In this document: one piece after another, positions 1 to 64,000 of the stretch
How the letters are laid out: every line of letters begins with the position of its first letter
How positions within the stretch are numbered: position 1 is the first letter of the stretch
Source: Thiobacillus denitrificans ATCC 25259
GTDB lineage: Bacteria; Pseudomonadota; Gammaproteobacteria; Burkholderiales; Thiobacillaceae
DNA length: 64,000 bases
Assembly (NCBI RefSeq): GCF_000012745.1
Contig: NC_007404.1
Coordinates: 2,108,001 to 2,172,000 of the forward strand
Direction of reading: 5' to 3'
The notes under the pieces: model-generated
What the model saw: only the letters and a program-made list of their open reading frames with translations
Told to the model about the DNA's origin: nothing
Database searches by the model: none
Made by a program: the position numbers and the translations under genes

Positions 1-945
1 GTCTACGTCTGGCTGTTCGGGCCCGGCATCCTGCTGACGCTGTCGATTGCGACCGTCACCGCCGTCGCGGCCGAGGCCGGGATGCTCAAGGCGCGCGGCT
101 ACCCGATCAAGCCTTTCCTCGGCGATCTCTCGGCGGTCGTCACGGCCTGGCTGCTCGCGCTCTCGCTGCCCTCGCTCGCGCCCTGGTGGCTGATCGTCAC
201 CGGGACCCTGTTCGCGATCGTCGTCGCCAAGCACCTGTACGGCGGGCTGGGCCAGAACGTGTTCAATCCGGCGATGGTCGGCTACGCGGTGCTGATCGTG
301 TCGTTTCCGGTCCAGATGACGCAGTGGGCGGGCCCGCTCGAACTGACCGCGACGCCGCTCGGGATCGGCCAGAGCGCCGCGATCATTTTCGGCGCGGACG
401 TGCCGAAGAGCCTGCTCGACGCCGTGACCATGGCGACGCCGCTCGACACGCTGCGGACCGGCCTGCTGCAGCAGCACACGGTCGACGAGGTCGTGCGGCA
501 GCCGATTTTCGGCTACCTCGGCGGCACCGGCTTCGAATGGCTGGCCGCGGCCTTCCTGCTCGGTGGCCTGCTGCTGTGGGCCCTGCGCATCATCAGCTGG
601 CAGGTGCCGCTCGCTTTTCTGGTCGGCGTGTGGCTGACCGCCGGCTTCCTGCACTTCTTCGACGCCGGCCGCTTCGGCGCGCCCTGGTTCCATGTCTTCG
701 CCCCGTCGGTCATGCTCGGCGCCTTCTTCATCGCGACCGATCCGGTGTCGGGCGCGACGACGCCGCGCGGCAAGGTGGTCTTCGGTCTCGGCGCCGGATT
801 CCTGACCATCGTGATCCGGACCTGGGGCGGCTTCCCCGACGGTGTCGCGTTCGCCATCCTGCTCATGAACCTGTGCGTGCCGCTGATCGATCAGTACACC
901 CAGCCGCGCGTCTACGGTGAAGTCCGCAAGGAGCCGCGCGCGTGA
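1..945 (+). CDS. rnfD: RnfD, electron transport complex subunit D (5' end outside window)
   Basis: Membrane subunit of the Rnf complex, which couples ferredoxin/NADH electron transfer to ion movement across the inner membrane. The reading frame is open from base 1, so the N-terminus lies upstream; about 314 residues are visible. The protein is a run of hydrophobic helices, with the family segments GQNVFNPAMVGYA and a loop VTMATPLD whose Thr matches the covalent FMN site of RnfD/NqrB (usually SGAT, so here only the A-T-P part is kept). The C-terminus overlaps rnfG by 4 bases. The order rnfD-rnfG-rnfE-nth is the same as in the E. coli rsx locus, which supports the call. Confidence 0.95.
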   Translation, partial: VYVWLFGPGILLTLSIATVTAVAAEAGMLKARGYPIKPFLGDLSAVVTAWLLALSLPSLAPWWLIVTGTLFAIVVAKHLYGGLGQNVFNPAMVGYAVLIVSFPVQMTQWAGPLELTATPLGIGQSAAIIFGADVPKSLLDAVTMATPLDTLRTGLLQQHTVDEVVRQPIFGYLGGTGFEWLAAAFLLGGLLLWALRIISWQVPLAFLVGVWLTAGFLHFFDAGRFGAPWFHVFAPSVMLGAFFIATDPVSGATTPRGKVVFGLGAGFLTIVIRTWGGFPDGVAFAILLMNLCVPLIDQYTQPRVYGEVRKEPRA

Positions 946-1592
946 GCATGAGCGGAGCCGCCCGCAACGCGCTACGCGCGGGCACCGTACTCGTCGTCTT
1001 CGCCGTCGTCGGAACCGCGATGCTCGCGTTCACCCACGGCCGCACCGAACCCGTCATCGCCCGCAGCCGGCAGGCCGAACAACTCGCGTTCATCGAGCAG
1101 GTCCTGCCGTCCCGGCTCTACGACAACGACCTGCTCGCGAGCGAACGCCGGGTGCCGCGTGACGCCATGCTCGGTACCCGGCGACCCTCGGCGGTCTGGG
1201 TCGCGCGGCGAGGCGACGCGTTCGCCGGCGTCGTCCTCGAAGCGGTCGCGCCCGACGGCTACAGCGGGGACATCGGCCTGCTGGTCGGCATCGACGCGGC
1301 CGGAACGGTCACCGGCGTGCGCGTCACGGGCCATCGCGAAACACCGGGGCTCGGCGACTACATCGACCGCGCGAAGAGCCCCTGGATCGAGCAGTTCACC
1401 GGCAAATCGCTCGACAATCCGCCGCCCCGCGCCTGGCGTGTCGCCAAGGACGGCGGCACCTTCGACACGCGCGCCGGCGCGACGATCACGCCGCGCGCGG
1501 TGGTCAAGGCGGTTCGCGGCGCGCTGGAATATTTTGCCCGGCACCGCAAGACCCTCGCGGCGCCGGTGACCCGAGAGGAGAAAGACGCATGA
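942..1592 (+). CDS. rnfG: RnfG, electron transport complex subunit G
   Basis: Flavoprotein subunit of the Rnf complex, anchored by one N-terminal helix (about residues 10-30) with its flavin domain in the periplasm. The motif RAGATITPRAV near residue 180 is the FMN-binding-domain signature, in which the Thr of (S/A)GAT carries FMN through a phosphoester bond. The segment HRETPGLGDYI is also typical of the family. The protein is 216 aa, a normal length. The start GTGAGC at 942 overlaps the end of rnfD, and the stop overlaps the rnfE start by 4 bases, so the three genes look translationally coupled. Confidence 0.95.
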   Translation: MSMSGAARNALRAGTVLVVFAVVGTAMLAFTHGRTEPVIARSRQAEQLAFIEQVLPSRLYDNDLLASERRVPRDAMLGTRRPSAVWVARRGDAFAGVVLEAVAPDGYSGDIGLLVGIDAAGTVTGVRVTGHRETPGLGDYIDRAKSPWIEQFTGKSLDNPPPRAWRVAKDGGTFDTRAGATITPRAVVKAVRGALEYFARHRKTLAAPVTREEKDA

Positions 1593-2266
1593 TGACCCTG
1601 AGCGAATTCCGCAGCCTCTTCCACAACGGCCTCGTCAAGCAGAACACGGGACTCGTGCAACTGCTCGGCCTGTGCCCGCTGCTCGCGATCAGCAACACCG
1701 TCGTCAACGCCCTGTCGCTCGGCCTGGCGACGATGCTCGTGATGGCGGCGTCGAGCGGCGCGGTTTCGGCCGCCCGCAATTTCGTTCCGAACGAAATCCG
1801 CATCCCGGTCTTCGTCCTCATCATCGCGGCGCTGGTGACCGTGATCGACCTCGCGATGAACGCCTTCGTCCATCCGCTCTACCTCGTGCTCGGCATTTTC
1901 ATTCCGCTCATCACGACCAACTGCATCGTGCTCGCCCGCGCCGACGCCTTCGCCGCCAAGAACCGGCCGCTGCACAGCGTCGTCGACGCGGTCGCGATGG
2001 GCCTCGGGCTGACCCTGGTGCTGATCGTGCTCGGCGCGATGCGCGAGCTCGTCGGACAGGGCACGCTGTTCTCGGGCATCGACCTGGTCTTCGGTGAAGA
2101 CGCGAAGCAGTTCGTGCTGCATGTGCTGCCCGATTACCGCGGCTTCCTGCTCGCGGTGCTGCCGCCCGGCGCCTTCATTGCGCTCGGCCTGCTGATCGCC
2201 GCGCACAACTGGAACAAGGCGCGCGCCGAGCAGCGCGCGCAGCTGACCGTTCCCGCCACGGCTTGA
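1589..2266 (+). CDS. rnfE: RnfE, electron transport complex subunit E
   Basis: Integral membrane subunit of the Rnf complex, homologous to NqrD/RnfA. The 225-aa protein starts with the family-typical segment FHNGLVKQNTGLVQLLGLCP and has about six hydrophobic helices. The Cys in LLGLCPLLA and the later one in TTNCIVLARA match the paired cysteines that in this family bind an intramembrane iron-sulfur centre. It starts inside the end of rnfG (ATGATG at 1589) and is followed 27 bases later by nth, as in many proteobacteria. Its length and motifs are ordinary. Confidence 0.95.
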   Translation: MMTLSEFRSLFHNGLVKQNTGLVQLLGLCPLLAISNTVVNALSLGLATMLVMAASSGAVSAARNFVPNEIRIPVFVLIIAALVTVIDLAMNAFVHPLYLVLGIFIPLITTNCIVLARADAFAAKNRPLHSVVDAVAMGLGLTLVLIVLGAMRELVGQGTLFSGIDLVFGEDAKQFVLHVLPDYRGFLLAVLPPGAFIALGLLIAAHNWNKARAEQRAQLTVPATA

Positions 2267-2293
2267 GGCCGGGGCCGATGCCCGTGCCGAACG

Positions 2294-2983
2294 ATGAACG
2301 CTGACAAACGCCGCGAGATTTTCCGCCGCCTGCGCGAAGCGAATCCCCACCCGACGACCGAGCTCGAATACGCGACGCCTTTCGAGCTGCTGGTCGCGGT
2401 CGTGCTCTCGGCGCAGTCGACGGACAAGGGCGTCAATCGCGCGACGCGCGTGCTCTTCCCGATCGCCAACACGCCTGCGGCGATCCACGCGCTCGGCGAG
2501 GCGGGGCTCGCCGACTACATCAAGACGATCGGACTCTACAAAAGCAAGGCGCGGCACCTGATCGCGGCATCGCGCATGCTGCTCGACCTGCACGGCGGCG
2601 AAGTCCCCGCCGACCGCGCCGCGCTCGAGGCGCTGCCCGGGGTCGGGCGCAAGACCGCCAACGTGATCCTCAACACCGCGTTCGGCCAGGCGACGATGGC
2701 GGTCGACACCCACATCTTCCGCGTTGCGAACCGCACCGGCCTCGCCCCCGGGAAGACCGTGCTCGAAGTCGAAAAAAAGCTGGTCAAGACGACGCCCGCC
2801 GAGTTTCTGGTCGACGCGCACCACTGGCTGATCCTGCACGGCCGCTACGTCTGCCAGGCGCGCAGGCCGAAGTGTGCGGAATGCATCATCGTCGACCTCT
2901 GCGAGTTCAAGGCCAAGACCCTGCCCGCTGCGCCGCGTGCCTCCGCGCGCAAGAGGCCCGCGACCGAGGCGGCCGATGTTTAA
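2294..2983 (+). CDS. nth: Endonuclease III (base-excision DNA glycosylase/AP lyase)
   Basis: DNA glycosylase/AP lyase that removes oxidised pyrimidines. The helix-hairpin-helix is visible as LPGVGRKTANVIL, with the catalytic Lys in GRKTA and the catalytic Asp in VDTHIFR. The [4Fe-4S] cluster motif C-x6-C-x2-C-x5-C is complete near residue 195. At 229 aa it is slightly longer than E. coli Nth because of a basic, Ala-rich tail. Location directly after rnfE matches the conserved rnf-nth arrangement. The last 8 bases overlap the start of the next gene. Confidence 0.97.
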   Translation: MNADKRREIFRRLREANPHPTTELEYATPFELLVAVVLSAQSTDKGVNRATRVLFPIANTPAAIHALGEAGLADYIKTIGLYKSKARHLIAASRMLLDLHGGEVPADRAALEALPGVGRKTANVILNTAFGQATMAVDTHIFRVANRTGLAPGKTVLEVEKKLVKTTPAEFLVDAHHWLILHGRYVCQARRPKCAECIIVDLCEFKAKTLPAAPRASARKRPATEAADV

Positions 2984-3410
2984 CCCGAGCCGCGAGCAGG
3001 TGCGCCAGTTCTTTTTCGACGTCTGGGCGAAATACCGCGCCGGACAGGCGCTCGAGGGCGCCGAACGCACCGCGCTCGAGGGCGTGCTCGCGCATCCGGA
3101 ATACCACGCCATGCTCGAACAGCCCGAGCGCTATCGCGATCGCGACTACCTGCCCGAAGACGGCCAGGTCAATCCTTTCCTGCATCTGTCGATGCACCTC
3201 GCAGTCGCCGAACAGGTCGCGATCGACCAGCCGCCGGGCATCCGCGCGCACTACGAGGAGCTGCTCGCGCAGCGCGGCAATGCGATGGACGCCCAGCACG
3301 CGATCATCGACTGCCTCGGCGAAATGATCTGGCAGGCGCAGCGCAACGGGGCCGCTTTCGATTCCGCGGCCTACCTCGCCTGCCTCGCCCGCACGCTCGG
3401 CCGCGCCTGA
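2976..3410 (+). CDS. DUF1841 family protein
   Basis: A 144-aa soluble protein of the DUF1841 family, of unknown function and found mainly in beta- and gammaproteobacteria. It begins MFNPSREQVRQFF and contains the segment NPFLHLSMHLAVAEQ, the family's conserved core with two histidines. I chose ATG 2976, which overlaps the nth stop, because homologues start with MFxPSR; a longer open frame to 2874 is only antisense-like extension inside nth. It often sits next to nth, so it may be co-transcribed, but no role can be read from the sequence. Confidence 0.85.
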   Translation: MFNPSREQVRQFFFDVWAKYRAGQALEGAERTALEGVLAHPEYHAMLEQPERYRDRDYLPEDGQVNPFLHLSMHLAVAEQVAIDQPPGIRAHYEELLAQRGNAMDAQHAIIDCLGEMIWQAQRNGAAFDSAAYLACLARTLGRA

Positions 3411-3573
3411 TCCGCGCACGCTTCATTTTCCCGGAAACCTGCCGTTAAGTTTCCTGGGCAGCACGCGGCCTGCGCCGCACCCGCCCGTCCCCGTCGTCGA
3501 TCGAGCCGGCGCGCGCCAGCGCGGCCGCACCGCATGGATGACGACTGCGCGTGTTCCATAAGACCGATAACCG

Positions 3574-5472
3574 ATGACTCAGCTCGACCAACTAAAACTC
3601 AGTGGGCAGTTGCCTTCGCCGCGCGGCGTCGCGCTCGCCGTGCTCGAGTTGTCGCGGCGCGACAATGCGACGCTCGGCGAAATCGCGCGCGTCGTACAGA
3701 CCGACCCCGCGCTGTCCGGGCGCCTGATCAAGCTCGCCAATTCGGCTTCGCACATCGCGCGTCCCGTGGTCTCCGTGCAGGAAGCCGTGGTGCGTCAGGG
3801 CATGTCGACGGTGCGCCAGCTCGCGCTCGGATTTTCGCTTCTCGATCAGTTCCGGAACGGCGCCTGTACGGCCTTCGACTATCAGGAATACTGGTCGCAC
3901 TCGCTGCTCATGGCGCTGTCGCTGCAGGCGCTGGGCGCCCGCGTCCACGTCGCGGCGGCCGACGAATTGTTCATCTGCGGCCTGCTCGCGCAAGTCGGGC
4001 GCCTCGCACTCGCGACGGCCTATCCCGCCGAGTACGACGCCGTCCTGCACGCCCATCGCACCGATCCGTCGAAGTCGCTGATCACGCTCGAGCGCTCCCG
4101 CCTCGAAATCGACCACATCGAACTCGGGATCGTGATGATGACCGACTGGGGCATGCCGCGCGTCTTCACGATTCCGCTCGCGCACTACCAGGACCCGGAA
4201 TACACGAGCTTTCCGCACGACTCGCGCGCCAACAGCCTCATGCTGATGCTGCGCCTGTCCCACCGGCTGGCCGATCTCGCCTTGGGTAGCGCCGACGGGC
4301 GCATGCAGCTGGCGCGCGAGTGGATGACACTCGCGACCGAACTCGACCTCCCGCCGGAAAACGCCGGCAGCTTCATCGACGAGGTGATCGCGCAATGGCA
4401 CGACTGGGGCGCGCTCCTGAAGATCCCCACCTCGGTCCTGCCGCCGTTCGCCGAGATCAGCCACGGCAGCGCCGAGGCGAGCGACGACGAGGCGCCGCTG
4501 CGCATCGTCGTCGCCGACGGCAATGCCTTCACGCGGCGCAAGATCATGGCCTTGCTCGTCGAGGACAGCGGCCACGTCGTCTATCCGGCCGATAACGGCA
4601 ATAGCGCGCTCGCCCTGGCGATGGAGGTGTTGCCGCACGTTATCATCGCCCACATCAACCTGCCGCTGCTCGACGGACTCGAGCTGTGCCAGGCCTTGCG
4701 CGCGACCGATGAGGGCCGTCGCATGCACATCCTGCTGATGTCGGACGAGCACGCCGAGGACCAGCTCGCCCGCGCCTACGAGGCTGGCGCCGACGGCTAC
4801 GCGCACAGCGCGCTCAGCGCCAAGAGCCTGCGCACGCGGCTGTGCGCGGCGCAGCGCCTGCTGCAACTGCAGAACGCGTGGGAGCGCGACCGCGCGCAGT
4901 TGCGCCAGATCGCGGCCGAACTGGCCGTCGCCAACCGCCGCCTCGCCAACGCCGCGCTGACCGACGCGCTGACCGGTCTGCCCAACCGCCGCTCGGCGAT
5001 GGACCAGCTCGAGCAGGCCTGGAGCGCCGCGGCGCGCGCCGACACACCGCTCGCGGTCATGGTCGTCGACATCGATCACTTCAAGCACATCAACGACACC
5101 CACGGACACGCCCTCGGCGACAAGGTGCTGCGCGAGGCCGCGAATGCGCTGCGCGCGTCGTCGCGCCGGGAGGACAGCGTGTGCCGGATCGGCGGCGAGG
5201 AGTTCCTGGTCATCTGTCCGAACACCGATCTCGCTGCGGCCATGCAATCGGCCGAACGCCTGCGGGCCACGCTGAGCGCCCGTCGCATCGCCGTGGGCGA
5301 GGCCGAGTGCACGATCACCGCGAGCATCGGCGTGGCCGTGCGCGAATACGACACGGCCGACATCGACGGCCTCGTCAGCGCGGCGGATCAGGCGCTCTAT
5401 GCCGCCAAGGAAGCGGGCCGCAACCAGGTCTGCACCCAGCGCCGCCGGCCGGTCGCGGTCGAAGCGCCGTAG
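3574..5472 (+). CDS. HDOD / receiver-like / GGDEF three-domain signalling protein
   Basis: A 632-aa soluble regulator. An HDOD domain (about residues 8-205) comes first, then a receiver-like domain (about 307-425), then a GGDEF diguanylate cyclase domain (about 455-625). The cyclase looks competent: GGEEF at residues 540-544 is preceded by an RxxD inhibitory site (RRED, 531-534), so c-di-GMP synthesis with product feedback is expected. The receiver is degenerate: the phospho-acceptor position in the HINLPLLDG loop is His (residue 360) instead of Asp, and the conserved Lys is missing from GADGYAHSAL. The input is therefore probably not phosphorylation. It stands alone, converging on the next gene with a 6-base gap. 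Confidence 0.9.
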   Translation: MTQLDQLKLSGQLPSPRGVALAVLELSRRDNATLGEIARVVQTDPALSGRLIKLANSASHIARPVVSVQEAVVRQGMSTVRQLALGFSLLDQFRNGACTAFDYQEYWSHSLLMALSLQALGARVHVAAADELFICGLLAQVGRLALATAYPAEYDAVLHAHRTDPSKSLITLERSRLEIDHIELGIVMMTDWGMPRVFTIPLAHYQDPEYTSFPHDSRANSLMLMLRLSHRLADLALGSADGRMQLAREWMTLATELDLPPENAGSFIDEVIAQWHDWGALLKIPTSVLPPFAEISHGSAEASDDEAPLRIVVADGNAFTRRKIMALLVEDSGHVVYPADNGNSALALAMEVLPHVIIAHINLPLLDGLELCQALRATDEGRRMHILLMSDEHAEDQLARAYEAGADGYAHSALSAKSLRTRLCAAQRLLQLQNAWERDRAQLRQIAAELAVANRRLANAALTDALTGLPNRRSAMDQLEQAWSAAARADTPLAVMVVDIDHFKHINDTHGHALGDKVLREAANALRASSRREDSVCRIGGEEFLVICPNTDLAAAMQSAERLRATLSARRIAVGEAECTITASIGVAVREYDTADIDGLVSAADQALYAAKEAGRNQVCTQRRRPVAVEAP

Positions 5473-5478
5473 CCGCGC

Positions 5479-8157
5479 TCAGAGCGCACGCGAAACCCGG
5501 CGCACCGCCTCGTCCTCGGGGTGAGGCTCGATGCGAAAGCCGAGGCTTCCCACCAGCTTCAGCATCGGACGGTTGGCCTTCAGCACCTCCCCTTCCATGA
5601 GACGCAGCCCGCGGCCGCGCGCGACGTCCATCAGCACGTCCATGAGCTTGTGGCCGATGCCCTGTTTTTGCCAGGCGTCGCTGACGACGAGCGCGAACTC
5701 GCACGAGGTCCCGTCCGCATTAACGGCGTAACGCGCGACGCCGAGCTCGACCTCGCGACCGTCAATCTCGGTGAGCGCCAGAAGCGCCATCTCGCGCGTG
5801 TAATCGATCTGGGTGAGCCGTGCGAGCGCCACCGGCGACAGCTCGCTCACCGCGTCCATGAAGCGGAAATAGCGGCTCTCCTCGGACAGGCTGCGCACGA
5901 AGCCCTGCGTCAATTCCGCGTCCTCCGGACGGATCGGGCGGATCAGCACGTCGTGGCCGCTCGGCAACTGCCAGTGCGTGACCAGATGCGCCGGATACGG
6001 ATGGATCGCCATGTGGCCATAGCGATCGGCCGAGGGCACGCGCGGCGCGATGACGATGCGAGCGTCGAGCGCGAGCGCGCCGCCCTCGTCGACCAGCAAG
6101 GGGTTGATGTCGAGCTCGGCGAGCCAGGGCAATTCGCAGACCATTTCCGAGAGCCGCAACAACACGTTTTCGAGGGCCGCCATGTCGACCGGCGGGCGGT
6201 TGCGAAAACTTCCGAGCAGGGTCGCGACGCGGGTACGGCGGATGAGGTCGCGCGTGAGGTAGGTGTTGAGCGGCGGCAGCGTGACCGCCCGGTCCTGGAA
6301 GGCCTCGACGTCGACGCCCCCGGCGCCGAACACGATCACCGGGCCGAGCACCGGATCCGAGGTCATGCCGAGCAGGACTTCACGCGCGTGCGGCCGCGTC
6401 ACCATCGGCTCGATCACGATGCCCTCCAGCCGCGCCTCGGGCCGAAGCCGCTTGACGTCGGCGAGCATCTCGCCAAAGGCCGAGCGCACCGCGTGCCCAC
6501 TCGAGAGCCCGAGACGCACGCCATTGACGTCCGATTTGTGGGTGATGTCGGGCGAATTGATCTTCATCGCCACCGGAAAACCGATCTGCTGCGCGGTCAG
6601 CATCGCCTCCATCGGGTCGCGCGCGATCAGCGTCTGCGCGATCGGAATGCGGAAGGCCGACAGCAGCGCCTTCGATTCGACCTCGTTCAGCAGATGACGG
6701 CCGTGGGCGAGTGCGCTCTCGATGATCAGGCGCGCGCCTTCGACGTCGGGCTCAAGCTGGTGCGAAAGCGGCCCCGGCGTCTGCATGAGCTGGCGCTGGT
6801 TCTCGTAGAAGGCCGCGAGGAAGGAAAAGACCTCGACCGCCGGCTCGGGCGTGGTGAAGTAGGGAATGCCCGCCTGCTTGAAGCGCTGGCGTCCCTCGTG
6901 CACCTGCGCTTCACCCATCCAGCAGGTCAGCACGGGCTTGGGCGCCTGCTTGGCAACGTCGATGACCGCGTCGGCGACCGCAGTCGGCCGGGTCATCGCC
7001 TGAGGCGTCAGCATCACGAGCACGCCGTCGACGTTGTTGTCGTGCAGGCAGGCGCCGACGGCTGCACGGTAGCGCTCCGCCGTCGCGTCGCCAATGATGT
7101 CGAGCGGGTTCCCGCGCGACCAGGTCGCCGGAAGCACCGCGTCGAGTTCCGCGATCGTCGCCGGCGAAAGCTCGGCCATGCGTAGCCCGACGTCGACGGC
7201 GAGGTCGGTCGCCATGACGCCCGGCCCGCCGCCGTTGGTGACGATCGCGAGGCGATTGCCGGACGGCTGGATATGGGTCGCGAGCGCGCGCGCGGAGGCG
7301 AAGAGCTGCAGGATCGTGTTTACGCGGACGACGCCGGCGCGCCGCACGAGCGCGTCGAAGACGGCATCGGAGCCGACGAGCGCGCCGGTGTGCGACTGCA
7401 CGGCGCGCGAGCCGGCCTCGTGCCGCCCGACCTTGACCATGACGATGGGCTTGAAGCGGGACGTCGCGCGCAGCGCGCTCATGAAGCGGCGCGCGTCGCG
7501 TATGCCCTCGATGTACAGAAGAATGCCCTTGGTCTGCCGGTCGTAGGCGAGGTAATCGAGGATTTCGCCGAAATCGAGGTCGGCCGAGGCGCCTGTCGAC
7601 ACCACGCTCGAAAAGCCGATGCCGTTGGCTTCGGCCCAGTCGAGCATCGCCGTGCACAAGGCGCCCGACTGCGAGACCAGCGCGAGGTCGCCGGCCTGCG
7701 TCGCGCCCTGGCTGAAGGTCGCGTTGAGGCCGATGGCCGGGCGCTGGATGCCGAGGCAGTTCGGGCCGATGAAGCGAATTCCGTGCTGCTTCGCGACGCG
7801 CTGCAAGCCCGCCTCGAGTTCAATCCCCTGCGTGCCGGTCTCGGCGAAGCCGGCCGACAGCACGATCGCATGGCGGATGCCGCGCTGCCCGCATTCTTCG
7901 AGTATCGCCGCCACGGTGGTGGCCGGCGTTGCGATCAGCGCGAGTTCTGGCGTGGCGGGCAATTCGCTCGCCCGCGCATAGCAGCGTTCGCCAAAAATCT
8001 CCGCATGCTTAGGGTTGATCGGATAGACCTCGCCTTTGTAGCCGGCGTGGCGCAGGTTGCGGAACAGCGTCCCGGCGACCGAGTCTTCACGCTCGCTGGC
8101 GCCGAAGACCGCGACCGAGCTCGCGTTGAAGAGAGGTTCGAGATAATGCTGGGGCAT
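5479..8157 (-). CDS. Acyl-CoA synthetase (NDP-forming)/GNAT fusion, Pat-like protein lysine acetyltransferase
   Basis: An 892-aa protein: a CoA-binding domain (about residues 8-135), succinyl-CoA-ligase-like domains (to about 450), an ATP-grasp domain (about 480-700, with DITHKSDVNGVRLGL) and a C-terminal GNAT acetyltransferase domain (about 725-885, with AWQKQGIGHKLMDVLM as the acetyl-CoA loop). This is the layout of enterobacterial Pat/PatZ, which acetylates lysines and inactivates acetyl-CoA synthetase. The motif SHTGAL near residue 255 keeps the His that carries phosphate in ADP-forming acetyl-CoA synthetases, so some ligase activity cannot be excluded. It is divergent from a deacetylase-like gene across a 105-bp gap. 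Confidence 0.88.
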   Translation of the reverse strand: MPQHYLEPLFNASSVAVFGASEREDSVAGTLFRNLRHAGYKGEVYPINPKHAEIFGERCYARASELPATPELALIATPATTVAAILEECGQRGIRHAIVLSAGFAETGTQGIELEAGLQRVAKQHGIRFIGPNCLGIQRPAIGLNATFSQGATQAGDLALVSQSGALCTAMLDWAEANGIGFSSVVSTGASADLDFGEILDYLAYDRQTKGILLYIEGIRDARRFMSALRATSRFKPIVMVKVGRHEAGSRAVQSHTGALVGSDAVFDALVRRAGVVRVNTILQLFASARALATHIQPSGNRLAIVTNGGGPGVMATDLAVDVGLRMAELSPATIAELDAVLPATWSRGNPLDIIGDATAERYRAAVGACLHDNNVDGVLVMLTPQAMTRPTAVADAVIDVAKQAPKPVLTCWMGEAQVHEGRQRFKQAGIPYFTTPEPAVEVFSFLAAFYENQRQLMQTPGPLSHQLEPDVEGARLIIESALAHGRHLLNEVESKALLSAFRIPIAQTLIARDPMEAMLTAQQIGFPVAMKINSPDITHKSDVNGVRLGLSSGHAVRSAFGEMLADVKRLRPEARLEGIVIEPMVTRPHAREVLLGMTSDPVLGPVIVFGAGGVDVEAFQDRAVTLPPLNTYLTRDLIRRTRVATLLGSFRNRPPVDMAALENVLLRLSEMVCELPWLAELDINPLLVDEGGALALDARIVIAPRVPSADRYGHMAIHPYPAHLVTHWQLPSGHDVLIRPIRPEDAELTQGFVRSLSEESRYFRFMDAVSELSPVALARLTQIDYTREMALLALTEIDGREVELGVARYAVNADGTSCEFALVVSDAWQKQGIGHKLMDVLMDVARGRGLRLMEGEVLKANRPMLKLVGSLGFRIEPHPEDEAVRRVSRAL

Positions 8158-8262
8158 GGCGTGGCGGTCCGAAGAGGCGTGGCGGCGCTTGGCGCGGTGA
8201 GCTCATCCTAGGCCACCGCCTGTGCCCGCGCCACCTGTCGTATAGTGGAGAAGAACGCCGCC

Positions 8263-9186
8263 ATGCACACCGCCTACCTCACCCACGCCGATTGCCTGAT
8301 GCACGACATGGGCAGCTGGCATCCCGAAAGCCCGGCCCGCCTGCGCGCGATCGACGATCGCCTGCACGCCGCGCACCTGTTCGATCATCTCGCGCATCAC
8401 GAGGCACCGCGCGTGCAACGCGCGCAGTTGCTGCGCGTGCACGACGCGGCTTACGTCGACTTCATTGAGGCGAGCTCGCCTGAACACGGCGTGCGCGCGC
8501 TCGACGCCGACACCAGCATGAATCCGCACACGCTCTCCGCCGCGCTGCGGGCAGCCGGCGGCGCCGCGATGGCGGTCGATCTCGTGATGGGAGACGACAC
8601 CGCGAACGCCTTCGTCGCCTGCCGCCCGCCCGGCCATCACGCGACGCGGAGGCGGGCGATGGGCTTCTGCATCTTCAACAACGTCGCGGTCGCGGCGGCC
8701 CAGGCGCTCGACGTCCACGGACTCGAGCGTGTCGCGATCGTCGACTTCGACGTCCATCACGGCAACGGGACGGAGGACATTTTTCGCGACGACCCGCGCG
8801 TGATGCTGTGCTCGACCTTCCAGCATCCCTTCTATCCGTTCGCCGGCGCCGACACGGCCAGCGCGCACATCGTCAATGTGCCGCTGCCGGCCGGCACCGA
8901 CGGCGCACGCTACCGCGATGCCTTCCGCGCGCAGATCGTGCCGCGCCTCGACGCCTTCGCACCGCAGATGCTGTTCTGCTCGGCCGGCTTCGACGGCCAC
9001 CGCGAGGACGACATGGCCCAGTTCGGCCTGCTCGAAGCCGATTACGTCTGGATCACCGAACAGGTCATGGCCGTCGCGGCGCGCCACGCGTGCGGGCGCA
9101 TCGTCTCGGTGCTGGAGGGGGGCTACGACCTGAGTTCGCTCGGCCGCAGCGCCGCGGCGCACATCAAGACGCTCGCAGCGCTCTGA
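8263..9186 (+). CDS. Histone deacetylase family protein (acetoin utilisation/HDAC-like amidohydrolase)
   Basis: A 307-aa zinc-dependent deacetylase of the arginase/HDAC fold. Visible active-site elements are RPPGHHAT (His pair), VDFDVHHGNGTED (Asp/His zinc ligands) and LEGGYDL (Gly-Gly-Tyr loop). Possible substrates are acetylated lysines in proteins, acetylpolyamines or small amides; the family cannot be resolved by eye. I chose ATG 8263 (MHTAYLTH) over the in-frame GTG 8245 because a GGAG ribosome-binding site lies 12 bases before it and homologues start here. Being divergent to a Pat-like acetyltransferase suggests opposite roles in acetylation. Confidence 0.88.
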   Translation: MHTAYLTHADCLMHDMGSWHPESPARLRAIDDRLHAAHLFDHLAHHEAPRVQRAQLLRVHDAAYVDFIEASSPEHGVRALDADTSMNPHTLSAALRAAGGAAMAVDLVMGDDTANAFVACRPPGHHATRRRAMGFCIFNNVAVAAAQALDVHGLERVAIVDFDVHHGNGTEDIFRDDPRVMLCSTFQHPFYPFAGADTASAHIVNVPLPAGTDGARYRDAFRAQIVPRLDAFAPQMLFCSAGFDGHREDDMAQFGLLEADYVWITEQVMAVAARHACGRIVSVLEGGYDLSSLGRSAAAHIKTLAAL

Positions 9187-9225
9187 GCGCGGGCCTGCAC
9201 AACCGGCGCGTCGCGTGCAACCCGC

Positions 9226-9257
9226 AAAAAAAAAGCGGGCGCCCGCTGGCGCCCGCT
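9226..9257 (-). terminator. Rho-independent terminator of the cytochrome c genes
   Basis: On the minus strand a 10-bp GC stem (AGCGGGCGCC with loop AGCG) is followed by nine T residues (the A-run at 9226-9234 on the plus strand). It lies 24 bases past the stop of the minus-strand cytochrome at 9281. Confidence 0.85.
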
Positions 9258-9280
9258 TGCCTTCCGCGAGAGGGCTCGGC

Positions 9281-9604
9281 TCAGTATTTCACCCGGAGCC
9301 CCTTCTGTTCCGCGAAGTAGGCGGCGAGATCCGCCATGTCGGCATCGGAGAGCGTCTTGACCTGCTCCGCCATGATCGGATTCTTGCGCTTGCCGGAACG
9401 GTAGTCCTGGAGCGCGTGATACAGATAGTCCCTGTGCTGGCCGGCGAGCTTGGGAAAACCGGCGACGGTGCTGTCTCCGCCGACGCCGTGGCAGGCGGCG
9501 CAGGCCTCGGCTTTCGCTTTACCTGCCGCGGCGTTGCCCTTGCCGGCGTGGGCCATCGAGACGCCGAAGACGAGCGCGGCGGCGATGATGAGGGGTGTCT
9601 TCAT
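9281..9604 (-). CDS. Small monohaem cytochrome c (c553/c4-like)
   Basis: A 107-aa periplasmic class I cytochrome c. It has a Sec signal peptide (MKTPLIIAAALVFG..., cleavage after AHA), one haem site CAACH near residue 36, and a distal Met ligand most likely in NPIMAEQ. It probably carries electrons between quinol-oxidising or sulfur-oxidising enzymes and terminal oxidases, but the partner is not visible. It lies 9 bases downstream of a second cytochrome of the same type and is followed by a strong terminator, so the two form a short operon. Confidence 0.92.
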   Translation of the reverse strand: MKTPLIIAAALVFGVSMAHAGKGNAAAGKAKAEACAACHGVGGDSTVAGFPKLAGQHRDYLYHALQDYRSGKRKNPIMAEQVKTLSDADMADLAAYFAEQKGLRVKY

Positions 9605-9613
9605 GAGGGCTCC

Positions 9614-9949
9614 TTAGTCGGCCGGGCCGTTGTAGGACGAGGCATAGTAGGCGGCGATATCCTGCATGTCCTGCTCGGACAGGCTGCCCGCGATGCCGAC
9701 CATGCTTGGATGGCTGCGTTCCCCGCTCTTGTAGGCCTTGAGCGCCGCCACGATATAATCCGCGTGCTGTCCGCCCAGTTTGGGCACGCTGTAGACGCTG
9801 GGATAAGCCGTCCGCCAGCCCGGAATGCCGTGACACCCGGCACACATTGACGTTTTGACCTGTCCGGCCTTGGGATCGCCGGCCGCGTGCGCCGGCACGG
9901 CCAGGCCCATCAGCACGGACGCGCACAGCGACATCGTGATGGTTCTCAT
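9614..9949 (-). CDS. Small monohaem cytochrome c
   Basis: A 111-aa periplasmic cytochrome c with a signal peptide (MRTITMSLCASVLMG..., cleavage after AHA), haem site CAGCH near residue 37, and a candidate axial Met in HPSMVGIAG. I chose ATG 9949, which has AGGAGAG upstream; the frame stays open further but encodes no family sequence. It resembles the downstream neighbour (KLGGQHADYI versus KLAGQHRDYL), suggesting an old tandem duplication or the two halves of a c4-like diheme pair made as separate proteins. Confidence 0.9.
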   Translation of the reverse strand: MRTITMSLCASVLMGLAVPAHAAGDPKAGQVKTSMCAGCHGIPGWRTAYPSVYSVPKLGGQHADYIVAALKAYKSGERSHPSMVGIAGSLSEQDMQDIAAYYASSYNGPAD

Positions 9950-10009
9950 CTTGCTCGCTCTCTCCTCGGTGGTTGATCGTCCTTGCCCCGTCTGGCGCGG
10001 GTTGACACG

Positions 10010-10015
10010 ATTATA
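10010..10015 (-). promoter_or_regulatory. Candidate -10 box for the cytochrome c pair
   Basis: A perfect TATAAT on the minus strand 61 bases before the cytochrome start at 9949. No convincing -35 is seen. Confidence 0.45.
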
Positions 10016-10112
10016 GAGCGCGAAGGGCCGGCCGGGTCGTGCCACCGTGGCAAAAAATCCTTTTATGACAATGGCTTATAACATTATTCCCTAATATTCT
10101 TCTGGAGTCCGC

Positions 10113-11975
10113 GTGATCGATCTCAAGGCCTGCCCGCTGTGGCTGTATCGGCTGCTGCCCTTTCTGCGCTGGTGGCCCAACGTCACGGCGCATACTTTCA
10201 AGGCCGACAGCGTCGCGGCGCTGACCGGGGCGCTGATCGTCCTGCCGCAGGCCGTCGCTTTCGCGACGATCGCGGGCCTGCCGCCGGAATACGGACTCTA
10301 CGCGGCGATGGTGCCGGCCGTCGTCGCGGCGCTTTGGGGGTCGAGCTGGCATCTGGTATCGGGACCGACGACCGCGATCTCGATCGTCGTCTTCGCCGCG
10401 ATCAGTCCGCTGGCGGAACCCGGCAGTCCGCAGTTCGTCACGCTGGTGCTCACGCTGACCTTCCTCGCCGGCGCGATCCAGCTGGCGATGGGCCTCGCCC
10501 GTCTCGGTGGCCTCGTCAACTTCATCTCGCACACGGTCATCATCGGCTTCACCGCGGGCGCGGCGATCCTCATCGCAGCCAGCCAGATCAAGAATTTCTT
10601 CGGCCTCGACATGCCGCGCGGCGCGCATTTTCACGAGGTACTGATCCACTTCGGCTCGCATCTCACCGACATCCAGCCGTGGGTCGCGACGGTCGGTGCG
10701 GCCACCCTCGCCGCCGGCATCCTGGCGCGGCGCTATCTGCCGAAGCTGCCCTACATGATCGTCGCGATGGTCGTCGGCAGCGTCACGGCGGCCGTGCTGA
10801 ACGCACGCCTGGGACAGGAGGCTACCGGCATCCTCACGGTCGGCGCCCTGGCGGCGTCGTTTCCGCCGCTGTCGATGCCCGATTTCTCGCTCACCGCGAT
10901 CAAGCAGACGATCTTCCCGGCGACGATCATCGCGGTGCTCGCGCTGACCGAGGCGGTCGCGATCGCCCGTTCGGTCGCCACGCGCTCCGACCAGCGCATC
11001 GACAGCAACCAGGAATTCGTCGGCCAGGGCCTGTCCAACCTCGCCGGCAGTTTCTTCTCCGGCTACGCGTCAAGCGGTTCGTTCAACCGCAGCGGCGTGA
11101 ACTACGCGTCCGGAGCGAAGACCCCGCTCGCCGCCGCGATGTCGGCGCTGTTCCTGCTTCTCATCGTGCTGCTCGTGGCGCCGCTCGCCGCCTATCTCCC
11201 CGTGCCGTCGATGGCGGCAATCCTGTTCATCGTCGCCTGGAGCCTGATCGACTTTCACCACATCGGCGAAATCGTCAAACGCCACAAGCGCGAACGGGTC
11301 GTACTCGCGCTGACCTTCGTCGGAACGCTGGTCGACCTCGAAAAGGGCATCTTCCTCGGCATCCTGGTGTCGCTGCTGTTCTACCTCTACCGCACCTCGC
11401 AGCCGTCGATCCGCGAGCTCGTCCCCGACCCGGCCGAACTCCGCAATCCGCGCCGCAAGTTCGTCGCCAAGACGCCCGACACCGCGACCTGCCCGCAGAT
11501 GCCGATCCTGCGCGTCGAAGGGTCGATCTTTTTCGGCGCGGTCGAGCACGTGCAACGGCATTTCCGCAACGTCGACGAAGCCGACCCCGACAAGAAGAAC
11601 CTGCTCATCACCGCGCGCGCGATCGGCTTCATCGACCTCGCCGGCGCGGAGATGCTCGCCAAGGAGTCGAACCGACGGCGCAAGCTGGGAGGCAATCTCT
11701 ACCTTGTCGGTGTGCAACCGGATTTCTGTGAAATGCTGCGCCGCAGCGGGCAGGTCGACACCGTCGGCGAAGACCAGATCTTCCGCCACAAGGGCGAAGC
11801 GCTGCAGGCGATCTACCCGCGCCTCGACAACGAGATATGCCGCCGCTGCACGGCGCGCATTTTCGACGAATGCCACGTCGCCCTGCCCGACGGCACGCCG
11901 CGCGCCGTCGCCGATCAGCGCGAGGCGGAAGCGGCTCTGGCGCGCCTCCACGCCCAGGGCGCAACCGCGTCCTGA
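10113..11975 (+). CDS. SulP family anion transporter with STAS domain
   Basis: A 620-aa inner-membrane transporter. The SulP membrane part (about residues 15-420) has hallmarks such as LPQAVAFATIAGLPPEYGLY and a FFSGYASSGSFNRSGVN loop, and a cytoplasmic STAS domain follows (about 460-570). Members move sulfate, bicarbonate or other anions; in an autotroph either of the first two is plausible and the sequence does not decide. The tail after STAS carries ICRRCTARIFDECH, a small Cys cluster that is unusual for the family. The start is GTG 10113 with CTGGAG upstream. The 3' end overlaps the convergent nuclease gene by 61 bases. Confidence 0.9.
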   Translation: MIDLKACPLWLYRLLPFLRWWPNVTAHTFKADSVAALTGALIVLPQAVAFATIAGLPPEYGLYAAMVPAVVAALWGSSWHLVSGPTTAISIVVFAAISPLAEPGSPQFVTLVLTLTFLAGAIQLAMGLARLGGLVNFISHTVIIGFTAGAAILIAASQIKNFFGLDMPRGAHFHEVLIHFGSHLTDIQPWVATVGAATLAAGILARRYLPKLPYMIVAMVVGSVTAAVLNARLGQEATGILTVGALAASFPPLSMPDFSLTAIKQTIFPATIIAVLALTEAVAIARSVATRSDQRIDSNQEFVGQGLSNLAGSFFSGYASSGSFNRSGVNYASGAKTPLAAAMSALFLLLIVLLVAPLAAYLPVPSMAAILFIVAWSLIDFHHIGEIVKRHKRERVVLALTFVGTLVDLEKGIFLGILVSLLFYLYRTSQPSIRELVPDPAELRNPRRKFVAKTPDTATCPQMPILRVEGSIFFGAVEHVQRHFRNVDEADPDKKNLLITARAIGFIDLAGAEMLAKESNRRRKLGGNLYLVGVQPDFCEMLRRSGQVDTVGEDQIFRHKGEALQAIYPRLDNEICRRCTARIFDECHVALPDGTPRAVADQREAEAALARLHAQGATAS

Positions 11976-12400
11976 TCCTGCCAGAGACCACGACGTGCGC
12001 GCCGCGCCTCGCGTTCGAGTGCGCGCACCCTGCGGTCGCGCGACGACGCCCAGGCGTGGCCCGCGCGTACGAGTTCGGCGTTGACCGCCAAGGCATCGAC
12101 CGCGAGCCTCCCGAGCTTGCGCCCGTAGACGTCGGTCGCGACGATCTCGAGGCTCCCGTGGCGCTTGAGCGTGAGCGACTCGAGCGCATCGGTCGCGACA
12201 TCCCCATGCGCCTGGTCGGCCTCGGGCGCGTCGATGTCGACGAGGCGGACCTTGAGGAAGGCGCGCGACGCCGCGCCATAGGAATCGGGCCGGAACAGCA
12301 CGGTGTCTCCGTCGATCACGACGACGACCCGGCCCGCGATCGTCTCCGCCTGCGCCAAGGCCGCGGCAAACAGCAGGATCAGGCCGAGCAGCGGTCTCAA
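11915..12400 (-). CDS. Secreted thermonuclease (SNase) family nuclease
   Basis: A 161-aa protein with a Sec signal peptide (first about 18 residues, ending AQA) and one staphylococcal-nuclease domain. Family motifs are VIDGDTVLF (calcium-site Asp), VRLVDIDAPE (catalytic Arg and Glu) and DVYGRKLGRL (second catalytic Arg), so it is probably an active exported nuclease. The tail is Arg/Ala rich. It starts inside the last codons of recN (4-base overlap) and runs into the convergent SulP gene. Confidence 0.88.
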   Translation of the reverse strand: MRPLLGLILLFAAALAQAETIAGRVVVVIDGDTVLFRPDSYGAASRAFLKVRLVDIDAPEADQAHGDVATDALESLTLKRHGSLEIVATDVYGRKLGRLAVDALAVNAELVRAGHAWASSRDRRVRALEREARRARRGLWQDQDAVAPWAWRRARAASASR

Positions 12401-14052
12401 CCCGCGAGCATCTCCGCAGCGTGCTGGCGCGTCGTCGACGTGATCCGGATGCCGCCGAGCATGCGCGCGATTTCCTCGACCCGCGCCGCCGCGTCGAGCG
12501 ACTCGATGTTCGACGAGACGAATCCGCCCTTGGCCTGCTTCGCGACGCGCAGGTGCCGGCTGCCGCGTGCGGCGACTTGCGGCAGGTGGGTGATGACGAG
12601 CACCTGGCGCGTTTCGCCGAGGCGGGCGAGGCGGCGCCCGACCGCTTCGGCGACGCTACCGCCGATGCCGACGTCGACCTCGTCGAAGATCACCGTCGGC
12701 ACCCCGGCGACCCCGGACAGGGCGGTCTGGATCGCGAGGCTGACGCGAGAAAGCTCGCCGCCCGAGGCGACCTTGGCGAGCGGCCCAGACGCGATGCCGG
12801 GGTGGCTGGCGACGAGAAACTGCACGTCCTCGAGTCCGTGCGCACGCGGCTCGCTCGACGGTACGAGCGCAATCTCGAGCCTCCCGCCCGCGAGCGCGAG
12901 TTCCGCCATCGCCGCGCTGACCTGTCCCGCCAGGGCATCCGCCGCGCGGCGCCGCGTGCGCCCGAGCTTTCCGGCCAGATCGCGGTACTGCGCCCAGGCC
13001 GTGTCTTCTTTCGCCTGCAATGCCTCGACGTCGTCGTCGGCGCCGAGTTCGGCGAGCCGCGCCATGAACTGGTCAAGCAGGGGCGCGAGCGCGCCGGGCT
13101 GGACGCGGTGCTTGCGCGCGAGCCGGTGCATGTCGGCGAGCCGGCGATCGAGCTCGGCAAGCCGTTCCGGATCGAGGCTCAGCGTATCGGCGTAGCGGCG
13201 CAGATCGAGCGCGGCCTCCGCGACGTCGGCGCTCGCGGCTTCGAGCAGCTGGGCGACGTCGCCCAGGCTCTCGTCGAGCGCACGCATCTCGGCCAGCCGT
13301 CCGCTCAAGCCGGCGAGCACGCCTGATATCGACGACTCGTCCTCGTCGAGGCCGCCGATCAGCGCCTGGCTACCCTCGAGCAGCGTCGTGACGTGCGCCA
13401 GGCGTCCGTGCTCCGCCTGGATCTCGTCCCAGCGCGCGAGATCGTCGCCGAGCGCGCACAACTCCTCGACGGCGAGTTGCAAGCCTTCGCGTTCGATCTG
13501 CCGCGCCTGCCCGTGCGCCGCGGCGTCGTGGCGCTGCTGCCGCGCCGCCTGCCAGGCGTGCCAGGCGGCGCCGACCGCGGCCGCCTGCTGCTGCGCGCCG
13601 GCGTAGGCGTCGAGCACGTCGCGCTGGGTCTGCGCGCGCAGCAGCGCGTGGTGCGCGTGCTGGCCGTGAATGTCCAACAGGAACTCGGCCGCTTCCTTGA
13701 GTTGCGACAGCGGCGATACGCTCCCGTTGATGAAGGCGCGCGAACGGCCGTTCGCCTCGATCACACGGCGCAGAATGAGAACGTCGTCGTCGGCCGCCAC
13801 GCCCGCCGCGTCGAGCCATCGCGCAAGTTCAGGCAGGCCGGCGATGCTGAATTCCGCGGCGATTTCCGCACGCGCCGCGCCCTGGCGGACGACCCCACCT
13901 TCGGCGCGGTCGCCCAGCGCCAGCGCCAGCGCGTCGACCAGGATCGACTTGCCGGCGCCGGTTTCACCGGTGAGCACGGTCAGGCCGGGACCGAAGTCGA
14001 GTTCGACCGCTTCGACCAGCAGGTAATTGCGAATGGAGAGGTGGGACAGCAC
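12397..14052 (-). CDS. recN: DNA repair protein RecN
   Basis: SMC-like ATPase that acts in recombinational repair of double-strand breaks. The 551-aa protein has an N-terminal Walker A (GETGAGKS near residue 33), a central coiled-coil region rich in Leu/Ala/Glu with heptads, and a C-terminal signature (LASGGELSRV-like: VASGGELSRVSLAI) and Walker B (VIFDEVDVGIGG). Length is normal. It lies downstream of nadK, an arrangement common in betaproteobacteria, with a 104-base gap, and overlaps the SNase gene by 4 bases. Confidence 0.97.
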   Translation of the reverse strand: MLSHLSIRNYLLVEAVELDFGPGLTVLTGETGAGKSILVDALALALGDRAEGGVVRQGAARAEIAAEFSIAGLPELARWLDAAGVAADDDVLILRRVIEANGRSRAFINGSVSPLSQLKEAAEFLLDIHGQHAHHALLRAQTQRDVLDAYAGAQQQAAAVGAAWHAWQAARQQRHDAAAHGQARQIEREGLQLAVEELCALGDDLARWDEIQAEHGRLAHVTTLLEGSQALIGGLDEDESSISGVLAGLSGRLAEMRALDESLGDVAQLLEAASADVAEAALDLRRYADTLSLDPERLAELDRRLADMHRLARKHRVQPGALAPLLDQFMARLAELGADDDVEALQAKEDTAWAQYRDLAGKLGRTRRRAADALAGQVSAAMAELALAGGRLEIALVPSSEPRAHGLEDVQFLVASHPGIASGPLAKVASGGELSRVSLAIQTALSGVAGVPTVIFDEVDVGIGGSVAEAVGRRLARLGETRQVLVITHLPQVAARGSRHLRVAKQAKGGFVSSNIESLDAAARVEEIARMLGGIRITSTTRQHAAEMLAG

Positions 14053-14156
14053 TCAGCAGTCTCCCTGCGGCCGACGTCCGGCCAGCTTTGCGGCGCCCGC
14101 ATCGCAGCCGGGCACCGCGTGCGCGCAAGGATCGCTCGGGACGGCCATCTTCTCGC

Positions 14157-15029
14157 TCAGAGCTTCTTGCCCCAGTGCAGCTTCTGCCGCAGGGTGTCGT
14201 AGTAGCTGTAGGAATGCGGATGCAGCAGCGTGATCGGGCGGTTCGCCCGCGTGATCCAGACGTGGTCGCCGCTTTGCAGGTCGAAGTGATGCTGGCCGTC
14301 GAAGTGGACGCGCGCGTCGTCGGCGTAGGTCAGGTGCAGCTCGATGCGCGAACGGCCGCTGACGACGATCGGCCGCGCCGACAGCGTATGCGGGCAGATC
14401 GGCACGAGCGCGACCGCTTCGAGGGTCGGGTGCACGATCGGCCCGCCGGCGGACAAGGCATACGCGGTCGTTCCGGTCGGGGTCGTGACGACCAGGCCGT
14501 CGGCACGCTGGCTGTAGACGAACTCGCCGTCGATCGCGATTTCGAGGTCGATCAGCCGCCCCGAGCCGCCCTTGCCGACGACGACGTCGTTGAATGCGGT
14601 CGCCTCAAAGACCCGCTCGCCGCCGCGCAGGATCTGTCCCTTGAGCAGGATGCGTTCTTCGGCGACGTATTGCCCGCTCAGGATCTCGTCGACCGCGTCG
14701 TACATGTGGTCGACGGTGATGTCGGTCAGAAAGCCGAGCCGGCCCTGGTTGATGCCGATCAACGGCACGCCGTGGGCCGAGAGTTCGCGCGCGATCGAGA
14801 GCATCGTGCCGTCCCCCCCCAACACGACGACGGCGTCGCTCTCGGTCGCGAGGTCGTGCAGGTTGCGCGTCGGGAAATCGGTGATGCCGAAATGTTCCGC
14901 CGTCTGGCACGCGAGCACGACGGCGTGCCCGCGTCCGCGCAGGAATTCGGCAAGCGCGCGGACCGAGGCCTCCATGCCCTGGTTGTCGTATTTGCCGACG
15001 AGGCCGACGGTGTGGAAAGGAATCTGCAT
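14157..15029 (-). CDS. nadK: NAD kinase
   Basis: Phosphorylates NAD to NADP. The 290-aa protein shows the signature VVLGGDGTMLSIAR near residue 70 with the catalytic Asp, then GINQGRLGFLTDI, and the second conserved Gly-rich region TTPTGTTAYALSAGGPIVHP. Length and motifs are standard. It is divergent from hrcA. A perfect -10 box lies only 8 bases before the ATG, so the transcript may be leaderless. Confidence 0.97.
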   Translation of the reverse strand: MQIPFHTVGLVGKYDNQGMEASVRALAEFLRGRGHAVVLACQTAEHFGITDFPTRNLHDLATESDAVVVLGGDGTMLSIARELSAHGVPLIGINQGRLGFLTDITVDHMYDAVDEILSGQYVAEERILLKGQILRGGERVFEATAFNDVVVGKGGSGRLIDLEIAIDGEFVYSQRADGLVVTTPTGTTAYALSAGGPIVHPTLEAVALVPICPHTLSARPIVVSGRSRIELHLTYADDARVHFDGQHHFDLQSGDHVWITRANRPITLLHPHSYSYYDTLRQKLHWGKKL

Positions 15030-15037
15030 GGGGAAGG

Positions 15038-15043
15038 ATTATA
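15038..15043 (-). promoter_or_regulatory. -10 box of nadK, start-proximal
   Basis: TATAAT on the minus strand, 8 bases upstream of the nadK ATG. Transcription would begin at or next to the start codon. The -35 is weak. Confidence 0.6.
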
Positions 15044-15132
15044 AAGGGGCCGGACGAGGATTCCGGACCCGCGCGTGTGCCGCCTCGCTGGCCGCGGCCG
15101 AAGCGGGTCTGACCGGAGCCGCCGTCCCTAGA

Positions 15133-15138
15133 TATAAT
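15133..15138 (+). promoter_or_regulatory. -10 box of hrcA, start-proximal
   Basis: TATAAT lies 7 bases upstream of the hrcA ATG, preceded by CTGACC as a poor -35. This implies a leaderless or near-leaderless hrcA mRNA. No CIRCE inverted repeat is seen here. Confidence 0.6.
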
Positions 15139-15145
15139 CTTCCGC

Positions 15146-16165
15146 ATGCTCAATGACCGTGCCCGCATCCTGCTCAAGACCCTCGTTGAACGCTACATCA
15201 GCGAAGGCGAGCCGGTCGGGTCGCGGACCCTGTCGAAGCACGCCGGGCTGGATCTGTCGCCTGCGAGCATTCGCAACATCATGTCCGACCTCGAGGAGAT
15301 GGGCTTCGTCGCCAGCCCGCACACCTCGGCGGGCCGGGTGCCGACGCCGCGCGGCTACCGCTTCTTCGTCGACACGCTGCTGACCGTGCGCCCCCTCGAC
15401 CAGGTCTCGGTCAATCACCTCGAGAACAGCCTCGCGGCCTCCGACCCGCAGCGGCTGATGACGGCGGCGTCGACGCTGCTGTCGGATCTGAGCCAGTTCG
15501 CCGGGCTGGTCATGACGCCGCGACGCAATCCGGCGTTCCGCCAGATCGAATTCCTCACCCTGTCGGACAAGCGCGTCCTGCTCATCATCGTCACGATGGA
15601 AGGCGAGGTCGAGAACCGCGTCATCGTCACCGAGCAGTCCTATAGCGCGGCCGCGCTGACCGAGGCCGCCAATTACTTCAACCAGAATTTCGCCGGCCAC
15701 AGCTTCGACCACGTGCGCAGCAAGCTGCGCGACGAACTCGGCCGCATGCGCGACGACATCACGCGACTCATGGCCGCGGCCGTCGACGCCGGCACCCAGG
15801 CGCTCGATGCGAGCCAGGACAACGTCGTCGTCTCGGGGAGCCGCAAGCTGCTCGACGTCGAGGAGCTGTCGAGCAACATGCGCAGCCTGCGCCGCCTGTT
15901 CGACGCCTTCGAGAAGAAGACCGGCCTGCTGCAGCTGCTCGACCAGTCGCGCAGCGCGGCCGGCGTGCAGATCTTCATCGGCGGCGAGTCCGAACTGCTG
16001 CCGCTCGACGAATGCAGCCTCGTCACCGCGCCCTACTCGGTCGACGGCGTCGTCGTCGGCACGCTCGGCGTCGTCGGCCCGACGCGCATGGCCTACGAGC
16101 GCGTCGTGCCGATCGTCGACGTCACCGCGAAAATCCTCTCCAGCGCCCTCTCCCAACACAAATGA
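15146..16165 (+). CDS. hrcA: Heat-inducible transcription repressor HrcA
   Basis: Repressor of groE/dnaK heat-shock genes through the CIRCE operator. The 339-aa protein opens with the winged-helix segment [18 protein letters not shown], followed by [20 protein letters not shown] and the wing [12 protein letters not shown]. The C-terminal part (ending [11 protein letters not shown]) is the family's inserted-dimerisation region. Length is standard. It overlaps hemH by an ATGA junction. Confidence 0.97.
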
Positions 16166-17265
16166 AATACGCCGAAGAGCCCGAATACGCGCACGGAACG
16201 CCGCTGTGCGCAGGCGTCCTGCTGGTCAATCTGGGCACCCCCGAGGCGCCGACGGCCGCTGCCCTGCGGCCTTATCTCAAGGAATTCCTGTCCGACCCGC
16301 GCGTGGTCGAAATCCCGCGCGCGCTCTGGTGGCTCGTGCTGAACGGCATCATTCTCAACACCCGGCCGCGCAAGTCGGCCGAAAAATACGCCGCGATCTG
16401 GACCAGCGAGGGGTCACCGCTGAAGGTCCACACCGAAAAGCAGGCGAAACTCCTCAAGGGCTGGCTCGGTGAGCACGCCGCCGCGCCGGTCGTCGTCGAC
16501 TACGCGATGCGCTACGGCCGGCCGGGGATCCCGGAGGTTCTCGCACGAATGAAGGCCGCCGGCTGCGACCGTATCCTCGTACTGCCGGCCTATCCGCAAT
16601 ACGCCGCGTCGAGCACGGCGACCGCGTTCGACGCGGCGTTCGACTGGCTGCGCAGAACGCGCAATCAGCCGGCACTGCGCACGCTCAAGCACTACCACGA
16701 CCACCCCGAGTACATCCGCGCACTCGCCGCCAACCTGCGCGACTACTGGCAGATGCACGGCCGCCCCGACGTCCTCGTCATGAGCTTCCACGGCGTGCCG
16801 CGCTACACGCTCGACAAGGGCGACCCCTATCACTGCGAATGCCAGAAGACGGCGCGCCTGCTCGCCGCCGCACTCGGCCTCGAGCCGGGTCAGTTCCGCG
16901 TGACCTTCCAGTCGCGCTTCGGCCGGGCCGAATGGCTCAAACCCTATACCGACAAGACGCTCGAAGCGCTCGGCCGCGAGGGCGTCGGACGGGTCGACGT
17001 CGTTGCGCCGGGTTTCACGGCCGATTGCCTGGAGACGCTCGAGGAACTCGCGATGGAGGGACGCGCGAGCTTTCTCGCCGCCGGCGGCAAGGAATTCCAC
17101 TACGTCCCCGCGCTCAACGAGCACCCGCAATGGATCGCCGCACTCGGCAGGATCGCGCTCGCCAACCTCGCGGGCTGGCTCGACGAGGGCTGGACACCCG
17201 ACGCCGACGAGGCGTCGCGTCAGCTCAGCAGAAGCCGCGCGCTCGCGCTGGGCGCGCAACGCTGA
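16162..17265 (+). CDS. hemH: Ferrochelatase
   Basis: Inserts Fe(II) into protoporphyrin IX, the last step of haem synthesis. The 367-aa protein has [12 protein letters not shown] near the N-terminus, the metal-site His in [10 protein letters not shown] and the conserved acidic residue in [17 protein letters not shown] chose ATG 16162, which overlaps the hrcA stop, over longer in-frame options inside hrcA because homologues start close to the VNLGTP motif. Haem supply fits the many c-type cytochromes in this window. Confidence 0.97.
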
Positions 17266-17274
17266 GAAATACGC

Positions 17275-17280
17275 TATAAA
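17275..17280 (+). promoter_or_regulatory. Candidate -10 box upstream of fccA
   Basis: TATAAA in an A-rich stretch just after hemH, 51 bases before the fccA ATG. There is no clear -35. Confidence 0.35.
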
Positions 17281-17330
17281 AAAACCTGTCCGCGCCGCGG
17301 GCCCCTCGGAAGCCGAACCGACCAACCCAA

Positions 17331-17627
17331 ATGACGCCGTCCTCCGCCGTCGCAAGCTGTCTGCTCCTCGCCCTGTCCGGCTTCGCGGTCGCTGCCGACC
17401 GTCATACGCTGACGATCGCGGCGACCTGCATGTCCTGCCACGGCCCGGACGGACGAAGCCTCGGCGAGATCCCGCGACTGGATGGCCTGAGCAGGACCGA
17501 GTTCGTCACGGCCCTACGCGATTTCCGGTCAGGCGCGCGCCGCGCGACGATCATGCAGCGCCAGGCGAGCGGCTACACCGACGCCGAAATCGACGCCCTC
17601 GGCGACTACTTCGCCACCCTGAAATAG
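17331..17627 (+). CDS. fccA: Monohaem cytochrome c, probable cytochrome subunit of sulfide dehydrogenase
   Basis: A 98-aa periplasmic cytochrome c with a signal peptide (cleavage near AVA, residue 21) and one haem site CMSCH near residue 34. A candidate distal Met lies in ATIMQRQ. It is 12 bases upstream of the flavoprotein gene fccB, so it most likely accepts electrons from sulfide oxidation at the flavin. Characterised FccA proteins of purple sulfur bacteria can be diheme; the single-haem short form here is seen in several thiobacilli. The assignment rests mainly on context. Confidence 0.82.
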   Translation: MTPSSAVASCLLLALSGFAVAADRHTLTIAATCMSCHGPDGRSLGEIPRLDGLSRTEFVTALRDFRSGARRATIMQRQASGYTDAEIDALGDYFATLK

Positions 17628-17639
17628 GCTTGCGCGTTC

Positions 17640-18899
17640 ATGCACCTCGACCGGCGTGACTTTCTCAAGCTTTCCGCGGCGACAGCCCTCGCGGCCCTGC
17701 CGGGCTGCGCGTCGCTGTCCGGCACCGCGCGCCCTCGGGTGGTCGTGGTCGGCGCCGGCTTCGGGGGCGCGACCTGCGCCAAATACCTGCGCAGGTGGGG
17801 CCCCGCGCTCGACGTGACCTTGATCGAGCCGAACGAACGCTTCGTTTCCTGTCCGATCTCGAACTGGGTGCTCGGCGGCCTGCGCAGCATGGACGACATC
17901 ACCCACGGCTACGGCGGCCTCGCCCGCCACGGCATCACGCTGATCCGGGATAGCGTCGTCGCGATCGACCCCGACACACGCACGCTGCGCACCGCTCAGG
18001 GCCTGCAAATCGGCTACGAGCGGCTCGTGCTCGCGCCCGGCGTGGAACTTCTCACCGATTCGGTGCGCGGCTTCGCCGACGCCGAGGCGGCCGGCAGGGT
18101 CGTTCACGCGTGGAAGGCCGGCGCGCAGACCGCGCTGCTACGGCGCCAGCTCGAAGCCATGCCGGACGGTGGGACCTTCATCGTGTCGATTCCGGCGGCG
18201 CCCTACCGCTGCCCGCCCGGCCCCTACGAGCGTGCATGCCTCGTCGCCCATTACTTCAAGCAGCGCAAACCGCGCTCGAAGATCATCGTTCTCGACGCCA
18301 ATCCCGATATCGTCTCGAAGAAACCGCTCTTCACCGACGCCTGGAACACGCTCTATCCGGGGATGATCGACTACCGCCCCAACAGCCCGGCGCTCGTCGT
18401 CGACGCGGCGAAGATGACGGTCTCGACCGACTTCGAGGACGTGCGCGGCGACGTGCTCAACATCGTGCCGCGGCAGCGCGCTGCGGCCGTCTGCGACCTC
18501 GTCGGCGCGCGCAACGACGGCAACAAGACGTGGTGCACGGTCGACTTCGCAACGTTCGAGTCGACCGCGGCACCCGGCGTCCACATCATCGGCGACTCGA
18601 TGGCGTCGCCGCTGCCGCGCTCCGGCCACATGGCGACCAACCAGGCCAAGGTCTGCGCCGGCGCGATCGTCGACCTGCTCGCCGACCGCGCGCCCGACCC
18701 CGCGCCGGTCATCGCCAACACGTGTTATTCCGCAACGTCCGACAGCACGGCGGGTTATGTCGCGCACGTCTACCGTCTCGTTCCCGGCAAGGGTTACGTC
18801 GCCGCGCCCGAGGGCGGCGCAACCACGACAGGCGACGCGCGGAACTTCCGCTACGCCGCCTCGTGGGCGAAGAACATCTGGGCCGAAATGCTGAGTTGA
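17640..18899 (+). CDS. fccB: Flavocytochrome c sulfide dehydrogenase, flavoprotein subunit
   Basis: Oxidises sulfide in the periplasm and passes electrons to cytochrome c. The 419-aa protein starts with a twin-arginine signal (RRDFLKLS, then an AATALAALPGCA core). It then shows the FAD dinucleotide fold VVVVGAGFGGATCAKYL and the FVSCPISN segment, where the Cys matches the covalent 8-alpha-cysteinyl-FAD position. The cysteines in PYRCPPGPYE and ANTCYSA fit the redox-active disulfide pair. A second FAD-binding region is VHIIGDSMASPLPRSGHMA. It pairs with the upstream cytochrome gene. Confidence 0.95.
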   Translation: MHLDRRDFLKLSAATALAALPGCASLSGTARPRVVVVGAGFGGATCAKYLRRWGPALDVTLIEPNERFVSCPISNWVLGGLRSMDDITHGYGGLARHGITLIRDSVVAIDPDTRTLRTAQGLQIGYERLVLAPGVELLTDSVRGFADAEAAGRVVHAWKAGAQTALLRRQLEAMPDGGTFIVSIPAAPYRCPPGPYERACLVAHYFKQRKPRSKIIVLDANPDIVSKKPLFTDAWNTLYPGMIDYRPNSPALVVDAAKMTVSTDFEDVRGDVLNIVPRQRAAAVCDLVGARNDGNKTWCTVDFATFESTAAPGVHIIGDSMASPLPRSGHMATNQAKVCAGAIVDLLADRAPDPAPVIANTCYSATSDSTAGYVAHVYRLVPGKGYVAAPEGGATTTGDARNFRYAASWAKNIWAEMLS

Positions 18900-18961
18900 G
18901 CGCAGCGTGCCTGGCCGGGCGGGGCACGGCCCTGCCCGAGCCCCGGTCAGCCTACCCCGGA

Positions 18962-19429
18962 TCAGTCTGCTACCGCGCCAGGGGGCGCAGGCACCAGCAA
19001 CACCGGCACCGGCGATAAACGCGCGATCTGCTCGGCCGCGCTGCCGAGCACAAGGCGCTGGAAACCGCGCCGGCCGTGCGTCCCGAGCACCACGAGATCG
19101 GCCGGCCAGCGGGCCGCCTCCTTGACGATCGCTTCTTCCACGCGCTGCACCGGGGTTTCGGTCTCGATCACTGCGGCCTCCGCGTCGAATCCGGCCTGGC
19201 GAACCGTGTCGAGCGCGGCGGCGACGATTCTTTCGCCGACGCCGTGGCGCGCTGCCGTGAGCGCTTCGACATCGACCGCGAGTTCCGGACCGAGCGTGAG
19301 CCAGCTCATGTCGATCACGTGAACGACGCGCAGGCGCGCCGCGAGGCCTTGCGCCAGCGCGATCGCTTGTTGCAAGGCGTGGCGCGAGGTGTCGCTGTCG
19401 TCGACTGCAACCAGGATGTTCGAATACAT
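18962..19429 (-). CDS. Universal stress protein, UspA family
   Basis: A 155-aa cytoplasmic protein with one Usp domain. It starts MYSNILVAVDDSDTSRHA and ends with the ATP-binding signature VLGTHGRRGFQRLVLGSAAE, which has the G-x2-G-x9-G(S/T) pattern of the ATP-binding subclass. It is usually linked to stress or growth arrest, with no defined substrate. It lies alone, 130 bases downstream of the small secreted protein gene and separated from it by a terminator. Confidence 0.93.
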   Translation of the reverse strand: MYSNILVAVDDSDTSRHALQQAIALAQGLAARLRVVHVIDMSWLTLGPELAVDVEALTAARHGVGERIVAAALDTVRQAGFDAEAAVIETETPVQRVEEAIVKEAARWPADLVVLGTHGRRGFQRLVLGSAAEQIARLSPVPVLLVPAPPGAVAD

Positions 19430-19501
19430 GGGCCCTTTTCTCCTTTTCGCCTGAAAACGCTATGTCCCGGCCCGCCGAGCGGTCTTGCAGGCCGTCGCCT
19501 C

Positions 19502-19530
19502 AAAAAAAAACGGGGTCGCCGCCCCGTTTT
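19502..19530 (-). terminator. Rho-independent terminator, possibly bidirectional
   Basis: A stem AAAACGGGG/CCCCGTTTT with a 6-base loop. On the minus strand it is followed by a nine-T run, ending transcription of the two small genes at 19560-20042. On the plus strand only four T residues follow. Confidence 0.8.
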
Positions 19531-19559
19531 CTTCGTTGCCGTCGCCCACGGCCGACGCC

Positions 19560-19826
19560 TCAGTTGGCCGGCGTCGTCGTGCGCAGCCTGGCCTTGATCG
19601 GATCGCCGACCTTGTACCCCTCGAGCGTTTCGCGCGACGCCTGAAACTCGTGCACGGTGCCGTCGATCGCCCGTATTCTGAGCTTGCCCTGCTCGAGGTC
19701 GACCTCGGCGACCTGGCCCTCGATCGTCTGCGGCGTCGCCACGCCGGTCTCCTCGGCCAGCACCTGTGCAGCGGGCAGCATCAGGCTCAGCGCCAAAGCT
19801 CCCATAAACAGTTTCCCGTTCTTCAT
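19560..19826 (-). CDS. Small secreted protein of unknown function
   Basis: An 88-aa protein with a Sec signal peptide (MKNGKLFMGALALSL..., cleavage near VLA, residue 24). The mature part of about 64 residues has the pattern IEGQVAEVDLEQGKLRIRA followed by VHEFQASRETLEGYKVGDPI, a short beta-rich fold like small periplasmic OB-type or DUF1344-like proteins. I do not recognise it with certainty. It is 9 bases downstream of a glycine-zipper lipoprotein gene and shares its terminator, so both probably act in the envelope. Confidence 0.75.
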   Translation of the reverse strand: MKNGKLFMGALALSLMLPAAQVLAEETGVATPQTIEGQVAEVDLEQGKLRIRAIDGTVHEFQASRETLEGYKVGDPIKARLRTTTPAN

Positions 19827-19835
19827 GGCCGTCTC

Positions 19836-20042
19836 TTACTTGGTGATGTCGTAGATCGCGCCGGCCGCGGCGCCGACGCCGGTGCCGATCAGCGCGCCCT
19901 TTTTCGCGCCATAACCCGTGCCCGCCCCGATCGCCGCGCCGGCGCCAGCGCCGACCGCCGCGCCCGTCGCGGTACCGCAGGCAGACGAACTCAGGGCAAG
20001 GGCCAATACCCCGGCCGCTGCGATCGCTTTCATAGTGTTCAT
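19836..20042 (-). CDS. Glycine-zipper lipoprotein, small
   Basis: A 68-aa protein with a lipoprotein signal: MNTMKAIAAAGVLALALSSS followed by lipobox SSAC, lipidation at Cys22. The mature part is almost entirely Gly/Ala zipper repeats (GAAVGAGAGAAIGAGTGYG), as in outer-membrane glycine-zipper (YMGG/OmpA-like) lipoproteins. The start ATG 20042 has GGAGGG 8 bases upstream. The long open frame extending to 20615 on the same strand is antisense reading of folA. Function is unknown; membrane association is likely. Confidence 0.8.
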   Translation of the reverse strand: MNTMKAIAAAGVLALALSSSACGTATGAAVGAGAGAAIGAGTGYGAKKGALIGTGVGAAAGAIYDITK

Positions 20043-20194
20043 CGGTGCGCCCTCCGTAGATCGGGTCCCCACGTCGCAAGGAACGGCGTCGAACCGCCGG
20101 GCCTTGTATGTTTTTCTAGTCGATGCGACGCGGCCTGTCAAAGCGGCTTGGCGCAAGCGCAGCGGGGGGCTGCCCGTGTTCCGCCCCTCGGCCG

Positions 20195-20698
20195 TCAGCG
20201 GCGTTCGTACACGACGAAGTCGAAGCGCAGCACGTCGCCTTTCTCGCCCACGTGCGAGGCGCGCGAGATTTCGCGGAACGCCGCCCGGTCGAACTCGGGA
20301 AACCAGGCATCGCCCTCGGGCTCGGCGTCGACTTCGGTCAGATACAGGCGATCGGCGAGCGGAATCGCCTGCGCATAGAGCTCGGCGCCGCCGATGAAGA
20401 AGATTTCGTCGGCGCCCTGGCATAGCGCGATCGCCGCCGGCATCGACGCCGCGACGAGGCAGCCGTCGGGCCGGTAGTCGGCGTTGCGGGTGATGACGAC
20501 GTTGGTGCGCCGCGGCAAGGGCCGCCCGAGCGACTCGAAGGTCTTGCGCCCCATCAGGACGGGATGGTCGAGCGTCAGCGCCTTGAAGTGGGCGAGGTCT
20601 TCGGGCAGACGCCACGGCAGCCGGTTCTCGATGCCGATGACGCGATTCTTTGCCAGCGCGGCGATGACGCTCACGCGCGGCTGCCCCGTCCCGCTCAT
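20195..20698 (-). CDS. folA: Dihydrofolate reductase
   Basis: Reduces dihydrofolate to tetrahydrofolate with NADPH. The 167-aa protein has [26 protein letters not shown], shown here in pieces: [14 protein letters not shown] is the substrate-site signature with the catalytic acidic residue after the W-R-L-P loop. [14 protein letters not shown] and [14 protein letters not shown] follow as NADPH-binding segments. It starts inside the thyA stop (4-base overlap), so it uses the dihydrofolate that ThyA produces. Confidence 0.97.
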
Positions 20699-21489
20699 AC
20701 CGCGACCGGCGCCTTGATCGCCGGGTGCGGGTCGTAGCCGCCGAGCGTGAAATCCTCGAAGCGAAAGCCGAAGATGTCGGTCACGTCGGGATTGAGCGTC
20801 ATCGTGGGCAGCGGGCGCGGTTCGCGGGAAAGCTGCTCGCGCGCCTGCTCCAAGTGGTTCACGTAGAGGTGGGCGTCACCGAGCGTATGTACGAAGTCAC
20901 CCGGCTTCAGGCCCGTCACCTGCGCCATCATCAGTGTCAGCAGCGCGTAGGAGGCGATGTTGAACGGCACGCCGAGGAAGATGTCGGCGCTGCGCTGGTA
21001 GAGCTGGCAACTCAACCTGCCTTCGGCAACGTAGAACTGGAAGAACGCGTGGCAGGGCGCCAGCGCCATCCTGTCGAGGTCGGCAACGTTCCACGCCGAG
21101 ACGATGATGCGGCGCGAATCGGGGTTGGTCCTGAGCGTCTTCACGGCCTCGGCGATCTGGTCGATCACCCCGCCGTCGGCTTTAGGCCACGAACGCCACT
21201 GATGGCCGTAGACCGGGCCGAGATCGCCGTTCTCGTCGGCCCACTCGTCCCAGATCGAGACGCCGTTTTCCTTCAGATAGCGGATGTTCGTGTCGCCCTG
21301 GAGAAACCATAGCAGTTCGTGAACGATCGAGCGCAGGTGACATTTCTTGGTCGTGACGAGCGGAAAGCCCGCGGCAAGGTCGTAGCGCGTCTGCCAGCCG
21401 AAGACCGACAGGGTGCCGGTGCCGGTGCGGTCGTCTTTGCGTGTGCCGTGCTCAAGCACGTGGCGCATCAGGTCGAGATAGGGTTTCAT
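20695..21489 (-). CDS. thyA: Thymidylate synthase
   Basis: Methylates dUMP to dTMP using methylenetetrahydrofolate. The 264-aa protein is exactly the usual length of E. coli-type ThyA. The catalytic Cys is in [12 protein letters not shown], and [19 protein letters not shown] and [11 protein letters not shown] are the familiar phosphate/substrate and C-terminal motifs. It overlaps the upstream peptidase-like lipoprotein gene and folA by 4 bases each, making a coupled operon. Confidence 0.98.
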
Positions 21490-22340
21490 GGAGAACCTGG
21501 ATTGGGGTTGGCGGAGGCGGCCTGGATCGACCCGCCGGCGACCGCCGGTACGGCGGGCGGTGCGCCGTCGAAAAACCCGGCGAGGCGCGTCGCGGGCGAC
21601 TGTCCATAGACGTTCCAGAACGCGATTTCGAAATCCTCGTCATTCTGCACGGACAGCACCAGTTCGCGAAAGCGGCTTTCGTCCTGCGCCTTGAGCCAGC
21701 CGACGAGCATCATCGACTGGCGATAGAAGCCGTAGGGATCGAGGCCGGCGGCCGCAGCGCGATGCCGCCTGTCGCGCGTGTCGCGCGCGCCGACTTCGAT
21801 GCGGCGGCCCGCCCCGATTGCAGCGCGGACCTGCGCGTCGCTCGCGTATTCGGCGCCGCCACCGTGGGCGGTCAACGACGCCCAGCCTTCGTGGAACCAG
21901 ACGGGCACGGTGCTGTGGTAGTAGCCGATGCGCTGGCCGAGATGGAGATGCGCGAGTTCATGGGTCAGGAGCCCGGCGAGCCGGTGCTTTTCGCGGCCAT
22001 CGAGCTTGGGCGAGAGGAAGAGGCGGTTGTCGGGAACGACGGCCGCCGAGAGCTTCGGCGTCAGCACGTAACGCCCGAAGCAGGCCTCGCTGCCGCAGAC
22101 GTGGACGCGCAGGGCGCGGGCGAAGCGCCGGTAGTGAGCCGCCTCGACTGCCGCGACCGCGGCCGGCAGAGCCGCCGCCACGCGCGCGCCGTAGGCCTCG
22201 AAGCCAGGCTCGACCCAGACGCGCGCATCGGCCTCCGACTGCACGAAGCCCTCGATCGGCGCCCGCGCACGCGGATCGCTGACGGTCAGGGCACAGCCTT
22301 GCAGCACGGCAAGCACGCCGGCCAGGACGGCGGTTCTCAC
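21486..22340 (-). CDS. Putative lipoprotein metallopeptidase (gluzincin-like, HExxH)
   Basis: A 284-aa predicted lipoprotein. GTG 22340 (overlapping the bpt stop as GTGA) gives a signal with lipobox LQGC near residue 14. The centre carries [12 protein letters not shown], an HExxH zinc motif, and 20 residues later WFHEGWASL, whose Glu fits the third zinc ligand of gluzincins. A longer open frame to 22484 lies inside bpt and lacks homologous sequence. The substrate is unknown. Its place between bpt and thyA is probably operon convenience. The catalytic motif is clear; the family name is not. Confidence 0.75.
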
Positions 22341-23059
22341 GCCTCGAGGGCCTGCCAGCTGCCGTCGACCAAGCCCTGCAGCGGCGGATACTGTTTCTTG
22401 TACGCCATCTTGCGGCTCTCGCCGATCCAGTAGCCGAGGTAGAGATAGGGCAGGTCGAGGCGCTTTGCGAGTTCGATCTGCCACAGCACGCCGTAGACGC
22501 CGAGGCTGTCCTGCTCGCGCGCCGGATCGAAAAAGGTGTAGACCGCCGACAGGCCATCGTCGACCTGGTCGATGACCGCGACCATCACCACCGCGTCGCC
22601 GTCGCGGAATTCGACGAGCACCGAATCGACGTTGGACGACAGCAGGAACTGGGTGTATTGCTCGGGGCCGTCGCGGTCCATGCCGCCGCCGGCATGGCGG
22701 CTGCCGAGATAGGCGCGGTAGAGCGCGTAATGCTCGTCCTTGAAATCGAGCGGCAGGAAGCGCGCGGCGAGCCCGCGATTACGCTTGAGACAGCGGCGCT
22801 GGGTGCGATTGGGAACGAAACCCGAAACGTCGACACGGACAGGCACGCAGGCCTGGCAGCCTTCGCAATTGGGCCGGTAGGTGAACTGGCCGCTACGCCG
22901 GAAGCCGGCGCGGATCAGCGCGCCGTAGGCATGATGGTCGATCAGGTGGGTCGGCGTGGCGACCTGCGAACGGGCGAGCCGGCCCGGGAGGTAACTGCAG
23001 TCGTATTGCGCGGTCAGGTAGAACTGGATGCGCTGAAAAGGCGGTTCGGTCGGGTGCAT
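22337..23059 (-). CDS. bpt: Aspartate/glutamate leucyltransferase (N-end rule)
   Basis: Transfers Leu from Leu-tRNA to proteins with N-terminal Asp or Glu, marking them for ClpAP. The 240-aa protein has the paired Cys region [30 protein letters not shown] and [17 protein letters not shown], all characteristic of Bpt/Ate. It starts on the last base of the aat stop codon, so the two N-degron transferases are directly coupled. Confidence 0.96.
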
Positions 23060-23745
23060 CAGCTGTCAAACGTCCAGGGCCCGGGCAGATGCGGCAAGTT
23101 TACCAATTCGGCCAGCCGCGCTGTGAAGTCGGCGCGCGGAATCGGACGCGCGCCCATGCTGGCGAGGTGCGGCGTTTCCATCTGGCAGTCGATCAGGCCA
23201 AATCCCCAGCGCTCGAGCTGCCTCGCGAGCCGGACCAGCGCGACTTTCGACGCATCGGGCTCGCGGCTGAACATCGACTCGCCGTAGAACATGCGGCCGA
23301 TCGCGACGCCGTAGAGCCCGCCGACGAGCCGGCCGTCGCGCCAGGTCTCGATCGAATGCGCGTAGCCCGCGTCGAACAGGCGACCGTAGGCGGCGATCAT
23401 CGGCGCCGAGATCCAGGTCCCCCACGCGCCTTCGCGCGGCGCCCCGCAGGCGCGCATCACCTCGATGAACGCGCTGTCGACACGCAGTTCGAAACCGGCG
23501 TTGCGCAGCCGCTTGGCGAGCGAGCGGGTGACGCGGATCTCGGCGGGCGGCAGCACCATGCGCGGATCGGGGCTCCACCACTGGATCGGCTCGCGCGGGT
23601 TGAACCAGGGAAAGATGCCGTGGCGATAGGCGTCGAGCAGTCGCTCTTGCGAGAGGTCTCCGCCGATCGCCAGCAGCCCGTTCGGGTCGACCAGCGCGGT
23701 CTCCACGGGCGGGAAATACGACGCGTTCGTGAAGGGCTCCTTCAT
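23059..23745 (-). CDS. aat: Leucyl/phenylalanyl-tRNA--protein transferase
   Basis: Adds Leu or Phe to proteins with N-terminal Lys or Arg. The 228-aa protein has [20 protein letters not shown] near the start, then [21 protein letters not shown] (split across the active site) and [17 protein letters not shown]. Length is standard. It is the first gene of the run aat-bpt-peptidase-thyA-folA on the minus strand. Confidence 0.97.
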
Positions 23746-23784
23746 GCCGTCATGGTAGCGGAATCGTGTTCGCTCGAAATCCGC

Positions 23785-23813
23785 TTGCCACGTCAGGATA
23801 AGTTAATTATGAT
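23785..23813 (+). promoter_or_regulatory. Sigma-70 promoter candidate upstream of the ccoI leader
   Basis: TTGCCA, a 17-base spacer, then TATGAT, close to consensus and in a locally AT-rich stretch. It would start a transcript near 23820, about 345 bases before the ccoI start codon. Confidence 0.6.
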
Positions 23814-23881
23814 ATGCGCATCTTCAATGCTGCTATCTGGCGGAAGCTTGAACGGATGGCGAGGCCCCGACGGCTCGCTTT

Positions 23882-24205
23882 TATAATCGCCCGTTTAAGC
23901 GTGAGGAAACGCCTGCGAGGCGAACCTCACCCGGCAACCTGCGGCAGCGAAGAATGGCGATAGCAAATGCAACGTGTAAACCCACCCCAGTGACGCCAGG
24001 GTCAAAAGCCTGGGCGTCCGGTTCGCCGGCCGGGACATCTACCCCCTGCCCCAGGGTTCCGGCAACCGATTTCAGCGCTGCAAACGAGTTGTGCTCGACG
24101 CCAGCGACCGGTCCGACCTCTCTCCCGGGCCTGTCGTGCTCCAGCGTCCTCCTGCGGGGCGATTCGTGAGTTCTTCTCCTTTACTCACGGACGCCCCGGT
24201 TTTTT
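23882..24205 (+). ncRNA. Structured leader or small RNA upstream of ccoI
   Basis: The 420 bases between aat and ccoI hold no convincing gene. A perfect TATAAT at 23882-23887 opens a structured stretch: a hairpin at 23901-23930 (GTGAGG paired with CCTCAC around an inner CGCC/GGCG stem), a hairpin at about 23991-24019 (ACGCCAGG with CCTGGGCGT), a CCGG-TTCG-CCGG tetraloop just after, and a terminator at the 3' end. GTGAGG (23901) can also pair with CTCACG (24184), and CCTCAC (23925) with CGTGAG (24165), so alternative folds could open or close the terminator. It matches no riboswitch family I know by sequence. Confidence 0.55.
24156..24205 (+). terminator. Intrinsic terminator/attenuator overlapping the ccoI start
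   Basis: GGGGCG and CGTGAG pair with CTCACG and CGCCCC, giving 12 bp in two perfect blocks, followed by GG and six T residues (24200-24205). The GTG start codon of ccoI lies inside the upper stem, so the hairpin could block both elongation and translation. Confidence 0.75.
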
Positions 24206-26670
24206 CGGAGGGCTGCTTCCATTGCGGCCTCCCGGTTCCCGCCGGTGCCCGCTACCCGATCGAATTCGAAGGCCAGACCAAGGACGCGTGCTGCCGCGGC
24301 TGTCAGGCGGTCGCGCAGACGATCATCGACAGCGGCCAGAGCGCGTACTACCACCACCGCACGGCGCTGCCGGCAACCGCGCGCGAAGCCGAGGCCGAAC
24401 TCGCCCAGCTCGGGCTCTACGACCTGCCCGAAATCCAGGAAAGCTTCGTGCGGGTGGAGGCCGAAAACGTCCGCGAAGCCGCGCTGATCCTCGAAAACAT
24501 CGTCTGCGCGGCGTGCATCTGGCTCAACGAGCGCCACATTGCAGCACTGCCAGGCGTGCTCTCGGTCGAGATCAACTATGCGACGCGGCGCGCGCGCGTG
24601 CGCTGGGACAACAGCCGCATCCAGCTCTCGGCGATCCTCAAGGCCGTGTCCGACATCGGCTACATCGCCCACCCCTTCGACCCCGGCCGCTCCGACGACC
24701 TCTACAAGCGCGAACGCAACACCGCGATCAAGCGGCTCGCGATCGCCGGCCTCGGCATGATGCAGGTCATGATGTACGCCTTGCCGACCTACACGGCGAC
24801 CGACATGACCGAGGACATCCGCCTCCTGATGCGCTGGGCGAGCCTGGTCCTCACGATTCCGGTCGTCGTCTATTCGGCCTGGCCCTTCTTCATCGGCGCC
24901 TGGCGCGACCTCAAGCGCAGGGCGCTCGGCATGGACGTGCCGGTCGCGCTCGGCGTCGGCACGGCCTTCGTCGCCAGCGTCTACAGCACTTTCTCGAGCG
25001 AGGGCGAGGTCTATTACGACTCGGTCACGATGTTCATCTTCCTGCTGCTGACCGGCCGCTTCCTCGAAATGAACGCGCGCCGACGCGCCGGCGCCGCGGT
25101 CGAGGAACTGGTCAAGCTGATTCCGGCAGCGACGACGCGGCTGCCGGCCTGGCCGGCGCGTGACGAGGAGAAGGTGCCGGTGGCACGGCTCACGGTCGGC
25201 GACCACGTACTGGTCCGTCCGGGCGAGACGCTGCCGGCCGACGGCGTCGTCGTCGAGGGCGAGAGCGCCGTCAGCGAGGCGATGCTGACCGGCGAATCGC
25301 AGCCGATCGCCAAGCGGGTCGACGCGAAGGTCGTCGGCGGCAGCCTCAACGAGGCGAGCCCGCTCGTCGTGCGCGTCGAGAAGCTCGGCGCCGACACCCG
25401 GCTCGCGTCGATCGTCCGCCTGCTCGACCGCGCGCAGAGCGAGAAGCCGCGCATCGGCCAGCTCGCCGACCGCGCCGCCGGCTGGTTCGTCGGCCTCCTG
25501 CTCGTGATCACGGCGGCGGTCGGCCTCGCCTGGTACGCGATCGACCCGTCGAAGGTGCTGTGGATCGTGGTCTCGATCCTCGTCGTCACCTGCCCCTGCG
25601 CGCTGGGCCTCGCGACCCCGGCCGCGCTCACCACCGCGACCGGCCGCCTGACGCGCCTCGGCCTGCTGACGACGCGCGGCCATGCACTCGAGACGCTGGC
25701 GCGCGCCACCGACCTCGTGCTCGACAAAACCGGCACGCTGACCCACGGCAGCCTGAGCGTCGCGCGCGTGGTCACGCTGGGCCACCGCACCGAAGCCGAG
25801 GTGCGCGGGCTGGCGGCCGCGCTCGAGGCGGGCTCCGAGCATCCGATCTCGCGCGCGCTGCGTGAAGGCGCCGACGCCGGGCTGCGCGCCGACGCGATCC
25901 GCAACACGCCAGGGCGCGGCGTCGAGGGAACGGTCGCCGGGCGCGCCTACCGCCTCGGCTCTCCGCGCTTCACCGCAGAGAGCGACACGCCCCCGCGTCC
26001 GCCCGCCACCGACACGGGCGAGCACCCTAACGGGCATGAAAGCTGGGTCGCGCTGGCCGAAGACGGCGCGCTGATCGCGTGGTTCGCGCTCGCCGACACC
26101 CCGCGCGCCGACGCGGCAACCGCGCTTGCGGCCTTGCAGGCACAGGGCTTGCACCTGCATCTGGTGTCCGGCGACGCCGAGCCCGCGGTGAAAGCCCTCG
26201 CGCAGGCGCTCGGCATCACCAGCTGGCGCGCCGGCGCGCTGCCCGAAGACAAGCTCGCCTACGTCAAGGCCTTGCAGCAGCAGGGGCGCATCGTCGCCAT
26301 GGTCGGCGACGGCATCAACGACGCGCCGGTGCTGGCCGGCGCCGAAATATCGATCGCGATGGGCGAAGGCGCGGACGTCGCGCAGGCCGCGGCCGACATG
26401 GTGATGCTCGGCAGCCGGCTGACGACGCTGTCCGAAGGCGTCGCGCTCGCCCGCAAGACGCAACGCATCATTCGCGAGAATCTCGGCTGGGCGCTGGGCT
26501 ACAACCTGATCGCGATTCCCGCGGCCGCACTCGGCTACGTCACACCGTGGATCGCCGGCATCGGCATGTCGGCAAGCTCGCTGCTCGTCGTGTTGAACGC
26601 CTTGCGGCTGTCGGACTTCAAGCAGTCGACCGCGGACGCCCCGCGCGCCGCCGAAGCTGCACTACGCTGA
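24166..26670 (+). CDS. ccoI: Copper-translocating P-type ATPase for cbb3 oxidase assembly (CcoI/FixI)
   Basis: An 834-aa P1B-type ATPase that supplies copper for cbb3 cytochrome oxidase. An N-terminal Cys motif CFHCGLPVP is followed by a metal-binding domain (with IVCAACIWL), the membrane CPC motif in TCPCALGLATP, the phosphorylation site DKTGTLTHG, the SEHPISRAL motif and the hinge GDGINDAPVLAGA. I chose GTG 24166 (start of VSSSPLLTDAPVF), not the GTG at 24091, because homologues start shortly before CxxCG. The gene is followed after 1 base by ccoS. The structural oxidase genes are not in the window. Confidence 0.93.
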   Translation: MSSSPLLTDAPVFSEGCFHCGLPVPAGARYPIEFEGQTKDACCRGCQAVAQTIIDSGQSAYYHHRTALPATAREAEAELAQLGLYDLPEIQESFVRVEAENVREAALILENIVCAACIWLNERHIAALPGVLSVEINYATRRARVRWDNSRIQLSAILKAVSDIGYIAHPFDPGRSDDLYKRERNTAIKRLAIAGLGMMQVMMYALPTYTATDMTEDIRLLMRWASLVLTIPVVVYSAWPFFIGAWRDLKRRALGMDVPVALGVGTAFVASVYSTFSSEGEVYYDSVTMFIFLLLTGRFLEMNARRRAGAAVEELVKLIPAATTRLPAWPARDEEKVPVARLTVGDHVLVRPGETLPADGVVVEGESAVSEAMLTGESQPIAKRVDAKVVGGSLNEASPLVVRVEKLGADTRLASIVRLLDRAQSEKPRIGQLADRAAGWFVGLLLVITAAVGLAWYAIDPSKVLWIVVSILVVTCPCALGLATPAALTTATGRLTRLGLLTTRGHALETLARATDLVLDKTGTLTHGSLSVARVVTLGHRTEAEVRGLAAALEAGSEHPISRALREGADAGLRADAIRNTPGRGVEGTVAGRAYRLGSPRFTAESDTPPRPPATDTGEHPNGHESWVALAEDGALIAWFALADTPRADAATALAALQAQGLHLHLVSGDAEPAVKALAQALGITSWRAGALPEDKLAYVKALQQQGRIVAMVGDGINDAPVLAGAEISIAMGEGADVAQAAADMVMLGSRLTTLSEGVALARKTQRIIRENLGWALGYNLIAIPAAALGYVTPWIAGIGMSASSLLVVLNALRLSDFKQSTADAPRAAEAALR

Positions 26671-26671
26671 C

Positions 26672-26875
26672 ATGGATATCCTGATCCTGCTCATTCCGCT
26701 GAGTCTCATCCTTGTCGGCGTCATCGCCTGGGTCATGCTGTGGGCAGCAAAAAGCGGCCAGTTCGACGACCTCGAAGGCCCAGCGCACAGCGTGATCATG
26801 GACGACGACAATCCGCGTGCGCCCGCCCCGCCTCCGCCCGGCGACGGCCCCGGGCGGGACGCGCCGAAATCCTGA
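26672..26875 (+). CDS. ccoS: cbb3 oxidase maturation protein CcoS
   Basis: A 67-aa membrane protein with one N-terminal helix (MDILILLIPLSLILVGVIAW) followed by the family sequence SGQFDDLEGPAHSVIMDDD. CcoS is needed for cofactor insertion into cbb3 oxidase. The tail is Pro/Gly rich. It follows ccoI immediately, the usual arrangement in ccoGHIS clusters. Confidence 0.93.
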   Translation: MDILILLIPLSLILVGVIAWVMLWAAKSGQFDDLEGPAHSVIMDDDNPRAPAPPPPGDGPGRDAPKS

Positions 26876-26897
26876 CCCGCCGACCCAAGGGCCCCGC

Positions 26898-27521
26898 ATG
26901 AACTCGCCGATCCTCTGGTATTTCGCCGACCCGATGTGCTCGTGGTGCTGGGGGTTTTCGCCCGTAATCGAGGCGCTGCGCGAACGCTACGGCGCGCGCC
27001 TGCGCGTCGCGCTCGTGCTCGGCGGCTTGCGGCCCGGCGAGCGCGCGGCGCTCAGCGCGGCGGCCCGCGAAGACATCCTGCATCACTGGCATGCGGTCGC
27101 CGAACGGACCGGCCAGCCTTTCCGCTTCGACGGCGCGCTCGCGCCGGGTTTCGTTTACGACACCGAGCCCGCGAGCCGCGCGGTCGTCGCGGTCGGCGCG
27201 CTCGCACCCGGCCAGATCTTCGCGATGTTCAAGGCGATCCAGCACGCGTTTTACGCCGAGGGACGCGACGTGACGCAGCCCGACGTGCTCGCCGCGCTCG
27301 CCGCCGGCTGCGGCATCGACACCCCGCGCTTCCAACCGGCCTTCGACAGCGACGACGCACGTGCGAAAACGCGCGCGCATTTCCGCCAGGCGCGCGCCGC
27401 CGGCGTGCACGGGTTTCCGGCCTTGATCCTGCAGCAGGACGATCGGCTGACCCGCGTCGGCGAGGGCTGCCAGCCTCGCGAGACGGTCGAGCGCGCGATC
27501 GACGCCTGTCTCAGCGCATGA
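26898..27521 (+). CDS. DsbA-family (FrnE-like) thioredoxin-fold protein
   Basis: A 207-aa cytoplasmic protein with no signal peptide. The segment YFADPMCSWCWGFSPV gives a CSWC redox-type motif at residues 14-17, and GVHGFPALIL contains the cis-Pro loop of the thioredoxin fold. This matches the DsbA/FrnE group (2-hydroxychromene-2-carboxylate isomerase relatives), which includes cytoplasmic disulfide oxidoreductases and GSH-dependent isomerases. ATG 26898 was chosen over the in-frame upstream option because homologues start just before the first strand. The substrate is unknown. Confidence 0.85.
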   Translation: MNSPILWYFADPMCSWCWGFSPVIEALRERYGARLRVALVLGGLRPGERAALSAAAREDILHHWHAVAERTGQPFRFDGALAPGFVYDTEPASRAVVAVGALAPGQIFAMFKAIQHAFYAEGRDVTQPDVLAALAAGCGIDTPRFQPAFDSDDARAKTRAHFRQARAAGVHGFPALILQQDDRLTRVGEGCQPRETVERAIDACLSA

Positions 27522-27551
27522 GCCGCGGACTGCGCGATTTCCCATCCCTTT

Positions 27552-27578
27552 TTGTTCGCCCCCGCTCACCCGTAGAAT
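27552..27578 (+). promoter_or_regulatory. Weak promoter candidate for the cyclophilin gene
   Basis: TTGTTC and TAGAAT with a short 15-base spacer, 31 bases before the ATG at 27609. Confidence 0.3.
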
Positions 27579-27608
27579 GCACGCGTTCCCCTCGCCCGGA
27601 GTGTTCCG

Positions 27609-28268
27609 ATGAACCGCCTGTCCCGCTTCTTCTCCCCCCTCTTCGTCGTCGCGCTGATGCTCGGCATGTCGGGCTGCGGCGCCAGCGAGCCCGGCAAGCA
27701 GAACGTCTCGACCGCACCGGCGGCAGGGCAGCCCGCCAACCCGCGCGTGCTGATCGAAACCTCGAAAGGCAACATCACGGTCGAACTCTTCGCCGCCAAC
27801 GCCCCGCGGTCGACCGCCAATTTCCTCGACTACGTCGGGCAGGGTTTCTACGACGGCACGATCTTCCACCGCGTGATTCCGGGTTTCATGATCCAGGGCG
27901 GCGGCATGACGGCGGACATGAATGAAAAACCCAACGGCGAGCCGATCCCGAACGAGGCCGACAACGGCCTCAAGAACCTGCGCGGGACGCTTGCGATGGC
28001 GCGCACCGGCGACCCACACTCGGCGACCTCGCAGTTCTTCATCAACGTCGTCGACAACGCGCTGCTCAACCACCGCGGCAAGAGCGTCCAGGGCTGGGGG
28101 TATGCGGTCTTCGGCCAGGTCGTCGACGGCATGGACGTCGTCGACGCGATCGTCGCGGTGCCACGCGGCCCCTGGGGACCGCACGACGACGTCCCGGTCG
28201 AGCCGGTCGTGATGCGGCGCGTGAGCCTGTTGCCGCCAGCCGCGTCGGCAGCAGCCGGCAAGCCATAA
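27609..28268 (+). CDS. Cyclophilin-type peptidyl-prolyl isomerase, lipoprotein
   Basis: A 219-aa predicted lipoprotein: lipobox MSGC with lipidation at about residue 23, then a short Ala/Pro linker and a cyclophilin domain (about residues 45-205). Visible domain motifs are [14 protein letters not shown], with the catalytic Arg, and [13 protein letters not shown]. It catalyses Xaa-Pro isomerisation, probably in the periplasm at a membrane. The stop TAA lies in a CATAAG context where a G at 28267 would have given the usual ATGA coupling to the next gene. Confidence 0.92.
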
Positions 28269-29203
28269 GACCCGCGCTGTCGGCCTCGGCGAGGCTGCTG
28301 CTGCTCGGTTTCGCGGCGTTCGCCGCGCTCGCGCTCGGCCTGACCGCCGGCGCGCTGCCCGACGACAGGGAGCTCGCGGTCGAGATCCTGACCGCGCTGC
28401 GCGGACCGCGCGTCGCCGCGGCCTTCGCCTGCGGCGGCCTGCTCGCGCTCGCCGGGGCGCTGATGCAGACGCTGTTTCGCAACCCGCTCGCCGAGCCTTA
28501 CCTGCTCGGCGTTTCCGGCGGCGCCGGGCTGCTCGCGCTGCTCGGCATGGCAGCCGGGCTCGCCTGGCCCTGGATCTCGCTGCTCGCCTTCGCCGGCAGC
28601 TTGCTCGCGCTCGCGCTCGCGGCCGCGCTCGGCGGGCGACTGCTCGCACGCGATCACACCCCCTTGCTGCTCGCCGGCGTGATGCTCGCCGCAGGCTTCG
28701 GCGCGCTGATCGCCCTCGTGCTCTCCGTAGCGCCGGCCGAACGCCTCCCCGGCATGCTGTTCTTCCTGATGGGCGACCTCGCCTGGGTGGGCTACCCAGC
28801 ACTGCTGTGGGCCGTGCTCGCGCTCGCGCTCGCCGTTGCGCTGGCGCTGGCGGCGCGGCTCGACGTGCTGCAGCTCGCGCCGCTCAAGGCGGCTTCGCTC
28901 GGGGTCGCCGTCGCGCCGACGCGGTGGACCCTGTTCGCGCTCGCCGGCGCCTGCACCGCGCTCGTCGTCGCACAGGCCGGCAGCATCGGCTTCGTCGGCC
29001 TGATGGTCCCGCATGCGCTCCGGCGTCTCGGCTTTTCCGGCCACCGGCTCCTGCTTCCGGCAGCGGCGCTCGGCGGCGGCAGTCTGCTGGTGCTCGCGGA
29101 CGCGCTGGCGCGCACCCTGATCGCGCCGCGGGAGTTGCCCGTCGGGGTGCTCACGGCCTTGCTCGGCGTCCCCCTCATGTTGTGGCTGCTGCGCAAGCCG
29201 TGA
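28265..29203 (+). CDS. FecCD/BtuC-type ABC importer permease with no canonical start codon
   Basis: Inner-membrane permease of a cobalamin, haem or siderophore importer, about 312 aa. Family sequence begins at least by [20 protein letters not shown] (about 28397) and continues through [34 protein letters not shown] and a C-terminal [19 protein letters not shown]. In this frame there is no ATG, GTG or TTG between 28202 and the internal ATG at 28463, which would delete the first helices. The expected start position reads ATA (28265), overlapping the upstream stop as ATAA. It is coupled to the ATPase by GTGA. The boundary at the 5' end is uncertain. Confidence 0.75.
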
Positions 29204-29919
29204 GCCTCGCCGCGCACGCGCTCGGCCTGCAGGTGAACGGCCGCAGCCTCGTCGACGCACTCGAACTCACGCTCGAGCCCGGCGAAGTCGTCGGCATCCT
29301 CGGCGCCAACGGCGCGGGCAAGTCGACGCTGCTGAACGTACTGGGCGGCCTCAGGGCGCCTGAATCCGGCACGGTCACGCTCGACGGCCAGCCGCTCGGC
29401 GCGCTGTCGCCGCTTGCGCGGGCGCGGCACATCGGCCTCCTGCCGCAGGGCGACGAAGCCGGCTTCTTCGGCGGCGTCGCCGACTTCGTCGCGCTCGGCC
29501 GTCACCCTTTCGGCCGCGACCGATTCGACCTCGCACCGCTGCTGCACGAATGGGAACTCGACGCCTTCGCGCGGCGGCCGCTGGACAGCCTGTCCGGCGG
29601 CGAGCGCCAGCGCGCACGCCTCGCACAACTCGCGGTGCAGGCGCCGCGCGTCGCGCTGCTCGACGAGCCGCTGACGCATCTCGACCCGGCGCACCAGGCG
29701 CGCCTGCTCGCCTGGGTACGCGCCGAGGCCGACGCGGGCCGCAGCGTCGCGCTGACACTGCACGATCCGAACTGGGCAGCGTGCCATTGCGATCGGCTGC
29801 TGTTCCTGTATGGGGACGGGCGTTGGCGGCTCGGCGCGACCGCCGACCTGCTCACCCCGGCGTCGCTCGAGACCCTTTACGGGCCGGCGACCGCGGCCTT
29901 GTGGCGCCGCGGTGCCTGA
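29200..29919 (+). CDS. BtuD/FecE-type ABC importer ATPase
   Basis: A 239-aa ATP-binding subunit. Walker A is GANGAGKST, the signature is LSGGERQRARLAQL, Walker B is VALLDEPLTHLDP and the switch His is in LTLHDPNW. GTG 29200 overlaps the permease stop. No substrate-binding protein or TonB receptor is nearby, so the ligand (cobalamin, haem, ferric siderophore) cannot be named. If the permease has lost its start, this subunit may be orphaned. Confidence 0.88.
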   Translation: MSLAAHALGLQVNGRSLVDALELTLEPGEVVGILGANGAGKSTLLNVLGGLRAPESGTVTLDGQPLGALSPLARARHIGLLPQGDEAGFFGGVADFVALGRHPFGRDRFDLAPLLHEWELDAFARRPLDSLSGGERQRARLAQLAVQAPRVALLDEPLTHLDPAHQARLLAWVRAEADAGRSVALTLHDPNWAACHCDRLLFLYGDGRWRLGATADLLTPASLETLYGPATAALWRRGA

Positions 29920-29967
29920 ACGCGCGGGCGCGCCATCGCCCGCGCCGGCCGCACCGCACCCAGCCTG

Positions 29968-29973
29968 TATAAT
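29968..29973 (+). promoter_or_regulatory. Candidate -10 box of pcnB
   Basis: TATAAT 36 bases before the pcnB ATG. There is no good -35. Confidence 0.4.
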
Positions 29974-30009
29974 CGGCCCTCTGCTCGACTCCGCTGCTTC
30001 GCGCCCTCA

Positions 30010-31398
30010 ATGATCCGCCGCATCATCAACAAAGTATTTGGCCGCACCTCGCGCGCCTCACGCAGCGAGGCGAAAATCCTGCCTCTGAAAATGCACGGCA
30101 TCCGGCGCGAACAGCTCGACGATTGCGCCCTCAAGGTGTGCGAAACCCTGGCCCAGGCGGGGTTCAAAGGCTACCTGGTCGGCGGCGCGGTGCGCGATCT
30201 CCTGCTCGGCGGCACGCCGAAGGACTTCGACGTCGCGACCGACGCGACGCCGGAAGAGGTGCGCCGGCTGTTCCGCCGCTCGCGCATCATCGGCCGCCGC
30301 TTCCAGATCGTGCACGTCATGTGCGGGCGCGAGACGATCGAAGTCACGACCTTCCGCGCCAACGGCCAGAAGGAGGCCGAAGACGAAGACGCGCACGGCG
30401 ACGATGCGCCGGCTGCGTCGAGGCGCCTGACCGACGAGCACGGGCGCCTGCTGTCGGACAACGTGTTCGGCAGCATGGCGGACGACGCGGCGCGCCGCGA
30501 CTTCACGATCAACGCGCTCTACTACGACCCCGCGCGCGAAGAGGTGCACGACTATTTCGGCGGCGTCGGCGACTGCAAGAAGCGGGTGCTGCGCATGATC
30601 GGGGATCCCGAGACGCGCTACCGCGAAGACCCGGTTCGCATGCTGCGCGCCGCACGCTTTGCGGCCAAGCTCGACTTCCACATCGATCCCGAGACGCGCA
30701 AGCCGGTCGCCACGCTGGCCCCCCTGCTCGCCAACATCCCGCGTGCGCGCATCTTCGACGAGGCGCTCAAACTGTTGCTCTCGGGCCACGCGCTGCGCGG
30801 CGTCCACCAGTTACGCGCCGAGGGGCTGCACCACGGCATGCTGCCGCTGCTCGACACCATACTCGACGACACGACCGGCGAGCGTTTCATCACCGCGGCG
30901 CTGAAGAGCACCGACGCGCGCATCCAGTCCGACCGCCCGTCGTCGCCGGCCTTCCTGTTCGGGACCCTGTTGTGGCCCCAGGTCGTCAAGCGCTGGAAAG
31001 CGCTCGAAGCGGCCGGCGAAAAACCGCAGCCGGCCTTGTTCGTCGCGATGGACGAGGTGCTCGACGCGCAGCGCGGCCAGCTCGCCATCCCGCGCCGCTA
31101 CGACGGCATGATGAAGGAAATCTGGGCGCTGCAGCCGCGCTTCGAGCAGCGCGGCGGGCAGCGGCCGTTCCGCCTGCTCGAACATCCGCGCTTCCGCGCC
31201 GCCTACGACTTCCTGCTGCTGCGCGCCGAAGCGGGCGAGGTCCCGAGCGAGCTCGGGGAATGGTGGACGCGCTTCCAGGAGGTCGACGACGACGCACGCG
31301 CCGGAATGCTCCTCGCCGACACGGCCGCCAAGCCGCGGCGGCGCCGCAAGCGCAGGAAGCCCGGCGAGGAAGGCGCGCGCGAGACGCAACCGGCATGA
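30010..31398 (+). CDS. pcnB: Poly(A) polymerase I
   Basis: Adds 3' poly(A) tails that promote RNA decay. The 462-aa protein is a class II nucleotidyltransferase: YLVGGAVRDLLLGGTPKDFD contains the G-G-x2-R-D loop and catalytic Asp, followed by RDFTINALYYD and the RNA-binding motif RYREDPVRMLRAARFAAKL. The length and the Lys/Arg-rich tail (PRRRRKRRKP) separate PcnB from tRNA CCA-adding enzymes. It overlaps folK through ATGA, the usual pcnB-folK pairing. Confidence 0.96.
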   Translation: MIRRIINKVFGRTSRASRSEAKILPLKMHGIRREQLDDCALKVCETLAQAGFKGYLVGGAVRDLLLGGTPKDFDVATDATPEEVRRLFRRSRIIGRRFQIVHVMCGRETIEVTTFRANGQKEAEDEDAHGDDAPAASRRLTDEHGRLLSDNVFGSMADDAARRDFTINALYYDPAREEVHDYFGGVGDCKKRVLRMIGDPETRYREDPVRMLRAARFAAKLDFHIDPETRKPVATLAPLLANIPRARIFDEALKLLLSGHALRGVHQLRAEGLHHGMLPLLDTILDDTTGERFITAALKSTDARIQSDRPSSPAFLFGTLLWPQVVKRWKALEAAGEKPQPALFVAMDEVLDAQRGQLAIPRRYDGMMKEIWALQPRFEQRGGQRPFRLLEHPRFRAAYDFLLLRAEAGEVPSELGEWWTRFQEVDDDARAGMLLADTAAKPRRRRKRRKPGEEGARETQPA

Positions 31399-31901
31399 AG
31401 GTCGTCGCCACCATCGGCCTCGGCGCCAACCTCAACGACCCGGCGGCACAGGTCGAATATGCGCTGGCCGAGCTCGACCGCCTGCCCGCGACGCGCCTGC
31501 TTGCGCGCTCCAGCCTGTACGCCTCGTCCCCGGTCGGCTACGTCGACCAGCCCGACTTCATCAACGCCGTGGCGCAGGTCGAAACCGGCCTCGCACCGCG
31601 CGCGCTGCTCGCCGCGCTGCTCGACATCGAACAACGCCACGGGCGCGAGCGCAGTTTCCGCAACGCGCCGCGCACGCTCGACCTCGACCTGCTGCTATAC
31701 GGCAGCGCACGCTTCCACGAAGACGGCCTGACGCTGCCACATCCGCGCATGCACGAACGCGCGTTCGTGCTCCTGCCACTGCTCGAAATCGCCGCACAGA
31801 CCGTGATTCCCGGACGCGGGCCGGCGGAGGACTGGCTTGCCGCAGCGAGCGGGCAGAACGTCGCCCTGCTTCCCCCTTCCCCTGCCGCCGCTCACGCATG
31901 A
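31395..31901 (+). CDS. folK: 6-hydroxymethyl-dihydropterin pyrophosphokinase
   Basis: Folate pathway enzyme transferring pyrophosphate from ATP to hydroxymethyl-dihydropterin. The 168-aa protein has IGLGANLNDP at the N-terminus, YVDQPDFINAVAQVET and the signature RTLDLDLLLYG with the magnesium-binding Asp pair, then LPHPRMHERAFVLLPL. ATG 31395 overlaps the pcnB stop. The 3' end overlaps the next kinase gene by 4 bases. Confidence 0.97.
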   Translation: MKVVATIGLGANLNDPAAQVEYALAELDRLPATRLLARSSLYASSPVGYVDQPDFINAVAQVETGLAPRALLAALLDIEQRHGRERSFRNAPRTLDLDLLLYGSARFHEDGLTLPHPRMHERAFVLLPLLEIAAQTVIPGRGPAEDWLAAASGQNVALLPPSPAAAHA

Positions 31902-32539
31902 CGTCATCCCGCTACCGTTACATCGTCGTCGAAGGCCCGATCGGCGCCGGCAAGACCAGTCTCACGCACAAGCTGGCCGAACGTCTCGGCGCCGACCTGC
32001 TGCTCGAGAACGCGGGCGACAACCCTTTCCTGCCGCGCTTCTATCAGGAACCGCGCCGTTACGCGCTGCCGACGCAGCTGCATTTCCTGTTCGACCGCTC
32101 GCGCCAGTTGCGTGATCTTGGCCAGGGCGACCTGTTCCGCAGCGGAACGGTGTCGGACTTCCTGATCGACAAGGACATGCTGTTCGCGCGCCTGAATCTC
32201 GACGACGACGAGTTCGAGCTCTACCAGAAGGTCTACGCCGACCTCGCGCCGCAGGCGGCGACGCCCGATCTCGTGATCTACCTGCAGGCGCCGACGGAGA
32301 CGCTGCACGAGCGCGTCCGTCGCCGCGGGATCGATTTCGAGCGCGGCATGGACGCGGCGTATCTGGAGCGGCTCGCCAACAGCTACAGCGAATTCTTCCA
32401 TCGCTACGACGCGGCGCCGCTTCTGATCGTCAACACCAGCCACCTCAACTTCGCGCAGAACGAGGCCGATTTCGAGCTGCTGCTCGAACGCATGAACAAG
32501 ATGCGCGGACCGCGCGAGTTCTTCAGCCGGGCCGCGTGA
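31898..32539 (+). CDS. Deoxynucleoside kinase family protein
   Basis: A 213-aa kinase of the deoxyadenosine/deoxyguanosine kinase family. The P-loop is [25 protein letters not shown] is the D-R/K region near the sugar site, and [14 protein letters not shown] is the lid. It probably phosphorylates a deoxynucleoside for salvage; the exact base is not decidable. The location between folK and panB is common in betaproteobacteria. Its stop is 1 base before the panB ATG. Confidence 0.88.
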
Positions 32540-32540
32540 C

Positions 32541-33329
32541 ATGCCGGTGACGCTCTCGACGCTAAAAGCGCTGCGGCAGAAGGGCGAGAAGATCGCCGTG
32601 CTCACGTGCTACGACGCGAGCTTCGCGCGCGTGTTCGACGCCGCCGGCGTCGACGTCCTGCTCGTCGGCGATTCGCTCGGCATGGTGATCCAGGGCCACG
32701 CCTCGACGCTGCCCGTCAAACTGGCCGAAATGGCGTATCACACGCGCTGCGTCGCGGCCGGAACGACGCGCGCCTTCATCGTCGCCGACCTGCCTTTCGG
32801 CAGCTACCAGCCGTCGCCGGAGCGCGCCTACACGGCGGCCGCGCGCCTGATGGCGGCCGGCGCGCACATGATCAAGCTCGAAGGCGGTGCGGTCATGGTC
32901 GACACGGTCGCGTTTCTTGCCGCGCGCGGCATTCCGGTGTGCGCCCACCTCGGGCTTCTGCCGCAGTCGGTCAACCAGCTCGGCGGCTACCGGGTGCAGG
33001 GGCGCGAGGACGGCGACGCCGCACAGCTCGTCGCCGACGCCCGCGCGCTCGAGGCAGCCGGTGCGGGACTGATCGTGCTCGAAATGGTGCCTGCGGCGCT
33101 GGCGAAGACCGTCACCGCGGCGCTGTCGATGCCAACCATCGGCATCGGGGCCGGTGCCGACTGCGCGGGACAGGTCCTCGTGTCCTACGACATGCTCGGC
33201 CTCTATCCGCGCGCGCCGAAGTTCTCGAAGAATTTTCTCGCCGGCGCCGGCAGCGTCGACGCCGCCGTGCGCGCCTACGTCGCGGCAGTCAAGGACGGCA
33301 GCTTCCCCGCCGCCGAACACGCGTTCTGA
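32541..33329 (+). CDS. panB: 3-methyl-2-oxobutanoate hydroxymethyltransferase
   Basis: First committed step of pantothenate synthesis. The 262-aa TIM-barrel protein has [33 protein letters not shown] with the Mg-binding Asp, MIKLEGG and the later [22 protein letters not shown]. Length is standard. It shares one base with panC (TGATG), so translation is coupled. Confidence 0.98.
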
Positions 33330-34180
33330 TGCAGGTCGTCCATACCGTCGCCGACCTGCGCGCGGCGCTTTCGGAAGCGGACCGCAGCGCATTCGTGCCG
33401 ACGATGGGCAACCTCCACGCCGGCCACGTCTCGCTCGTCGAACTCGCGAAGCGGCACGGCGGCCCGGTCGTCGCGAGCATCTTCGTCAACCCGCTGCAGT
33501 TCGGCGCCGGCGAGGACTTCGAACGCTATCCGCGCACGCTCGCCGCCGACTGCGACAAACTCGCCGAAGCGGGCTGCGACCTCGTCTTCGCGCCGGACAC
33601 GAGCGCGCTCTATCCGGTCGCGCAGACGTTCAGGGTCGACGTTCCCGCCGCGCTCGCCGAGGATCTCTGCGGCGCGTTTCGACCCGGACACTTCGCTGGC
33701 GTGGCGACCGTCGTGCTCAAGCTCTTCAATCTGGTTCGCCCGCAGGTCGCGGTGTTCGGCCGCAAGGATTACCAGCAGCTCCTGGTCGTCCGGGAAATGG
33801 TGCGGCAGTTCAACCTGCCGATCGACATCGTGGCCGGGGCGACGCTGCGCGACCCCGACGGCCTCGCGATGAGCTCGCGCAACGGCTATCTGAGCGCCGC
33901 CGAACGCGCGCAGGCACCGCAACTGCAGCGCGAACTCGCCGCGATCGTCGCTGCGATCGACGGTGGCGCACGGAATTTCGCCGCCCTCGCGGCGGCCGCG
34001 CGGCAGCGTCTGACGGGCGCCGGATGGCGCGTCGACTATGTCGAAATCCGGGACGCAGAAAGTCTGAAGACCGCGACGCAGGAGACCGAGGCGCTGGTCG
34101 TGCTCGCGGCAGCCTGGCTCGGGCAGACCCGCCTCATCGACAACCTCGAAGTCACGTCCGCAGCCGGCATCGCCGCCTGA
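33329..34180 (+). CDS. panC: Pantothenate synthetase
   Basis: Joins pantoate and beta-alanine with ATP. The 283-aa protein has the HIGH-like motif [12 protein letters not shown] (normally GxLHxGH), [36 protein letters not shown] and the KMSKS-like MSSRNGYLS. The start ATG 33329 overlaps the panB stop. Confidence 0.98.
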
Positions 34181-34199
34181 GCGTCACAGGCGCCGCCCT

Positions 34200-34227
34200 T
34201 TGGCCCCTTCCCCCCGAAGGGTATAAT
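34200..34227 (+). promoter_or_regulatory. Promoter of panD
   Basis: TTGGCC, a 16-base spacer, then a perfect TATAAT at 34222-34227, followed 33 bases later by the panD ATG, which has GTGAGGG as ribosome-binding site. panD thus has its own promoter in addition to any read-through from panBC. Confidence 0.65.
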
Positions 34228-34260
34228 GTCGCTCCTTTTTGTGATTGTGAGGGCACCGTC

Positions 34261-34641
34261 ATGCAAAGAACGATGCTCAAGTCCAAGCTGCATCGCGCGA
34301 CCGTCACGCATTCCGAGCTGCATTACGAAGGCTCGTGCGCCATCGACGAGTCGCTGCTCGAAGCGGCCAATATCCACGAGTACGAGCAGATCCAGATCTA
34401 CAACGTCAGCAACGGCGAGCGCTTCACCACCTATGCCATCCGCGCGGCGCGCGGGTCGGGCGTCATCTCGGTGAACGGCGCCGCGGCGCACAAGGCGAAT
34501 CCCGGCGACCTCGTCATCATCGCCACCTATGCGACGTACAACGAACTCGAGATGGCGCGCTACGCGCCCGAACTCGTCTACGTCGACGCCGCCAACGCCA
34601 TCGTCGACACGCGCCAGACGATCCCGGTCCAGGCTGCCTAG
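34261..34641 (+). CDS. panD: Aspartate 1-decarboxylase (pyruvoyl enzyme)
   Basis: Makes beta-alanine for pantothenate. The 126-aa proenzyme has the self-cleavage site at Gly24-Ser25 within YEGSCAID, exactly as in characterised PanD, where the Ser becomes the pyruvoyl group. [19 protein letters not shown] and the Lys9 region ([12 protein letters not shown]) are also typical. It ends 3 bases before the convergent glgP stop. Confidence 0.98.
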
Positions 34642-34644
34642 GAC

Positions 34645-37150
<2,506 letters not shown>

Positions 37151-37158
<8 letters not shown>

Positions 37159-38647
37159 CGGGTTCTCCGGCGGAATCGGCCGCGTAGAGCGCGAGGTAGT
37201 GGCCGGCGCTTTCCCGCCAGTCGAAGGACAGGCGCATTCCGGTCTGCTGCACGCGGCGCCACAGCGAGGGCTGACGGTAGAGGGCAAGCGCGCGGCGGAC
37301 CGCGTCGACGAAATGCGCCACGTCCGGCGTGTCGAAGACGAAGCCATTCGCGCTGCCGTCCGCCAGGCTCGCTTCGTTGGTGTCGACGATGGTGTCGGCG
37401 AGGCCGCCCGTCTTGAACACGATCGGCAAGGTGCCGTAACGCAGGCTGTACATCTGGTTCAGGCCGCAGGGTTCGAAGCGCGACGGCATCAGGAACATGT
37501 CGGCGCCGGCCTCGATCTGGTGCGCCAGCGCCTCGTCGTAGCCGATCTCGACGAAGACGCGCGTCGGGTGCTGGCGGGCCAGCCGGGTGAGCCTCTGCTC
37601 GTAGGCGGCCTGGCCGCTGCCGAGCAACACGAAACGCGCATCGGTTTCGGCGAGCAGCAGCGGCATCGCCGCGAGCACCCAGTCGATGCCCTTCTGCTCG
37701 ACGAGGCGGCCGACCAGGCCGACGAGCGGCGCCTGCAGCGCGGCTTCGTCGGCCGCCGGCAGAAAACGTTCGAGCAGCGCCTGCTTGTCGCGCCGCTTGC
37801 CCGGCAGAATGCGTCCCGCGGTGTAGCGCGCGCGTAGATGCGGGTCGTCAGCCGGGTCCCAGGTCGCGCTATCGATGCCGTTGAGAATTCCGTGCAGCTT
37901 GTGGCGGCGCGAGCGCAGCAGGCCGTCGAGTCCGTAGCCGAAGGCCGGCGTGCAGATTTCCTCGGCATAGGTCGGGCTTACGGTGGTGACCGCGTCGGCG
38001 TAGACGATGCCCGCCTTCAGCATCGAAAAGCCGCCGTGAAACTCGACGCCCTCGTGCGACCACCAATGCGCCGGCAGTTGCAGGCGCAGGAAGTCGCCGT
38101 GCGGGAAGTGGCCGCCGTAGGCGAGGTTGTGGATCGTGAACACCGTCCGCGGACGTGCCGGCAGGTCGGCGAGGAAAGCCGGCACGAGTCCGGTCTGCCA
38201 GTCGTGGGTGTGCACGACGTCCGGCAGCCAGCCGGCCTCGTGGGCATCCTGTGCGAGCAGCGCGGCGACGCGCGCGAACACCGCGAAACGCTCGGCATTG
38301 TCGGGCCAGTCATAGCCCGTGACGTCGACGTAAGGATTGCCCGGGCGATCGAACAGCGGCGGGCAATCGACGATCCACAGCGGGAAATCGAACCCCGGAT
38401 GACGCGTCTCGAGCACGCGCGCGGCGACCGGCCCCTCCGCCCCGCGCACGTCGAACCAGGCGACTATCCGCACCTGGTCGAGCTGGCGCAGGAGCGTACG
38501 ATAGCCGGGCAGCAGGAGTCGGACGCCGACGCCGAGGCCGTGCAAGGCCTGGGGAAGTCCGTGCAGGACGTCGCCGAGTCCGCCCGTCTTGACCAGGGGA
38601 AAGGCCTCGCTCGCGACGAACAGCACCTTCATTGCTCCGCGTTTCAT
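37151..38647 (-). CDS. glgA: Glycogen synthase (ADP-glucose type)
   Basis: Extends alpha-1,4 glucan chains from ADP-glucose. The 498-aa GT5 enzyme has the ADP-glucose motif [14 protein letters not shown] near residue 20, [14 protein letters not shown], and the catalytic region [20 protein letters not shown] near residue 380. The start could be 38647 or the ATG five codons later; the second gives the usual [10 protein letters not shown]-terminus. It lies between glgB and glgP in the same direction. Confidence 0.97.
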
Positions 38648-38689
38648 TGTTATTTCCCGTCGTTCTTGTCGAATCCATCTGCGTCCCCT

Positions 38690-40912
38690 TCAGGGACAGG
38701 GCTTGAGGAAAATCGCCCCGAGCGGCGGCAGCGTCACTTCGATCGACTGCCCGAAGCCCATCCAAGGCACGGCGGCGGGATACAAGGGCTTGCCGTTGCC
38801 GAGGTTGCTGCCGCCGTAGTACATCGAATCGCTGTTCAGCACCTCGCACCACGCGCCCGCGCGGGGCACGCCGATGCGATAGCCGTGCCGCGGCACCGGC
38901 GTGAAATTGAGCAGGACGACGATCGGCGGCGCGCCGTCGGGTCCCTCGCGGACGAGGCTCAGCACCGACTGGTCGGCGTCGTGACAGTCGATCCAGCGGA
39001 AGCCGCGCGGGTCGAAATCCCAGAAGTGCAGCGCCGCCTCGTCGCGGTAGAGCCGGTTGAGGTCGCGCAGCAGCGCGCGGATGCCGTCGTGCTCGGGAAA
39101 GCCGAGCAGGACCCAGTCGAGCTGTCCCGCTTCGCGCCACTCGTTCCACTGGCCGAATTCGCCGCCCATGAAGAGCAGCTTCTTGCCCGGATGCGCATAC
39201 TGCCAGGCGTAGAGCAGACGCAGATTGGCGAAGCGCTGCCAGCGGTCGCCCGGCATCTTGTCGAGCAGGCTTTTCTTCAGGTGCACGACCTCGTCGTGCG
39301 ACAGCGGCAGCACGAAATTCTCGCTCCACGCGTACATCTGGCTGAAGGTCAGCTGGTTATGCTGATACTTGCGGTAGACCGGCTCCTTCTCGATGTAGTC
39401 GAGCGTGTCGTTCATCCACCCCATGTTCCATTTCATCGAGAAGCCGAGGCCGCCGAGCTCGATCGGCCGCGACACCGCCGGCCACGCCGTCGACTCCTCA
39501 GCGATCGTGATCGCCCCCGGAAAACGCGCGTGGACCTCGGCGTTGACCTCGTGCAGGAAATGGATCGCCTCGAGGTTCTCGCGTCCGCCGTGCTGGTTCG
39601 GCAGCCATTCGCCGTGGCGCCGCGAATAGTCGAGGTAGAGCATCGACGCGACCGCATCGACCCTGAGACCGTCGATGTGAAACTCCTCGAGCCAGTAGAG
39701 CGCATTGGCGACGAGGAAATTGCGCACCTCATTGCGGCCGAAATCGAAGACCAGCGTGCCCCAGTCCTGATGCTCGCCGCGGCGCGGGTCGGCATGTTCA
39801 TAGAGCGGCTCGCCGGTGAAGCGGGCGAGCGCGAAATCGTCCTTGGGGAAATGCCCCGGCACCCAGTCGAGCAGCACGCCGAGCCCGGCCTGGTGGCACG
39901 CGTCGACGAAGGCGCGCAGGTCGTCGGGCGAGCCGAAGCGCGCCGTCGCTGCGTAGTAACCCGAGACCTGGTAGCCCCACGAGGCGTCGAACGGATGCTC
40001 GGCGACCGGCAGCAATTCGATGTGGGTGTAGCCCAGATCGCGCACATAGGGAATCAGCTCGGCCGTGAGTTCGCGCCAGCTGTAGAAGCTGCCGTCGGCG
40101 CGGCGGCGCCACGAACCGGGATGGACTTCGTAGACGCTCATCGGCCGGTGCTGCCAGTCGAAGCGCGTGCGCGCGGCAAGCCACTCGGCGTCGCCCCAGG
40201 CGTAGGGGCGCTCGTCGGGCACGCGGCTGGTCGTTTCGGGGCGCAGGAACATCTGCCGCGCGTAGGGATCGGTCTTGGTCACGCGCTCGCCGTGGCGGCC
40301 GAGGATTTCGTATTTGTAGGCGTGCCCCGCCTCCAGCCCGGGGATGAACAGCTCCCAGACCCCCGAGACGCCGCGACAGCGCATCGGATGGCGCCGGCCG
40401 TCCCAGTCGTTGAAGTCGCCGACGACGCTGACGCGCAGCACGGCCGGCGCCCACACCGCGAACAGACAGCCGGTGACGCCGTCGACGGTCTTCACGCGCG
40501 CACCGAGCACCTTCCAGATCTCGAAATGGCGACCCTCGCCGAACAGATACAAATCCATCTCGCCGAGTTGCGGCGCGAAGCTGTAGGGCGAGCGCAGGCG
40601 CTGCCAGGCGCCGCTGCGCTTGTCCTGCCAGGTCAGCAGCGGATGCGCTTCGAGCGCCGTCCCGGGCGGCAATAGACGCTCGAAACAATCGGTGCCGGGC
40701 ACGCGCGTCATGCGCACGCCGGCGACTTCGACCGCCTCGGCGGCGGGCAGGAAGGCGCGGACGAGCTTGCTGCCGTCGGGCTGGACGTGCACGCCGAGCA
40801 CCTCGAAGGGATCGTGGTGCAGGCCGGCCTGCAGACGCTGGATCGGCGCGCTCGGCGCGAGCGCCACGGACGCTTCACTGCCGGCCTGCGTGGCCTCGAC
40901 TAGCTTGCGCAT
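38690..40912 (-). CDS. glgB: 1,4-alpha-glucan branching enzyme
   Basis: Creates alpha-1,6 branches in glycogen. The 740-aa GH13 enzyme has an N-terminal CBM48-type domain pair (with [18 protein letters not shown]), then the catalytic barrel: [29 protein letters not shown], the nucleophile in [14 protein letters not shown], the acid/base Glu in IAEESTAWP and [11 protein letters not shown] 40912 overlaps the malQ end by 13 bases; the long upstream extension on this strand reads through malQ and is not family sequence. Confidence 0.97.
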
Positions 40913-42270
40913 CGATCGACCGCCTGGAGTTGTTCGCGCAGGCGCGCGGCGAGACCGTCGGGCAGCGCGTCCCAGCCGAAGCGCCAGGTCCAGTTGCCCT
41001 GCTCGCGGCCCGGCGTGTTCATGCGCGCCGAATTGTCGAGCCGCAGCACATCCTGCATCGGCAGCACGGAGAGCGCGGCCGCGCTGCCGAGCACGGTCGC
41101 GATCATCGCGTCGAGCACCGCGCCGGCCTCGTCGACGCCGAGCCGCGCGACCACCTGCGCGCGGGCGTCGTCCGGCAAGGACATCCACCATCCCAGCGTC
41201 GTGTCGTTGTCGTGCGTGCCGGTGTAGTAGACCGTGTCGGGATGCACGTTCTCGGGTTTGTGCGGGTTGTCAGTGTGGGCATCGAAGGCGAATTGCAACA
41301 CGGCCATGCCGGGAAGGCCAAATTGATGGCGCAAGGCGATGACGTCGGGCGTGATGGTGCCGAGGTCTTCGGCGACCAGCGGCAGGCCCGCATCGTCGCG
41401 CCCGCCGCCTCGCTCGCCCGCCATCTCGTCGCGCATCGCCTGCAGTAGCGCCGCCCCCGGCGCCGGGCGCCATTCGCCGTGCACCGCGGTCGGCTCGCTC
41501 GCCGGCACGGCCCAGGCGGCCGCGAGCCCGCGGAAATGATCGATGCGCACGAGATCGAACCATTCGAAATGGTCGCGCAGCCGCGCACGCCACCAGGCGA
41601 AGCCGTCGGCCTGCATCGCGTCCCAGTCGTAGTGGGGGTTGCCCCAGCGCTGCCCGGTCTCGGAAAAATAATCGGGCGGCACACCTGCGACGACGGTCGG
41701 ATGACCGACGCCGTCGAGCAGGAAGAGGTGGCGCTGCGCCCAGACGTCGGCGCTGTCGTGCGCGACGAAGATCGGCATGTCACCGAACAGCCGGATGCCG
41801 CGCGCCGCAGCCGCGGCGCGAATCTTCCGCCCGGCCTGCGCGGCGCGGTACTGGTCATGCATGACCGTGCGCAGGGCGTCGGCGTGCGCACGCTCGAATT
41901 CGGCGAGCGCCGCCGGCTCGCGGTCGCGCAGCGGCGGCGGCCAGTCGGTCCACGCGGCACCGCCCTGCGCCGCCTTGATCACCGTGAAGCGCGCATAGTC
42001 GTCGATCCAGTGACGCTGCCGGTGGTGCCATTCCTCGAAGCCGGCGGGGTCGGCGGTGTCGCCCGGAAAAAGCGCGGGATCGACCGCGAAAGCCGAAGCG
42101 CACTGGTAAGGCGACAGGCCGGTCAGCGGCAGGCCAAGCGGCAGCATCTGCCAGACGCCGAACCCGGCATCGTGCAGGAAATCCAGCCAGCGCTCGGCGT
42201 CCGCGAAGGTGCCCGAAGGCAGCGAGGTCGGATGCAGCAGGATGCCGGCGCGGCGCTCGGAAAAGTTCAT
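40900..42270 (-). CDS. malQ: 4-alpha-glucanotransferase
   Basis: GH77 amylomaltase that moves glucan segments between maltooligosaccharides. The 456-aa protein begins [15 protein letters not shown], a GH77 hallmark, and has [28 protein letters not shown] with the nucleophile Asp, [12 protein letters not shown] with the acid/base Glu and [18 protein letters not shown] 42270 has GGAGAA upstream. Together with the GH57 enzyme it probably reshapes outer glycogen chains. Confidence 0.96.
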
Positions 42271-42293
42271 GGGAGCGGTTCTCCGGTTGGGGC

Positions 42294-44018
42294 TCAGCCG
42301 ACGTTGCGGCGCATGGTGCCGGCGTTGTCGGCCCAGCCGCCGCCGGTCGACAACGTCTGGTCGAGTTCGGACGGCGCCGCCACCCCGATCAGGCGATACA
42401 GTTCGCGCAGCTGCGTGCGGTAGAGCTGTTCGAAGTCGCTGACGCTGCTCGCCGGGTTGTAGTCGCCGAACCACCAGAACCAGTCCGACCCTTCGCACAC
42501 GGCGAGTTGCCGCGTCGCCAGCGCGAGCGCCTCGGCGTCGAGATCGTTGTTCATCACCGCGTGGTCGTAGGCGCGCTTCGCCGCCACGAGATAGTCCCAG
42601 CCGCGGTTCTTGTCCTCCGAGCCGATCCAGGTCGAGAAGCTGCCGTAGACCCAGCTGCCCGCGGCGAGCTGCTTCATCGGCTGGCTGGTGGCCGCTTCGG
42701 CCTGCTCGGCGAAGGTGCTGACGTCGAGCGTGCGATGGCGCGACAGCGCGCCATAGAGCCCTTCGAGAAAATGGTGGCCGTTGTCCGGGTAGTACTCCCA
42801 CGCGTTTTCGCCGTCGAGAATGATCGACACGACATGATGCTTGGCCTCCTTGCCGAGGTAGGTCGCGATATTCTCGAGATGGTGGACGAAGTCGCCGATG
42901 GCATCGTCGGCGTGCCAGTCGCTGTACTTGAAACCGATCAGATCCGACAAGCCATCGTCGCGGAAAAACACGCGCGGCTTGAAGCCGTCGACCTGCGCCG
43001 GCGCGAACAGCGTGCGCTTGGTCTGGATGTCTTCTTCGGACGCGCCCGACTTGATGCAACTATGGCGCCACACGCCCTCCCCCGACGCGGTCCAGGTGAA
43101 GCCGAATTCGTCGAGCTGCGCCAGCGCGTCCTCGCTCACCCCGCCTTCCGACAGCCATACGCCCGAAGGCCGTCTGCCGAAATAGTGCTCGAACACCTCG
43201 ATACCGCGCTGCAGGTGCCACTGCGCGCGCTCGGCGCCGCCCGGATAGGCCGTTGCCTCGGGAGCGGGGGCGTCTGGCAGCGCGTCGCGCATGTTGGCGA
43301 AGTCATTGAGCAAGGGCAGGATCGGGTGCCCATAGGGCGTCATCGACAGTTCGACCTGCCCTCTTTCCGCGAGCGCACGGTAGCGCGGAATCAGGCCGGC
43401 CATGCAGTGCTGGATCAGGCGCAGGAGTTCGCGGCGGTCGGCTTCGGAGAAGTCCCTTTCCTCGACCATCAGGCGCTGCACGAGCGGCAACGCGCGCAGC
43501 GAATGCCCGAGCCAGGCGAGGTGATACCAGGTCAAGAGATCGAGAAAATACTGCTCGGAGAGATAGCCGAGGTGCCAGTGCAGGCCGGACGCCGCGCCGT
43601 CCCCGGCGTCGGTCGCGCCGATCATGTCGAGCAGGGCGCGGAACGGCGGGTAAGGGTCGATCATGCGTGGTGCGTGGCAGCGCTGACAGTCCTGGACCAC
43701 GCGCAGCCGGCCGTCGAGGTCGGTCGGGACGGGCTCGACGCCGGCGAGCAGGTTCAGCATCCGGTCCTGGGTCGGCGTTCCGTGCTTCAGCAGACGTTCG
43801 AGCTGGTGCGCGTAGTCGTCGAGCTGCTCGAGCAGGACCGGGGCAAAATTCACGACGGCACGCATCTTCGGATGGCGCTCGAGGTGCGCAGCCATGTCGC
43901 TGTAGTCCTTGATCCCGTGCAGATAGACCCAGGGCAGGTGATAGGCGCCGGAGAGCCCTTCGCGGTAATACGGCTGATGCATGTGCCAGCACAGCACGAC
44001 GTTGAGCGTTTTAGCCAT
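42294..44018 (-). CDS. Glycoside hydrolase family 57 alpha-glucan enzyme
   Basis: A 574-aa GH57 protein. The N-terminal VLCWHMHQPYYRE is the family's first conserved region, VWLSEGGVSEDAL holds the Glu nucleophile and DLIGFKYSDWHADDA the Asp acid/base. GH57 members act as alpha-amylases, amylopullulanases, 4-alpha-glucanotransferases or branching enzymes; the length and GFKYSDW suggest the amylase/amylopullulanase side, so it may trim or debranch glycogen in place of GlgX, which is absent. It overlaps glgC by 8 bases. Confidence 0.87.
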   Translation of the reverse strand: MAKTLNVVLCWHMHQPYYREGLSGAYHLPWVYLHGIKDYSDMAAHLERHPKMRAVVNFAPVLLEQLDDYAHQLERLLKHGTPTQDRMLNLLAGVEPVPTDLDGRLRVVQDCQRCHAPRMIDPYPPFRALLDMIGATDAGDGAASGLHWHLGYLSEQYFLDLLTWYHLAWLGHSLRALPLVQRLMVEERDFSEADRRELLRLIQHCMAGLIPRYRALAERGQVELSMTPYGHPILPLLNDFANMRDALPDAPAPEATAYPGGAERAQWHLQRGIEVFEHYFGRRPSGVWLSEGGVSEDALAQLDEFGFTWTASGEGVWRHSCIKSGASEEDIQTKRTLFAPAQVDGFKPRVFFRDDGLSDLIGFKYSDWHADDAIGDFVHHLENIATYLGKEAKHHVVSIILDGENAWEYYPDNGHHFLEGLYGALSRHRTLDVSTFAEQAEAATSQPMKQLAAGSWVYGSFSTWIGSEDKNRGWDYLVAAKRAYDHAVMNNDLDAEALALATRQLAVCEGSDWFWWFGDYNPASSVSDFEQLYRTQLRELYRLIGVAAPSELDQTLSTGGGWADNAGTMRRNVG

Positions 44019-45360
44019 CGTATTCGTCTTCCCAGCGGGCGTAGATGTTCTGCCCGAGCATGCGGGGCGTCACCAGCACGATGCCTTCGGGCGTGACGTG
44101 AAAGCGCTTGGCGTCTTCGACCGGGTCTTCGCCGATGACCGTGCCGTCGGGGATGACCGTGCCCTTGTCGATGATCGCGCAACTGATGCGGCAGTTCCGC
44201 CCGATCCTCACCTTGGGCAGGATCACGCTGTCCTTGACGAGGCTGGAGCAGCCGACCGTGGTCGCGAAGAACAGGACCGAGCGCTTGACCCGCGCACCGG
44301 ACAGCACGCAGCCCCCGGCGACCAGCGAGTCGATCGCTTCGCCGCGTCGACCCTCGTCGTCGAAGATGAACTTGGCCGGCGGGTATTGCGGCTGGTAGGT
44401 CCAGATCGGCCATTCGCAGTCGTAGAGATTGAGCGCCGGCTCGATCGAGCAGAGATCCATGTTGGTCTGCCAGTAGCAATTGAGCGCGCCGACGTCGCGC
44501 CAGTAGCCCGGCTTGCCCTCGCGGTCGCGAAACGGAAACGCCATGATGCGGGCGCGGCTGATGCTGCTCGGAATGATGTCCTTGCCGAAATCGTGCGACG
44601 AGCGCGTCGCGCCCGCGTCCTCGATCAGGGCCTTGTAGAGAAAATCCTTCGAGAAGACGTATATCCCCATCGACACCAGCGCGGTTCCAGGCTTGCCGGG
44701 CATGCTGTCGGGCTCGCGGGGCTTCTCGTTGAACTCGGTGATGCGCAGCGATTCGTCGACCGACATCACGCCGAAGGCGGCCGCCTCGGCAACGGGCACC
44801 TCGACGCTGCCGACCGTGACGTCGGCACCGGTCTGCACGTGATAGAGCAGCATCTGCGTGTAGTCCATCGTGTACACGTGGTCGCCGCCGAGCACCAGCA
44901 CGTATTCCGGGTGGTGGCGCTGCATGATGTCGAGATTCTGGAACAGCGCGTCGGCCGTGCCCTGGTACCACTCCTTCTTGTGCGTGCGCTGCTGCGCCGG
45001 CAGGATCTCGACGAACTCGCCGACCTCGGTGCGCATGAGCCCCCAGGCGCGCTGCAGATGGCGGATCAGCGAATGCGACTTGTACTGCGTGAGCACACCG
45101 ATGCGGCGGATGCCGGAGTTGACGCAGTTCGACAGCGGGAAGTCGATGATGCGGTATTTGCCGCCGATCGGCACGGCCGGCTTCGCGCGCCAGGCTGTCA
45201 GATCTTTCAGGCGCGATCCCTCGCCCCCCGCCAGCACCAGCGCGAGCGTCTTGCGGGTGAGTTCGGTCACCAGCGTCGGCTCGGTGTAATAACGGTAGAG
45301 ACGGGCTTGATCGTCCTTCGAAATCGTCATCTGCTGCTCCTCCCTGGCTTTATCGTTCAT
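44011..45360 (-). CDS. glgC: Glucose-1-phosphate adenylyltransferase
   Basis: Makes ADP-glucose, the regulated first step of glycogen synthesis. The 449-aa protein has the nucleotide motif LVLAGGEGSRLKDLT, KPAVPIGGKYRIIDFPLSNC with the conserved Lys, and VLGGDHVYTMDYTQML. The C-terminal part (from about residue 300) is the left-handed beta-helix domain with hexapeptide-like repeats. Allosteric ligands cannot be read off. It overlaps glk by 11 bases. Confidence 0.97.
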   Translation of the reverse strand: MNDKAREEQQMTISKDDQARLYRYYTEPTLVTELTRKTLALVLAGGEGSRLKDLTAWRAKPAVPIGGKYRIIDFPLSNCVNSGIRRIGVLTQYKSHSLIRHLQRAWGLMRTEVGEFVEILPAQQRTHKKEWYQGTADALFQNLDIMQRHHPEYVLVLGGDHVYTMDYTQMLLYHVQTGADVTVGSVEVPVAEAAAFGVMSVDESLRITEFNEKPREPDSMPGKPGTALVSMGIYVFSKDFLYKALIEDAGATRSSHDFGKDIIPSSISRARIMAFPFRDREGKPGYWRDVGALNCYWQTNMDLCSIEPALNLYDCEWPIWTYQPQYPPAKFIFDDEGRRGEAIDSLVAGGCVLSGARVKRSVLFFATTVGCSSLVKDSVILPKVRIGRNCRISCAIIDKGTVIPDGTVIGEDPVEDAKRFHVTPEGIVLVTPRMLGQNIYARWEDEYDG

Positions 45361-46348
45361 GGGTCCGGCGGTCGCGCCGGCTGTGCGCCGCGGCTTCGCG
45401 CAGGGCCAGCGCGCCCTGCACGCCGAGCCGCGGGCTCGTGATCAGAAATATCGGTGTGCTTTCGACGACGCGACGCATGCGCCCCTTGTCGAGCGCCGCG
45501 GCCATGAAGCGCGGCGCCGCGATGCGCTTCTGCAGGTGCGCGCTGACGCCGCCGGCGATGTAGAGCCCGCCGCGCGGACGGTAGAGCAAGGCGACGTTGC
45601 CGACCCAGGCGCCGTAGAGGTCGACAAAGAGATCGAGCGCAGCCTCGGCCGCGATGTCGTCCGCCGCCGCCGCAGCGACGAGGCAGGCGCCGTCGCACGA
45701 CGCCGAGCACGGCGTGGTGCCAAGTTCGACGCAGCAGAATGCATAGAGCTCGGACATCGCCGACCCGGAGACGACGCGCTCCCAGGAGACGTGACCGTAT
45801 TGCTTGCGCAGTCGCTTCAGCAGCCGATCCTGCATGGCGTTGGCGGGCGCAAAGTCGACGTGGCCGCCTTCGGTCGGGTAGCTCGTTTCCCGCCCTGCCG
45901 GGTCATGGACGAGGAAGGCCAGGCCGAGCCCGGTCCCGGCGCCCGTGATCGCGCGCACGCCGAGCGGGTCGGGCTGCCCCGGGTTGATCTCGACGTAGTC
46001 GGCCGGCACCAGGGTCGCGAGTCCCGCGGCGGCAGCCTCGAAATCGTTGACGATGTGGACCTGGGGAATGCCGAGCGCGAGCTGGAGCTCGGCCGCGTCG
46101 ATCCACCAGTCGAGGTTGGTGAGCTTGACGTGCTCGGCCTGCGACGGGCCGGCGACGGCCAGGATCAGGCCGTCGGGCCGTCCCTGTATCCCCGAGTCGG
46201 CGAGAAACTGCCGCAGCAGGGCTTCGGCCGAGACGAAGTCGGCGCTCGGGTAGACGCGCTCGAAGCGCGGGTGCAGGCCGTCGCCAGGCGGCCCGATCCA
46301 CACGAGCCAGCTCTTCGTTCCTCCGATGTCGCCTGCGATCCACTCCAT
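45350..46348 (-). CDS. glk: Glucokinase
   Basis: Phosphorylates glucose with ATP. The 332-aa protein is the proteobacterial Glk type: AGDIGGTKSWLVW is the phosphate-binding loop, VNDFEAAAAGL has the catalytic Asp, and ITGAGTGLGLAFLV and TEGGHVDFAP follow. ATG 46348 starts 5 bases after the pgi stop. It recycles glucose freed by the glucanotransferase and GH57 enzyme into glucose-6-phosphate. Confidence 0.95.
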   Translation of the reverse strand: MEWIAGDIGGTKSWLVWIGPPGDGLHPRFERVYPSADFVSAEALLRQFLADSGIQGRPDGLILAVAGPSQAEHVKLTNLDWWIDAAELQLALGIPQVHIVNDFEAAAAGLATLVPADYVEINPGQPDPLGVRAITGAGTGLGLAFLVHDPAGRETSYPTEGGHVDFAPANAMQDRLLKRLRKQYGHVSWERVVSGSAMSELYAFCCVELGTTPCSASCDGACLVAAAAADDIAAEAALDLFVDLYGAWVGNVALLYRPRGGLYIAGGVSAHLQKRIAAPRFMAAALDKGRMRRVVESTPIFLITSPRLGVQGALALREAAAHSRRDRRTHER

Positions 46349-46353
46349 GCCGC

Positions 46354-48036
46354 TCAGAGCCCGGGATGCGGCTGCGTCATGCGACGGTAGTGGTTGATCA
46401 GCGCGTTGGTCGAGGCGTCGTGTCCCGCGACGGGCGCGTCGGCGTGCAGCTCCGGCAGGATCCGCCCTGCGAGCTGCTTGCCGAGTTCCACCCCCCACTG
46501 GTCGTAGGAGTTGAGGTTCCAGATTACGCCCTCGACGAAGATCTTGTGTTCGTACAGCGCGATCAACATGCCCAACGTGTGCGGCGTCAGCTTCTTCAGC
46601 AGGATCGCGTTGCTCGGATGATTGCCCTCGAACACGCGGTGCTGGACCGACGGGTCGCCGGGGCTGCGACCCATTTCCTCCAGCGTCTCCTCGCGCGTGC
46701 GCCCGCGCATGAGCGCCTCGGTCTGCGCGAGGAAATTGGCGATCAGGATGTCGTGGTGCTCCTGCAGTTCGGTATGCGGCGTGATCGACACGATGAAGTC
46801 GGCCGGAATCATCTTCGTGCCCTGGTGCAGCAACTGGTAGAAGGCATGCTGCCCGTTGATGCCGGTCGCGCCCCAGATGATCTGCCCGGTCGGGTAGTCG
46901 ACGACGCGTCCGTCGCGGTCGACCGACTTCCCGTTCGATTCCATGTCGGCCTGCTCGAGATAGGCGGGCAGGCTGCGCAAATAATGGTCGTAAGGCAGGA
47001 TCGCGTGAGACTCGGCGCCGAAGAAATTGTTGTACCAGATGCCCAGCAGCGCCAGGATCACGGGCATGTTCTGCCGCAGCGGCGCGTGGCGGAAATGCTC
47101 ATCCATCTCGTGCGCGCCTTCGAGCAGTTCGAGGAAGCGCTCGGCGCCGACGGCGAGGACGATCGACAGGCCGATCGCCGACCACAGCGAATAGCGCCCA
47201 CCGACCCAGTCCCAGAATTCGAACATGTTGGCGGCGTCGATGCCGAAGGCCGTGACCGCGTCGCGATTGGTCGACACCGCGACAAAGTGCCGTGCGACAT
47301 GCGCGACGTCGCCGGCGCGGGCGAGAAACCAGTCGCGCGCGTAATGCGCGTTGGTCATCGTCTCCTGGGTGGTGAAGGTCTTCGACGAGACGATGAAGAG
47401 CGTCGTCTCGGGGTCGAGCGCCTCGAGCGTCTCCTTGACGTGGGCGCCGTCGACGTTGGAAATGAAGTGCAGCTTCAAACGGGGATGGCGGTAGGGCTTG
47501 AGCGCCTGCACGACCATCTGCGGGCCGAGGTCGGAGCCGCCGATGCCGATGTTCACGACGTCGGTGATCAGCGCGCCGCTGTAGCCGCGCCAGACTCCGC
47601 CTCTGACCTGCTCGGCGAAGGCGCCCATGCGCTCGATGACCGCGTTGACCTTGGGCATGACGTCCTCGCCGTCGACGTTCACCGGACGGTTGCTGCGGTT
47701 GCGCAGCGCGACGTGCAGCACGGCCCGATTCTCGGTCGTGTTGATCTTGTCGCCGCGAAACATGCGCTCGCGCCAGCCGGCGACGTCCGACTCCTCGGCC
47801 ATCCGCACGAGAAGATCCATCGTCTCGTCGGTGATCCGGTTCTTCGAGTAGTCGAGCAGGAGATCGCCGACCTGCAGCGAAAAACGCTCGAAACGCTGCG
47901 GGTCGGTATCGAAGAGTTCGCGCATATGCACGTCGGCCATGCGCGAATGATGCGCCTGCAGCAGCCGATGGACGGGGCGCGTCGAAAGCCCCGACGTCCT
48001 CGTGTCGCCGGTGCGCACAAGTACTGATGAAACCAT
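46354..48036 (-). CDS. pgi: Glucose-6-phosphate isomerase
   Basis: Links glycogen metabolism to glycolysis and the Calvin cycle. The 560-aa protein has [33 protein letters not shown], the signature [14 protein letters not shown] and [20 protein letters not shown] near the end. ATG 48036 has AAGGGAAAA upstream; the longer frame to 48354 lacks family sequence. It appears to be the first gene of the glycogen operon, which runs to 34645 with gaps of at most 42 bases. Confidence 0.97.
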
Positions 48037-48458
48037 GCGTTTTCCCTTTCTCAAATCACCGGCCTGCGGGCCCGATCCCTCCCGGATTGCCGCCCGCAGG
48101 CCTTCGACCCTTGCCAGCAAACGCCGTTCCCGCATCGCTCGCGCGGTTACTTGGCGCGCCGGAGCCAAGGCTTGTTTAACCATAGGAGAAAACGGCGACA
48201 GGCAAATGACCGATGCGGCGATACGCGCGCCGATCCTTGCAAAAACTGGCGGCCCGCCCGCGCGGCGACGCGCCGGCGGGTTTGGTACGGTCCTTGCAGA
48301 AAAGCCGCTGGAATCCCGGCCACAACGGGGCGACGTCGCAAGACCAGACGGCAAGCGTCTGTTTTCATTGGGCTCTGGTCGAGCCCCAGCGCCGCCGCCT
48401 GCGGCCGGGGGTGTTAAGCGCTCGGCGCCAGCCGGCGAAAACTCGTTAGGTAGCGAAC
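48037..48458. other. Intergenic region between pgi and an epimerase-like gene
   Basis: About 420 bases without a supported gene. It should carry divergent promoters for the glycogen operon and the plus-strand gene, but no near-consensus pair is visible. An imperfect direct repeat, TCCTTGCAAAAA at 48234 and TCCTTGCAGAAAA at 48291, is separated by 57 bases and could be a regulator site. Short open frames here are not supported by codon pattern or ribosome-binding sites. Confidence 0.5.
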
Positions 48459-49442
48459 ATGCATGTCTTGATCACGGGCGGTGCCGGCTTCATTGGCTCG
48501 CATCTGGCCGAACACCATCTGGCCCTGGGCGACCAGGTCTACGTCGTCGACAACCTGAGCACGGGATCGATGGCCAATCTGAAACCGTTCCGCACGCATC
48601 CGGCCTTCCGCTTCGCAGACGCGGACATCGTGCACTGGAGCGGGCTGGCCGAGGCAATCGGCTGGGCCGACCGGGTCTATCACATGGCCGCGGTCGTCGG
48701 CGTGAAGAAGGTGCTCGACGACCCGGTCGCCGTCATGGCGACGAACATGACAGGGACCGAGCGCATCCTCGCGACGATGCGCGACGGCCACTGGAACCCC
48801 CAGGTCGTGATCGCCTCGTCGGCCGAGATCTACGGCTTCAACCCGGCCAAGGGCTTTTGCGAGACCGACGACATCGTCCTGCCATCGGCCGGTCGCCTGC
48901 GCTGGAGCAGCGCGGTCGCCAAGGTCGCCGACGAATTCCTCGCCTTCGGCCACGCCCGGCGGCACGGGCTCAGGATCGTCGTCGCGCGCCTGTTCAACAC
49001 GATCGGCCCGAACCAGACCGGCGACCACGGCATGGTCGTGCCGACCTTCGTCAGGCAGGCGCTCCGCGGCGAGCCGCTCACGATCCACGGTGAAGGCAAC
49101 CAGACACGCACTTTCTGCGACGTGCGCGATGTCGTCGTCGCACTCGACCGGCTCGCGGGCTGCCCCGAGGCATGGGGCGAGGCCGTGAACGTCGGCAACG
49201 AAGACGAAATTTCGATCCGCGCGCTCGCCGAACTCGTCGTCGCGCGCGCGCAGAGCAAGTCGCCCCTGCACTTCGTTTCCTGGCGCGACGCCTACGGCGA
49301 AGACTTCGACGAAGTCGGCCATCGGCGGCCCGTCATCAACAAGCTGCGCGCGTTGACGGCGTACACGCCGGCATGGTCGCTCGCCGATTCGCTCGACGAC
49401 CTGATCGAGCGGGCGCGCGGGCGGAGCCTGCGCGCGGCGTAG
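48459..49442 (+). CDS. NAD-dependent epimerase/dehydratase family protein lacking the catalytic Tyr
   Basis: A 327-aa extended-SDR protein. The NAD-binding motif [14 protein letters not shown] at the N-terminus and [13 protein letters not shown] match UDP-sugar epimerases/decarboxylases; [14 protein letters not shown] and [19 protein letters not shown] are also conserved positions. The catalytic Tyr-x3-Lys motif reads S-A-V-A-K (Ser151, Lys155) within [12 protein letters not shown], where relatives have RWSYAxSK. It may be inactive, a different activity, or a binding protein. It stands alone, so its sugar substrate is unknown. Confidence 0.82.
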
Positions 49443-49498
49443 GCAGCCTCGGCGCGCCGTCGCTGCGCACCCCGGTGGCGCGCGGCGGGTGGTGCATC

Positions 49499-51373
49499 CT
49501 AGATCTCGAGCTGCGCGCCGAGCTCGACGACGCGGTTCGGCGGAATCCGGAAAAAGGTCATCGGGCTTGCCGCGTTGCGCGCCATCGTTGCGAACAGGTG
49601 CTCGCGCCACACCATCATCCCGCCGTCGCCGCGCGCGGGAATCAGGTTCTCCCGGCTCAGGAAGAAGGTTGTATCCATCATGTCGAAATCCATGCCGCAA
49701 GGGCATTCGGCCAGCGCCTTTGGAATGTCGACGTCGTCCATGAAACCGTAGCGCACGACGACGTGGAACACGCCCTCGCCGAGCTTCGTCACCGCGAGCC
49801 GGTGCTCGGCCGGCACGTAGGGCACCTCGCCATAACGGACGTTGAGGATCACCACCCGCTCGTGCAGAACCTTGTTGTGCTTGAGGTTGTGCAGCAGCGC
49901 CAGGGGCACACCGCTCGGGTCGGTCGTCATGAACACCGCCGTGCCCCCGACCCGCGCCGGAGGATGCGCCAGCAGCGATTCGACGAACGGCGCGAGGGGC
50001 AGCCCGCGCTCGTGCAGGCGCGCGCCGACGATTTCGCGACCCCGTCTCCAGGTCACGAGGATCGTGAACACGACGACCGCCACGACCAGCGGAAACCAGC
50101 CGCCTTCGGGGATCTTCACCGCATTCGCGCCGAAGAACGCGAGATCGAGGGTCAGAAACAACGCCGCTGCGACCAGCGTCGGCGCGCGCCCGAGGTTCCA
50201 GTTGACGCGCATGAGCAGCGCGAGCAGGACGGTGTCGATGGCGAAGGTCGCCGTCACGGCGATGCCGTAGGCCGCGGCGAGATTGCTCGAGCTTTGAAAG
50301 CCGAGCACGAGCAGCGCGACGCCGGCCGCCAGCGTCCAGTTGACGAAGGGAATATAGATCTGCCCCGCCGCCGTCGCCGACGTGTGGCGGATCACGAGCC
50401 GCGGAGCGTAGCCCATCTGCACCACTTGCCGGGTGACCGAGAAGGCGCCCGAGATGACCGCCTGGGACGCGATCACCGTCGCCGCCGTGGCCAGCGCGAC
50501 CATCGGGTACAAGGCCCAGTCGGGCGCGAGCATGTAGAACGGATTGCGCACGGCCGCGGGCTCGGCCAGCAGCAGCGCGCCCTGGCCGAAGTAATTGACG
50601 ACCAGCGCCGGCAGCACGAAGCCGAACCACGTCAGACGGATCGGCCGCGTGCCGAAATGGCCCATGTCCGCATAGAGCGCCTCGGCGCCCGTGATCGCGA
50701 GGACCACCGCACCGAGGATCAGGAAACCCGCCGTGCCGTGGGTCATGAAAAACTGGATCGCATGAATCGGCAGCAGCGCCGCGAGCACCTGGGGATGTTT
50801 GGCAATGCCGATCGCACCGAGCACGCCGAGGACCGCGAACCAGAGCAGCATGATCGGCCCGAACAGCCGCCCGATGCTTGCCGTCCCGCGGCGCTGGATC
50901 GCAAACAGGCCGACGAGGATGCCGAGGGCGAGCGGAAGGATGAAGGGATGCAAGGCCGGCGCGCCGATCTCGAGCCCCTCGACCGCCGACAGCACCGAGA
51001 TCGCCGGTGTGATGAGACTGTCGCCGAAGAACAGCGACGCACCGAGAAAACCCAGCGACATGATGATCCAGCGGGCTCTCGAGCGCAGCGGCGCCTGCCC
51101 CTGGACCAGGGACAGCAGCGCCAGTATGCCGCCTTCGCCCTTGTTGTCCGCACGCATGATGACGAGGACGTACTTGAGCGACACGACCAGGATCAGGGCC
51201 CAGAAGATCAGCGACAGGATGCCGAGCACATTGTCCTGGGTCAGGGCGAGGTGGTGACCGCCGAACACCTCCTTCATCGTGTAGAGGGGGCTGGTGCCGA
51301 TGTCGCCGAACACCACGCCGAGCGCGCCGAGGGCGAGCGCACGCGTATTTGGGACGCTGTGAGGCTGGCTCAA
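49499..51373 (-). CDS. kup: Low-affinity potassium uptake protein Kup
   Basis: Proton-coupled K+ importer of the HAK/KUP/KT family, 624 aa. The N-terminal LGALGVVFGDIGTSPLYTMKEVF is diagnostic, shown here as GVVFGDIGTSPLYT; about twelve membrane helices follow, with a cytoplasmic tail of about 170 residues ending PPNRVVELGAQLEI. Length is standard. Its upstream region is cut short by the integrated element: only about 110 bases of host sequence precede the left junction. Confidence 0.96.
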   Translation of the reverse strand: MSQPHSVPNTRALALGALGVVFGDIGTSPLYTMKEVFGGHHLALTQDNVLGILSLIFWALILVVSLKYVLVIMRADNKGEGGILALLSLVQGQAPLRSRARWIIMSLGFLGASLFFGDSLITPAISVLSAVEGLEIGAPALHPFILPLALGILVGLFAIQRRGTASIGRLFGPIMLLWFAVLGVLGAIGIAKHPQVLAALLPIHAIQFFMTHGTAGFLILGAVVLAITGAEALYADMGHFGTRPIRLTWFGFVLPALVVNYFGQGALLLAEPAAVRNPFYMLAPDWALYPMVALATAATVIASQAVISGAFSVTRQVVQMGYAPRLVIRHTSATAAGQIYIPFVNWTLAAGVALLVLGFQSSSNLAAAYGIAVTATFAIDTVLLALLMRVNWNLGRAPTLVAAALFLTLDLAFFGANAVKIPEGGWFPLVVAVVVFTILVTWRRGREIVGARLHERGLPLAPFVESLLAHPPARVGGTAVFMTTDPSGVPLALLHNLKHNKVLHERVVILNVRYGEVPYVPAEHRLAVTKLGEGVFHVVVRYGFMDDVDIPKALAECPCGMDFDMMDTTFFLSRENLIPARGDGGMMVWREHLFATMARNAASPMTFFRIPPNRVVELGAQLEI

Positions 51374-51484
51374 TGTCTTTGCTTGTCGTAGGGTTGTATC
51401 GATTGGCCGGCCGCGGCGCGGCAGGCGGTCGCAGATGATACGCCCGCGACGACCTCGGATGCGAGCGATGACGCAAATCGGGGG

Positions 51485-51508
51485 CTTGGTGCGGGAGGGG
51501 GACTAGAA
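51485..51508 (+). repeat. Left att-like copy of the tRNA-Leu 3' end
   Basis: CTTGGTGC and GGGAGGGGGACT plus GAA match the plus-strand tRNA-Leu end at 58982-59006, apart from one deleted C and one C-to-A change. This is the expected displaced copy at the far end of a tRNA-targeting integrated element. Confidence 0.8.
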
Positions 51509-51563
51509 GACTTCGCTGACAGTCGCTTGTTTACTATATTTTCAGGCGCGATATTACGCCAGG

Positions 51564-51582
51564 TACCCTCAGACATACCCTC
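51564..51582 (+). repeat. TACCCTC pair, candidate integrase arm sites (left)
   Basis: TACCCTC at 51564-51570 and 51576-51582, 12 bases apart. The same heptamer and its inverse occur beside the integrase at the other end. Confidence 0.5.
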
Positions 51583-51698
51583 GCGAGAGCTTGGTTGCGC
51601 CCTTGCGGCAACAGCAACGAAGGACCCCCGAGCGCGCACGGGACGGGCGGTGCCTCGCAGATCCCCGGAGCGCGAGCGCATCGGCGGCGCACTGCCAC

Positions 51699-52019
51699 TC
51701 AGTCCTCATCCTTCGGCCGCCTCATTGGCAACACGTTGGCAGGCGCTTTAGCGGGCGCAAACTTGCCGCCAGCAGAAGCTTTCGTCGCGCTATCGGCTGC
51801 CGATTCCTTTTTGCCGCTCTCGCCCTTCTTCGGGTAAACGTATGGCGCAGCTGCGATCGCGGCTTTTACCTGGGCGGCATTGGCGGCAATCTCGCCGGTC
51901 ATAACCCCCAGCAGGAATTCAAGCGGGTCGCGCTCAGTGGTTACGTACGGCGGCTTGGGCTTTCTCCCAGCGCCAGGGCGCGATCCACCCCATCCGTTGC
52001 CCTTCTTCTTGTCGACCAT
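51699..52019 (-). CDS. Terminase-small-subunit-like protein
   Basis: A 106-aa basic protein. GGSRPGAGRKPKPP near the N-terminus is the DNA-binding-like motif found in many phage terminase small subunits, and PLEFLLGVMTG followed by AAIAAAPYVYPKKGE matches a segment common in that group. The C-terminal third is low-complexity Lys/Ala/Ser. I chose ATG 52019, with AAAGGTG upstream, over GTG 52028. It is the last gene of the element. No large terminase subunit is present, so if functional it would have to redirect a helper phage's packaging. The assignment is by motif only. Confidence 0.6.
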   Translation of the reverse strand: MVDKKKGNGWGGSRPGAGRKPKPPYVTTERDPLEFLLGVMTGEIAANAAQVKAAIAAAPYVYPKKGESGKKESAADSATKASAGGKFAPAKAPANVLPMRRPKDED

Positions 52020-52178
52020 AGCAGTCACCTTTCAACTTGATTTCAGGCTCAAAGGGGGATTTTTTCCCCGCATGCGAGGGCACGCGGTCTAGAGGCCGAA
52101 AACCCCCAGAGATTCGACCCCCCCTACCCCCCTCCCATGCCTACCCCACCACAAGGGCGGGGCTTGGCATGGCTGCAC

Positions 52179-52385
52179 TCATCGCCTTCGAGTCTGTGCG
52201 TCGGCAAGGTCGAGCTTGGCGCGCAATACGCCGGGCTGTGTATCCGCGCGCTGGATTGGCCTGAGCTGCTGTCTCTCCCATTCGGCGTAGGTCATGCGCC
52301 TTTCCCCAAGCCATTCCTGGAACGGCTTGAAGTTCCGCAGATCAGTGGCCCTCGGGCCGGCGTGATCGTCTGCTCTTTCCTTCAT
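52179..52385 (-). CDS. Small hypothetical protein of the element
   Basis: A 68-aa charged protein with no recognised domain (contains FKPFQEWLGERRMTYAEWERQ). It is supported as a real gene by a strong ribosome-binding site, GGAGGAG, 7 bases before the ATG, and by its direction and spacing in the element. Confidence 0.6.
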   Translation of the reverse strand: MKERADDHAGPRATDLRNFKPFQEWLGERRMTYAEWERQQLRPIQRADTQPGVLRAKLDLADAQTRRR

Positions 52386-52410
52386 GGTGTTCTCCTCCGG
52401 TGATGAGTGG

Positions 52411-53103
52411 TTAAGCGGTTGCGTGAAGCCAGCCGTCCGGGTCGACCTGCCGTTTCTGGACTGTCGGCGCCGGATCCTGGCTCGGCACGCGGCCGCGCAG
52501 GTGTTCCGGCAGTTCGGACTTCTTGAGGTAGCCTATCTTCGCGCACTCGATCAGGTAGTACGCCGAGCCGCTGTATTCATCGCGCAACAGCCCGAGATTG
52601 CCGACCATCATGGGTGTCAGCCCATGCAGGCCGGTGCCATGAAAAATCTCTTCGCGCAGATCACGCTCGGCCATAAGCGCCGCGTCCAGGTCGATCAGGC
52701 GTGTCGCGATTTCCCGGACAAGCCCGACGTGTTTCGGTGCCAGGTCTCGGCAGATTTTTGCGTGCAGTTCGCCGCGAAGCTGTTCGACAACTTGGCGCTG
52801 CAATTCGATAGCGCGGTGCAGGGCCGGGCGCTTGAGTTGAGCGGCCTCGATGTCTGCCCGGATGCGCGCGGCCTCGACACTGGCATTGAGCGCCGCGTCA
52901 GGCTGCCCGGCAAGCATGGCGTGCGCCTGTTCCTCGATCCTGTTGCGCCGGGCCGCAGATGCCGCAGAGAGGGCCGATAGATTCTCATCGATCTGCTTTT
53001 CGACAGCCATCAAGTCGGCTTTCAATTTCTCGAGAAGCGCGGTTGCCGAAGAGAATCGCGGGTCATCGTTCAGGTTGGTGCTTTTCTGTTGCGTGGATGT
53101 CAT
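52411..53103 (-). CDS. Hypothetical coiled-coil protein of the element
   Basis: A 230-aa soluble protein. Residues about 20-140 are rich in Ala, Leu, Glu and Arg with heptad character, suggesting a coiled coil; the C-terminal half has DEYSGSAYYLIECAKIGYL. No catalytic motif is recognised. ATG 53103 has AAAGGAG upstream; the frame's extension to 53289 overlaps the previous gene and is unlikely. It overlaps the upstream small gene by 4 bases. Confidence 0.65.
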   Translation of the reverse strand: MTSTQQKSTNLNDDPRFSSATALLEKLKADLMAVEKQIDENLSALSAASAARRNRIEEQAHAMLAGQPDAALNASVEAARIRADIEAAQLKRPALHRAIELQRQVVEQLRGELHAKICRDLAPKHVGLVREIATRLIDLDAALMAERDLREEIFHGTGLHGLTPMMVGNLGLLRDEYSGSAYYLIECAKIGYLKKSELPEHLRGRVPSQDPAPTVQKRQVDPDGWLHATA

Positions 53104-53345
53104 GTGCTGCTCCTTTGGCGGGTTGGTTGGATTTCCGGCATTGCAGCTGCCGAATGGCTGTTGTGCTGTCTGGCGTGCCGACGCAACGCCCACAGCAGGT
53201 TCAACAGGTCGAGCGGGTGAGTGATCTCCAGCGCCTTCGCGGCCTCGAGTGCGGCAGCTTCCGGGCCCATGCCCGGGCGCCAGTAGCACCAGGGCGGAAC
53301 AGCATCGATGCGGCCTAGGGAGGTGCCATGAATGCGCTTAGTCAT
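53100..53345 (-). CDS. Small hypothetical protein downstream of the helicase
   Basis: An 81-aa protein, MTKRIHGTSLGRIDAVPPWC at its start, with a Leu/Ala-rich middle (HPLDLLNLLWALRRHARQ). ATG 53345 overlaps the helicase stop by 8 bases, and its own stop overlaps the next gene, so it is translationally linked. No function is recognised. Confidence 0.55.
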   Translation of the reverse strand: MTKRIHGTSLGRIDAVPPWCYWRPGMGPEAAALEAAKALEITHPLDLLNLLWALRRHARQHNSHSAAAMPEIQPTRQRSST

Positions 53346-54738
53346 CGAAGCCCCCCTTACGCCGGGTAGGACGTGGATTGCTAGCCGTATAGGCGTGGGC
53401 CTTCGCCTCCCGCAGTGCGTCATGATCGACGTCGTGGAATCGTGAGAACTCGCCCTCAAAGCACAGCGTGACGGTGCCGAGCGGCCCCATGCGCTGCTTG
53501 CGGATCAGCACCTCGGCGAGTCCCGTGTGCGGGCTGTCGGCGTCGTAGTAGTCGGGGCGGTGCACCATCAGCACAACGTCGGCGTCCTGTTCGATCGCGC
53601 CAGATTCGCGCAGGTCGGAGAGCACCGGGCGCTTGTCGGTGCGCTGCTCGAGCCCGCGGTTCAGCTGCGACAGCAGGACGACAGGGGCCCCCAGCTCACG
53701 GGCCATCAGCTTGAGCGCGCGAGTCAGTCCCCCGAGCTGTTCGCTCCGGGTGTTGCCATCGCCGGCCATCAGCTGCAGGTAGTCGATCACCACCAAATCG
53801 AGCCGGCCATAGCGGTGTTTGACCTTGCGCGCCTTGGCACGCATCCGGGCGGGCGAGGTCGACGGTGTGTCATCGATCACCAGGCGCTTGCCCTGCAAGC
53901 GTTTGTGCGCAACCAACAGGCGTTCGAAATCTTCCTGACGCATGTCGCCGTTGCGAACGGCTGTGGTCGAGATCCCGCCGAAGCGGCAGACCGACCGCTC
54001 GACCAGTTGGCGGGCGCCCATCTCCAGGGAGAAGACCAAGGCCACGCCGCCATCGGCCGCGACGTTCTCGGCGATGTTCACCGCCAATGTGGTTTTGCCC
54101 ATGCTTGGGCGTCCGGCCACGATGACCAGGTCGCCCGGCTGCAGGCCGCAGGTTAGGCGGTCGAGATCGCCATAGCCCGAGGCGACGCCGGAAAACTCGC
54201 CGGCTTTGTGGAAGCGTTCGTCGATACTCCGCAGCACGGCCGGCAGCAGATCGTCGACCGCTTGCGGCTCGCTGCCGGCGCTGCGCCCTTCGGTGAGTGC
54301 CATCACCAGCGCCTGGGCTTCCTGGATGGCATCGCCGGCATCACCGCCATCGGTGCTCGCCATGCCGGCGATGCGGTGACCAGCTGCGAGCAGATCGCGC
54401 CGGGCCCGCTTCTCCGTCACGATTCCGGCATAACGGACAATGTTGGCCGCTGAGGGCGTTTGCGTGGACAAGGTGGCCACGTATCCCAACCCGACCTTTT
54501 GCGCTTCACCACGGGCCTCTATTCGAGCCGCAAGGGTAACAACGTCAACCGGTTCGCCGCGCTCGAACATGTCGCGCATGGTTTCAAACATGAGGCGATG
54601 GTCGGCGAGGTAGAAATCCGCCGGCGTCAGCAGGTCGGCGATGCGGTCCCATGCGCCGTTGTCGAGCAGCAGACCGCCGAGCACTGCCTGTTCGGCGTCG
54701 ACGGAGTGCGGAGGCTGGTTGAGGTCATGGGCGTTCAT
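53338..54738 (-). CDS. DnaB-like replicative helicase of the element
   Basis: A 466-aa DnaB-family helicase. The N-terminal domain (about residues 10-110) starts PPHSVDAEQAVLGGLLLDN, and the RecA-like ATPase (about 185-450) has Walker A GRPSMGKTTLAVNIA, Walker B VVIDYLQLM and the arginine-finger region ESGAIEQDADVV. ATG 54738 overlaps the initiator stop by ATGA. Its place inside the att repeats, next to an O-like initiator, marks it as the element's own helicase, analogous to P22 gene 12, rather than the host dnaB. Confidence 0.88.
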   Translation of the reverse strand: MNAHDLNQPPHSVDAEQAVLGGLLLDNGAWDRIADLLTPADFYLADHRLMFETMRDMFERGEPVDVVTLAARIEARGEAQKVGLGYVATLSTQTPSAANIVRYAGIVTEKRARRDLLAAGHRIAGMASTDGGDAGDAIQEAQALVMALTEGRSAGSEPQAVDDLLPAVLRSIDERFHKAGEFSGVASGYGDLDRLTCGLQPGDLVIVAGRPSMGKTTLAVNIAENVAADGGVALVFSLEMGARQLVERSVCRFGGISTTAVRNGDMRQEDFERLLVAHKRLQGKRLVIDDTPSTSPARMRAKARKVKHRYGRLDLVVIDYLQLMAGDGNTRSEQLGGLTRALKLMARELGAPVVLLSQLNRGLEQRTDKRPVLSDLRESGAIEQDADVVLMVHRPDYYDADSPHTGLAEVLIRKQRMGPLGTVTLCFEGEFSRFHDVDHDALREAKAHAYTASNPRPTRRKGGFDD

Positions 54739-55508
54739 GCCTGGCCCCCGTCGTGGTATCGGCCTTCGCGGACCTTGGCGAAGTTCTCGGGCCTCAGCAA
54801 CCACTCGAGCGAGGCAGTGAACGGCTTGCGGCTATCAGTCGCCACCCGTCCCGTCAGGAAGTCGGATTCGGCGACGTAGGCGAACAGCCGGCGCCACCAG
54901 TCCACAGTCTGGCGCTTCGGGTCTTCTCGCCATCTGGCCTGCAGGTGAGCGGCACGGGATTTCGTCCAGTCCCTGATCCGCGGAGAGGTCGGCAAGGCTT
55001 CGTGATAGGCCTCGATGATTTCCTGGTGCGGGCAGGGTGGGGTTTTCTTCTTGTCCTGCTCAGCTGGTGTTGCTGCGTCGGCATGCTTGCTGACAAGTAA
55101 CTCGTCAGAGTTACTACCACTGACGGTTCCTGATGGTTCTATGACGGTTTGGGTCGCATGGGTGCTACCCGTCTTGCCGCATCCATGCGACCCCTCTTGT
55201 GCATTGGCGCTACCCGTCGCATTGGCGCTACCCGTTAGCATCGAAAGATTGATGCGGTATTGGCGGGTTGATCCCGGCGCGCCGCCTGACTCGTTTCCGA
55301 TCACGGCGACGAATCCGCCTATGATCAGCTGGTGAACCACGCGCTGCGACTGAGAGCGTGAGAGACGTGTCTTCCGTGCAATCGCCGCCATGGACGGATA
55401 GCACCGGCCGTTGTCGTCGCTCCAGTCGGCCAAGGCCAGCAGCGCAAGCAGGTCAGAGCCCCCACCCGGATAAGACTCCCAGACTAGTGACATGACACGG
55501 ATGCTCAT
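54735..55508 (-). CDS. O-like replication initiator with helix-turn-helix domain
   Basis: A 257-aa protein. The N-terminal part (about residues 15-95) is a winged helix-turn-helix of the HTH_36 type (GRCYPSMAAIARKTRLSRSQ), as in phage replication initiators. The middle (about 95-150) is a low-complexity Ser/Gly/Thr/Ala linker encoded by the repeat cluster described at 55096-55235. The C-terminal part ends SLEWLLRPENFAKVREG, a segment seen in phage O/DnaC-like replication proteins. It directly precedes the helicase gene, fitting an initiator that loads it. Confidence 0.78.
   Translation of the reverse strand: MSIRVMSLVWESYPGGGSDLLALLALADWSDDNGRCYPSMAAIARKTRLSRSQSQRVVHQLIIGGFVAVIGNESGGAPGSTRQYRINLSMLTGSANATGSANAQEGSHGCGKTGSTHATQTVIEPSGTVSGSNSDELLVSKHADAATPAEQDKKKTPPCPHQEIIEAYHEALPTSPRIRDWTKSRAAHLQARWREDPKRQTVDWWRRLFAYVAESDFLTGRVATDSRKPFTASLEWLLRPENFAKVREGRYHDGGQA
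55096..55235. other. Candidate replication origin inside the initiator gene
   Basis: Within 140 bases: a 7-bp inverted repeat AGTAACT/AGTTACT (55096-55115); three 8-bp repeats TGACGGTT, TGATGGTT, TGACGGTT at 55121, 55131 and 55142; a 10-bp inverted repeat GGGTCGCATG/CATGCGACCC (55151-55160, 55184-55193); and three 17-bp iteron-like repeats ending GCTACCCGT at 55156, 55201 and 55219. It lies in the linker-coding part of the initiator gene, as the lambda and P22 origins do. Confidence 0.6.
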
Positions 55509-55705
55509 GACGACACCAACGCGCGCATGTCATCGATGTGCCGGCGTAGCCTCAGCCAGCGCAGGCAGACGATGCAGATCGTGGCGCGCGCCTGGCCTCG
55601 ATAGCACGTGCACGGGCGCTCATTGAGCATGCTAGATTTTTCGCTGCTGGTGTGTCTGAGGGTCGAACGGTTGCCGCCGTATGGGCCATTTTTGTTGGCG
55701 CGCAT
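55505..55705 (-). CDS. Small Cys-containing hypothetical protein
   Basis: A 66-aa basic protein with Cys pairs in RPCTCYRGQ and CIVCLRW, spaced as a possible small metal-binding knuckle. The ATG follows the AlpA-like gene's stop by one base and its stop overlaps the initiator start, so coupling supports a real gene. No further function is visible. Confidence 0.5.
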   Translation of the reverse strand: MRANKNGPYGGNRSTLRHTSSEKSSMLNERPCTCYRGQARATICIVCLRWLRLRRHIDDMRALVSS

Positions 55706-55706
55706 G

Positions 55707-55931
55707 TCAGGCGCCCATCTTGGCGATGGCCTGGCGCACTTCCCCCACGTTCCAACGGGTCGAGTTGCCGCCCAGCTTGCGCGGTTTCGGCAGTCTGCCG
55801 TCCTTTGCCCAGCGCCAGATCGTTGTTCCGGATGTCTGGAAAAGCGCCGCCAGGGTGGCGGACTGAACGAACGCGCTATCGGGCAGCGCGTCGAATGTGA
55901 TCAGTGCAGGGTCGTCGGTTTTGGTTGCCAT
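55707..55931 (-). CDS. AlpA-like small DNA-binding protein
   Basis: A 74-aa winged-helix protein of the MerR/AlpA excisionase type. TLAALFQTSGTTIWRWAKDG is the recognition helix region and LPKPRKLGGNSTRWNVGEVR the typical wing and end. AlpA proteins act as regulators or directionality factors for P4-family integrases; here it probably controls excision or the replication genes directly downstream. Confidence 0.82.
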   Translation of the reverse strand: MATKTDDPALITFDALPDSAFVQSATLAALFQTSGTTIWRWAKDGRLPKPRKLGGNSTRWNVGEVRQAIAKMGA

Positions 55932-55990
55932 GCGCGTTCCTTTTCAAGAAAGCCCGCCCCACGTCGGTGCGGTTCATGGCATAACTCTGG

Positions 55991-56548
55991 CTATCGCGGC
56001 TTTTTCTGTATTCCCGCGAGTTTTCTTGATTTGGCGATATTCCCCAAGCCCATGGTCACAGCCTCGTAATAGAGCCGTTCAGCACGGGTAGCCCCAAATC
56101 CTAACGAGCCCCCGAGCTCATCAAAAAGGCCTCGATCAATAGCCCTGTCTGGGTCTCGTTTGATGGTGTCACTTACCGCGCTCCAGACCTTGAAGCGACC
56201 AATCCTGTCCTGCTCCATGCGCGATAAATGTTTCCCCTTGGGATAAGGCGGGCCAAATGACTTCGGATCATCCCAACTATCGGCTCTGCAGTTCAACACT
56301 GCGTCATACTTTTGATTAAAAGCACATGCCAGCCAATCAGGAGCGACAAGCCCGTGTGTAACGCAACCGCGGATACACCCCAAAACCGCAAATCCATCGC
56401 CATTTATCACGGCCTGCTTCCACTCACTTATTCGACTTGCTGCACCCCATTGCATAACTGGCGAGCAAGGCCCGGACGTGCCTTCAGCCGATACCCTTTT
56501 CTCTTCCTCTTGCGCTTCCTCTAAGCTCGCCGTCCATGGATCAAACAT
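55991..56548 (-). CDS. Hypothetical protein of the element
   Basis: A 185-aa soluble protein with no recognised domain. Landmarks are MFDPWTASLEEAQEEE at the start, GCIRGCVTHGLVAPDWLACA and ERLYYEAVTMGLGNIA. ATG 56548 is chosen with AAGGGG 8 bases upstream, not the in-frame TTG at 56563. Codon use is less GC-rich at third positions than in host genes, consistent with acquired DNA. Its position before alpA suggests an early or regulatory role, but this is a guess. Confidence 0.65.
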   Translation of the reverse strand: MFDPWTASLEEAQEEEKRVSAEGTSGPCSPVMQWGAASRISEWKQAVINGDGFAVLGCIRGCVTHGLVAPDWLACAFNQKYDAVLNCRADSWDDPKSFGPPYPKGKHLSRMEQDRIGRFKVWSAVSDTIKRDPDRAIDRGLFDELGGSLGFGATRAERLYYEAVTMGLGNIAKSRKLAGIQKKPR

Positions 56549-56650
56549 CTTGCGCCCCTTCAAAGTGCGCCCTTCAAGAAGGTGCCACCCCAGGCGGTGA
56601 AGGTGTCCGCTTTTCGCCTGGCCAGGCTATGGGTGGCTGAACGGTTTCGC

Positions 56651-56812
56651 CTATCTGTCGGATCGCGGCGAGGAGGTTGGATTGCCGCACTCTTGAACCG
56701 CCATCAACAGCCGAGCGAACGCCTCGGCGCCGGACAGTGGCGGTTTGCCGGTCGACGTGACACGGATTTTTGCGGCGCGCCGACGGCGCGCCTTGGTCGT
56801 GGTTTTCTTCAT
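56651..56812 (-). CDS. Very small basic protein
   Basis: A 53-aa protein starting MKKTTTKARRRRAAKIRV, strongly basic, then GAEAFARLLMAVQECG. AAGGGG lies 10 bases before ATG 56812. The overlapping frame starting at 56906 looks like a shadow. It could bind nucleic acid; no family is recognised. Confidence 0.5.
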   Translation of the reverse strand: MKKTTTKARRRRAAKIRVTSTGKPPLSGAEAFARLLMAVQECGNPTSSPRSDR

Positions 56813-56823
56813 GTTTTCCCCTT

Positions 56824-57495
56824 TCACTGCAGAGAAAGCGAGGCCGCGCGACCGAGGCACAAAGGGGACCGATATGGGTCGAGCGGGAACGGAACAACAT
56901 TGTCACCGTGTTGAGCCAGCGCGCTGCCCTCGGCTGCCTTCGCGGCTTTGAGAACGCATGCCGGCGTGTGCTTGTCCCGTAGCTTCTGATCCATGACGAA
57001 GCGCTCAGCCTCGAGGAGGTGCTTCATTTCGTCGATCAACACAACGAACCGACTGGCCGCGTCATCGTTCAGCCGGTAGCCGCCTCGGTACCCGTCAACC
57101 ATCATGCTCTCCAGGCCCCAGAGGACGGCATCCGCATTTCCAAGCGCCTCCTCTCGGTATGCATCGACCGACACAGCCCATGAGGCCACAAAGGCATGGG
57201 CACGCTTGATTCTGTTTTCGCGAGCACGCTGTGCTTCGAGAAATGTCTTTTCTTCCTCGCTCCAGTCCCTCCACACGCTGAATGTCGTCTTGGAATTGCG
57301 GCGCATGATAATCGCGCGCCCGTGCGGGTCGGTCGTGCGGCAGACTGTCTTCTTCTCGCCGGGATCCCCGGGGAACGGTCCTTCGCGTGTGATGCCGTGG
57401 TGAATCAGCGCTTTCCGTGTCCCGCGGGCATAGTGGTGGTGCGGATGTTTCTCGCTCGTGATGCTAAGTGAACGGCTAGAATGACGTGCAGCCAT
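56824..57495 (-). CDS. Hypothetical protein of the element
   Basis: A 223-aa soluble protein. The N-terminal 60 residues are basic and His-rich (EKHPHHHYARGTRKALIHH); the middle has SVWRDWSEEEKTFLEAQRAR, probably helical, and the end is Pro-rich. No catalytic motif is seen. ATG 57495 has GAGGAG upstream. It is the first gene after the integrase in the direction away from the tRNA. Confidence 0.6.
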   Translation of the reverse strand: MAARHSSRSLSITSEKHPHHHYARGTRKALIHHGITREGPFPGDPGEKKTVCRTTDPHGRAIIMRRNSKTTFSVWRDWSEEEKTFLEAQRARENRIKRAHAFVASWAVSVDAYREEALGNADAVLWGLESMMVDGYRGGYRLNDDAASRFVVLIDEMKHLLEAERFVMDQKLRDKHTPACVLKAAKAAEGSALAQHGDNVVPFPLDPYRSPLCLGRAASLSLQ

Positions 57496-57532
57496 GATGC
57501 AATCTCCTCGATAGGTTGCGGTGTGGTCAGGA

Positions 57533-57560
57533 CTGGACGGGTGTTCGCGCACCCGTCCAG
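57533..57560. other. Perfect hairpin downstream of the integrase gene
   Basis: An 11-bp perfect stem CTGGACGGGTG/CACCCGTCCAG with a 6-base loop, 20 bases after the integrase stop. There is no T-run on either side, so it may be a weak terminator or an mRNA end stabiliser. Confidence 0.5.
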
Positions 57561-57579
57561 CCCGCTTTGCCTGAGGCCG

Positions 57580-58806
57580 TCAGGCGGCGGTTTTTCCACG
57601 TAGCGGGATCACGTCGGCCCCCGCTTTCAGCTTGTCCAAGTAATCGGCCCAGGCCTGCATCATTTTCCGACGCTCGCCCAGGTGCGCGGTACGGTTGTAG
57701 GCGCGGCCGTTCGGGTCTTTCACGGCATGCGCCAGCTGGTGTTCGATGAAGTCAGGCCGGAATCCGAGCTCTTCGTCGAGCAGCGTGCGCGCCACCGCGC
57801 GGAAGCCGTGGGCCGTCATTTCGTCCTTGGTGAAGCCGAGCCGGCGCAAGGCTCCGTTGACGGTGTTCTCGCTCATCGAGCGCGATCCGCCGCGTTCGGA
57901 GGGGAAGACGTAGCGCCCCCGGCCGGTGAGGTTGTGCAGCTCGCGCAGGATCGCCAGGGCCTGAGCGGACAGCGGGACGATGTGGTCGTTGTCCATCTTC
58001 ATCTTGCGGCCGGGGATGCTCCAGGTCCCGCCGTCGAGGTCGAACTCCTCCCACTCGGCATGCCTCAGCTCGCCGGGGCGCACGAAGGTCAGCGCGGAGA
58101 GTTTCAGGGCGCACAGAGTAACGAATCCGCCGGTGAACCCGTCTATTGCGCGCATGAGGCCGCCGACTGCCTGCGGGCTGGTGATGGCGGCGTGGTGTCG
58201 GGTTTCGCGCTGGGTGAGCACGAGGCTTAAATCGATGCTGGCCGACACGTCCCGGTCGACCATGCCGTGGCTATCGGCATAGCGCAGCGTGCGGCTGATG
58301 TAGTTGAACACCCGTCGGGCAATGTCGAGGGCCCCTCGCTGCTCGATGCGCCGGATCACCTCGAGCACGTCGGGCGCCTTAATCTCCGACACTGGCCGCG
58401 CCCCAATCCACGGGAAGACATCCTGTTCCAGTCGGGTGAGGGTCTTGTCGCGCGTCGTCTGTGCCTTGTCGGCGTAGGCCTTGGCAAACCATGAGCGCGC
58501 TACCGCCTCGAAACTGTTGGCCGCGCATTCGGCGGCACGTACCTTGGCGGCTCTCTTCAGCGCGCCAGGGTCAATGCCGTCCGCCCACTGCCGGCGCGCG
58601 TCGGCGTGCTTCTCTCGGGCGCGTCCCAGGCTCACATCGGGATAGGTGCCCAGAGCAAGGGTCTTGAACTTGCCGCCGAATCGGTAGTTGTAGCGCCAGT
58701 AACGCCCCGTCCCGGTGACAAGGAGGTACAGCCCGCCCCCGTCAGTGAGCTTGTAGGGTTTGACCGAGGGCTTGGCTTTCTTGATCGCGGTGTCGGTTAG
58801 TGGCAT
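57580..58806 (-). CDS. P4-type tyrosine integrase
   Basis: A 408-aa site-specific recombinase that integrates into tRNA 3' ends. The N-terminus MPLTDTAIKKAKPSVKPYKL is the DUF4102 arm-binding domain, followed by a core-binding domain and the catalytic domain with FVRPGELRHAEWEEF (Arg), HGFRAVARTLL (HxxR) and AYNRTAHLGERRKMM (Tyr). ATG 58806 is chosen because the family starts with MPLTD; the open frame to 59064 reads through the tRNA. It sits next to the tRNA target, as in P4-like elements. Confidence 0.93.
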   Translation of the reverse strand: MPLTDTAIKKAKPSVKPYKLTDGGGLYLLVTGTGRYWRYNYRFGGKFKTLALGTYPDVSLGRAREKHADARRQWADGIDPGALKRAAKVRAAECAANSFEAVARSWFAKAYADKAQTTRDKTLTRLEQDVFPWIGARPVSEIKAPDVLEVIRRIEQRGALDIARRVFNYISRTLRYADSHGMVDRDVSASIDLSLVLTQRETRHHAAITSPQAVGGLMRAIDGFTGGFVTLCALKLSALTFVRPGELRHAEWEEFDLDGGTWSIPGRKMKMDNDHIVPLSAQALAILRELHNLTGRGRYVFPSERGGSRSMSENTVNGALRRLGFTKDEMTAHGFRAVARTLLDEELGFRPDFIEHQLAHAVKDPNGRAYNRTAHLGERRKMMQAWADYLDKLKAGADVIPLRGKTAA

Positions 58807-58820
58807 GGGATACCGTTTCT

Positions 58821-58880
58821 GAGGGTATCGGCTTGGCGCGTTCGACATGTACCCGCCGCCGTACCCTCGTTCTGTGGGTA
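58821..58880 (+). repeat. TACCCTC-type repeats, candidate integrase arm sites (right)
   Basis: GAGGGTA at 58821, TACCCTC at 58862 and GTGGGTA at 58874, between the integrase start and the tRNA. They match the pair near 51564. Confidence 0.45.
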
Positions 58881-58983
58881 TTTCCATGCTATGCCATGCA
58901 ACTGCATGAGGCAACAAAAAACCCGCACTCCATTGCCATATGCGGGTTTGTGTTGCGTGTTGCTGCTGCTTGCTACGTCCACT

Positions 58984-61299
<2,316 letters not shown>

Positions 61300-61408
61300 C
61301 GGCCGTGGCCTGACAGAAATTCTTCCCCCGGGGTTTGTCAAGAATCGTCCCGGTGCTGCCGTTGACGCACCCACGACATAACGACAAACCACTCAGGGAG
61401 GAACAAAC

Positions 61409-62455
61409 ATGTCGCTCACCAAGCAGTATCCGATGCAGTTCACCGGCACCGGCCGCGAGTACTTCGTCATCTGGATCGTCAACATCGCACTCACGCTCGT
61501 CACCTTCGGCATTTATTCAGCCTGGGCCAAGGTGCGCACCCTGCGCTGGTTCTACGGCCATACCCGCCTCGACGACCAGGTGTTTTCCTATCTCGCCACG
61601 CCGCTGCAGATTCTCCGCGGCCGGCTGATCGCGCTCGCTGCGATCGCCGCGTATTACGCGACCTCGTATTTCGCCCCGCGGCTCGCGATCGTGCTGATGC
61701 TTGTGTTTCTCGTCTTGCTGCCGTGGATCATCGTCAACAGCCTGCGCTTCCACGCGCGCCAGAGCGCCTATCGCGGCCTGCGCTTCGACTTCACCGGATC
61801 CGTCGGCGAGGCCGCACGAATCTTCATCGGCCTGCAATTGCTGATTCCGTTCACGCTCGGCCTGATCCTGCCCTACGTCGCCTACCGCCAGGTCAGGTTC
61901 ATCGCGGGGAACACCGTCTACGGCCAGACCGGCGCGCGCTACGAGGGCTCGCACAAGCCTTTCTGGGGCGTTTATCTGCTGAGTCTCGGCCTGATCCTGT
62001 TGCCGCTCGCGATCATCGCGTTTGGCGCGTATCAGGTGTATGCGTTGCGTGCGGCCGGCATCCCTCCGGAAACGGCGGCCGCCGCGGCCGGCAGCTATCT
62101 GCTCGCCGGCATGGCCGTGTTCTACCTGATGATTCCGGTGATCGGCGCACTGATCCAGGCGCGCACCGCCAACCTGCTATACAACGGCGCGGCTCTCGGC
62201 CCGGTCGGTTTCGCCTCGCGTCAGCGTGCCCGTGACCTGATCTGGATCTACCTGTCGAACCTCGTGCTGATCGCACTGACGCTCGGCCTCTTCATTCCCT
62301 GGGCGAAGGTGCGCCTGGCGCGATACCGCGCCCGCAGCCTGACGGTCAACGGCCCGCACGACCTCGGCGGCTTCGTCGCCGGCCAGCACCAGAGCAGCAC
62401 CGCCACTGGCTCGGAGATGGCCGACCTGCTCGACCTCAATTTCGGGCTGACGTGA
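61409..62455 (+). CDS. DUF898 (YjgN-like) membrane protein
   Basis: A 348-aa inner-membrane protein of the YjgN/DUF898 family, function unknown. It is built as two similar halves: FGIYSAWAKVRTLRWFYGHT near residue 40 is echoed by LGLFIPWAKVRLARYRARS near residue 300, each following a hydrophobic helix, and about seven helices are visible. ATG 61409 has a near-ideal AGGGAGG ribosome-binding site. It overlaps the next gene by 4 bases (GTGA), so the two probably work together. Confidence 0.88.
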   Translation: MSLTKQYPMQFTGTGREYFVIWIVNIALTLVTFGIYSAWAKVRTLRWFYGHTRLDDQVFSYLATPLQILRGRLIALAAIAAYYATSYFAPRLAIVLMLVFLVLLPWIIVNSLRFHARQSAYRGLRFDFTGSVGEAARIFIGLQLLIPFTLGLILPYVAYRQVRFIAGNTVYGQTGARYEGSHKPFWGVYLLSLGLILLPLAIIAFGAYQVYALRAAGIPPETAAAAAGSYLLAGMAVFYLMIPVIGALIQARTANLLYNGAALGPVGFASRQRARDLIWIYLSNLVLIALTLGLFIPWAKVRLARYRARSLTVNGPHDLGGFVAGQHQSSTATGSEMADLLDLNFGLT

Positions 62456-63462
62456 TCCGCTTCGCGGCGGATTACTTCGACGGCGAGACGTCGCGCGCGC
62501 ACGCGGTCGAAGCCAGCGTCGACGCCGGCCACCTGCGCGTGCGCGGCGGCGCCGTCGATTTCGCGGTGTCGCTCGACCGCGTCCAGGTCGCGCCGCCCGC
62601 AGGGCAAGCGCGCAGCGTCGTGCATCTGCCCGACGCGCGCGAGCTGCATAGCGCCGACGCCGCGGCGCTGCTCGAACTCAGCCGGCTCAGTGCATCCGCC
62701 CGCCCCGAACGCTGGGCGCATCTGCTCGAAAGCCGGCTGGGCTTTGCGCTTGCCGCGCTCGTCGTCTCGATCCTCATCGTGACCGCCGGGCTGCGCTGGG
62801 GCGTGCCGGCCGTCGCGCAACTCGCCGCGCACGCGCTGCCCGGCTGGGTCGACGAGCGGATCGGCGAAGAAGCGCTGGCGCTCATGGACGAACTCAGCCT
62901 GTCACCGAGCACGCTGCCAGCCGCGCGCCAACAGGCCCTCACGCAGAAGATCGCCGACCAGTGCCGCAGGCAGACCTGTCCTTCCTACCGCTTGCTGTTC
63001 CGCGACAGCAAGCTCTTCGGCGCCAATGCCATGGCGCTTCCGGGCGGCACCGTGGTCGTGACCGATGCGCTGGTCGGGCTCGCCCGCCACGACGAAGAGC
63101 TGCTCGCGGTCGTCGCGCACGAGCTCGGCCACGTCCGGCATCGCCACGGCCTGCGCATGGCGCTGCAAAGCCTTGGCGCCGGCGCGATCCTCGTTGCCGT
63201 CACGGGCGATATCGGCAGCGTCACCGACCTCGCCGCGGGGCTGCCGAGCCTGCGGCTGCAAAGTGGCTATTCGCGCGACATGGAACGCGAGGCCGACGCC
63301 TACGCGCTGGCCTGGCTGAACACGGCCTGCATTCCGCCCACGCGTTTTGCCGCCATTCTCGGACGCATCGACGACGACGCCTCGGACACCGGCCTGCTCG
63401 ACAGCCACCCCGGCACGCGCGAGCGGCTCGGACCCTTCCGCGGCCCGGGTCGGTGCCTCTGA
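62452..63462 (+). CDS. M48-family membrane metallopeptidase
   Basis: A 336-aa protease. An N-terminal domain of about 90 residues is followed by one membrane helix (about 95-120, FALAALVVSILIVTAG) and an M48 peptidase domain with the zinc motif VVAHELGHVRHRHGL and the third ligand in MEREADAYAL. GTG 62452 overlaps the DUF898 stop. Related proteins act in membrane-protein quality control. It is commonly paired with DUF898, suggesting a complex. Confidence 0.88.
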   Translation: MIRFAADYFDGETSRAHAVEASVDAGHLRVRGGAVDFAVSLDRVQVAPPAGQARSVVHLPDARELHSADAAALLELSRLSASARPERWAHLLESRLGFALAALVVSILIVTAGLRWGVPAVAQLAAHALPGWVDERIGEEALALMDELSLSPSTLPAARQQALTQKIADQCRRQTCPSYRLLFRDSKLFGANAMALPGGTVVVTDALVGLARHDEELLAVVAHELGHVRHRHGLRMALQSLGAGAILVAVTGDIGSVTDLAAGLPSLRLQSGYSRDMEREADAYALAWLNTACIPPTRFAAILGRIDDDASDTGLLDSHPGTRERLGPFRGPGRCL

Positions 63463-63516
63463 GGCCGCAATCGCCGCGTGCTAGAATCCGTGGGTTTTGA
63501 CTCCACGCCCAACGCC

Positions 63517-63837
63517 ATGATCTCGCTCGCCCACGCCCAGACTGCCGCTCCCGCCGCCACGCCGGGAATCGCCGATTTCCTGCCGCTCATCATCATCTTC
63601 ATCCTGTTCTGGTTCATGCTGATCCGCCCGCAGATGAAGCGCACGAAGGAACAGAAGAAGATGCTGTCGGAACTCGCGAAGGGCGACGAAGTCGTCACCG
63701 CGAGCGGCCAGGTCGGCAAGATCGCCAAGATCGGCGATCAATACGTGTCGCTCGAAATCGCCGACGGCGTCGTCGTCCACGTGCAGAAGCAGTCGGTCCA
63801 GACGCTGCTGCCGAAGGGCACGATCAAGGGGCTCTAA
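63517..63837 (+). CDS. yajC: Preprotein translocase subunit YajC
   Basis: A 106-aa accessory subunit of the Sec translocase. One membrane helix (about residues 19-40, IADFLPLIIIFILFWFMLIR in part) is followed by RPQMKRTKEQKKMLSELAKG and GDEVVTASGQVGKI. ATG 63517 is chosen; the frame to 63478 contains the promoter-like TAGAAT (63482). It lies 48 bases before secD, the standard order. Confidence 0.95.
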   Translation: MISLAHAQTAAPAATPGIADFLPLIIIFILFWFMLIRPQMKRTKEQKKMLSELAKGDEVVTASGQVGKIAKIGDQYVSLEIADGVVVHVQKQSVQTLLPKGTIKGL

Positions 63838-63885
63838 GCCGAGACGGCACGCCGTTCTCTTTCGCCACCCGCACTCGCCCGACAC

Positions 63886-64000
63886 ATGAACCGCTACCCG
63901 CTCTGGAAATACCTGCTCATCGGCGTCACGCTGGTGGTCGCATTCCTCTATACGCTGCCGAATTTCTTCGGTGAGGTGCCCGCGGTCCAGGTTTCGCCCG
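63886..64000 (+). CDS. secD: SecD, protein translocase subunit (5' part only)
   Basis: Only the first 38 codons are in the window: MNRYPLWKYLLIGVTLVVAF begins the first membrane helix, then LYTLPNFFGEVPAVQVSP, the usual SecD N-terminus. The gene continues beyond base 64000. SecD with SecF uses the proton gradient to help export. Confidence 0.93.
   Translation, partial: MNRYPLWKYLLIGVTLVVAFLYTLPNFFGEVPAVQVSP

Follow-up and report, generated by a model that had tools for sequence, protein, structure and literature searches.

How can a gene be expressed when its predicted start codon lies inside a hairpin that resembles a transcription terminator? The question is raised by a locus of Thiobacillus denitrificans at which a gene for a copper P-type ATPase, taken here as ccoI, begins. 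The window, that is, the whole stretch of DNA that we analysed, is 64,000 nucleotides long and corresponds to positions 2108001 to 2172000 of a single-contig genome of 2,909,809 bases. aat lies upstream of the locus and is divergent; ccoI and then ccoS lie downstream. In Rhodobacter, CcoI is described as needed for cbb3 oxidase activity (PMC8475189). The first 15 or so codons of ccoI (24166 to 24211) are encoded by the hairpin and its tail, and a short open reading frame (ORF) ends inside the same stem. From the comparison of this locus among relatives, we consider it probable, with moderate confidence, that ccoI is preceded by an intrinsic terminator to which the translation of a leader ORF is coupled. 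The features of the locus, in window coordinates, are the following.

23785 to 23813, plus strand: P1, a promoter-like element found by consensus scan (TTGCCA, 17 nt, TATGAT).
23878 to 24085 (approximate limits), plus strand: ompW remnant, which aligns with the ompW of relatives.
23882 to 23887, plus strand: P2, TATAAT, the presumed -10 element of a leader-ccoI transcript, exact in 52 of 52 loci.
23901 to 23930, plus strand: upstream hairpin of GTGAGG and CCTCAC, which forms in this sequence and is specific to the window.
23954 to 24169, plus strand: leader ORF of 71 codons plus TGA; the TGA overlaps the ccoI start inside the terminator stem.
24105 to 24136, plus strand: HP1, a covarying hairpin (core 24110 to 24131) with the loop ACCTCTCTCC at 24116 to 24125.
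24145 to 24161, plus strand: possible small hairpin that would compete with the HP2 5' arm (97.1% of cells paired, compared with 96.9% in shuffles).
24156 to 24205, plus strand: HP2, an intrinsic-terminator-like hairpin with six T's, recognized by pairing, covariation and stability in 52 loci; it holds the leader stop and the ccoI start.
24166 to 26670, plus strand: ccoI, assigned by NCBIfam copper/heavy-metal ATPase models; its predicted start is within HP2.
26672 to 26875, plus strand: ccoS (TIGR00847).

Two other regions of the window were noted in passing. Positions 17331 to 18899 hold a small cytochrome-like gene and, after it, one that resembles sulfide-quinone reductase/flavocytochrome genes and has a Tat signal; the family matches here are weak. 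An int-alpA RNA (RF02996) and a tRNA lie close together (56570 to 56637 and 58987 to 59070, both on the minus strand), an arrangement like the edge of an integrated element.

Of 117 genomes of the family that were searched at the DNA level, 47 matched, all in the window's genus, which is represented by 56 genomes in this set. When the nine genus genomes that lacked a DNA match were searched at the protein level, ccoI was found in six and the element in front of it in five (L051 to L055); three of the nine gave no ccoI match. The sixth genome, L066, has neither the element nor ompW, only a short gap between aat and ccoI. By eye, the element was absent from 10 loci of other genera (L056 to L065). 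These loci and L066/L067, from the one genus genome that lacks the element, were examined apart from the 52 loci to which the counts below refer. The 52 are related to one another and therefore are not independent; they exclude L024 and L026, which repeat L001 and L002, and L050, a second copy from a mixed assembly. L029 and L050 come from a single assembly with 7% contamination, in which one version of the locus has ompW and the other lacks it; this assembly probably is a mixture of two organisms. A covariance model of HP1-HP2, built from 41 of the 52 sequences, matched 2 of 250 genomes drawn from the order under strict filters, both in the genus, and 5 of 15 chosen genomes, again all in the genus.

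The stem of HP2 is formed by a 5' arm at 24156 to 24161 and 24163 to 24170 and a 3' arm at 24184 to 24197, with one bulged base, and the six T's follow at 24200 to 24205. The earlier note had described a 12-bp stem with a six-T tail covering the ccoI GTG at 24166; the stem, the tail and the covered GTG were borne out, and the stem was found to comprise 14 pairs rather than 12. The predicted fold of positions 24150 to 24210 had an energy of -28.5 kcal/mol (z -4.26), and 1 of 200 shuffled sequences folded equally well. A stable hairpin with a T-rich tail (at least five T's within 12 nt 3' of the stem) was present in all 52 Thiobacillus loci, with a mean energy of -27.6 kcal/mol and a mean z of -4.85. 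Across the 52 sequences, 96.2% of the HP2 cells were paired and both sides had changed in 3 of the 14 pairs; with compensatory changes and stability throughout the set, the terminator stem passes the test of covariation across relatives. In the main helix of HP1, both sides had changed in six of nine pairs and 83.8% of cells were paired (52 sequences). The numbers of cells paired and of cells changed on both sides were reached by none of 500 shuffles, and the count of pairs changed on both sides (nine) was reached by 44 of 500. HP2 was not listed by a terminator consensus scanner, the loop limit of which is 8. Most letters of the HP1 loop ACCTCTCTCC are invariant or nearly so. The loops of HP1 (24116 to 24125) and HP2 (approximately 24171 to 24183) share a CU-rich CTCTCC, near-invariant in many loci, which resembles motifs of small RNAs that target ribosome-binding sites.

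The start of ccoI is itself a prediction. In the window, the stretch from this start codon to the conserved CFHCG motif contains no further in-frame ATG, GTG or TTG. A later in-frame start codon occurs inside the hairpin in 10 of the 52 loci, and an in-frame TTG directly after the T-run, present in 8 of 52, counts against the predicted start. In L066 and in other genera, ccoI starts nearer the CFHCG motif than it does in the window. A start farther upstream in the ccoI frame was rejected because only 9 of 52 loci keep this frame free of stops over 64 codons or more; moreover, it is shut one codon upstream of the start in L018 and L055, which argues against an earlier start. The start codon is followed by A in all 52 loci (RTGA in 51 and TTGA in L046), so that the start codon and this A produce the TGA by which the leader frame overlaps the ccoI start. 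These comparisons show that one conserved hairpin, terminator-like and followed by a T-rich tail, contains both the leader stop and the predicted ccoI start. Because the predicted start belongs to the 5' arm of HP2, only transcripts that pass the terminator can include it.

Upstream of ccoI, 51 of the 52 loci have at least 64 stop-free codons in the leader frame; the third frame reaches this length in 12 loci and the ccoI frame in the 9 given above. Starting from an ATG, it comprises 64 to 73 codons in 50 of 52 loci, the exceptions being L044 (5 codons) and L048 (36 codons). The sole locus of the 52 in which the frame is broken is L044 (1536 to 1678, minus strand), where a 17-base tandem duplication is responsible. 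ompW (PF03922) is intact in 21 of the loci, L053 among them, and survives as a remnant in 31, including the window genome, in which no OmpW match was obtained at an E value of 1e-8 or lower. The leader ORF overlaps the intact ompW out of frame in the 21 loci, and it is still open in the 31 in which ompW has decayed. When the ompW genes of 20 intact loci (L044 was left out) were recoded synonymously with the observed codon usage, the leader remained open across the overlap in 1 to 24% of trials. For 14 disjoint pairs of decayed loci (28 of 29 loci), the joint probability that substitutions placed at random would introduce no stop was 7.5e-5. Nine decayed pairs, the closest and the only ones used for the indel argument (at least 79% identity), had a single indel, of 3 nt, in the ORF versus 38 in the 200 nt before it. 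More divergent pairs had 55 gaps in the ORF (12 of them multiples of three) and 107 upstream (31 multiples of three); the gap costs were loose and produced many short gaps, so that these counts are not reliable. One antisense frame is likewise open in 22 of 29 decayed loci, which counts against the leader reading. Because of this and the relatedness of the loci, the strength of the case for the leader lies in the combination of these results. Ribosome-binding energies 5' of the ORF were weak, a further point against the leader reading, with means of -4.3 kcal/mol in 29 decayed and -0.9 kcal/mol in 18 intact loci and a value of -2.0 kcal/mol in the window (background, -3.0 kcal/mol). Together, the sequence comparisons show that the leader frame has been maintained free of stops as far as the codon that ends it, which overlaps the predicted ccoI start.

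The position of ompW relative to the hairpin is similarly regular. The end of the intact gene is 78 to 90 bases from the ccoI start, or 98 in L044 (21 loci); in 20 of the 21, this distance takes one of five lengths, all multiples of three, and the ompW stop lies 68 to 80 nt before the HP2 stem. Within the overlap with the leader, pS of ompW was 0.409, slightly lower than the 0.435 to 0.484 found elsewhere in the gene (19 loci). In a ccoI tree, loci with intact and decayed ompW were intermixed with weak support, and recombination is possible. In the window, the TATAAT of P2 aligns with Phe-Tyr-Asn codons of OmpW, and the sequence around 23950 aligns with Lys-Asn-Gly-Tyr. That the region carries a TATAAT of its own had been pointed out before and was confirmed by its exact conservation; a clear -35 element was not seen at P2. 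The earlier note had identified neither the ompW remnant nor the open leader frame that this region contains. P1 matches the promoter consensus at 10 of 12 positions (0.2 such elements were expected from shuffles), and a P1-like sequence precedes intact ompW in relatives; to judge from these sequences, P1 is the old ompW promoter. A near-palindrome at 23808 to 23823 overlaps it, reading ATGATATGCGCATCTT in the window and AAGATNNNNNNATCTT in some relatives with intact ompW. It is retained in loci with decayed ompW and perhaps is an operator.

We propose that the leader acts as follows. RNA polymerase would start at TATAAT or at the old ompW promoter and produce the leader RNA. If no ribosome follows the polymerase, HP2 would fold, transcription would end near 24205 and the ccoI start would be buried. 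A ribosome that reaches the leader TGA would occupy the 5' arm of HP2, blocking the terminator so that transcription enters ccoI-ccoS, and on ending there it could restart at the overlapping GTG or ATG of ccoI. The act of translation would weigh more than the peptide. Because the leader stop is within the stem and the ompW stop approximately 68 to 80 bases earlier, it is leader ribosomes, not OmpW ribosomes, that would be placed to open the terminator. In species that bear ompW, its mRNA could end at HP2, as the ompW stop probably is too far from the stem to protect it, and a share would read on into ccoI. After the decay of ompW, the overlapping leader frame would have been retained because, as we propose, ccoI depends on it. 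In Escherichia coli, termination at an intrinsic terminator is reported to fall from about 90% to less than 10% when a stop codon lies 5 bp ahead of it, and to be full when the distance exceeds 27 nt (PMC4824070). Of 14 overlapping stop/start pairs tested, 13 are reported to be strictly coupled (PMC6728339). By analogy, we infer that the terminator opening and restart steps may take place in Thiobacillus. The fuller picture, in which an out-of-frame ORF has outlived the ompW that it overlapped as a ribosome conveyor that opens the ccoI terminator, with the same RNA perhaps also acting in trans, is offered tentatively, at a little under an even chance.

The invariant loop of HP1 is not accounted for by translational coupling alone. 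The locus might instead produce a trans-acting small RNA that ends at HP2, either as a fragment of the ompW 3' UTR or as a P2 transcript, the CU-rich loops of HP1 (ACCUCUCUCC) and HP2 (CUCUCC) pairing with purine-rich ribosome-binding sites of other mRNAs. A nearly invariant CU-rich loop on a covarying stem is what such an RNA might carry, and the conserved TATAAT and terminator would bound an RNA of approximately 310 nt. However, this explanation leaves both the open frame up to the ccoI start and the in-frame indels unaccounted for, and the covariance model matched only at ccoI in the genomes searched (2 of 250 and 5 of 15). We regard a small RNA as unlikely to be the explanation, although such a role may coexist with the leader function. 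A separate terminated small RNA had been raised as an alternative in the earlier note.

The location of HP2 directly after ompW in 21 loci, and the genus member L066, which with its short aat-ccoI gap lacks ompW and the element alike, would fit an ordinary ompW terminator from which ccoI is expressed by leakage, the open leader frame having no role. Against this, HP2, TATAAT and the open frame persist in the 31 loci with decayed ompW, and the patterns of indels and stops preserve the frame. We give this interpretation roughly a one-in-eight standing, that is, we think it improbable.

Coupling through a translated leader leaves the question of whether the peptide itself is selected. pN/pS was determined for 47 of the 52 loci, L044, L046, L048, L053 and L055 having been left out beforehand, and in the leader frame it was 0.89 for the 29 decayed and 1.01 for the 18 intact loci. 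The other forward frames of the decayed loci gave 0.83 (next frame) and 1.00, so the leader frame was not lower, and no selection on its amino acids is visible by pN/pS. No column of the alignment has Cys in more than 15 of the 47 leader peptides, no PP or RAPP near the C terminus common to the 47 was seen by eye, and three leader peptides, the window's included, had no Pfam match (DUF2946 included) up to an E value of 0.5. The conserved letters at the C terminus of the leader coincide with HP1 and HP2. An open frame of such uniform length would agree with a functional small protein produced from the same operon as ccoI, but the pN/pS values, on which a conserved small protein was rejected, the missing Pfam matches and the absence of a conserved Cys column make this very improbable. 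A copper leader of the DUF2946 type also was rejected, having neither the Pfam match nor the Cys column nor the RAPP/PP end. As the peptide sequence is little constrained, selection seems to act on translating the frame rather than on its product.

The least probable explanation, and one that we set aside, is that of the earlier note, in which GTGAGG and CCTCAC pair with each other or with the terminator arms as mutually exclusive folds, perhaps sensing copper or redox: these pairings exist on paper in this one sequence, but each motif occurs in 1 of 29 leaders, 19 leaders gave no consensus fold and there is no match to a riboswitch family. In the window the hairpin does form, and 5 to 6 nt each of GTGAGG (23901) and CCTCAC (23925 to 23930) can pair with a terminator arm. 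The motif counts come from 29 of the 31 loci with decayed ompW, and RNAalifold predicted no pairs for an alignment of 19 of 28 leaders; the upstream pairing thus fails the test of covariation, and the exclusive folds are not kept in relatives. Sensing of copper or redox found no support in the Cys columns (15 of 47 peptides at most) or in Rfam. That no known riboswitch was recognized agrees with the lack of any Rfam family at gathering score at the locus; known RNA families were rejected, with only three chance-level matches (E values of 2.4 to 3.9). Attenuation of ccoI at the stem is retained as the best reading, by way of a translated leader ORF in place of alternative RNA folds.

The translated leader that we favor can be set beside several known systems. 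In the pyrBI/pyrE-type attenuators of enteric bacteria, an upstream ORF is translated up to an intrinsic terminator, which is thought to allow read-through. The locus described here is similar in that an open leader frame reaches the terminator (51 of 52 loci) with its stop in the HP2 5' arm and in that a predicted intrinsic terminator (stem and T-rich tail, 52 loci) precedes the regulated gene. It differs in two overlaps: inside the stem, the stop of the leader shares bases with the start of ccoI, and the leader also runs across a second gene, ompW, in a different frame. CutF of Rhodobacter capsulatus is described as having a Sec signal peptide, CxxxC and a C-terminal proline-rich motif (PMC9973294). 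According to the same description, it is likewise a cis-acting upstream ORF, the region where a copper-related gene starts is masked by a stem-loop, and leader translation is needed, as we propose here. In contrast to CutF, the leader peptides have no conserved Cys column, the stem also is terminator-like and the ORFs overlap. CruR (DUF2946) of Bordetella pertussis, for which CXXC and RAPP motifs and Rho-dependent termination are reported (PMC9426467), controls termination as an ORF placed ahead of a copper-related gene, and its host is a betaproteobacterium; here, the terminator is intrinsic, and the leader has neither the CXXC/RAPP motifs nor a Pfam match. Because it lacks the defining motifs of CutF and CruR, the leader should not be filed with them. 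The stop/start overlap (ATGA or GTGA) and its probable coupling recall termination-reinitiation as reported for ATGA overlaps (PMC6728339), except that here the stem of an intrinsic terminator contains the overlap as well, and the ORF that comes first is a short leader. Among the matches listed from the open-access literature, we found neither a ccoI leader ORF or ompW-ccoI attenuator nor a leader ORF that overlaps another gene, ends in a terminator lying over the next start and outlasts the gene it overlapped.

If this reading is correct, what is selected at this locus would be that an ORF is translated at all, a natural case that can be seen as such because ompW, which the ORF overlaps, has decayed in 31 loci but is intact in the other 21. 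The locus also would indicate how a gene can start inside its neighbor's terminator and still be expressed, and it cautions that what appears to be a structured leader may be translated. For Thiobacillus, the leader would offer a testable way into the question of how the amount of the copper ATPase CcoI is set.
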